From: a virus
Length of the DNA stretch: 29,526 nucleotides
Virus record (IMG/VR): IMGVR_UViG_3300020053_000594
Coordinates: 1-29,526 of that record
Strand: one strand, 5' to 3'
Shown here: one piece after another, positions 1-29,526 of the stretch
How the letters are laid out: every line of letters starts with the position of its first letter
Numbering within the stretch: the stretch's first letter is position 1
Translations under genes and position numbers: made by a program
The notes under the pieces: model-generated
Seen by the model: the letters and a program-made list of their open reading frames with translations, nothing else
Database searches by the model: none
What the model was told of the DNA's origin: nothing

Positions 1-914
1 TATGGCAGTCAGCGGATCTGGGATCAGGATACACAGGTGCTATATTTGTAACGGCTGATATAAATTTGTGGGATAGTACATATGGTACATACATTTTAAA
101 AGTCAACATCACAGATGACATCCTGGATATGGAAACCGCAGGCACTTTATATGGTTCAGCATCTGCCCCAGCATACTCATCAAGCATCAGTTCAGCACAG
201 ACGCAGGATATCACGGATGCAAGAAACGTAACACACAGTGGTAATGGAATCTACATCACTCAGGTTGGTAACAGTAATACACTTGACATCACACAGGACG
301 GTAATGACAACCTGATAGCGGGTGGCACTAGCACAACCAACGCCATAGTAAAGGGTGACATCACGGGAAATAACAACACCACCACAATGACGCAGACGGG
401 TGACAACAACGCAATACTGTTTGACATCACGGGTGACTATAATTCTACTACAATTGAACAGGGTGGTGCCGCAGGATCAGATGACAACAGAATAGAATTT
501 AATGTTAATGGTGACTACAACACTATCAGTAGCACACAAATACACAACAATGGTGTAGGAACCAATGGACACTATCTTGGCTTGGACGTTGATGGAAACA
601 GCAACAACATTTTAACAAGTCAAACCAATGACGGAGACAAGAAAGCATTTATTTCAGTACAGGGTGATGACAATGATATAGATCTGTATCAACAAGGATC
701 AGGATCACACTACGTTGAAATAGACGTGGGCAGTGATCAAACTGTCGACATCACACAAGACGGAACAGGCAATCACAATGCTTCCGTTTCAATGACGGGG
801 TATGCGTCAGGACTTGATCTTACACAAGACAGTTCGACAGGGCAAACATATTCTATCAATCAAAACTGTTTAACAGTCACAGGGTGTGGCACAACAACAG
901 TTACTCAGCAGTAA
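1..914 (+). CDS. Curlin-repeat (CsgA/CsgB-like) protein, 5' partial
   Basis: The reading frame is open from base 3 to the TAA at 912-914, so the true start lies upstream of the window. A TTG at 66 is in frame but has no convincing ribosome binding site. The protein is rich in Asn, Asp, Gly, Thr and Gln. It repeats a curlin-like unit of the form (I/M/L)TQ-x-G-x-x-N, for example ITQVGNSN, ITQDGNDN, MTQTGDNN and ITQDGTGN, roughly every 20-25 residues. Curlin repeats form the beta-solenoid of the curli amyloid fibre subunits CsgA and CsgB. A possible disulfide pair sits near the C-terminus (NQNCLTVTGCG). The protein is probably exported and self-assembling, either in the virion or on the infected cell. 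The next gene encodes a secreted protein, which fits a surface or curli-type cassette. A beta-helical adhesin without amyloid character is the alternative. Confidence 0.72.
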   Translation, partial: WQSADLGSGYTGAIFVTADINLWDSTYGTYILKVNITDDILDMETAGTLYGSASAPAYSSSISSAQTQDITDARNVTHSGNGIYITQVGNSNTLDITQDGNDNLIAGGTSTTNAIVKGDITGNNNTTTMTQTGDNNAILFDITGDYNSTTIEQGGAAGSDDNRIEFNVNGDYNTISSTQIHNNGVGTNGHYLGLDVDGNSNNILTSQTNDGDKKAFISVQGDDNDIDLYQQGSGSHYVEIDVGSDQTVDITQDGTGNHNASVSMTGYASGLDLTQDSSTGQTYSINQNCLTVTGCGTTTVTQQ

Positions 915-934
915 GCAGAAGAGAGGGCAATACA

Positions 935-1363
935 ATGAGGGATAACTTAATAGCATTCGGACTACTCGCCGCGGCAGTGGTGTCATGGGTCTGGGTAGCA
1001 ACAGCAGAAGCAAGCGAAAATAATAATGCAATTAAAGGTTGCTTGGCAATTAATGGATATCATCCAAAGGACTTTGATACCTTTGAATGGAACAAAGCCG
1101 CAGGGTGTTATCAAAACTGGAAAGCAGAGCAAAACAGACAGGAACTGGCAGAACTACGTGACTTCTTAAAGCACAATCCACGTTACAGAGTACCAGGACA
1201 AAGTTTAAATCGTTGTTGGGGTAAACCTAGAGAAATGCCGTTTGAAAGTGCATACATTGAAAAGACGGGTGACGGCTTTAAAGCAGGCGTAAGTTACAAA
1301 GATACACTGCCAGCAGGATGCTACGAAAACACACCGTGGGATAATCGCAATGCTTTACAATAG
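935..1363 (+). CDS. Secreted four-cysteine protein of unknown function
   Basis: This gene encodes 142 residues. The ATG at 935 is preferred because GAGAGGG (921-927) lies just upstream, the same kind of ribosome binding site as at the DNA ligase gene; a GTG at 884 is in frame but would overlap the curlin gene. Residues about 6-26 form a Sec signal peptide with a hydrophobic core and a likely cleavage after AEA. The mature part has exactly four cysteines (36, 58, 94, 129), each in a Gly-Cys or Arg-Cys context (GCLA, GCYQ, RCWG, GCYE). That pattern suggests two disulfide bonds in the periplasm or outside the cell. I do not recognise the family. Its position 20 bp after the curlin gene suggests a partner in export or assembly of that fibre, but it does not resemble CsgE, CsgF or CsgG to me. 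Confidence 0.7.
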   Translation: MRDNLIAFGLLAAAVVSWVWVATAEASENNNAIKGCLAINGYHPKDFDTFEWNKAAGCYQNWKAEQNRQELAELRDFLKHNPRYRVPGQSLNRCWGKPREMPFESAYIEKTGDGFKAGVSYKDTLPAGCYENTPWDNRNALQ

Positions 1364-1451
1364 ATACTTTTGGATAGTAATTCTAATACTCTTAACAGTG
1401 ATTAATTATGTTGCTTGGATTGAAAGAGTAAGATATTTGCAGGGGTTATAA
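1350..1451 (+). CDS. 33-residue single-pass membrane peptide
   Basis: This short frame starts at an ATG overlapping the end of the preceding gene by 14 nt and ends at TAA 1449-1451, just before the terminator hairpin. The translation has a short polar N-terminus (MLYNRYF), about 17 strongly hydrophobic residues (WIVILILLTVINYVAWI) and a charged tail (ERVRYLQGL). That is the shape of a small inner-membrane protein. The overlap suggests translational coupling to the secreted protein. It could be a small holin-like or accessory membrane peptide. It is short enough that chance cannot be excluded, but the clean membrane topology and the filled gap before the terminator favour a gene. Confidence 0.45.
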   Translation: MLYNRYFWIVILILLTVINYVAWIERVRYLQGL

Positions 1452-1461
1452 GGAAATAAAA

Positions 1462-1488
1462 AAAGAGAGTGGATAAACCACTCTCTTT
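1462..1488. terminator. Hairpin terminator after the curlin cassette, possibly bidirectional
   Basis: A perfect 11-bp stem (AAAGAGAGTGG, loop ATAAA, CCACTCTCTTT) lies just after the 33-residue frame. On the + strand the U-tract is only three bases. On the - strand the stem is followed by seven T residues, so it is a stronger intrinsic terminator in that direction. It probably ends the curlin transcript and may also stop leftward transcription. Confidence 0.7.
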
Positions 1489-1563
1489 AGTACGAGTGCC
1501 CTCACGCTCTAACTACTATTATTTAGACGATATCATCAAAATATTAAATTGGTGTTTAATCAC

Positions 1564-1592
1564 TTGACAAATGCAATTAAAGGTGTTACTAT
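1564..1592 (+). promoter_or_regulatory. sigma70-type promoter for the protease genes
   Basis: TTGACA (1564-1569), a 17-bp spacer and TACTAT (1587-1592) give a near-consensus host-type promoter. Transcription would start near 1599, followed by the GAGG ribosome binding site (1614-1617) and the ATG at 1623. A 6-bp inverted repeat (ATTAAA, 1543-1548, and TTTAAT, 1555-1560) sits directly upstream of the -35 box and could be an operator. Confidence 0.75.
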
Positions 1593-1622
1593 ATACAAAT
1601 ACTAAAAATTTACGAGGTATAA

Positions 1623-2123
1623 ATGTTCCTAACTATCACTGGCGGCACTAAAACTCAAAGAATGGCTGTTGAAAGCATAGCACAGTATTCTGGTGCAAAA
1701 CTAATGAGTCCTCGATTATACCCTAAAATAGAAGTTGATATTGAACTATCTAGTAAACTTTTTAAACAAGATAATGTAATTGGTGACATTATTTGGGAAG
1801 ATCGCAATCATAAACCTCGTTGGTTTACTATGCGGGTAGATACTGGTGTTAGTAAAAGACGTATGTTAGAAACAATAGCACACGAAATGGTGCATATTGC
1901 TCAATTTGCTACAGGTAGACTAGTAGAACTTGATCGTACACGATATCATCGTTGGGAAGGTAAAGTTTATAAAAAGCAACCAGATTATTGGGATCGTCCT
2001 TGGGAAATCGAAGCACATGGTAGAGAGTGTGGATTGTTTCTTCAGTGGGTTGAGGAAAATAATTTACAGGATCAAGCATGGACTTGGGACGACTTGGATA
2101 AGTACAAACAAGCATATGAGTAA
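1623..2123 (+). CDS. SprT-like zinc metalloprotease
   Basis: This gene encodes 166 residues, and the start is supported by the GAGG ribosome binding site six bases upstream. The centre holds the zinc-protease motif HEMVH (H87, E88, H91) within ETIAHEMVHIAQF. A downstream segment, PWEIEAHGREC (about 126-136), is placed to give the third zinc ligand, as in SprT/WSS1-type minigluzincins. The expected role is cleavage of a protein substrate, possibly DNA-bound or host protein. The substrate cannot be told from sequence. The gene is first in the operon behind a strong promoter and overlaps the ClpP-like gene by 8 nt, so two unrelated proteases are made together. I see no signal peptide, so it should act in the cytoplasm. 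Confidence 0.75.
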   Translation: MFLTITGGTKTQRMAVESIAQYSGAKLMSPRLYPKIEVDIELSSKLFKQDNVIGDIIWEDRNHKPRWFTMRVDTGVSKRRMLETIAHEMVHIAQFATGRLVELDRTRYHRWEGKVYKKQPDYWDRPWEIEAHGRECGLFLQWVEENNLQDQAWTWDDLDKYKQAYE

Positions 2124-2685
2124 TAAACAATACGAAAATTGGGGTGCATCAGACGCTATCGAGAGAAACTTACTCGATAACGATATATTCTATTTGAGTG
2201 GAGACATTGCTAACGAGAATGTTAGTGACACCATTAAATGGATACTTTCTGCTAATCTGCATAAGAAACCAAAACGCACACTTAAACTTTACATTAACAC
2301 TTATGGTGGAGATCTGTATGAAGCATTTGCTCTTATCGATGTAATGAAAAACAGTTACCATAACATCAGCACAATTGGTATTGGCGCTGTCATGAGTGCA
2401 GGATTCTTAATCTTTGCAAGTGGTAAACAAGGCGAGAGATATATTGGTAAAAACGCAGGTAGCATGAATCACCAACATACAGACTCAATGGAATCTAAAA
2501 TGCATGATATGAGAGCGCAAATGAAAGAAAATCAAAATTGTGAACTTCGTTGCTTGAATATCCTAAAAGAGGCTACTGGTATGACAATACAAGAAGTCCG
2601 TAATAAGTTTATTAAAAACCCTTCAGATCAATATTATACAGCAAAACAACTAATCGATTTAGGTATTGCTGACCACATACTTTGA
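2116..2685 (+). CDS. Divergent ClpP-like serine protease (S14 family)
   Basis: This gene encodes 189 residues from the ATG at 2116, which overlaps the SprT-like gene by 8 nt. The ClpP/crotonase fold is recognisable from LYINTYGGDLYEAFALIDVM (about 58-77), which matches FYINSPGGS-type sequence in ClpP. It also has GAVMSAGF with Ser94, SMNHQH with His119, and NPSDQYYTAKQLIDLGIADHI with Asp171. The Ser-His spacing of 25 residues equals that of the canonical ClpP in this window (S99, H124), so the catalytic triad looks intact. The rest differs strongly from cellular ClpP, as in the phage-type ClpP-like proteins and the ClpR-like subunits. It could form its own barrel or mix with the second ClpP at 6047. 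It may act on host proteins or as a head-maturation-type protease, though it is not next to capsid genes here. Confidence 0.8.
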   Translation: MSNKQYENWGASDAIERNLLDNDIFYLSGDIANENVSDTIKWILSANLHKKPKRTLKLYINTYGGDLYEAFALIDVMKNSYHNISTIGIGAVMSAGFLIFASGKQGERYIGKNAGSMNHQHTDSMESKMHDMRAQMKENQNCELRCLNILKEATGMTIQEVRNKFIKNPSDQYYTAKQLIDLGIADHIL

Positions 2686-2696
2686 TAAAAAAGTTC

Positions 2697-2725
2697 TTGA
2701 CTTTTTGATTGTTTTCTGTTATTAT
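2697..2725 (+). promoter_or_regulatory. sigma70-type promoter
   Basis: TTGACT (2697-2702), a 17-bp spacer and TATTAT (2720-2725) lie in the gap between the ClpP-like gene and the gene at 2762. The predicted start is near 2732, giving a leader of about 30 nt. Confidence 0.7.
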
Positions 2726-2761
2726 TAACATATATTAAACAAACAAAGGCTTAGAACAGGC

Positions 2762-3454
2762 ATGAAAACATACAACACTATTGATATTTTAGCGTTATCT
2801 TTCGCCGCACATCGTATCAACGATGGTTATGTTCGTGAAACACGTCGGTATAGTGAAGAAGATAATAGTACAAAGTTTTCAAACAAAGAATTACTTCGCT
2901 ATCATTTTATGGAAAAGATAGAATATAGGCCTTTAGACTTTAAACAGTTTATGGCATTTCCAGAAGATGTAGAAAATGCAAAACAAGCAGTTATATTTCT
3001 AAACAAAGAAAACACACTACAAGTTATGGCAGGTACAGTATCTAGTTTTATGGATAGCCTGTTAAAATGTATAAACAGCGAAACAGTTACAGTACAGGAA
3101 TTCGGCGTAGTTACATTACTACCTAAAGTCTATTTTGAAACAAAAGAAAAAAAAGAATTTAAGAAAAAGATTAAAACAGAATTTAGTGAAAGTGTACACA
3201 TAGGCTCAGTAGGCACAAAAATAGAAGGAAAGGTTGTTATAGATGATATCCGATTTGTAGATAAGTTTGGATGTCATGTAGTAAATGGTCATATCGATTC
3301 TAACCTAGTTACATTTTTTAAAGAATTCAATGCTGGTACAGTAGTACCTAAAAAAGGTGATGTTCTAAAAATTAAAGGTAAAGTTAAACGTCATGGTGAA
3401 AATTTTACTACTAGAATACCAGAAACGCAGTTGAATTACGTTAGAATTGTTTAA
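2762..3454 (+). CDS. Phage protein of unknown function with possible C-terminal OB-like domain
   Basis: This gene encodes 230 residues, has its own promoter, and starts at the first ATG after it; the ribosome binding site is weak. The N-terminal half (about 1-115) is probably alpha-helical with no motif I recognise. A lysine-rich linker (KEKKEFKKKIKTEF, about 128-141) follows. The C-terminal 90 residues alternate beta-type segments and include IEGKVVIDDIRFVDKFGCHVV and GDVLKIKGKVKRHG, which suggest a small OB- or SH3-like beta barrel that could bind nucleic acid. This fold call is inference from pattern only. There is no signal peptide or membrane segment. The two-domain form and the early-type promoter would suit a DNA or RNA metabolism role. 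Confidence 0.6.
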   Translation: MKTYNTIDILALSFAAHRINDGYVRETRRYSEEDNSTKFSNKELLRYHFMEKIEYRPLDFKQFMAFPEDVENAKQAVIFLNKENTLQVMAGTVSSFMDSLLKCINSETVTVQEFGVVTLLPKVYFETKEKKEFKKKIKTEFSESVHIGSVGTKIEGKVVIDDIRFVDKFGCHVVNGHIDSNLVTFFKEFNAGTVVPKKGDVLKIKGKVKRHGENFTTRIPETQLNYVRIV

Positions 3455-3488
3455 GTATAATATAACGTAATAAGGAAATTATGATAGT

Positions 3489-3704
3489 ATGGATGACAAT
3501 AAAATTGAAACAACTAAGTTTGAAACATCACTTGATGACGGAGATTGGGGTTTGATTATCTCTGCTGACGGTGATTTAAAAGGTTTGTTTATTCCGGAAG
3601 GATCTGATGAGGATCAAGTACCGGAAAGCATTGTACACATCTGCGAACAGTATTTTGGAGTGGACTTATCGCAAGATGATAACAATAAACCACTCCTCCA
3701 TTGA
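3489..3704 (+). CDS. Small acidic protein of unknown function
   Basis: This gene encodes 71 residues from ATG 3489, with AAGGA (3472-3476) upstream. The product is very acidic, with many Asp and Glu and little Lys or Arg (DDGDWGLIISADGDLKGLF, then EGSDEDQVPESIVHICEQYFGVDL). It resembles short hypothetical proteins of marine T4-like phages. Its 3' end contains CTCCT (3693-3697), which can pair with the ribosome binding site of the next gene, rpsU. The strong negative charge could mimic DNA or make it a small inhibitor, but nothing in the sequence proves this. Confidence 0.6.
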   Translation: MDDNKIETTKFETSLDDGDWGLIISADGDLKGLFIPEGSDEDQVPESIVHICEQYFGVDLSQDDNNKPLLH

Positions 3705-3716
3705 ATAAAAGGAGAT
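3693..3716 (+). promoter_or_regulatory. Strong ribosome binding site of rpsU with possible sequestering hairpin
   Basis: AAAGGAGAT (3708-3716) is one of the best Shine-Dalgarno sequences in the window and sits two bases before the rpsU ATG at 3719. Its AGGAG (3710-3714) is complementary to CTCCT (3693-3697) at the end of the previous gene, which would give a 5-bp hairpin with a 12-base loop. Translation of the upstream gene would open it. The pairing is weak, so regulation here is a suggestion. Confidence 0.4.
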
Positions 3717-3718
3717 AG

Positions 3719-3919
3719 ATGACAACTATAATAGTAAAAAATAATAACGTTGAGAAGGCATTAAGAGTCTTAAAAAGAAAACAAAAGAAAGATGGTTTCT
3801 TAAACGATTTAAAAGACAGGCAGTATTATCAAAAGCCTAGCGAAAAAAGAAGACTTGCTAAGAAACGCGGTATAGCAAGATGGAAGAAGGATCAAAAAAC
3901 TCGTGAAGAGACAATTTAA
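3719..3919 (+). CDS. rpsU: Ribosomal protein bS21
   Basis: This gene encodes 66 residues. It shows the bS21 pattern along its whole length: an N-terminal VKNNNVEKALRVLKRK strand-helix start, then DGFLNDLKDRQYYQKPSEKRR, then a very basic tail (RLAKKRGIARWKKDQKTR). Cellular bS21 is of similar length and binds the 30S platform near the anti-Shine-Dalgarno end of 16S rRNA, where it helps translation initiation. Virus-encoded bS21 is known in pelagiphages and other phages, and it may alter which mRNAs host ribosomes start on. The gene has a strong ribosome binding site and overlaps the next gene by 17 nt. No residue stands out as lost. The assignment is by family pattern and is firm. Confidence 0.92.
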   Translation: MTTIIVKNNNVEKALRVLKRKQKKDGFLNDLKDRQYYQKPSEKRRLAKKRGIARWKKDQKTREETI

Positions 3920-4658
3920 ATATAATGGAACAGGGTGGATTGAAGAAGGTTCTAAATTTCAAATTAGGAAACCTTTTGGCCCTAGCATATATATTAGTCA
4001 CTTTACTGACGAAGAATTAAACTTCTTAAAAAAATTAGCCATTGACGCAAAAACTAAAGGTGACTCAATGGGACAAACACTAAGTGGTAATATTAAAGGT
4101 CAATATGATCTACAAAATATTGGCACTTCTAATGATCAAGAAAGATTCTTTACCATAATGACAGAGCATTGTAATAACTATATTCGTAGTGCATTACAAG
4201 TTACCAACTACGAGCAAATGCCTGGCGAAGAAGAACATGATCTTAAAATTCAACTACAAGGATTTCCTTGGGTTAACTTTACTCAAGCAGGGGAATTTAA
4301 TCCAATGCATACACATCCTAATAGTTTAATCAGTGCAAGTTTGTATATCGATATTCCGGAACAGATCGCACAAGAAAAAGAACCAACTAAAGAATATAGT
4401 AATCAACCCGTACCAGGAGACATTACATTCTCAGCAGGATTAGTTGATGACCTTTGGCAGTCTAGTCATATTAACTATACACCAAAGACCGGAGATTGCA
4501 TTTTCTTTCCAGGCAACATACGTCATGCTGTGTATCCTTTTAAAAGCGATGTTACACGGATAACAATGAGTTTTAATATTGCTCAATTTGGATTTGTTAA
4601 AAAAGAAGATAATAAACCAGCACCTTATAAAATGTGGATAAACGATTATGACAATTAA
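3903..4658 (+). CDS. 2OG-Fe(II) oxygenase (PF13759/TIGR02466 type)
   Basis: This gene encodes 251 residues. The start is GTG at 3903, inside the end of rpsU, with AAGGA (3887-3891) upstream; no ATG occurs in this frame before codon 56. The core reads WVNFTQAGEFNPMHTHPNS followed by LISASLYIDIP (about 123-152). His136 and His138 are metal-ligand candidates in the HxHP element typical of this family. The second half has the distal pair FFPGNIRHAVYPF (His208) and TRITMSFNIA (Arg219, which would bind 2-oxoglutarate). It should therefore be an active Fe(II)/2OG hydroxylase of unknown substrate. Such enzymes are numerous in T4-like marine phages. Two relatives lie in this window, at 8810 (degenerate) and 19713 (intact). 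Confidence 0.8.
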   Translation: MKRQFKYNGTGWIEEGSKFQIRKPFGPSIYISHFTDEELNFLKKLAIDAKTKGDSMGQTLSGNIKGQYDLQNIGTSNDQERFFTIMTEHCNNYIRSALQVTNYEQMPGEEEHDLKIQLQGFPWVNFTQAGEFNPMHTHPNSLISASLYIDIPEQIAQEKEPTKEYSNQPVPGDITFSAGLVDDLWQSSHINYTPKTGDCIFFPGNIRHAVYPFKSDVTRITMSFNIAQFGFVKKEDNKPAPYKMWINDYDN

Positions 4659-5376
4659 TGTATATTGGGCAAGAGCGATTGCACCAGGTAGTGGAGAACG
4701 CCATTTTATTTCACCATTGCGTTTCTCTGAACCTACATTCTTACATAAACATATTGATTATAAGGACTACTTAGGTCCAGCATTGTTACACTGTCCAGGC
4801 ATGGTTGACGAAATGACCAAGACTGTTGTTATTAAGAGTCCTGTAACAGTGTCATTAGAATATCCAGATGATGGAAAATTAAAAGTACACGGACAAGATC
4901 CAGAGTTTGGAAGTATATTTTTCGGACAGCCACAAGGCAAGAACGGAATACATCAACTAGGGTTTGGATATATTTTCTTTGCAGATAAACCTTTGATGGC
5001 AACTAACTTACCTGCTTATTATGATATTAATGGCTACACTGAAAACGTTCAAGCATTGTGTGGCAGTTATGATATTGGAAGGTGGCTACGTCCAGGTGTA
5101 AGACCTCTCTTTCAAATGAAGCCAGGTAAAGATAGAGTTGATATTCGAGAGGGAGATGCTTTAATGTATGTTAAGTTTAACACAGACGAAAAGATTAACT
5201 TTATTGAATTTGATTCAAAAGAATTAGATGACATGGGATTTCATAGTCCTGTTACTGCTTGTATTAGTTTAAAAAACCAACTTCCGCCGACGCCTTTATG
5301 GAAGTGTTACGAGTATTTTGATAATGCTCGTATGCGTCAAAAAGTATTAAAAATTGTAAAGAGGAATAAAGTATAA
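4648..5376 (+). CDS. Conserved-type phage protein of unknown function
   Basis: This gene encodes 242 residues, overlaps the 2OG oxygenase by 11 nt and ends in a TAATG overlap with the next gene, so it is tightly coupled. The sequence is soluble and beta-rich. Landmarks include HCPGMVDEMTKTVVIKSPVTVSLEY (52-76), GIHQLGFGYIFFADKP (near 100-115), RWLRPGVRPLFQMKPGKDRVDI (near 145-166) and EGDALMYVKFNTDEKINFIEF. The last two segments look like a cupin-style double-stranded beta-helix. I cannot name the family with confidence. Its tight pairing with a 2OG oxygenase could mean a partner or substrate relation, but shared operon position is the only support. Confidence 0.6.
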   Translation: MTINVYWARAIAPGSGERHFISPLRFSEPTFLHKHIDYKDYLGPALLHCPGMVDEMTKTVVIKSPVTVSLEYPDDGKLKVHGQDPEFGSIFFGQPQGKNGIHQLGFGYIFFADKPLMATNLPAYYDINGYTENVQALCGSYDIGRWLRPGVRPLFQMKPGKDRVDIREGDALMYVKFNTDEKINFIEFDSKELDDMGFHSPVTACISLKNQLPPTPLWKCYEYFDNARMRQKVLKIVKRNKV

Positions 5377-5804
5377 TGTTAAGAAAAATGTTAAATGGTG
5401 AAGAACATTTAATTGCAAACGATCCTGTTCGACCACATATTCCAGTAACTGATCGAGTTAAAAACGGACGTGAAGTATATGTTTTAGAAAACGAAAACAA
5501 AGAGATTGACGCTGTCTTATGTATAGCGTATACTAGTGATGTACCTACAAACGAAAAAGATATGGAAGATTTGTTACAGCCAGACGGTCCTGTAGCAGTT
5601 GCTTACACAGTTTGGAGTTACAGTAAAGGTTCAGGTAGAACTATTATTAACTTGGCTAGAGAACATATTAAAGAAAATAAAAATATCTTTCGCTTAGTAA
5701 CCTTGAGTCCTTTAACAGAAATGGCTAGAACGTTTCATTTAAGGAACGGAGCATTATTTCTAAATAAGCATAAAGACTGTCAAAACTTTGAATATGAACT
5801 ATAA
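5376..5804 (+). CDS. GNAT-like acetyltransferase family protein
   Basis: This gene encodes 142 residues, with its ATG overlapping the previous stop by one base (TAATG). The second half shows a GNAT-like order. There is a strand DAVLCIAYT, then VAVAYTVWSYSKGSGRTIINLAREHI, where KGSGRTI stands where the acetyl-CoA pyrophosphate loop (R/Q-x-x-G-x-G/A) would be. Then come IFRLVTLSPLT and EMARTFHLRNGALFL, matching the typical A-x-x-F-x-x-x-x-G ending of the fold. The target is unknown and could be an amino group on a protein, antibiotic-like molecule or sugar. It lies between an unknown gene and a small gene upstream of clpP. The call rests on pattern only, and a non-catalytic GNAT fold is possible. 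Confidence 0.55.
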   Translation: MLRKMLNGEEHLIANDPVRPHIPVTDRVKNGREVYVLENENKEIDAVLCIAYTSDVPTNEKDMEDLLQPDGPVAVAYTVWSYSKGSGRTIINLAREHIKENKNIFRLVTLSPLTEMARTFHLRNGALFLNKHKDCQNFEYEL

Positions 5805-5819
5805 TAGTAAAGGATAAAC

Positions 5820-6047
5820 ATGAGAACAATATACGAAGAAAATTGCAAACTAACTTGCACAGACAAAGACCAAGTTGTTGAAGCAGTAGTAATGCAATAC
5901 ACACCTAAAGATTATTTGACAGTAGTGCTTGCAACAAATAAAATTCATATGAAATGGAATGGTAAGTTATTCGTAGGTAATGCCGCCGGTTTAGAATTTA
6001 CTTCATCTGGACCAAATGAAATTAATGTTAAGGAGGGAAGATACTAA
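5820..6047 (+). CDS. Small conserved-type phage protein of unknown function
   Basis: This gene encodes 75 residues and starts at ATG 5820 with AAAGGA upstream. The product has two cysteines near the start (NCKLTCTD) and alternating hydrophobic segments ([29 protein letters not shown], then [15 protein letters not shown]) consistent with a small beta-barrel. There is no signal peptide. It ends in a TAATG overlap with clpP, whose strong ribosome binding site (AAGGAGG, 6030-6036) lies inside this gene. Translation of the two is therefore probably coupled. I do not recognise a named family. Confidence 0.6.
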
Positions 6048-6634
6048 TGCCTAATTTAGTACCAATTGTTGTAGAACGTGAAGCAAAAGGAGAACGTTCG
6101 TATGATATTTTTAGTCGGTTATTAAAAGATCGAATTATTATGCTAGATACAGATGTTAATCAACATAGTGCTAGTCTTATTGTTTCACAATTATTATTTT
6201 TAGAAAGTGAAAACCAAACAAAGCCTATTAGTTTTTATATTAATAGTCCTGGAGGTAGTGTAACAGCAGGTATGAGTATCTATGATACTATGCAGTTTAT
6301 TAAATCTCCTGTACATACTATTGTAATGGGACAAGCGGCTAGTATGGGGTCATTGTTAGCGTGTGCCGGTGAACCAGGTAAACGTAAAATCTTGCCTAAT
6401 GCTAGACATATGATTCACCAACCATTAGGTGGTATGCAAGGACAAGCAAGCGATGTTGAAATCCAAGCAAAAGAACTTGTACGTTGGAAGAAAGTGTTAA
6501 CAGAAATCTATGTTGAACACACAGGCAAAGATTATGCTACATTAGAACACGATATGGATCGTGATAACTTTATGACAGCAAAAGAAGCAGTTGAATACGG
6601 CTTAGCAGACACAGTAGTTACAAAGCGTGGATAA
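6047..6634 (+). CDS. clpP: ATP-dependent Clp protease proteolytic subunit
   Basis: This gene encodes 195 residues, the usual ClpP length without a long propeptide. All family landmarks are present: N-terminal axial segment [49 protein letters not shown], Ser99 in GQAASMGS, His124 in MIHQPLGG, and Asp173 in [19 protein letters not shown]. The protein should form the 14-subunit chamber that works with an AAA+ unfoldase such as host ClpX or ClpA; no unfoldase gene is in this window. It is far closer to bacterial ClpP than the gene at 2116 is, which suggests a host-derived auxiliary gene. A very strong ribosome binding site (AAGGAGG) precedes it, so high expression is expected. The next gene overlaps by 8 nt. 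Confidence 0.95.
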
Positions 6635-7604
6635 ATTTTGCGACCATACATTTGCATTGTTTGATCACGAGTTTGCTGATCATGCAAGTCATATGTGTAT
6701 GATTAAAGATCATGCACGATGTATGGGTTTCTTTGAACAGATTAAAAAGTATTGTAAAGGTAAGCGTGTAGTTGACTTTGGCGCCGGAACAGGAGTACTA
6801 GGTGTTTATGCATCTATGTGTGGTGCTACTGAAGTATGGTTTGTAGAGAACCAAATTAACTTACATGAAACTATTCACCAAGTGTGTGAAGCAAATAATA
6901 TTACTAATTTTAAAATAATTGATGATGTAAATGCATTGCCTACACACTACTTTGATGTTTGTTTAAGTGAAACACTCGGAGATGTTGGTATTGAAAGAAA
7001 CTTTACTAGAATCTTCAGCGACCTTATTGCTCGCAATCCTGGGTGTATTGCTATTCCAGATAATATTAATTTATACTATAGCACGTTATATCTAGATGAA
7101 GTTGATAAAGAACTAGAATATATTAAAAAGTTTCCGGTCAATCTTAAAATAGATATGCTTTATCCATTGCCTGGATTAAGACCTACTAGACTAGATAGTA
7201 AAAACTTAGAGTATCAAACGGAATTGTTTAGTTTAAATTTAAAAGATTATCCTAAGGTACCAGATCTTAGAAAAATTATAGAAGTTCCTAGACCATCCGG
7301 ACATAACTTTATGGTATTTCATTGGAAGGCATTTTGTGAAGGTAAAGAATTTGTAAGCAATACTCCAGAAAGAACTTCTAATAATTTTAATCATTGGTGT
7401 CAATTAGGATTCCATATCCCTAAAGATAAAACGTTAGGGGTTAAGTACGATATTCAACAAGGTCCGTTTGTATTATGTGGAAATCCACATACAGATTTTA
7501 TTAACAATCCTAGAGAATATGACGAGAAGTATTATGTTCCTAGTCCAGATCAATTTGTACAAGAACCAACAAAGAACAATAGTGTAATCAAATGGACTCT
7601 ATAA
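6627..7604 (+). CDS. PRMT-like SAM-dependent methyltransferase
   Basis: This gene encodes 325 residues, starting at GTG 6627 with 8 nt overlap into clpP and no clear ribosome binding site. The order of motifs follows protein arginine methyltransferases. It has [15 protein letters not shown] (25-39, as in the M-L-x-D-x-x-R start of PRMTs), then motif [16 protein letters not shown] (48-62), then VWFVE (about 70-74, with the acidic ribose-binding residue). Next comes [12 protein letters not shown] (114-125), which corresponds to the double-E loop with Glu115 and Glu123. A late [14 protein letters not shown] (254-267) corresponds to the THW loop plus beta-barrel strand. In PRMTs the two glutamates hold the arginine guanidinium. 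The protein may therefore methylate arginines on host or phage proteins. It could instead be a related methyltransferase with another substrate. PRMT-type enzymes are uncommon in bacteria. Confidence 0.75.
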
Positions 7605-8431
7605 TCGATTTTAATGGAAGTAAAAACTTAGCCGAACTTAGTCCTGCACATAAAAAAGGATTACATGATCTCGTAGACTTTCACGAATATATAAAGTACT
7701 GTCATGAGTATAAAAACAAAGAAAATTTTACCTGTGGTCCATTTCAAAACAGTATTGAATGGGAATTGTTAGGTGATAATGGTACAACATACTATATTAA
7801 TGAATATGGATTTAGAGGCGAATGGCCTGTTTTCAAAAAAGACAAAAAGATTGCAGTGTTTGGAGACAGTTGCACATTTGGCGTAGGTGTAGACCAAGAT
7901 GATATTTACACTAAAAAGTTAGAAAAATATTTTCCAGACCATGCTATTTTTAATTTTGGCATGGTTGGCAGTAGTATAGACAATATTGTAAAATGTTACA
8001 GTGTTGCAGAAAGATTAATAGGATTTGACAAAGCATTATTTTTCTTGCCAGACTACAGTAGATTTTGTTGGCCTAAGTACGACAATGAATGGAAACACTC
8101 TAATATAATTCTTGGGCCAGGACTTGATGTAAGCAATAAAGATCATATGGAATATATTCGAAACTATTGGGACGAACTAGAAGTACATAGAGCAATAAAT
8201 TATTTAAATTGGCTAAATGATATATCAAATATCAATGACAGTATTATTAGCGTTTGGAGTTGGAGTAGAGCAACAAACGACATTATAAGACAAGTACTAC
8301 CAAAAGAATCGGTTGCATTAATTGATCCAGAACAAGTTGAAATTGATCACGCAAGAGATCATCAACATCCAGGTCCAAAAAGTCATGAAGCGATTGCAGA
8401 TTATTGGTGGGAACAGTTAGTTTTATCTTAA
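7592..8431 (+). CDS. SGNH/GDSL-family hydrolase
   Basis: This gene encodes 279 residues from ATG 7592, overlapping the methyltransferase by 13 nt. The SGNH blocks appear in order after an N-terminal extension of about 85 residues. Block I is KIAVFGDSCTFGVGV with nucleophile Ser93, and block II is IFNFGMVGSSIDNI with the oxyanion Gly near 123. The block V pair is D256-x-x-H259 in ARDHQHPGPKSH, where the catalytic His and Asp are expected. Members of this superfamily are esterases, lipases or carbohydrate deacetylases. In phages they often trim acetyl groups from glycans or serve within structural proteins. There is no signal peptide, so it works inside the cell or is packed in the particle. 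The substrate is not evident. Confidence 0.75.
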   Translation: MDSIIDFNGSKNLAELSPAHKKGLHDLVDFHEYIKYCHEYKNKENFTCGPFQNSIEWELLGDNGTTYYINEYGFRGEWPVFKKDKKIAVFGDSCTFGVGVDQDDIYTKKLEKYFPDHAIFNFGMVGSSIDNIVKCYSVAERLIGFDKALFFLPDYSRFCWPKYDNEWKHSNIILGPGLDVSNKDHMEYIRNYWDELEVHRAINYLNWLNDISNINDSIISVWSWSRATNDIIRQVLPKESVALIDPEQVEIDHARDHQHPGPKSHEAIADYWWEQLVLS

Positions 8432-8443
8432 TTGGAGATTATA

Positions 8444-8590
8444 ATGAGTGGTAAAGGTGATAAAAGGAGAAAAGGTGCAGATGACAACAAATACAGAGAC
8501 GGCTGGGATCGAATCTTTGGAAACAAAGATCGCCGAAATGAAGGGGATTCCAAAACTGGAAGACCTACAGATGATTCTAAAAGAAAATAA
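8444..8590 (+). CDS. 48-residue basic phage protein (MSGKGDKRR type)
   Basis: The frame starts at ATG 8444 with GGAGAT (8435-8440) a few bases upstream and stops at TAA 8588-8590. The product is MSGKGDKRRKGADDNKYRDG and then WDRIFGNKDRR with a charged tail. It matches a recurring small phage protein pattern, (G)KG-x-x-RRx at the N-terminus followed by W/Y-D-x-IFGxK; its role is unknown. It is chosen over the other open frame in this stretch because it has the ribosome binding site and the recognisable pattern. The next gene begins 20 bases before its end, in another frame. High Lys, Arg and Asp content suggests a disordered protein that may bind nucleic acid or a partner. Confidence 0.6.
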   Translation: MSGKGDKRRKGADDNKYRDGWDRIFGNKDRRNEGDSKTGRPTDDSKRK

Positions 8591-8801
8591 AGTAAAAGTA
8601 ACATTTACGAAACTTGACGGTGATGAACGAATTATGGATTGTACTAAATCTTTTGATATTATACCTCAAGAACATCATCCAAAAACAGACAAGCAACCTA
8701 AAGAAGGAACTGTAACTGTTTGGGACGTAAATGCAAATGGTTGGCGTTCATTTAAGTATGATCGTGTCAAATCTATTGAGGTATTAAAAGTAGAGGAATA
8801 A
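8571..8801 (+). CDS. DUF2693-type SH3 beta-barrel phage protein
   Basis: I place the start at ATG 8571, giving 76 residues. The sequence from there (MILKENKVKVTFTKLDGDE, then RIMDCTKSFDIIPQ) fits the small Sm/SH3-like phage family with L-R/K-E-x-x-V-x-V-x-F-T-K-x-D-G, a later C-T, and the ending VTVWDVNANGWRSFKYDRVKSIE. The frame is open further upstream to 8448. That part (with MTTNTETAG at 8481) lacks the family pattern and lies opposite the better-supported gene at 8444. GGAAG (8557-8561) upstream of 8571 can serve as a ribosome binding site. Family function is unknown; the fold often binds nucleic acid or acts as an assembly factor. The 8481 start cannot be fully excluded. Confidence 0.68.
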   Translation: MILKENKVKVTFTKLDGDERIMDCTKSFDIIPQEHHPKTDKQPKEGTVTVWDVNANGWRSFKYDRVKSIEVLKVEE

Positions 8802-8809
8802 TTAAAATT

Positions 8810-9376
8810 ATGCATCACCAAACAGATACATTACATGAAAGCGAGTATTTTCAAATATTTCCAACGTGTATTGGAATGTACAAATTGGACGGCTATCATC
8901 CTGCAGAAGAAAAGAAAGTTAAAGGACTTATTGAAAAAGATCAGCCTGAAACTAAAAACTTCTTAGATGATAATCGATTGCTTATACTTAAAGGACATAT
9001 TAATGATTGCATCAAAGCATATTCGAACGAGTACGGTGTTAATTATTATGAAATAAAAGATTCGTGGTACGTAAAGGTACCGAACGGACAATCAATTGAT
9101 CCTATAGCATATCCGGAAGAAACTTATATTGGTTATTATTTCCCAAATGCACACGATCAAGGTTCTAGTTTATTTCTAGATAGTCCTTATGATACAATCT
9201 ATCAAGTTCCAAAAGAGAAAAGTGTCAGTGTTTATACAGCAAGAAACGAAAAGATCATTATTGATAAAAATCGTTTAGTTATGACTCCGGCACACTTGAC
9301 TAGGTATTTTACCAAAAATACTAAAGAAGATATGGACATGATTGTATTCAATGTTAAGCCTTGTAGAATTGGTTAA
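8810..9376 (+). CDS. Degenerate relative of 2OG-Fe(II) oxygenases, probably non-catalytic
   Basis: This gene encodes 188 residues. The layout follows the PF13759-type oxygenases of this window: an N-terminal FPTCIGMYKLD, helices, then SWYVKVPNGQSIDPIAYPEE followed by TYIGYYF (85-111), then a late TPAHLTRYFTKNTKEDMDM with IVFNVK (159-183). At the place where the active relatives have the metal element HxHP (H136/H138 in the gene at 3903, H105/H107 in the gene at 19713), this protein reads I-A-Y-P (99-102). The distal His and Arg are also not in place. It has therefore probably lost iron binding and kept the jelly-roll fold, as a binding or structural protein. The relation is inferred from motif order only, and a different beta-barrel family is possible. 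Confidence 0.5.
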   Translation: MHHQTDTLHESEYFQIFPTCIGMYKLDGYHPAEEKKVKGLIEKDQPETKNFLDDNRLLILKGHINDCIKAYSNEYGVNYYEIKDSWYVKVPNGQSIDPIAYPEETYIGYYFPNAHDQGSSLFLDSPYDTIYQVPKEKSVSVYTARNEKIIIDKNRLVMTPAHLTRYFTKNTKEDMDMIVFNVKPCRIG

Positions 9377-9384
9377 CCACAAGG

Positions 9385-9413
9385 TTGACTTTAAGATTAA
9401 ATTCTAGTATAAT
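9385..9413 (+). promoter_or_regulatory. Strong sigma70-type promoter of the winged-helix gene
   Basis: TTGACT (9385-9390), a 17-bp spacer and a perfect TATAAT (9408-9413) are present. Transcription should start at about 9420, immediately before the hairpin at 9421-9446. Confidence 0.85.
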
Positions 9414-9420
9414 ATATTTG

Positions 9421-9446
9421 TTGAGTGAGAGAAGTTTCTCGTTCAA
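9421..9446 (+). promoter_or_regulatory. 5'-terminal mRNA hairpin
   Basis: TTGAGTGAGA (9421-9430), loop GAAGTT, and TCTCGTTCAA (9437-9446) can form a 10-bp stem with two G-U pairs. It would sit at the very 5' end of the transcript. Such hairpins shield mRNA from RNase E and RppH, so a stabilising role is likely. A protein-binding site for autoregulation is the alternative. Confidence 0.55.
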
Positions 9447-9480
9447 TCTTTGAGTAAATTGTTAAAATAAGGAGAAGTCA

Positions 9481-9756
9481 ATGACTACTAAAACAACTAC
9501 AATTCAAGAAAGAGTACTAACTGCCCTAGAAAATGGTAGAGGACTAACAGCGTCTGAAATCAAAGGCAAATTTGGTGCAGGTAACCCAGGTGCAGTAATT
9601 CAAGCACTACGCTTTGCTGGTCATCCAGTGTTTCTAAACACTAGAAAGAACAACAAAGGACAAATGGTATCACGTTACGTAATGGGTACTAAGGCTCCAA
9701 GAAAAGTAATTGGTGCTGGTTACAAAGCACTTGCAAAAGGTTTATTAGACAACTAA
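9481..9756 (+). CDS. Small basic winged-helix DNA-binding protein
   Basis: This gene encodes 91 residues with AAGGAGA (9468-9474) upstream. Residues about 8-70 look like a winged helix: QERVLTALENGRGLTASEIKGKF and NPGAVIQALRFAGHPV form the helices with the recognition helix at GAVIQALRFAG. FLNTRKNNKGQMVSRYVMG forms the wing hairpin. The tail (TKAPRKVIGAGYKALAKGLL) is basic. This is the arrangement of small phage and archaeal-type winged-helix regulators. The gene is a complete transcription unit on its own, with a near-perfect promoter, a 5' hairpin, a strong ribosome binding site and a strong terminator. It should be made in large amounts, as expected for an abundant DNA-coating protein or a global regulator. 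No partner gene is linked to it. Confidence 0.72.
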   Translation: MTTKTTTIQERVLTALENGRGLTASEIKGKFGAGNPGAVIQALRFAGHPVFLNTRKNNKGQMVSRYVMGTKAPRKVIGAGYKALAKGLLDN

Positions 9757-9780
9757 TAACTTAGGCATTTTTTTCTTTCA

Positions 9781-9811
9781 AAATAGGCGGCTTTATGTCG
9801 CCTATTTTTTT
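9781..9811 (+). terminator. Rho-independent terminator of the winged-helix gene
   Basis: A 9-bp perfect stem AAATAGGCG (9781-9789) and CGCCTATTT (9799-9807) with a 9-base loop is followed directly by further T residues. It is a textbook intrinsic terminator 25 bases after the stop codon. Confidence 0.88.
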
Positions 9812-9835
9812 CTCTACCAAATCGTCAAATAACAG

Positions 9836-9864
9836 TTGACTTCTAAAGCATAATTAGTTATAAT
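9836..9864 (+). promoter_or_regulatory. Strong sigma70-type promoter for the tRNA and following genes
   Basis: TTGACT (9836-9841), a 17-bp spacer and TATAAT (9859-9864) are present. The predicted start is near 9871, about 11 nt before the tRNA. No terminator follows the tRNA, so the transcript probably continues into the small genes from 9986. Confidence 0.82.
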
Positions 9865-9881
9865 AGTAACATACGTATTAC

Positions 9882-9958
9882 GCACTCGTAGTTCAGTTGG
9901 ATAGAACGCAGGTTTGCGGAACCTGAGGCCAGGAGTTCGAATCTCTTCGAGTGCGCCA
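9882..9958 (+). tRNA. tRNA-Arg (anticodon GCG), CCA encoded
   Basis: A complete 77-nt cloverleaf is visible. The acceptor stem is GCACTCG (9882-9888) with CGAGTGC (9948-9954), the D arm is GTTC-GAAC, and the anticodon stem is CAGGT-ACCTG. The seven-base loop is TTGCGGA, so the anticodon is GCG (9916-9918). The T arm is AGGAG-TTCGAAT-CTCTT, followed by discriminator G and an encoded CCA. The D loop carries A20 and the anticodon has C35, both arginine identity elements. GCG reads CGC and, by wobble, CGU. Bacteria normally use ACG (edited to ICG) for these codons, so G34 is unusual and would avoid the need for the TadA deaminase. The tRNA has its own promoter. Confidence 0.93.
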
Positions 9959-9985
9959 AAAAGTTTATTAGCATAGGTGACAGTT

Positions 9986-10174
9986 ATGACATACCCCAAA
10001 AAGACAGGTGAACACTCTTGGACAGTCCGAGTTCAAGAAGATGGTAAAACAAAAGAATTGTATTTAGAACTTCCCCCAGAAGCATTGTCCCAAGTGGGTT
10101 GGGACATTGGTGATACAGTACTCTGGGAAGAACTTGATAACGGCAATTGGAGTATAAGGAAGAAAGATGTTTAA
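9986..10174 (+). CDS. AbrB/MazE-like small DNA-binding protein
   Basis: This gene encodes 62 residues from ATG 9986; a GTG at 9977 is also in frame. The product follows the swapped-hairpin AbrB/SpoVT style seen in short phage proteins. It opens with W-x-V-x-V-x-E-D-G (SWTVRVQEDGKT), followed by ELYLELPPEALSQVGWDIGD. It ends with TVLWEELDNGNWSIRKK. The L-P-x-x-L/A-x-x-x-G-W-x-x-G-D-x-x-x-W segment is the key pattern. Members bind DNA as dimers or act as antitoxins, but no toxin-like gene is adjacent. It follows the tRNA by 27 bases and overlaps the next gene by 8 nt, so it is part of the tRNA transcript. Confidence 0.65.
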   Translation: MTYPKKTGEHSWTVRVQEDGKTKELYLELPPEALSQVGWDIGDTVLWEELDNGNWSIRKKDV

Positions 10175-10475
10175 ATCAGATACAATGTATACAAATCGTT
10201 ATTCAGATTCCTATATGTGGGAAGCAGTTAACGAGAACACATATAAATTTGTTATGGACGACAAAGTAATGAAGTGGTGTAGATTCGGTGCTCACAAAGG
10301 TCAAGACAATGTAGACACTTCTAACTTGGGGATGTTTGATCCAAGCGGCGGTCCGTATGTATGTTTAGGTATGGAAATTGATGGCAAACCTATTACACGA
10401 ATCTACTCAGAGACTGGTGCATTTTATGTCGAGTGTAAAGATTTTGTTCAACCAGGACAGGATTGTCAAGTATGA
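10167..10475 (+). CDS. Phage protein of unknown function
   Basis: This gene encodes 102 residues from ATG 10167, overlapping the AbrB-like gene by 8 nt and ending in ATGA with the next. The product is soluble and contains KFVMDDKVMKWCRFGAHKGQDN (about 27-48), DPSGGPYVCLGMEIDGKPITRIY and GAFYVECKDFV. Four cysteines are spread along it (38, 66, 90, 100) without a zinc-finger spacing. It has the look of small conserved proteins in marine T4-like phages, but I cannot name a family. Confidence 0.6.
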   Translation: MFKSDTMYTNRYSDSYMWEAVNENTYKFVMDDKVMKWCRFGAHKGQDNVDTSNLGMFDPSGGPYVCLGMEIDGKPITRIYSETGAFYVECKDFVQPGQDCQV

Positions 10476-10852
10476 AAATTGGACTTAGCCTGTCACGTTG
10501 TATGCGTGATATTTTAGAAGAACGTGTATACATCGACGATGTGTTAGTAATTGTTGCCCGCACAGATGTAGATCCTAACAATGACAGCCACTGGAAACAG
10601 ATTTGGGAAGGTTATTTGCACGGTGGCCTAAGCAATCCTGAATGGGCAGGCCTAGAAGATCACGAACAAGAGATGCGTGAAATTCTAATTGACTTGTATG
10701 AAGATGGCAAACTGCATCAGCCTCGTCAGTTTGGTGCTCATCCTCGACGTATGCCTTACTATTGGCTAGAGTGCTTTGTACCTGAAAACGAAATGACTCC
10801 TGCACAGCAAAAAGCATGGGACAATTATAAATTGATTACGGAGTTATCATGA
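10472..10852 (+). CDS. Conserved-type phage protein of unknown function
   Basis: This gene encodes 126 residues. The ATG at 10472 overlaps the previous stop (ATGA) and is preferred to an alternative codon at 10463. The sequence MKIGLSLSRCMRDILEE, then DDVLVIVARTDVDPNNDSHW, then EDGKLHQPRQFGAHPRRMPYY and WLECFVP is a pattern I associate with small proteins of T4-like and other marine phages. Its invariant-looking HQPRQFGAHP segment is notable. No function is known to me. It ends in a TCATGA overlap with the next gene, so four genes here form an unbroken coupled series. Confidence 0.68.
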   Translation: MKIGLSLSRCMRDILEERVYIDDVLVIVARTDVDPNNDSHWKQIWEGYLHGGLSNPEWAGLEDHEQEMREILIDLYEDGKLHQPRQFGAHPRRMPYYWLECFVPENEMTPAQQKAWDNYKLITELS

Positions 10853-11046
10853 CATTACCAATTGAACGCACAAATGCGGTGCTAAATGTAGAACGATTCC
10901 TAATGGACTTGCGAGATCCTAAGAAGTATCCACGGGTACCGCGAGCAGTTAGAGAAGAAGCAGGTAGGTTGTTAAGACACTACCCCTCCAAATACAATAT
11001 GGCATATATTAAAGACAGTTTCGAAGAGGTAGATTATGAAAATTAA
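10849..11046 (+). CDS. BPSL0761-like small protein
   Basis: This gene encodes 65 residues from ATG 10849, with a 4-nt overlap with the gene before and an 11-nt overlap with the one after. The sequence MTLPIERTNAVLNVERFLMD, then DPKKYPRVPRAVREEAGRLL and RHYPSKY follows the small BPSL0761-type family found in phages and proteobacteria: T-x-P-I/M-E-R-T at the start and V-P-x-x-x-R-x-x-A-x-x-L-L-R-H-Y-P in the middle. The family's function is unknown. It is predicted to be a helical, soluble protein. Confidence 0.7.
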   Translation: MTLPIERTNAVLNVERFLMDLRDPKKYPRVPRAVREEAGRLLRHYPSKYNMAYIKDSFEEVDYEN

Positions 11047-11638
11047 GATTGGACCATGTCCCAACAGATGGATGAGCAACATTCATACACGCTACATGAA
11101 CAAGAAATATGGCTACGTAGATTGGCCAGTGTATGGTTCAAGTAAAGGTTTAGGTCCAGGCAAATATCAACCGTTTAAAGAAGCGTTCTTGGAAAAACTG
11201 GAAGATATTTTGCAGACTATCTACAACTGCACTATTAATCTATTCCTTGACAGGAGAGTGCAAAAGGTAAAGGTACATATTGATCGTTGGGATACTTGGA
11301 GTATGGACTATACTCTTGCTCCTATTATCTTGCCCATGCTCAAGCAGTTGAAAGAAACCAAACATGGTGCTCCCTATGTTGATCCTAAGGATGTTCCTAA
11401 AGAACTACATCCTAAGAAGCAGACCAAGAAGCAAAAGGACAACGGCGAAACTGACAGCACACACTTTGAACGCTGGGACTGGGTGCTGGACGAAATGATA
11501 TACGCATTTGATTGTAAAGCAAACAAAGACGATGTGTATATGCGTTTTGAAGATAAAGAAGAAATGAAAGCAGAACAAGAACGTATTTCAAATGGCTTCC
11601 GACTTTTTGGCAAGTATTACGAAAGTTTGTGGGATTAG
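11036..11638 (+). CDS. Conserved-type phage protein of unknown function
   Basis: This gene encodes 200 residues from ATG 11036, overlapping the previous gene by 11 nt. The product has a basic N-terminus (MKIKIGPCPNRWMSNIHTRY), a central VKVHIDRWDTWSMDYTLAPI and a lysine-rich stretch (HPKKQTKKQKDNGETD). It then has HFERWDWVLDEMIYAFDCK, followed by an acidic helical tail ending GFRLFGKYYESLW. The central and late segments recur in hypothetical proteins of tailed phages, where I have seen no function assigned. The invariant-looking W-D-W-V-x-D-E-M-I-Y-A-F element may be an interaction surface. It ends this transcription block, and a new promoter follows at 11669. Confidence 0.65.
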   Translation: MKIKIGPCPNRWMSNIHTRYMNKKYGYVDWPVYGSSKGLGPGKYQPFKEAFLEKLEDILQTIYNCTINLFLDRRVQKVKVHIDRWDTWSMDYTLAPIILPMLKQLKETKHGAPYVDPKDVPKELHPKKQTKKQKDNGETDSTHFERWDWVLDEMIYAFDCKANKDDVYMRFEDKEEMKAEQERISNGFRLFGKYYESLWD

Positions 11639-11668
11639 AATATCGTTAGGATTTTGGTAAAAAATCGC

Positions 11669-11697
11669 TTGACCTTTTATGTAAATGATAGTATTAT
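11669..11697 (+). promoter_or_regulatory. sigma70-type promoter upstream of the ligase block
   Basis: TTGACC (11669-11674), a 17-bp spacer and TATTAT (11692-11697) lie in the 82-base gap before the gene at 11721. The start should be near 11704. Confidence 0.7.
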
Positions 11698-11720
11698 ATA
11701 TACAATAACAGAAAGGCGTT

Positions 11721-11984
11721 ATGATAGAAAAACAATTCAAGAAAGCAGTTATAGTAATAACAATACTATTAGTAGGACTATTCTTCGGACTAGTAACTAC
11801 GAGCAAGGCAGATGAAGTATTACCAAAGTCTAAGCCATTACACGTTAAAGTGCAAGGCTGGGCAGAACAAGAATGGAATGATATAAAACAGTATCAAACT
11901 AACTCTTGGGAAGATAGTAAGGCGCAACTGTCTAGAAATAAGGATCAACTTATTAGCATTTGGAATAAACTTACTAATAATTAG
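11721..11984 (+). CDS. Small exported or membrane-anchored protein
   Basis: This gene encodes 87 residues. Two lysines in the N-terminus (KQFKK) are followed by about 18 hydrophobic residues (AVIVITILLVGLFFGLVT) and TSKADE, where signal peptidase could cut. The remaining 55 residues are polar with several tryptophans (QGWAEQEWNDIK and NSWEDSKAQL) and are probably helical. Either a short periplasmic peptide or a single-pass inner-membrane protein is made. It shares the promoter at 11669 with the ligase gene, 17 bases downstream. It has no recognised family. A role at the envelope during infection is plausible but unproven. Confidence 0.6.
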   Translation: MIEKQFKKAVIVITILLVGLFFGLVTTSKADEVLPKSKPLHVKVQGWAEQEWNDIKQYQTNSWEDSKAQLSRNKDQLISIWNKLTNN

Positions 11985-12001
11985 GCCAAAGAGAGGGCAA
12001 C

Positions 12002-13309
12002 ATGAGAACACAACCACAAGACATTATCTTTAAATTAGAAGCAGACAACAGTCGCTTAGGCAAAGAAGCAATCCTAAAAGAAGCACATGATGAAGGACTT
12101 CCAGAGTTCTTTGAAGGCGTTACTATGGCACTTGATCCACTTGTTACATTTGGAGTAAAACAAGTTCCAGAGCGTAATAATGTTATTAGTGGGCAAGGAC
12201 TTGCTTGGCCTGTGTTTAAAGAACTAGCAGATAAACTTATTAACCGAGAACTAACTGGCCACGCGGCTCGTGATGCTATTGAACTAGCAATGGGAGTAGC
12301 AACTGATGAGCAATGGAATGGATTTTATCGTAGAATCCTTATTAAAGATTTACGATGCGGTGTAAGTGAAAAGACTGTAAACAAAGTAGTACCAGGTTGT
12401 GTTCCTGTGTTCACTTGTCAACTTGCACACGACAGCGCCAATCACGAAAAGAAGATGGTAGGCAAAAAACAAATCGAAGTTAAACTTGATGGTGTTAGAG
12501 TTCTTGCAGTATGTAAGAATGGTAAAGTAGAAACGTTTAGTCGTAATGGTAAACAGTTTCATAACTTTGGACACATCATTGAAGAAATTGAAACAGTATT
12601 AAAGAATAACCCTTCACCATATGATTTGGTATTAGACGGTGAAGTAATGAGTGCTAACTTCCAAGACCTTATGAAACAGGTACACAGAAAGAGTGGCGGC
12701 GATGCCACAGATGCAGTTCTGCATTTATTCGATATGTGCCCTTTGGATAAGTTTTTGGCAGGCGGTTGGGACAAGCCACAATCGTTTAGAAGTCAAGCAG
12801 TTAAGGCTTGGGCAGAACAGCACAGTAGCGTTTTAAAGCACGTACAAGCGTTGGACTGGGAAGATGTAGACCTAAGTACTCCTGAAGGTGAAAAACGCTT
12901 TGTAGACCTAAATAAAGCGGCTGTAGACGGTGGTTACGAAGGAGTTATGATTAAGGACACTGATGCTCCTTATGAATGTAAACGATCTCATGCATGGTTA
13001 AAGATGAAGCCATTTATTGAGGTAACATTGGAGGTTAAAGATGTCGAAGAAGGAACAGGTAGGAATATTGGTAAACTTGGTGCGCTCGTTTGTGAAGGAC
13101 TTGATGACGGAAGAAGTATCAAAGTTAATGTTGGCAGTGGGTTCAGTGATAGCGATCGTGATACTTACTGGACTGGGCGCAGTAGCCTTGTTGGAAATCT
13201 TGTTGAAGTAAGAGCAGATGCTATTACACAAAACCAAGACGGAACTTATAGTTTACGTTTTCCACGATTTAAAACGTTCAGGGGCTTTGAAGTTGGCGAA
13301 AAGATTTAG
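12002..13309 (+). CDS. ATP-dependent DNA ligase (T4 gp30 type)
   Basis: This gene encodes 435 residues from ATG 12002, with AGAGAGGG nine bases upstream of it. An N-terminal helical domain (about 1-135, including AARDAIELAMG and DLRCGVSEKTVNKVVP) precedes the nucleotidyltransferase core. Motif I is EVKLDGVR with Lys161 as the AMP-accepting residue. Motif III is FSRNGKQF, motif IV is GYEGVMIKD and motif V is WLKMKP. The C-terminal OB domain ends with SLRFPRFKTFRG. The layout and length fit T4 gene 30 and its relatives, which join nicks during phage replication and repair. All core residues are present. Its terminator overlaps the end of the coding region (13283-13318), so the last codons have a double role. 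Confidence 0.92.
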   Translation: MRTQPQDIIFKLEADNSRLGKEAILKEAHDEGLPEFFEGVTMALDPLVTFGVKQVPERNNVISGQGLAWPVFKELADKLINRELTGHAARDAIELAMGVATDEQWNGFYRRILIKDLRCGVSEKTVNKVVPGCVPVFTCQLAHDSANHEKKMVGKKQIEVKLDGVRVLAVCKNGKVETFSRNGKQFHNFGHIIEEIETVLKNNPSPYDLVLDGEVMSANFQDLMKQVHRKSGGDATDAVLHLFDMCPLDKFLAGGWDKPQSFRSQAVKAWAEQHSSVLKHVQALDWEDVDLSTPEGEKRFVDLNKAAVDGGYEGVMIKDTDAPYECKRSHAWLKMKPFIEVTLEVKDVEEGTGRNIGKLGALVCEGLDDGRSIKVNVGSGFSDSDRDTYWTGRSSLVGNLVEVRADAITQNQDGTYSLRFPRFKTFRGFEVGEKI

Positions 13310-13325
13310 TTCAAAGCCATTTTTA
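13283..13325 (+). terminator. Terminator overlapping the ligase stop codon
   Basis: GGCTTTGAA (13283-13291) and TTCAAAGCC (13310-13318) form a perfect 9-bp stem around an 18-base loop that contains the ligase stop codon, followed by ATTTTTA. The loop is long, so efficiency may be moderate. A ribosome finishing the ligase gene would cover the 5' arm. Confidence 0.6.
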
Positions 13326-13326
13326 C

Positions 13327-13354
13327 TTGACTTTTGTAAAAATTAATATATAAT
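13327..13354 (+). promoter_or_regulatory. sigma70-type promoter
   Basis: TTGACT (13327-13332), a 16-bp spacer and TATAAT (13349-13354) directly follow the ligase terminator. The start is predicted near 13361, followed within a few bases by CAGGAGAT (13366-13373) and ATG 13379, so the leader is very short. Confidence 0.75.
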
Positions 13355-13378
13355 ATACAAAACTTCAGGAGATTGAGA

Positions 13379-14668
13379 ATGGCATTAGCCACACCGCGAA
13401 AAAAGAAAAAAGTTATTGCTCGACGAGTAAAGAGTACATCAGGCGAACCTAAATGGGAAGAATGGCAGAAACTTACTCCTGAACAATATGGTCGATTAAT
13501 TACATCGTCAATGGATTATTATAGATTAGAAAACAAATCCTCAGACTATAAAATTTGGGCTATTGAATATTGTAAGCAAACAGACAAGTGGAAACCATAT
13601 GCTGAGAAGTTTTCTAAGATACCAGATGGACGTTGGACTTCAGTAGTGGGGTCATTGTGCCGTCAAGCACTCATTGGTCGTCCTAATGTTAATGAAGAAT
13701 ACAACAAATACTGGGAAAGCCTGGCAGGCACAATGGGCACTCCGAGACCATTAGATGTAAGTATTGATAAATTCCTCGAAGATTACAAATATTCAGCAGA
13801 CGCTATTGTAAGAGAAGAAGAAGAAAAAAGAAAAGAAGAAGCCAAGAAGGGCGAGGTATATAAGCCTTCAATCCAAGATAGAATATACGAGCAAGCAATT
13901 CTTATGGATGAGAAAGTTGGCGAATGGCTTGATACATGGGTTGACGATACACTAGCATTTAATCCAAAAGGATTTGATTTTAAAAAGCATTTCTATGACT
14001 TACAAGTTACACAAGCACACGCTAGAAAACTTAAAGGATTTTACGAATCAGAACTAGCAGAACTACAAGAAGTATTAGATCCACCTAAGTTGCCTAAAGA
14101 TGCAACTGAACGAGATATTGATTATGCAACACAACTTAAAGAAGGATACTCTCTTTGGAAGAAGTCTGAAATTAAAAAGAAAGTGCAAGCATTAGAATAT
14201 TATATGGGTGCGTTAGATCTAGTTATTGATACTGCTAAAGCAAAACGTAAACCACGTAAAGCAGTGCCTAAAAGCAAAGAAAAACTAGTTGCTAAATTAA
14301 AGTTTGCTGTAAGTGATAACAAATTCCAACTAGCAAGTATTAATCCTACTGAAGTAATTGGTTGTAATGAATTATGGATATTCAATATTAAAACACGTAA
14401 GATAGGAAAATATGTTGCAAATGTAATTGATCCATTAGGAGCCGAACGAGACGGATCCGGACTGAGTGTAAAAGGTACAACTATTACCGGATTTAACGAG
14501 GAAAAAAGTATACAAAAAACATTGCGTAAGCCTGAAGAGAAACTTAAAGAATTTAAAGAATCAGGTAAACGTAAATTAGAAAAATTCCTTGACGAAATCA
14601 ATGCTGTAGACATCAAACTTAATGGTCGAATAAATGCCGATACTATACTTCTCAAAGCAGTTAGATAA
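13379..14668 (+). CDS. Large basic phage protein of unknown function
   Basis: This gene encodes 429 residues from ATG 13379; a TTG at 13373 lies inside the ribosome binding site and is less likely. The N-terminus is very basic (ATPRKKKKVIARRVK), which suggests nucleic-acid contact. The middle is charged and helical, with an acidic/basic coiled-coil-like stretch (REEEEKRKEEAKKGE, about 150-164). There are also several Trp-rich segments (EPKWEEWQKLTPEQYGRLI and KVGEWLDTWVDDTLAF). After a Lys/Pro linker (AKRKPRKAVPKSKEK), the last 130 residues form a beta-type domain (FQLASINPTEVIGCNELWIF, NIKTRKIGKYV). I know similar hypothetical proteins from marine T4-like phages but no function. The early-type promoter argues against a virion component. 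Confidence 0.65.
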   Translation: MALATPRKKKKVIARRVKSTSGEPKWEEWQKLTPEQYGRLITSSMDYYRLENKSSDYKIWAIEYCKQTDKWKPYAEKFSKIPDGRWTSVVGSLCRQALIGRPNVNEEYNKYWESLAGTMGTPRPLDVSIDKFLEDYKYSADAIVREEEEKRKEEAKKGEVYKPSIQDRIYEQAILMDEKVGEWLDTWVDDTLAFNPKGFDFKKHFYDLQVTQAHARKLKGFYESELAELQEVLDPPKLPKDATERDIDYATQLKEGYSLWKKSEIKKKVQALEYYMGALDLVIDTAKAKRKPRKAVPKSKEKLVAKLKFAVSDNKFQLASINPTEVIGCNELWIFNIKTRKIGKYVANVIDPLGAERDGSGLSVKGTTITGFNEEKSIQKTLRKPEEKLKEFKESGKRKLEKFLDEINAVDIKLNGRINADTILLKAVR

Positions 14669-14671
14669 ATA
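14664..14671 (+). promoter_or_regulatory. Candidate T4-type late promoter
   Basis: GATAAATA (14664-14671) differs from the T4 late promoter box TATAAATA at one base and lies six bases before the ATG at 14677. A late start would fall at about the ATG itself, and no ribosome binding site is visible, so the transcript may be leaderless. It overlaps the end of the previous gene. Confidence 0.5.
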
Positions 14672-14676
14672 GTATT

Positions 14677-15804
14677 ATGCAATACAACGACATTGACCAA
14701 AACGAAATTAATAAGATCAAGCAAGGACTTCAAGAACTAGGTAATAGTATTGAAGCCATTGCTCATCGTACGGTTCCAGTTCAAAAAATTGAGGATCGAC
14801 AACTTACAGGTAACGCTATTCAAGGCGGTAAGATTACACAATTCCGCAGTACAGGTATTACTGATCAAGCAAATAGAACAGTACTACTAGTTGATAATGG
14901 TGGAATTACTGTTGATAATATTGATGCAAAAACTATTACAGGTGACACTACTGTAACAGGTGCACTAACTGTTGATGGACATTTGTCTTGTAGCAGTTTA
15001 CACGTTGATGAACTAACAGCAGACATTAGACAGGAAAGAAGTGATTCACTTACTTTCACAAGTAACAATGGTGACACTCCTGTTTCAAAAGGTTTAAAAT
15101 GGCAGGGAAAAGACACAACTAAACAGTTCATTTACCAAGTTAATCCAGATAGGCTTTATAGTACTGAGACAATCGATCTTCATAGAGAAAAAAGTTTCTC
15201 GATTGACAATGTTCCTGTTCTTAGTGCAAATTCTTTAGGCGAAACTATTACTAATTCTAAACTGAGAACTGTTGGAAGACTACAAAATCTTACAGCAGAT
15301 GGCGACTTAAACATTGACGACTTTGTATTTTGGGATAGTGGTTCAATGCGTCTTTCTATTGGTAAAGAAGCACCAAATGGACAGTTAAGTATTAGTAGTG
15401 AAAGAGCAGAATTTATTGTTGACCCTCAGGGCGAAACAGTTACTCTTGGTACATATAGTACAAGCGAACTTAAAATTGTAACAGATAATACAGACAGAAT
15501 TACTATTTCCCCATATGGACATATTACTATTGGTTCATCAGGAAACATTAATTCAAAAATTTCTATGTATGGAAACGTAGGTATAGGAGTTAAAAATCCG
15601 TCAGAGCAATTTGAAGTAGCAGGTTCGATACGTTTCGAAGGTAAGAAATTTGCAACCGGAACTGAAGCACCGCAAAGCGGATTGTGGAGGAAAGGTGATA
15701 TAATTTGGAACAACAATCCTATTCCAAAAGGATGGATTGGATGGATTTGTATCCGCGAAGGTTCTCCAGGAGAATGGAAACCTTTCGGTCATATTGAGGG
15801 CTAA
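14677..15804 (+). CDS. Fibre-like virion structural protein
   Basis: This gene encodes 375 residues from ATG 14677, which is preceded by a late-type promoter box and no ribosome binding site. The first 35 residues are helical (YNDIDQNEINKIKQGLQELG). A long run of short beta segments follows, with the repeated pattern of fibres and spikes (GGITVDNIDAKTITGDTTVT, then GALTVDGHLSC, later GNVGIGVKNPSEQFEVAGSI). The last 50 residues (SGLWRKGDIIWNNNPIPKGW, then IGWICIREGSPGEWKPFG) form a compact tip domain of the type found at the end of tail-fibre and tailspike proteins in marine T4-like phages. It is probably a trimeric tail or neck fibre. Neighbours are a membrane protein and the large - strand fibre. 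Confidence 0.7.
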   Translation: MQYNDIDQNEINKIKQGLQELGNSIEAIAHRTVPVQKIEDRQLTGNAIQGGKITQFRSTGITDQANRTVLLVDNGGITVDNIDAKTITGDTTVTGALTVDGHLSCSSLHVDELTADIRQERSDSLTFTSNNGDTPVSKGLKWQGKDTTKQFIYQVNPDRLYSTETIDLHREKSFSIDNVPVLSANSLGETITNSKLRTVGRLQNLTADGDLNIDDFVFWDSGSMRLSIGKEAPNGQLSISSERAEFIVDPQGETVTLGTYSTSELKIVTDNTDRITISPYGHITIGSSGNINSKISMYGNVGIGVKNPSEQFEVAGSIRFEGKKFATGTEAPQSGLWRKGDIIWNNNPIPKGWIGWICIREGSPGEWKPFGHIEG

Positions 15805-15806
15805 AA

Positions 15807-16103
15807 ATGAAAAACAAATTGGGATTCCATGTTACCATCTGGGCATGGCTTGGAAGGGTGGCTCCACTTACAGCATTATTTGCACTAGGACTTGAACTCT
15901 TATATCAACCAACAGGGTTTTTAGAGTATATAGTTATCGGAGTAGCAATATCATTTGGCGTTACTGCTTTTATTTGGTGGTGGTGGGTAATTTATGCTGT
16001 TAAAGATCTCAATATTATGTTACAATCTGCAACAGATAGATTTGAGACAGTAATTGTTGAAATTAAAAAAGTACAAAAAGAAATTTCTAAATCTAAAAAA
16101 TAA
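15807..16103 (+). CDS. Two-helix membrane protein, holin candidate
   Basis: This gene encodes 98 residues and starts two bases after the fibre gene. Two hydrophobic segments are clear: about 18-34 (RVAPLTALFALGLELLY) and 41-66 (YIVIGVAISFGVTAFIWWWW and VIYAV). A soluble, charged helical tail follows (ATDRFETVIVEIKKVQKEISKSKK). Two transmembrane helices, small size and a basic C-terminus fit a class II holin or a related phage membrane protein. No endolysin gene is adjacent, so the role is not settled. It ends six bases from the converging - strand fibre gene with no terminator hairpin between them. Confidence 0.55.
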   Translation: MKNKLGFHVTIWAWLGRVAPLTALFALGLELLYQPTGFLEYIVIGVAISFGVTAFIWWWWVIYAVKDLNIMLQSATDRFETVIVEIKKVQKEISKSKK

Positions 16104-16109
16104 TAATTC

Positions 16110-19079
16110 TTAAGTGTAATACGGTATATATCTAGTATTGCCGTTAATAGTAACTTCCATAAATCCACTCGGTGTCGTTGTATTTGTAGGAAGACCGGTT
16201 ACAGTCTGAATTGTAATAGTATCTGTTATAGCATTACCAATAAATGTATTACCCTGGAATGTTGCGTTGCCGGTAACAGTTAAGTTATCGTCAATGGTAA
16301 CAGTTCCATCTGTACTGTCAATAGTTAAGTTACCTGAAGATGTATTAATTTCATTAAGTCCTGCAACACCAACTTGTATATTTCCTAGTGTTGAATTTCC
16401 ACCATTAACTGATCCAGTTGTTGCAATAGTTCCAGAACCAGCATCAACTCCGCCAACTACTATTGCGTTAGTAGTAGTTGCTCCGTTATTTGTAATAGCA
16501 TCTAGAGTTAAACTGTTTGTATCAACTTGCTTACAATATACTTCCCAAGCACTAGTATGTGTTCTGTAGAACATAAATTCAAATACATTAACAGCATTTA
16601 CAGTTCCGCTCACTGCACCAAGGTTTACAAATGCTTGTGCTACACCATTAATCTCAATACTTGGAACAAAAGCAGTTCCACCTTGGTTAATAAAGATTCT
16701 AATAATACGTAATTTTTGTGTACTAGTGTCAAGATTAGTAATATTTGCAACTAGTGGACCACTTGGTTGATTCCAGTATACATTTTCAGTTGAACTAACA
16801 TCGATCGCATAAGTTCCTGTTGTTACGTTTGTATACTCTTGATTATACTGAATACCAGGAGAGGCTCTAAATTCTTTTTCTAGAATTACCGGACTAGCAA
16901 TACTAAATGGTTGTGCCGCATTAGGACTATTAACAAGTTTACCGTTTGTGTCTACCCCTACTCCGCCGTTTAATGCAATAGATGTGCCGTCTATAGTAAT
17001 AGCACCAGTACCAGTAATATCAATAGAGGACCCGTCTATAGTAATAGCACCAGTACCGTTAATATCAATACTAGTATCAGATGCAATAGTTAATATACCT
17101 GTTTTATTTGTGTCTGCATTTACTTCACCAACAATTTGATTGTTTGCTACATCAACAAGTAATGTTGTCGTATCCGTTCCGTATACAGGAGATTGTACAG
17201 AGAAGTCTGTAATGGCACCGCCAGTGATTGTGCCTATCTGATCTGTAAAGTTACTTGCTTCTAGATTAGCAGTAGTTACTTGACTGTTGTTTACATCGCC
17301 ATTTACAATACCATTATTGTTGATTACTGTAGTTGAGTCTGGACCGTATACTGAACCTGTCAAGTCTCCTACAAATCCAGCAGTACCAAAGATAACTGTG
17401 TTTACTGGTGAATTAATATTAATACCACCTGTGGCTTGAAGTGTTAATTCGTTGCCCGATACGATTTCAGCATTGTTAGTTGTAGCAATTTCTAAGTCTG
17501 TAGAATCTGTTTCAAGTAATGTTGTTGCTACTAAACTAATGTTAGGAGCCGTCGCAGTAAATGTAGTATTAGGCTTGTTAATGTTAGCATCAACAGTACC
17601 GTAGACGATTCCGTTAATTGCATCAACAAGTAGAGTACTGTCATCTGAATATAGCGAGCCAGTTAGGTCACCATCAAATGTTCCTTGCAGATGTCCGTGG
17701 AATGTATTAGCATACACATTGTCATATGGCTCACTGCCTCTACCAATATCATTTAAACCTAACGGTGCTAAGTCTCTTGTCCATACTGTACCAACAGCAG
17801 TGTCAGTTCTAATTACAGGATTTTCTGTAATCTCAAGAATTTCGTAAAATGCTTGAAATTCTAATGTGATAGTTCCGGTATTGCCAGCAACAGCATACAC
17901 AACTCTATATTGTGAAGAACTAGCAACATCATTATACATATTGCTAACTTCATATGGAATACCACCAATACCTGAAACTGTATCAAGCGTATCCCAAGTT
18001 ACTCCGTTAAATCTTTGTATGCTAGTCGAAACTGAAGTTGCACTAGTTCCACTATCTAACTGATGTCCTACTGTATAATGTAAGATACCAGGAGCGTTCT
18101 GAGCCGTAAATGTAAATGTTTTTGTTACAGTATTTGTTGTAATTTCTCTTTCAGCAACAGCAAGACGCAATGGTTGATCTATTAAGCCTGTTCCAATAAA
18201 TTCTATACTAGGAGATTGAAACCCGTCTGATGTAGCACTAGTAACATTACCAATTTCAATATTTTCAATATACAGTTTGTTAGTTGTAATTGAATTACGA
18301 GTTGATACTGTATGTAATGTATCTGTTTCAGCAACAGCGAAACTTCCAATTTCAATTTCGTTTGCATTTTTTCTAACAAGGGTAATACCACCTGTTGCAG
18401 ATAATTCAACATGGGTTGTATTTGAATTAATATCAGTTAGTTCAATATTAGTTGTTCCTGGTGGAACATCTAAAGTGTAATCAACATTGATCTGCATAAG
18501 ATCAGATCCTGATGTTGTTGTTACTGAACCACCTTGATCTGGAGTATCGTGACTTCCATAATAAAATGTAGTTGGTGCACTATCATTTAATTCAATTTTA
18601 ACCTTACGATTTGTTGTAGAAGTAAAATTTAATTTGTAATCTGCTTTTGATACTTGTGCATCATCAATTAAATATGTAACACCTGTAGTATATTCTTGGC
18701 CACTAATTGCACCAGACACTGCACCATCTGGGGTATTACTAAAAACTAACGGATGATTGTACCCACCGTATCCTGCATTCGATGTATCTGATTGATCGAA
18801 AATATATGTTTGTCCTTTTGTAAGAACAACTGAATCCTTTTCAACACCACCAATGTAGTAGTTTCCTTGCGGTTTAGCGTCATCAGTAGCAAAGCCAACT
18901 GTAACCGCAACAGTGCCTCCCGGCGCTACACCTGGAACGTTCCAACTTACTCCATCACTCCTGCGAACATTTAAACTATCAGTAACGCTGTCTGCTTCTA
19001 GCGTCTGCTCAAGAGTCGACCCGTCAGGTGAGTAAAGTTTTATAAATCTAAAAAAGTCATGTATTGCAGTTGATGGCAT
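16110..19079 (-). CDS. Large tail-fibre protein (989 residues), - strand
   Basis: The gene runs from ATG at 19079 to a stop at 16110-16112, with AGAGGA (19096-19091) upstream and a late-type promoter box at 19113-19106. Residues about 92-119 (TYIFDQSDTSNAGYGGYNHP and LVFSNTPDGA) form the cupredoxin-like module common in fibres of cyanophages and related phages. From about 464 to 660 the protein repeats a GDLTGS(L/V)YG-x-DST-x-LVD unit. Around 660-710 a 15-residue unit, ID(I)xGTGAITIDG, repeats. The tail (GFMEVTINGNTRYIPYYT) is probably the tip. It is expected to bind the host surface. It is one of only two genes on the - strand and faces the two structural genes at 14677-16103. Confidence 0.8.
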   Translation of the reverse strand: MPSTAIHDFFRFIKLYSPDGSTLEQTLEADSVTDSLNVRRSDGVSWNVPGVAPGGTVAVTVGFATDDAKPQGNYYIGGVEKDSVVLTKGQTYIFDQSDTSNAGYGGYNHPLVFSNTPDGAVSGAISGQEYTTGVTYLIDDAQVSKADYKLNFTSTTNRKVKIELNDSAPTTFYYGSHDTPDQGGSVTTTSGSDLMQINVDYTLDVPPGTTNIELTDINSNTTHVELSATGGITLVRKNANEIEIGSFAVAETDTLHTVSTRNSITTNKLYIENIEIGNVTSATSDGFQSPSIEFIGTGLIDQPLRLAVAEREITTNTVTKTFTFTAQNAPGILHYTVGHQLDSGTSATSVSTSIQRFNGVTWDTLDTVSGIGGIPYEVSNMYNDVASSSQYRVVYAVAGNTGTITLEFQAFYEILEITENPVIRTDTAVGTVWTRDLAPLGLNDIGRGSEPYDNVYANTFHGHLQGTFDGDLTGSLYSDDSTLLVDAINGIVYGTVDANINKPNTTFTATAPNISLVATTLLETDSTDLEIATTNNAEIVSGNELTLQATGGININSPVNTVIFGTAGFVGDLTGSVYGPDSTTVINNNGIVNGDVNNSQVTTANLEASNFTDQIGTITGGAITDFSVQSPVYGTDTTTLLVDVANNQIVGEVNADTNKTGILTIASDTSIDINGTGAITIDGSSIDITGTGAITIDGTSIALNGGVGVDTNGKLVNSPNAAQPFSIASPVILEKEFRASPGIQYNQEYTNVTTGTYAIDVSSTENVYWNQPSGPLVANITNLDTSTQKLRIIRIFINQGGTAFVPSIEINGVAQAFVNLGAVSGTVNAVNVFEFMFYRTHTSAWEVYCKQVDTNSLTLDAITNNGATTTNAIVVGGVDAGSGTIATTGSVNGGNSTLGNIQVGVAGLNEINTSSGNLTIDSTDGTVTIDDNLTVTGNATFQGNTFIGNAITDTITIQTVTGLPTNTTTPSGFMEVTINGNTRYIPYYT
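16987..17070 (-). repeat. Tandem 39-bp direct repeat inside the fibre gene
   Basis: Two copies (16987-17025 and 17032-17070) match at 37 of 39 bases and are set 45 bp apart, which is 15 codons. They encode the repeated IDIxGTGAITIDG unit. Near-identity at DNA level, not only protein level, points to recent duplication or ongoing recombination that would keep the frame. Confidence 0.75.
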
Positions 19080-19105
19080 ACCAGTATTAATCCTCTTAAC
19101 TACTG

Positions 19106-19113
19106 TATTTATT
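19106..19113 (-). promoter_or_regulatory. Candidate T4-type late promoter of the fibre gene
   Basis: On the - strand the sequence is TTAATAAATACAG (19115-19103), with AATAAATA differing at one base from TATAAATA. The start would be near 19100, giving a leader of about 21 nt with AGAGGA inside it. The 12-base string TTAATAAATACA also occurs on the + strand at 25173-25184. Confidence 0.55.
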
Positions 19114-19123
19114 AAATATCTGT

Positions 19124-19720
19124 ATGTTAATCATTGGTAACGGAGAGAGCCGTAAAGGCATCGACTTAGAACAGTATAAGTGTGAAAAGATAGGCTGTAA
19201 TGCTATTTTTCGTCAGCACAAAGTACGACATATTGTCTGCTTAGACCGTAGAATGGCACAAGAAGCAGTAAAAAATATGGTAAACCTCAAATCAGGCATT
19301 TGGACAAGGCCTGATTGGCATCACGAATTTAAAGGCAAACACAATGTTAATGCAGTTCCAAGTCTTTGGTATTCACCAGAAACTAAAGCAGACGAAGCAT
19401 TCCATTGGGGGAGTGGTCCATTTGCAATATACCTTGGACTGTACTTTTATAAAAAAGAACCACTAGATATTATTGGGTTTGATTTATACAGTAAAGATAG
19501 TCAAATTAATAACATCTTTAAAGGAACACGTAACTATGAATCTGCAGATTCTAAAGCAGTTGATCCAAGATTCTGGGTACATCAAATTGCAAAACTAATT
19601 GAGAAATTTAGTGATCGAACTTTTAGATTTTATAACACTCCTGATTGGGAGTTACCAGATAGTTGGAATAAACCAAATGTACAAAAATTAAATTTATCAG
19701 AGTTAGACAAAAATGTATAA
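19124..19720 (+). CDS. GT42/DUF115-like protein, possible glycosyltransferase
   Basis: This gene encodes 198 residues. The beginning (MLIIGNGESRKGIDLEQYKC, then EKIGCNAIFR) resembles the Rossmann-like start of sialyltransferase-like GT42 and DUF115 (MptE-like) proteins, which have GNGPS near the N-terminus and a CN motif soon after. A later LDIIGFDLYSKDS (about 114-126) fits the same fold, where G-x-D-x-Y is typical. These enzymes transfer sugars from CMP-type donors or build pterin-phosphate bonds. Two other possible glycan genes (20890, 21733) are close by. No ribosome binding site is seen before ATG 19124. The upstream 44 bases hold the - strand fibre promoter, so divergent late transcription is possible. 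The family call is tentative. Confidence 0.5.
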   Translation: MLIIGNGESRKGIDLEQYKCEKIGCNAIFRQHKVRHIVCLDRRMAQEAVKNMVNLKSGIWTRPDWHHEFKGKHNVNAVPSLWYSPETKADEAFHWGSGPFAIYLGLYFYKKEPLDIIGFDLYSKDSQINNIFKGTRNYESADSKAVDPRFWVHQIAKLIEKFSDRTFRFYNTPDWELPDSWNKPNVQKLNLSELDKNV

Positions 19721-20354
19721 TCAAGAAAACTTATCATTATTTCCTACGCTTGTAAGTGCTTTCGATTTATCAGAGCATAGTGAAATTAAAAAGTGTTTAG
19801 AACTTATTGAAAATTATGAAATTGGCGATCATGCACTAATAATGAAAGGCAAAAGCAGTTTCATTAAGGGTGACGAAGAATTTCTGTTTAACGAAAATCT
19901 TAAAAAATTAAGAACCGACATTCAAAACTGTATTGACTTGTACTGTCAAACAGCAGGTCTTGAAGAAAGTATTTTAGGTACTAGTTGGTTTAATGTATTA
20001 GGCAAAGACGGACAAGTTGACAAACACAGGCACGAAGGTAGTGTAGTTAGTGGTGCATTTTATCCATATGTAGATGAAGATAGTTGTCCATTAATTTTTG
20101 AATCACCATTACGTCCATTAAGAATGAATGATGTATTTGAACAGCAAAATCCTTACAGCAGTTATTTTGCAAGTTGTAGGCCTCGTACTGGGTTATTATT
20201 AATCTTTCCAAGTTGGTTAGAACATAGAACCGATCCAAATCCGTCTGAAAAAAGAATTACTGTTAGTTTTAATACTATGCGTAAAAAACTGATTCCTTTA
20301 GTAGCCGCCAAAATGCATCATTATGGACATTTACCGGTTGACAAAGAAGATTAA
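19713..20354 (+). CDS. 2OG-Fe(II) oxygenase (PF13759/TIGR02466 type)
   Basis: This gene encodes 213 residues from ATG 19713, overlapping the previous gene by 8 nt. After LSLFPTLVSAFDL and a helical part, the core reads TSWFNVLGKDGQVDKHRHEG, then SVVSGAFYPYV (about 90-120). His105 and His107 are the metal-ligand candidates, and S-G-x-x-Y is the family's next strand. The distal pair lies in FPSWLEHRTDPNPSEKRITV, then SFN, with His171 and Arg181. All elements expected for an active iron- and 2-oxoglutarate-dependent hydroxylase are therefore present. The substrate is unknown; peptidyl or nucleotide targets are possible. Its 3' end carries the -35 box of the next promoter. Confidence 0.82.
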   Translation: MYNQENLSLFPTLVSAFDLSEHSEIKKCLELIENYEIGDHALIMKGKSSFIKGDEEFLFNENLKKLRTDIQNCIDLYCQTAGLEESILGTSWFNVLGKDGQVDKHRHEGSVVSGAFYPYVDEDSCPLIFESPLRPLRMNDVFEQQNPYSSYFASCRPRTGLLLIFPSWLEHRTDPNPSEKRITVSFNTMRKKLIPLVAAKMHHYGHLPVDKED

Positions 20355-20366
20355 ATCTAGTATAAT
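20338..20366 (+). promoter_or_regulatory. Strong sigma70-type promoter of the PTPS gene
   Basis: TTGACA (20338-20343), a 17-bp spacer and TATAAT (20361-20366) match consensus completely. The -35 box lies in the coding end of the previous gene. Transcription should start near 20373, leaving a leader of about 67 nt. Confidence 0.88.
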
Positions 20367-20379
20367 TAACAGTATTAAT

Positions 20380-20416
20380 AAAGGACTTGGCGTCAACCCT
20401 TCTAATTCTGCCGCCA
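20380..20416 (+). promoter_or_regulatory. Possible H-type pseudoknot in the PTPS-gene leader (riboswitch candidate)
   Basis: The leader can fold with stem 1 AAGG (20381-20384) and CCTT (20398-20401), and stem 2 TGGCG (20388-20392) and CGCCA (20412-20416). The order stem1-stem2-stem1'-stem2' makes a compact pseudoknot starting about 8 nt after the predicted transcription start. This arrangement is like preQ1-I riboswitches, and the gene is a QueD relative. However, the A-rich third loop of preQ1-I is absent here (the third loop is CTAATTCTGC), so this is not a match to the known class. The ribosome binding site (AGGAG, 20429-20433) is outside the fold. Confidence 0.35.
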
Positions 20417-20439
20417 TTATTAAAGTATAGGAGATAATA

Positions 20440-20889
20440 ATGGGAAAACATTACAGTACAAAACATTACGGACACAACATTGGCTTATCGGCAGTCTTTA
20501 GACAACCAAATGCAGATCATTCACACTGTCATCTGTTACATGGTTACAGTCTAGCATTTACATTTACATTTGGATGTGATGAACTAGATAATAAAAACTG
20601 GGCAGTAGACTTTGGAGGATTAAAACCTTTGAAGGCTTGGTTAGAAGATAACTTCGATCATAAACTAGCACTAGACAAAGCAGATCCACACTTAGATAAG
20701 TTTAAAGAACTTGAAGCATTGGACCTTGCAGAGATTAGAATCTTTGATGGTGTTGGTGCAGAGAAGTTTGCCGAACACGCATTTAATTTTGCAGACAAAC
20801 TTATACGTGAAGCAACAGACAATCGTTGTTATTGCGTACGAGTCGAGTGTGCAGAACACGGAGCCAATTCGGCAATCTACGAGGGTTAA
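20440..20889 (+). CDS. 6-pyruvoyl/6-carboxy-tetrahydropterin synthase family protein (QueD-like)
   Basis: This gene encodes 149 residues with AGGAG well placed. The T-fold signature is clear: SHCHLLHGYSLAFTFTF (28-44), VDFGGLKPLKAWLEDNFDH (56-74) and VRVECAEHGANSAIY (133-147). Cys30, the Asp73-His74 pair and Glu137 fit the catalytic residues of QueD. Two of the three usual zinc ligands are changed. The AAHRL histidine is Phe20 (SAVFRQ) and the HGH motif is HGY (His34, Tyr36), while extra histidines 27 and 29 lie next to it. A divergent subgroup with this pattern exists in proteobacteria, so activity may be retained with a shifted metal site. QueD makes 6-carboxy-tetrahydropterin for queuosine or 7-deazaguanine DNA modification. 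No queC, queE or folE is in the window. Confidence 0.78.
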   Translation: MGKHYSTKHYGHNIGLSAVFRQPNADHSHCHLLHGYSLAFTFTFGCDELDNKNWAVDFGGLKPLKAWLEDNFDHKLALDKADPHLDKFKELEALDLAEIRIFDGVGAEKFAEHAFNFADKLIREATDNRCYCVRVECAEHGANSAIYEG

Positions 20890-21591
20890 GTGAAAAATTA
20901 TGTTGTTTGCCTTAAATGGGGCAACAAATACAATATAGATTATGTAAACACACTAGCACGTATGGTAGCAAGACATACTACAATACCATACGAGTTTGTG
21001 TGCTTTACTGATAACAGTGCAGGAGTAGATGCGAACATTCGTACTATTCCTCTACCTAAACTTCCTGTGAATGGTTGGTGGTATAAACCTTATTTCTTTT
21101 CAACACAACTGCCTATTAATGGTAATATACTATATTTCGATTTAGATGTTATTATTTTTGACAACATAGATAAGTTGTTTACATACCAACCAGATAAATT
21201 TTGCATTATTAGAGACTTTAATAGACACTTAAGATCAGATTGGAGCAAGATGAACTCTAGTGTTTTTAGATTAGTTACTGGAATGCAACGTCAAGTATGG
21301 GAAGACTTTCAACAACAAGATTATATCGCAACTAAGCGAATGCATGGAGACCAAGATTGGATCTACAGTAAGGTGAAAAAGGATTGGTGTTTTTGGCCAG
21401 ACGAATGGATACAAAGTTACAAATGGGAGATGCGAGGCAAGCCTACAATGGCAAGAGATGGTAACGGAGTAAGAAACTTTGTTACTCCGGGTATGCCTAA
21501 GATAATTCCAGATTGTAGTGTAGCAGTGTTCCACGGAGAACCTCATCCACATAACTGTATTGATCCATGGTGTAAAGAAAAATGGAAATAG
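20890..21591 (+). CDS. DxD glycosyltransferase-like protein
   Basis: This gene encodes 233 residues and starts at GTG 20890 immediately after the preceding TAA. The sequence begins VVCLKWGNKYNIDYVNTLAR, then YEFVCFTDN, as in nucleotide-diphospho-sugar transferases of the GT8-like group. It carries the metal-binding DxD in ILYFDLDVIIFDN (Asp84, Asp86). Later parts (MNSSVFRLVTG and RMHGDQDWIYS, then CSVAVFHGEPHPH) fit the acceptor-side motifs of that fold, especially the F-H-G-x-P-x-P-H ending. It would transfer a sugar to phage DNA, protein or host glycan. It lies directly between the PTPS gene and a cytidylyltransferase, in an operon with a phosphomannomutase, which suggests sugar activation and transfer. 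Confidence 0.75.
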   Translation: MKNYVVCLKWGNKYNIDYVNTLARMVARHTTIPYEFVCFTDNSAGVDANIRTIPLPKLPVNGWWYKPYFFSTQLPINGNILYFDLDVIIFDNIDKLFTYQPDKFCIIRDFNRHLRSDWSKMNSSVFRLVTGMQRQVWEDFQQQDYIATKRMHGDQDWIYSKVKKDWCFWPDEWIQSYKWEMRGKPTMARDGNGVRNFVTPGMPKIIPDCSVAVFHGEPHPHNCIDPWCKEKWK

Positions 21592-21731
21592 AATTTAAAA
21601 TTAAAGTAGATACAGAAAAAGAAAACGATCTTGAGATGGTTGAAGATATCATATTTCAACTACAAAATATTCAAGTTTTACTTGAACAAAAAAGACAGAT
21701 AAAACCTAGAAACAATAATAGAAAAGGATAG
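21582..21731 (+). CDS. 49-residue charged protein
   Basis: This short frame starts at an ATG 10 nt inside the end of the glycosyltransferase gene and ends one base before the start of the cytidylyltransferase gene. The translation (MEIEFKIKVDTEKENDLEMV, then EDIIFQLQNIQVLLEQKRQI, then a KPRNNNRKG tail) has an amphipathic helix in the middle and a basic tail. The exact fit between its neighbours and the coupled overlap argue that it is a real gene. No function is known. A small partner of one of the adjacent enzymes is possible. Confidence 0.55.
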   Translation: MEIEFKIKVDTEKENDLEMVEDIIFQLQNIQVLLEQKRQIKPRNNNRKG

Positions 21732-21732
21732 T

Positions 21733-22149
21733 ATGAAAGTAGGAATTACATTTTCATCGTTTGATCTGTTTCATAGTGGCCATGTTGCTATGCTTAAAGA
21801 AGCACGAGCAAATTGTGACTACCTAATGGTTGGACTACAAACAGATCCTACAATAGATAGGCCTGAAAAGAATAAACCAATCCAAAGTGTTTTTGAAAGA
21901 TATGTTCAACTTGAAGGATGTAAGTATATTGATGAGATTATTCCTTATGCTACTGAACAAGATCTTTTAGACATACTGTTAACATACAAGATTGATATAA
22001 GATTTATTGGTGAAGAATATAAGCCAAACGACTATACAGGCAAACAGTTATGCATTGACAAAGGTATTGAACTATACTATAATAAGCGACAACATTCATT
22101 TAGTACAAGTGGATTACGCAAACGAATTGAAAATGTAAAAAATGGTTAA
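21733..22149 (+). CDS. Cytidylyltransferase family protein (TagD-like)
   Basis: This gene encodes 138 residues with AAAGGAT upstream. The nucleotidyltransferase motif HxGH is present as H14-S-G-H17 in FDLFHSGHVAMLKEA. The strand CDYLMVGLQTDPTIDR and the RKPIQS-like KNKPIQSVFERY follow as in glycerol-3-phosphate cytidylyltransferase. The end has HSFSTSGLRKRI, corresponding to the ISTSxLRxRI element. Length matches TagD (about 130). The enzyme should activate a small phosphate compound with CTP (or ATP) to give a CDP-linked precursor. The exact substrate cannot be read from sequence. It overlaps the phosphomannomutase gene by 8 nt, so the two probably feed the same glycan or lipid precursor pathway. 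Confidence 0.82.
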   Translation: MKVGITFSSFDLFHSGHVAMLKEARANCDYLMVGLQTDPTIDRPEKNKPIQSVFERYVQLEGCKYIDEIIPYATEQDLLDILLTYKIDIRFIGEEYKPNDYTGKQLCIDKGIELYYNKRQHSFSTSGLRKRIENVKNG

Positions 22150-22864
22150 TAGATTTATATTTGATGTAGACGGAACACTTACACCAAGCCGACAAGGTAT
22201 TGACGCTGACTTCCAACGGTGGTTTTTAGAGTTTACCTATTCAAATTATGTGTACCTTATTACTGGAAGTGATTACCCTAAAACAGTTGAGCAAGTAGGC
22301 AAAACTATTTGTGAGAATGTTGAAAGGGTATATAACTGTTCTGGTAGTGATGTTTGGGAACGCGGTAAGAACATCCTTTCTACCGACTGGACACTTCCGG
22401 AAGAAGCACAAGATTACTTAACTGATCATCTAACTGCAAGTGAATTTCCATTAAGAACAGGATTGCACTTCGAACACCGCCCAGGTATGTGTAACTTTAG
22501 TGTTGTGGGTCGTAATGCTACACTAGGTGAACGCAAACTGTATGTTGAATGGGATTCAAAAAAAGAAGAACGCAGTTACATTGCAAGCAAATTTAATGTA
22601 GCCTTTCCAAATCTACAAGCAGTAGTAGGCGGAGAAACTGGAATAGATATTTTTGAAAAGGGAAATAACAAAAGCCAAATTGTAAAAGATTTTGATCCAA
22701 AAAATGATATCTTACACTTCTTTGGTGATGCAATGTTTAAGAATGGTAACGACTATCCGTTAAAGAAAGAAATTATTGACAAAGACTTAGGTTTCTGTTA
22801 TAATATAAAAGACTATAAAGAAACTTGGAAAATATTAAAAGATGAATTTGACTGGAAAATATAA
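22142..22864 (+). CDS. Phosphomannomutase of the eukaryotic PMM type (HAD family)
   Basis: This gene encodes 240 residues, about the length of human PMM2. Motifs follow PF03332: FIFDVDGTLTPSRQ (6-18) with the phosphoaspartate pair, then RPGMCNFSVVGRNA (113-126), which matches the N-x-S-P-I-G-R substrate loop. Next comes VGGETGIDIFEKGNNKSQ (162-179), matching GG-x-x-x-x-D-x-F-P-x-G-W-D-K, and HFFGDAMFKNGNDYPL (192-207), matching F-F-G-D-x-T-x-x-G-G-N-D. It should interconvert mannose-6-phosphate and mannose-1-phosphate for GDP-mannose supply. Bacteria mostly use the unrelated ManB fold, so a phage copy of this type suggests transfer from a lineage with the HAD type. The W of the usual G-W-D-K is replaced by G-N-N-K. 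Confidence 0.8.
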   Translation: MVNRFIFDVDGTLTPSRQGIDADFQRWFLEFTYSNYVYLITGSDYPKTVEQVGKTICENVERVYNCSGSDVWERGKNILSTDWTLPEEAQDYLTDHLTASEFPLRTGLHFEHRPGMCNFSVVGRNATLGERKLYVEWDSKKEERSYIASKFNVAFPNLQAVVGGETGIDIFEKGNNKSQIVKDFDPKNDILHFFGDAMFKNGNDYPLKKEIIDKDLGFCYNIKDYKETWKILKDEFDWKI

Positions 22865-23942
22865 CCGTATAGGCTTTGCTTGCAAATATATGCATCAGGA
22901 CCAAACGCAGAAGAAGAAACTACTAGAAGAAATTCAGCGTCCGCTGAACACTAAGTCAACTACAGTTCGTTGGCTTAACAATCAAACCCGTGATGTTGCT
23001 GAACAGCGACTATGGGACATTATGGTACATAACATACAGTCCTATTACAACCTTATAGAATATGTTGGGAGTTTACCACATGAATTACGAATGGTTCGAC
23101 TTGGAAGTGATGTCCTTCCTGTATACACTCAGTCTGATTGGTGCTATTTTTGGAAACGTCCTTCTGTGGTCGCTTATTGTGAGCGTGAATTTGCAAGAGT
23201 CGGAGCCCTCGCTAAAGCAAATGATGTTAGGCTTAGTATGCATCCTGGTCAGTTTACTGTACTTGCTAGTGACAACGAAGATATTGTAAATAGAAGTATA
23301 GAGGAGTTTGAATATCATGTGGACATTATTCGGTGGATGGGTTACGGTAAAAATTGGCAAGACTTCAAATGTAACGTCCACATCTCAGGCAGACAAGGTC
23401 CAGCCGGTATCATCAACGTCCTTCCAAGATTGTCTCCAGAAGCACGAAACTGTATTACTATTGAGAACGACGAAATGTCGTGGGGCATCGACGCCAGTCT
23501 GGAACTTGCCAACCACGTCGCACTCGTTCTTGACATACACCACCACTGGGTCGCTAGTGGAGAATACATTCTACCAACCGACGATAGATTTAGTCGCATA
23601 GTAGATAGTTGGCGTGGTGTTCGTCCTGTCATTCATTATTCAGTATCACGTGAAGATCTGCTTATAGATCACGATCCTAATAAGAAGCCTACTATGGATA
23701 TGTTATTATTAGAAGGCTACAAGAAACAAAAACTAAGAGCACATTCAGACTTTATGTGGAACAATGCGGTAAATGACTGGGCATTGTCATTCTGGGATTA
23801 CGCAGATATTATGGTAGAGTCTAAATGCAAGAACCTTGCTAGTGCAAGACTATATAAACACTGGCTAAATACTGTATGCGATTTAAACAAATCAAAAATT
23901 GTGAACGAACACGCTCTCGAACTTGTCAGTGCGAAAGTATAA
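22842..23942 (+). CDS. uvsE: UV-damage endonuclease (UVDE/UvsE)
   Basis: This gene encodes 366 residues from ATG 22842, overlapping the phosphomannomutase gene by 23 nt. UVDE landmarks are in order: IGFACKYM (10-17), VRLGSDVLP (85-93), [13 protein letters not shown] (131-143) and VHISGRQG (179-186). They continue with [10 protein letters not shown] (206-215) and VLDIHHHWV (229-237), with the histidine, glutamate and aspartate residues that hold the three metal ions in the TIM barrel. The end is extended relative to short bacterial forms. The enzyme nicks DNA next to UV photoproducts and other lesions, which would suit a phage in sunlit water and substitutes for T4 DenV. It lies just before the superoxide dismutase, making a stress-defence pair. 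Confidence 0.9.
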
Positions 23943-23947
23943 AGCAG

Positions 23948-24424
23948 TTGTCAGAATCTGACACGCCTGTAGTTGCTGTTGCGGACCTAGTCCACTCAGA
24001 CGAAGTAAAAGGCAAAATACTCTTTATGCAAGGACCAGGCACAGCCACTCTTGTAAAGGGTCGAATAACTGGGTTAAGTGAAGGAGAGCATGGATTTCAT
24101 ATTCATGAATTTGGAGATCTATCCAAAGGTTGTGAAAGTGCGGGAGGTCATTACAATCCCGACAACGTGGAGCATGGCGATCTTAAATCAGGCCATGTCG
24201 GAGATCTAGGCAACATTACCGCAAACTCGAACGGGATCGCAGAGTTTACTATCAAAGCAGAACGCATTGATTTAATCGGTGAAAGAAGTGTTGTTGGCAG
24301 AGCAGTAGTAGTTCATAAAGATGAAGATGACCTCGGCAAGGGAGGAGATGAAGAATCGCTAAAAACCGGAAATGCCGGTGATAGACTTGCTTGTGGGATA
24401 ATTACACTTACAAACGGAGAATAA
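23948..24424 (+). CDS. Cu/Zn superoxide dismutase, cytosolic type
   Basis: I choose TTG 23948 (158 residues, near the usual 153), five bases after the UVDE stop. An ATG at 23876 is in frame but would overlap UVDE by 67 nt and add a Cys/Arg-rich start unlike the family. Numbered from that ATG, all metal ligands are present: His75, His77, His92 and His147 for copper, and His92, His100, His107 and Asp110 for zinc. The disulfide pair is Cys86-Cys173, and Arg170 guides the substrate. Spacing equals the eukaryotic enzyme except for two missing residues in the zinc loop. Bacterial SodC normally carries a signal peptide; none is seen here. The enzyme would remove superoxide inside the infected cell. 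Confidence 0.9.
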
Positions 24425-24425
24425 A

Positions 24426-24674
24426 ATGATTAGTTTTTTAAAGAAAATTTTTGGTATGGGTGAGGAAGATTCTCAACCTACTAAAATTTCCGACCATGTT
24501 GCTAAAAAAGAAGCACAGAAACAAGCAACAAAAGTACCTTCAAAGGCTGAGTTAAAAAAGTTAACAAAAGCCGGGTTGGAAGAGTTAGGCCGTGAAAACG
24601 GTGTTGAACTTGACAAGAGATTAACTAAAGATAAACTAGTTAATCAATTGCATAATCATATGAAAGGGAAATAA
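24426..24674 (+). CDS. Small SAP/Rho-N-like helical protein
   Basis: This gene encodes 82 residues and starts one base after the dismutase stop. An N-terminal helix (MISFLKKIFGMG) and a charged linker lead to SKAELKKLTKAGLEELGREN, then GVELDKRLTKDKLVNQL (about 39-75). This has the two-helix form of SAP/LEM/Rho-N modules, with K-x-E-L-x-x-L-x-K-x-x-L followed by T-K-D-x-L-V. Such modules bind nucleic acid or stabilise larger assemblies. The amphipathic N-terminus may touch the membrane. The gene is followed by a 57-residue membrane protein one base later, so the two are a pair. Confidence 0.6.
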   Translation: MISFLKKIFGMGEEDSQPTKISDHVAKKEAQKQATKVPSKAELKKLTKAGLEELGRENGVELDKRLTKDKLVNQLHNHMKGK

Positions 24675-24675
24675 T

Positions 24676-24849
24676 ATGTTAGATAAATTTAAATCTTGGG
24701 TTTCAGATCGTTTCACAGAAAGAACTTCTTGGGACGGTGCGGCTTTAATTGCATTAGGTATTGTAGTACTAATTGCAAAACCTTTGGCAGGTTTACTAGC
24801 CTATGCGGCAATCGCATATGGTGCTTGGACTATTTGGAAGTCTGAATAA
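24676..24849 (+). CDS. 57-residue membrane protein
   Basis: This short frame starts two bases after the preceding stop codon. The translation is MLDKFKSWVSDRFTERTSWD, then GAALIALGIVVLIAKPLAGL and LAYAAIAYGAWTIWKSE. An amphipathic N-terminus is followed by one long or two short hydrophobic helices (about 22-34 and 36-53) and a short charged end. Similar short proteins are common next to structural genes in marine T4-like phages. Its last 20 bases overlap the end of the - strand zinc-ribbon gene, tail to tail. It is likely a small inner-membrane or head-associated protein. No function is known. Confidence 0.68.
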   Translation: MLDKFKSWVSDRFTERTSWDGAALIALGIVVLIAKPLAGLLAYAAIAYGAWTIWKSE

Positions 24850-25132
24850 TCTCGTCAATCGTAATCAAACTATCCACAGTTGTGTTCAATCTGCGTCTTT
24901 GTTCGACGCCTTTCTTTTGTGCAAATCGTTTAGGGTCGCAGTTTGGACACACGTGGTTATAAGAATTATCTAAACGTTTAGGATCTATTTTTCCTTTATC
25001 ACGTTTAAATTCTTGGTGACAATCGTCACACTCAAATATCGCTATAGTTCGTTCACGCTTATACGGGTGTGTTTTACCCTTTTTAGATCGACGGATATAA
25101 AACTTTAATTCTTTTTCAATTCTTAAAAACAT
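24830..25132 (-). CDS. Zinc-ribbon protein, - strand
   Basis: This gene encodes 100 residues from ATG at 25132-25130; a TTG two codons earlier is less likely. Four cysteines form two CxxC knuckles, C35-D-D-C38 (FECDDCHQEF) and C62-P-N-C65 (VCPNCDPK), 24 residues apart, which is a zinc-ribbon arrangement. The rest is very basic (YIRRSKKGKTHPYKRER, KKGVEQRRRL), so nucleic-acid binding is likely. A perfect T4-type late box TATAAATA lies seven bases before the ATG on the same strand, and no ribosome binding site is seen. It is the second of only two - strand genes and stands alone. It may regulate transcription or belong to a mobile-intron-like group of zinc-binding proteins, but no nuclease motif is visible. 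Confidence 0.7.
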   Translation of the reverse strand: MFLRIEKELKFYIRRSKKGKTHPYKRERTIAIFECDDCHQEFKRDKGKIDPKRLDNSYNHVCPNCDPKRFAQKKGVEQRRRLNTTVDSLITIDEIIQTSK

Positions 25133-25139
25133 ACGCAAA

Positions 25140-25147
25140 TATTTATA
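25140..25147 (-). promoter_or_regulatory. Consensus T4-type late promoter box
   Basis: TATAAATA on the - strand (25147-25140) matches the T4 late promoter exactly. The start point would be about six bases on, at 25134-25133, so the zinc-ribbon mRNA would begin one or two bases before its ATG (25132). Confidence 0.65.
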
Positions 25148-25174
25148 TAATTACATTCGGTTTGCAAAAATATT

Positions 25175-25182
25175 AATAAATA
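25175..25182 (+). promoter_or_regulatory. Candidate late promoter for the Fe-S carrier and structural gene
   Basis: AATAAATA (25175-25182) lies in TTAATAAATACA (25173-25184), which is identical to the - strand fibre-gene site. Transcription would start near 25188, just before AGAAGAGG (25187-25194) and ATG 25202. It is 28 bases from the divergent late box on the other strand. Confidence 0.6.
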
Positions 25183-25201
25183 CATTAGAAGAGGTAGTAG
25201 T

Positions 25202-25528
25202 ATGCCAGACTTAGTTAAGATAACAGATTCCGCTAAAGAACAAATGGTGCAAATGCTAAAAGAACATAGCACACAAGCAGTTCGATTAGCAGTTAAAGGC
25301 GGTGGATGTGCTGGTTTTAAGTATGATTGGACACTAGATGATAGTATCGAATCAGGAGACGAAATTATAGATTTACCAAAAGGTAAGTTTATAATAGACG
25401 GAACTAGCGTTATGTACTTGGTAGGTAGTACTATTGATTACAAAAAAGAAGTATTTGGATCATACTTCTCAATTACAAACCCAGCATCAACGGCAAGTTG
25501 TGGTTGTGGTGAAAGCGTAGGATTTTAG
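25202..25528 (+). CDS. A-type iron-sulfur carrier (IscA/ErpA/HesB family)
   Basis: This gene encodes 108 residues with a strong ribosome binding site (AGAAGAGG). The family signature is complete: KGGGCAGFKYDW with Cys36, then a central VMYLVGSTIDYKKE and FGSYFSITNP. The C-terminal SCGCGESVGF carries Cys100 and Cys102. These three cysteines hold or pass a [2Fe-2S] or [4Fe-4S] cluster. Genes of this kind are known in cyanophages and pelagiphages, where they may feed cluster proteins made late in infection. Here it shares a late-type promoter with the huge structural gene 8 bases downstream. That suggests its client is needed for virion assembly or is itself a virion protein. Confidence 0.92.
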   Translation: MPDLVKITDSAKEQMVQMLKEHSTQAVRLAVKGGGCAGFKYDWTLDDSIESGDEIIDLPKGKFIIDGTSVMYLVGSTIDYKKEVFGSYFSITNPASTASCGCGESVGF

Positions 25529-25536
25529 GGGTCAAT

Positions 25537-28500
25537 ATGCCAAAAAAGATTATTAATATAGGTGTTGAGGGTAATGACGGAACTGGGGATAGTATCCGTG
25601 ATGCATTTAGCAAAACAAATGAAAACTTTTCAGAACTGTATGCAGTGTTTGGACAAGGTGGAACAATCCGTTTTACAGCACTATCAGATACACCAGATGA
25701 ATTAGGCGCAAATAAAATTCCAGTTTCGAATGATAGCGGTTCGGAACTATTAATGAAAAATGTTGTAGGTGGTCCAGGTATTTTAATTGATAACACCGAC
25801 CCTAGCGAACTTGTTATTACAAATAGCGGTGGATCAATTAGTTCAGACTTACAACCTACAATCGGTAACTGGCTAAACGGTTCAGGAAACTACACCCTTG
25901 GTAACATTGGTCCTATATCAGACCAAGCGGCGGTTGACTTTAATACAACACATCCTGGATCAGATATTCAAGTACACGATCTTGTTCCTGATAAAAAATA
26001 TAACGATATAGCATACCAACAAAAAGGTGTTGCAAACAGAATGCGTTCTGCTCCAGTAGATGCAACAGAGTACACTTTAACTATTGGTAGTTTTACTAAC
26101 AATAATTTAATTGTTGTTGCTCATGGATACGATCATGGTGTTGACGGACAAGGTTTTAAATATCAAGTATCATCAGGCGGAACACCTGCAACTAACTTAT
26201 TAGAGAATTCAACTTATTATGTACGTTATGTAAATGCAAATACATTAAGTGTACACCCGACACCAGCAGATGCTATTGCTGATACAAATAGAATTTTAGC
26301 AAATGCAGGTGTAGCAGGAAATCCAGGTGGCACACATTCACTTGTTGATGCTGATTATGATTCAGCATTGTATGGAACATACCTAAGTACAGAAGCATTA
26401 CCAAGAAGTGCTACTGTACGTAGACAAGGTGATGACATGACTGGCGCACTTTATCTACATGACCACCCAGGCAATTTATCAGGTAGTGGTACACCCAATG
26501 ATGTTGATGACTTACAGGCGGCTACAAAGTTTTATGTAGACAATTCAAGTTTTACAAGTATTGTAGATTTATATGTTAGAACTAATGGTGATGATGAGCA
26601 AGAATTTTCACCAGTAGGTAAAGAAGGACGTAGTTTACAATTTGCTTATAAAACGGTTGGTAAAGCGGCTGAGAAAGCAGAAGAAATTATTTCAACAAGT
26701 CCATTAGAGCCAGGTGCATACTTACAAACAGTAACATATAACGAAGGCGATAATAATTCAGTTATCACAAGTCAGAATGTTACTTCATCAAACTTAGATG
26801 GTATACCTGCAAGAAATCTACTATTAGATAACTTAGATTTTATTAAAAAAGAAATTGTTGCATATGTTAGTGCAACATATCCAGACTTCCAATATAATCA
26901 AGAGTTATGCGAACGCGACATGGGTTATATTGTTGCAGGATTATCAATTGATATTGAAAACGGATTAAATTCTAACTTCCATGCTATCCAAGCAGGTAAA
27001 AGATATTTTAACTCAGTATCAGGACAGATTGCAAGAACTACCCAATTATCACAAACACTTGCTGGTATTAACTACGGTAAGTTGATTATTAATACTATTT
27101 TACAAAATGGTACAGTAACTCCTGTAAGAAACACACACGGAATCGAACAAGTTATTGATACTGGACAAATAGTTAATTCTACAACTAGAAATGCTGTTCT
27201 TGCAAAGATTGATGTTACAACTAACATTATCGAAAATGGATTAGGTGTACTTAATACAACAGCACTAGTTGAAGGTTCAACAATTACTCTTAATATTTCA
27301 AACGGTGGCCAAGGTTATGTTGACCAAGGTATTGGATCTAACGTAGATATTCTTCCAGGAAAAATTATACGTGGTAGAACTTCAGGTGCATTAGGTAGAA
27401 TTGTAAAATATACTAGAGGTTCTAACGAAGATATATTACGTATATTCTTAATTGAACCAAGACAATTTGTTGATGGTGAAGAACTTGAATATGGTAACTT
27501 TGCACTAACAAAACAAATTTGTATTCATGTTGAATCAGGAACATTTTATGAAGACTATCCAATTAAACTTCCTGCAAACTGTTCAATTAAAGGAACAGAC
27601 TTTAGACGTTGTTTAATTAGACCAAAGAATAGAGGATCACAGTCTAAGTGGGCAAATACTTATTTTTATAGAGATGCAAACTTTGACGGACTTGATTTAA
27701 TTCCAACTGGAAACTTAGATGCTGTTGAAATTATTAATCGTAACAAAGAATTTGTTAAAGACGAAACTATTGCTTGGATCGCTAATGAAATTGCTACAGC
27801 AACTCCGGGATCACTTTTTGATGGCTTTACATATAACGAAGCAAAATGTGAACGTGACACCGGCATTATCCTTGACGGTATTGCACACGATTTGAAATAT
27901 AATGGTAATGCTAAAACTTACGAAAACGCGGCAAAATATTATGTAGGTACACAGAGTTTAATTAATGGTCAGGAAGCACAAACTGCGGCGGCACTTGAAT
28001 TTACAAAAAGCCTAGTTGTTGACTATATTATTCCGCAAGTTGACTTTGCTGAATTACAAGTTATTACAGCACAATATCGTGATACAGTTTATCAAGCAGA
28101 AGCCGGCACTGCTACTAAAGCAGAAGAACTTATGGATTCAATTATTGATGTTGTTTCCAACGGACTTGCTAATCTTCCAGACTTAATTGATCCACGTTAT
28201 GGTTATCATTATACAGTAAATCCAACTAAAGAAATTAACGTTGGCGCAAACGGTATTAGCAATCCCGGAGAGTTCTTTGGTGCGGCAAAACTAATTCAGT
28301 TAAACAAACAATTTATTGTTGAAGAAATTATTGCATATATTAATACAACTTATCCGGCACTTGGATACAATGAGTCAAAATGTAGAAGAGACACTGGACT
28401 TATTGTTGACGGACTTGTACTTGATTTAAAAACAGGCGGTAGAACAGAATCGTTGGCGAATCAAACAGCATACTACTTAGGTGCTGTATCAGGACAAGAA

Positions 28501-29526
28501 AACGAAACCGTTGATGCTATTAACTATATCAAAACAGTTGGTGCGGCAGTATTAACTAAAACTCCATTTGGAGCATCGTTACAATCAAATGTTGCACAGA
28601 ATACAACTGCTGATTCAGTAGCGGAGGCAGGCTCGCAAACTAATATGGAAGGATTAGTTGACTGTATTAAATTTGCGTTTGATGTAAATTATAACCCACC
28701 GAAAAATAACCAAGACATTGATGTGTTTATGATGAATGATTCAAACAGAATTATGAACGTAACAATGCAAGGACATGGTGGCTTTGCTCAAGTACTTGAT
28801 CCAGATGGACAAATTCTAATTAAATCACCTTATGTACAGGTTTGTGGTTCATTTAGTAAGAGTAAAAATGAGCAAGCATTTAGAGGTGGTATGTACATTG
28901 ATGCATTTACAGCAAACTTAACGTGTACTGTACTTTCTAAAGATGATCCGTTTACACTTAATGTTTCAAGCGGTATTGGCAGTGGACTAAGAAAACGACG
29001 TCCTGAAACACCTTGTCCATTTTATATTCAAGGTATACGTTATCAAGTTGATGCTGTTACAAATTATGACCAGGCGGCAGGTACTGCAACATTATTCCTA
29101 AATCCAACATCAGGTGATGGTGCAGGATTTACTTTTGCAGACTTTACAGATATTGTATTACAATCCGCTGGTAATACTTCAATGTTAGCAAACGACTACA
29201 CACAGGTTAACGATTTAGGTTATGGTATTGTGTGTAATAACGGAGCACTATCAGAACAAGTTTCAACGTTTACATATTATAACCATGCGGCATATATGGC
29301 AAACAATGGTTCACAGATTAGATCACTAAACGGTTCTAACTCAAACGGTAACTATGGTTTGGTTGCGGCAGGTTCAGATCCAAACGAAGTTATTGATCAA
29401 ATTACTTTGTTAGATCCAATGGTGCAAGTTGCTCGTGTATATGATGACGGTGTTACATACTTAAACGAAGCAGGCAAAAATATTGTTTACGTCTACGATG
29501 TTGATTTTATTCCAACTAACGTTTCA
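25537..29526 (+). CDS. Giant virion structural protein, 3' partial (at least 1330 residues)
   Basis: The frame is open from ATG 25537 to the last base of the window with no stop, so the gene continues beyond. It starts MPKKIINIGVEGNDGTGDSI, then RDAFSKTNENFSELYAVFG, an N-terminal pattern common to large structural proteins of marine T4-like phages. The body is beta-rich with fibre-type segments. Three spread copies of a roughly 60-residue module occur, at about 26839-27024, 27751-27951 and 28312-28494. Each holds E-x-x-A-(Y/W)-I/V, Y-N-x-x-x-C-x-R-D-x-G-x-I and D-x-(K/E)-x-x-(G/N) elements. Four flexible regions separate them. It is probably a tail, baseplate or neck-associated fibre. TAGGGG (25525-25530) is the ribosome binding site, and the Fe-S carrier gene lies upstream in the same unit. 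Confidence 0.8.
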   Translation, partial: MPKKIINIGVEGNDGTGDSIRDAFSKTNENFSELYAVFGQGGTIRFTALSDTPDELGANKIPVSNDSGSELLMKNVVGGPGILIDNTDPSELVITNSGGSISSDLQPTIGNWLNGSGNYTLGNIGPISDQAAVDFNTTHPGSDIQVHDLVPDKKYNDIAYQQKGVANRMRSAPVDATEYTLTIGSFTNNNLIVVAHGYDHGVDGQGFKYQVSSGGTPATNLLENSTYYVRYVNANTLSVHPTPADAIADTNRILANAGVAGNPGGTHSLVDADYDSALYGTYLSTEALPRSATVRRQGDDMTGALYLHDHPGNLSGSGTPNDVDDLQAATKFYVDNSSFTSIVDLYVRTNGDDEQEFSPVGKEGRSLQFAYKTVGKAAEKAEEIISTSPLEPGAYLQTVTYNEGDNNSVITSQNVTSSNLDGIPARNLLLDNLDFIKKEIVAYVSATYPDFQYNQELCERDMGYIVAGLSIDIENGLNSNFHAIQAGKRYFNSVSGQIARTTQLSQTLAGINYGKLIINTILQNGTVTPVRNTHGIEQVIDTGQIVNSTTRNAVLAKIDVTTNIIENGLGVLNTTALVEGSTITLNISNGGQGYVDQGIGSNVDILPGKIIRGRTSGALGRIVKYTRGSNEDILRIFLIEPRQFVDGEELEYGNFALTKQICIHVESGTFYEDYPIKLPANCSIKGTDFRRCLIRPKNRGSQSKWANTYFYRDANFDGLDLIPTGNLDAVEIINRNKEFVKDETIAWIANEIATATPGSLFDGFTYNEAKCERDTGIILDGIAHDLKYNGNAKTYENAAKYYVGTQSLINGQEAQTAAALEFTKSLVVDYIIPQVDFAELQVITAQYRDTVYQAEAGTATKAEELMDSIIDVVSNGLANLPDLIDPRYGYHYTVNPTKEINVGANGISNPGEFFGAAKLIQLNKQFIVEEIIAYINTTYPALGYNESKCRRDTGLIVDGLVLDLKTGGRTESLANQTAYYLGAVSGQENETVDAINYIKTVGAAVLTKTPFGASLQSNVAQNTTADSVAEAGSQTNMEGLVDCIKFAFDVNYNPPKNNQDIDVFMMNDSNRIMNVTMQGHGGFAQVLDPDGQILIKSPYVQVCGSFSKSKNEQAFRGGMYIDAFTANLTCTVLSKDDPFTLNVSSGIGSGLRKRRPETPCPFYIQGIRYQVDAVTNYDQAAGTATLFLNPTSGDGAGFTFADFTDIVLQSAGNTSMLANDYTQVNDLGYGIVCNNGALSEQVSTFTYYNHAAYMANNGSQIRSLNGSNSNGNYGLVAAGSDPNEVIDQITLLDPMVQVARVYDDGVTYLNEAGKNIVYVYDVDFIPTNVS

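Follow-up and report, generated by a model that had tools for sequence, protein, structure and literature searches.

The window, by which we mean the whole 29,526-nucleotide stretch of DNA analysed here, is a linear virus record of 29.5 kb, and no sequence precedes its first base; it would represent a T4-like marine phage, and a nucleotide search found no close isolate. The three open reading frames that a preliminary description had placed at its left end, encoding a curlin-repeat protein, a Sec-type four-cysteine protein and a 33-residue membrane peptide, were recovered with the same coordinates and lengths (Table 1). The upstream part is indeed cut off by the edge, as the contig starts inside the frame of the curlin-repeat protein (curlin2), and most of the head domain of this protein, together with its signal peptide, lies past the contig edge. 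In the window, curlin2 is followed by cys4, the membrane peptide and then other genes, with no cyclase directly after it. The preliminary description had also closed the cassette with one terminator: the hairpin is real, but with a minus-strand T tract it departs from the usual form of a terminator for the curli operon.

Table 1. Features at the left end of the window
Feature	Position	Strand	Basis or remark
curlin2, 5′-truncated curlin-repeat protein, 303 aa	3-914	+	frame open at contig edge
C-terminal part of the curlin2 N-terminal head, predicted ThuA/GATase/GIFT-like type	3..172	+	identity to L062/L152
linker from head to curlin repeats, SSISSAQTQDITDARNVTHSG	173..239	+	occurs with more than one type of head
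curlin-repeat domain of curlin2, second CsgA/B-like subunit	240..914	+	PF07012; curlin domains of relatives; 8c50 profile match
Cys4, secreted, four invariant Cys, phage-only family, 142 aa from ATG	935-1363	+	N-terminal signal sequence
single-pass membrane peptide, 33 residues, overlapping the end of cys4	1350-1451	+	homologues in L002, L023, L024
hairpin, 11 bp, between the end of the curli operon and the next gene	1462-1488	.	T tract on minus strand
promoter-like site ahead of the next gene	1564-1592		

The curli operon in related phages

The amyloid-type curlin repeats proposed for curlin2 were confirmed by a Pfam scan, in which PF07012 matched over three stretches (E 5.4e-9; 36.3 bits, cut-off 20.7) and nothing convincing was obtained for Cys4 or the membrane peptide. 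The motif QxGxx[ND] occurs four times compared to 0.47 in shuffled sequences (5 of 5000 shuffles reach four), and GxxN occurs ten times compared to 3.8 (4 of 5000 reach ten). In addition, a curlin2 profile matched the solved curlin fibre chain 8c50 (E 3.6e-7). By homology, curlin2 is a curlin subunit of the kind encoded in type VIII secretion (curli) operons of phages, and it may form amyloid fibres outside the cell. The curlin domain of the window is 69-75% identical to eleven others, from proteins with different or diverged heads in phage loci bearing csgF and csgG.

We used HMMs built from the operon genes of locus L022, where the gene order is csgF, csgG, curlin1, FecR, curlin2, cys4, membrane peptide and adenylate cyclase. 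csgG was present in every locus (21/21) where cys4 followed a curlin by no more than 3.5 kb and the upstream sequence spanned 5.5 kb or more. The closest relatives of the window curlin domain (L138-L159) likewise carry csgF-csgG-curlin1-FecR-curlin2 operons, wherever enough upstream sequence is available, and in relatives the adenylate cyclase lies directly after the curlin2 region or inverted nearby. These findings from relatives support the view that the window opens with the 3′ part of a type VIII secretion operon of phages. The csgG- and csgF-like genes that the preliminary description had suggested looking for upstream are therefore found in related phages. A search of the window gave neither gene; in this phage they, and FecR as well, would lie past the contig edge, which falls inside curlin2. 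The viral curli-type amyloid system postulated there is supported by the gene order in relatives, which holds no tail genes.

The phage curli operon itself is already known. As the preliminary description had stated for curli-type genes of pelagimyophages, it has been described (PMC7029224, PMC9599517), and operons of the same type are found in HTVC008M and Melnitz. Our loci resemble the published ones (PMC7029224, PMC9599517, PMC9004378) in the shared order of csgF, csgG, two curlin-repeat genes, FecR and adenylate cyclase and in missing CsgE (PF10627, no match in the 23 records tested); they differ from HTVC008M and Melnitz in the extra genes cys4 and membrane peptide. Bacterial curli (CsgA/CsgB, PF07012) share the repeats with conserved Q, G and N and the export through CsgG with CsgF, whereas FecR and cyclase are lacking from those bacterial loci that rank among the best CsgG matches.

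Two further observations concern these loci. Contigs with phage-type curli genes (L171-L180) had been binned into MAGs of Rhodobacteraceae, Flavobacteriaceae, Pelagibacter, Pirellulales and Sphingobacteriales; they are probably binned phage sequence, and host links drawn from these bins are unsafe. Small proteins with a TM segment plus a coiled coil (cluster 1, 43 copies) are encoded near most curli loci, for instance at L022:5315-5970, and by eye are possibly holin-like.

A modular curlin2 with exchanged heads

The preliminary description was right about the repeats of curlin2 but overlooked an N-terminal head, which we consider more telling than Cys4: the first ~57 residues of the open frame are the end of a separate domain, not curlin repeats. 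Over residues 1-60 the protein shares 97% identity with the L062/L152 head, whereas identity to L062 drops to 49% in the curlin domain. The complete L062 curlin2 (489 aa) consists of a signal peptide, head, linker and curlin domain, and signal peptides are present on curlin2 relatives with a complete 5′ end. Throughout the loci curlin1 is headless, its signal peptide running straight into the repeats; curlin2 has a head of about 180-260 extra N-terminal residues in 33 of 78 distinct cases and is headless in the other 45.

The heads are of several types. A PA14 domain scored above the cut-off in curlin2 of the isolate HTVC008M (E 2.7e-6) and of L059 (E 3.6e-7), with a weaker match in L064, and L112 gave a weak match to ThuA. 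The head in the predicted L062 structure matched the GIFT domain of IFT52 by Foldseek (E 2.5e-4), as well as ThuA-like entries, in a model with a mean pLDDT of 69 that falls below 40 at the end of the head before the linker. The predicted L062 fold is a head followed by regular beta-strand pairs, and not a tailspike. Only the end of the head lies in the window, and with its fold taken from L062 it would be ThuA/GATase/GIFT-like; the fragment is of the L062 type and not a PA14 head. Further types are represented by a head with the motif FENGNYTNW (L160-L167) and by that of L003.

Different heads are joined to the repeats by a common linker. The form SSISxAQTxxITxxRxVTxSGNGIYI is found in curlin2 proteins with PA14 heads (L059/L147) and with GATase-like heads (L057/L140/L143/L145), and also in L157; among headless curlins it was found in 1 of 136. 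Curlin2 is thus a modular protein of head, linker and curlin repeats. The bacterial curlins sampled consist of a signal peptide and repeats without a large head: no headed curlin was found among the curlin ORFs of 16 curlin-bearing genomes (658 proteobacterial genomes sampled), in a check that used a small sample and motif positions rather than domain searches.

Sequence comparisons between loci show that heads have been exchanged between phages. In HTVC008M and L079 the curlin parts are 93% identical, while the heads, at 28%, are unrelated. At the DNA level, L059 and L143 are 93% identical over 1200 nt ending at the signal peptide and 90% identical over 1281 nt starting at the linker, while the head sequences in between do not match. 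A third breakpoint separates the window from L062, where nucleotides 1-163 match at 162 of 163 positions and the next 100 at 63, the break falling just before the linker; since this breakpoint is at a contig end, an assembly chimera is possible there. The other two cases are independent of it, and their exchange sites are internal to contigs.

A text search of PMC9599517 and PMC9004378 gave no mention of exchangeable curlin2 heads or of the pair of Cys4 and membrane peptide (nor of PA14), and 'curlin' together with 'PA14 domain' was not found in a phage context in the open literature searched. The modular curlin2 with its exchangeable heads and the occurrence of cys4 outside curli appear to be undescribed.

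Cys4 and its second operon

The secreted four-cysteine protein predicted downstream of curlin2 proved to be a family, which we call Cys4: 49 viral loci were found, giving 50 members including the window. It has a signal sequence, and C36, C58, C94 and C129 are invariant in 36 aligned members; the C-terminal half is highly conserved, with the motifs HNPRYRxPGQSxNRCWGKPREMPFES and PAGCYExxPWDNR. Among 84,980 bacterial and archaeal genomes, 43 pattern hits were obtained and none was confirmed. Phage isolates gave one weak match, that in the Roseobacter phage CRP-207 (36.8% over 35% of the query), which was set aside as a weak relative in another context. The G013 contig of L038 carries a second, divergent cys4 copy (37886-38230, minus strand; 79 bits) beside a regular one.

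The remote-homology search proposed for this 142-residue protein yielded no Pfam, PHROG, PDB or fold match, the Pfam scan covering all 36 members. Its model (pLDDT 79, pTM 0.44) has predicted helices and a beta-hairpin and matched nothing in the PDB or BFVD at E<=0.001. With no profile match, Cys4 is not CsgE, CsgF or CsgG, as the preliminary description had supposed; the reading as CsgE was rejected because PF10627 is absent from the records as well, and the Pfam scan gave no CsgH or CsgC family. Cys4 resembles CsgH, CsgC and CsgE in being a small secreted protein encoded beside curlins, while differing from them in its four invariant cysteines and in its occurrence outside curli operons.

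The 33-residue membrane peptide is a real gene, with homologues that end in WIERVEWLR or a similar sequence and hold the same position in L002, L023 and L024. A second type (YWESVGPxWDxMLNP) adjoins cys4 in 28 other loci. In both kinds of operon described here cys4 has a small membrane peptide as its neighbour, in either order. We propose that Cys4 and the membrane peptide are an accessory pair of the periplasm and inner membrane.

In most curli contexts cys4 lies directly after curlin2. The suggestion that it is the system's own export partner is not supported, since only 4 of 44 loci with csgG and cyclase contain cys4 and 12 cys4 loci are csg-free. Of the 50 Cys4 loci, 18 have csgF, csgG or FecR genes and these 12 have a different operon; none has both, and this operon never co-occurs with phage curli in the loci examined. 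Cys4 is thus phage-specific but not tied to curli.

The csg-free operon runs through clusters 13-17-14-18-19, then cys4, then cluster 11 (L004:7167-11534, L031:6515-10547, L046:6374-10496 and other loci), and comprises five secreted proteins with Cys4, a membrane peptide and a TM coiled-coil protein; by eye, one of its proteins looks pilin-like and one chaperone-like. In several contigs, both kinds of operon are flanked by a gp32-like ssDNA-binding gene on one side and tail genes on the other, which suggests that they are alternative cassettes in one slot. CHAP, lipase-like and abhydrolase genes are likewise found in this variable slot. Cluster 14 had no match in phage isolates; cluster 13 is widespread in marine phages, including HTVC115P, HTVC023P and CRP-207 (L135, L136 and L137), and in HTVC023P and CRP-207 it lies near endolysin-type genes (peptidase M15 or lysozyme), all of its members being annotated as hypothetical. 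Other contexts of cys4 are a kdsA/cupin neighbourhood (L042-L045, L049 and L050; gene names by inspection) and that of L047/L048, where the L048 contig has csgG at a distance of about 30 kb. Together with Cys4, the csg-free operon marks further secreted systems of marine phages.

Possible functions of phage curli

Sibling capture, shielding, a lysis pore and uptake have been proposed as roles of phage curli in pelagiphage biology. We consider it somewhat better than an even chance that the operon makes a flocculin-like adhesive amyloid on infected cells, with the curlin2 head displayed outside. The infected cell would make a CsgG/CsgF outer-membrane pore and export two curlins through it. Curlin1, consisting entirely of repeats, would be the likely main fibre subunit, and the repeats of curlin2 would add it to the same fibre, with the head, PA14 or ThuA/GATase/GIFT-like, presented to the surroundings, where it might bind glycans. 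By sticking to other cells, infected cells or their debris could then keep new hosts or released virions nearby. Recombination at the signal peptide and at the linker would exchange the heads, and phages would also place Cys4 and the membrane peptide into other secreted-protein operons.

A PA14 head on amyloid-forming repeats is the architecture of the yeast Flo1-family flocculins (PMC8398270), in which an N-terminal PA14 head precedes beta-aggregating tandem repeats, and this resemblance supports adhesion over a lysis pore. It is a resemblance of design only, since the flocculin repeats are unrelated and eukaryotic, and it applies to PA14-headed curlin2 rather than directly to the GATase-like head of the window. 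Moreover, the PA14 matches are moderate, and glycan binding is not a necessary property of a GATase/GIFT-like head. A further caution is that OM43 cultures infected with Melnitz did not clump (PMC9004378), although we called the Melnitz curlin2 headless.

The head exchange in curlin2 resembles the swapping of tail-fibre tips by phages. It suggests a function in binding that is subject to diversifying selection, and, if adhesion is correct, the adhesin that the virus diversifies would be a product of the infected cell and not a part of the virion. The PA14 head of HTVC008M curlin2 (AGE60352.1, annotated 'hypothetical') offers a testable reagent from a cultured phage-host pair. The more specific combination, in which adhesive amyloid fibres undergo whole-head swaps between lineages and Cys4 with its peptide serves both curli and the alternative operon in the same slot, we put forward tentatively, as falling somewhat short of even chances.

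The fibres and heads could instead shield the infected cell by covering receptors or blocking competing phages (superinfection exclusion), as proposed for pelagiphage curli (PMC9599517). Phage envelope genes often serve exclusion, and both Cys4 and the membrane peptide resemble proteins of the envelope; exclusion alone, however, leaves the exchangeable PA14 and GATase-like heads and the two curlins unexplained, and we regard it as unlikely. We give slightly less credence to a gated CsgG/CsgF pore for lysis timing or small-molecule exchange, with the curlins as cargo or plugs. This follows the pinholin/secretin idea of PMC9004378 and would suit the CHAP, lipase-like and abhydrolase genes of the slot. 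However, it was built on a Melnitz without CsgA/B, yet the GenBank record annotates two curlin-repeat proteins, and large exchangeable heads are hard to explain for a plug.

A role for Cys4 as a dedicated chaperone or gate for curlins in the periplasm, in place of CsgE, CsgC or CsgH, would fit the missing CsgE, the place of cys4 after curlin2 and a size close to that of CsgE; its scarcity in phage curli operons, its csg-free loci, the lack of a Pfam match and a predicted structure that matches no solved fold make this improbable. The reading of curlin2 as a virion part, a tailspike or decoration, is very improbable and, as a tailspike, was rejected: the protein is repeat-rich, beta-structured and phage-encoded, and other parts of the window hold T4-like tail genes, but no tail-protein profile matches it, and its relatives have signal peptides where the 5′ end is complete, with csgG, csgF, curlin1 and FecR directly upstream. 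In relatives, neither the upstream tail genes nor the tailspike fold named beforehand as evidence against curli appeared.

Elsewhere in the window, the frame at 23876-24424 encodes a copper/zinc superoxide dismutase (PF00080, E 1.3e-45) and overlaps the end of a UvdE UV-endonuclease gene (22842-23942). The gene at 22142-22864 matches the eukaryotic-type phosphomannomutase family PF03332 (E 1.5e-23) and adjoins a cytidylyltransferase gene (21733-22149), the two being possible surface-sugar genes. Two different ClpP-family genes (PF00574) are present at 2116-2685 (E 1.2e-27) and 6047-6634 (E 2e-81).
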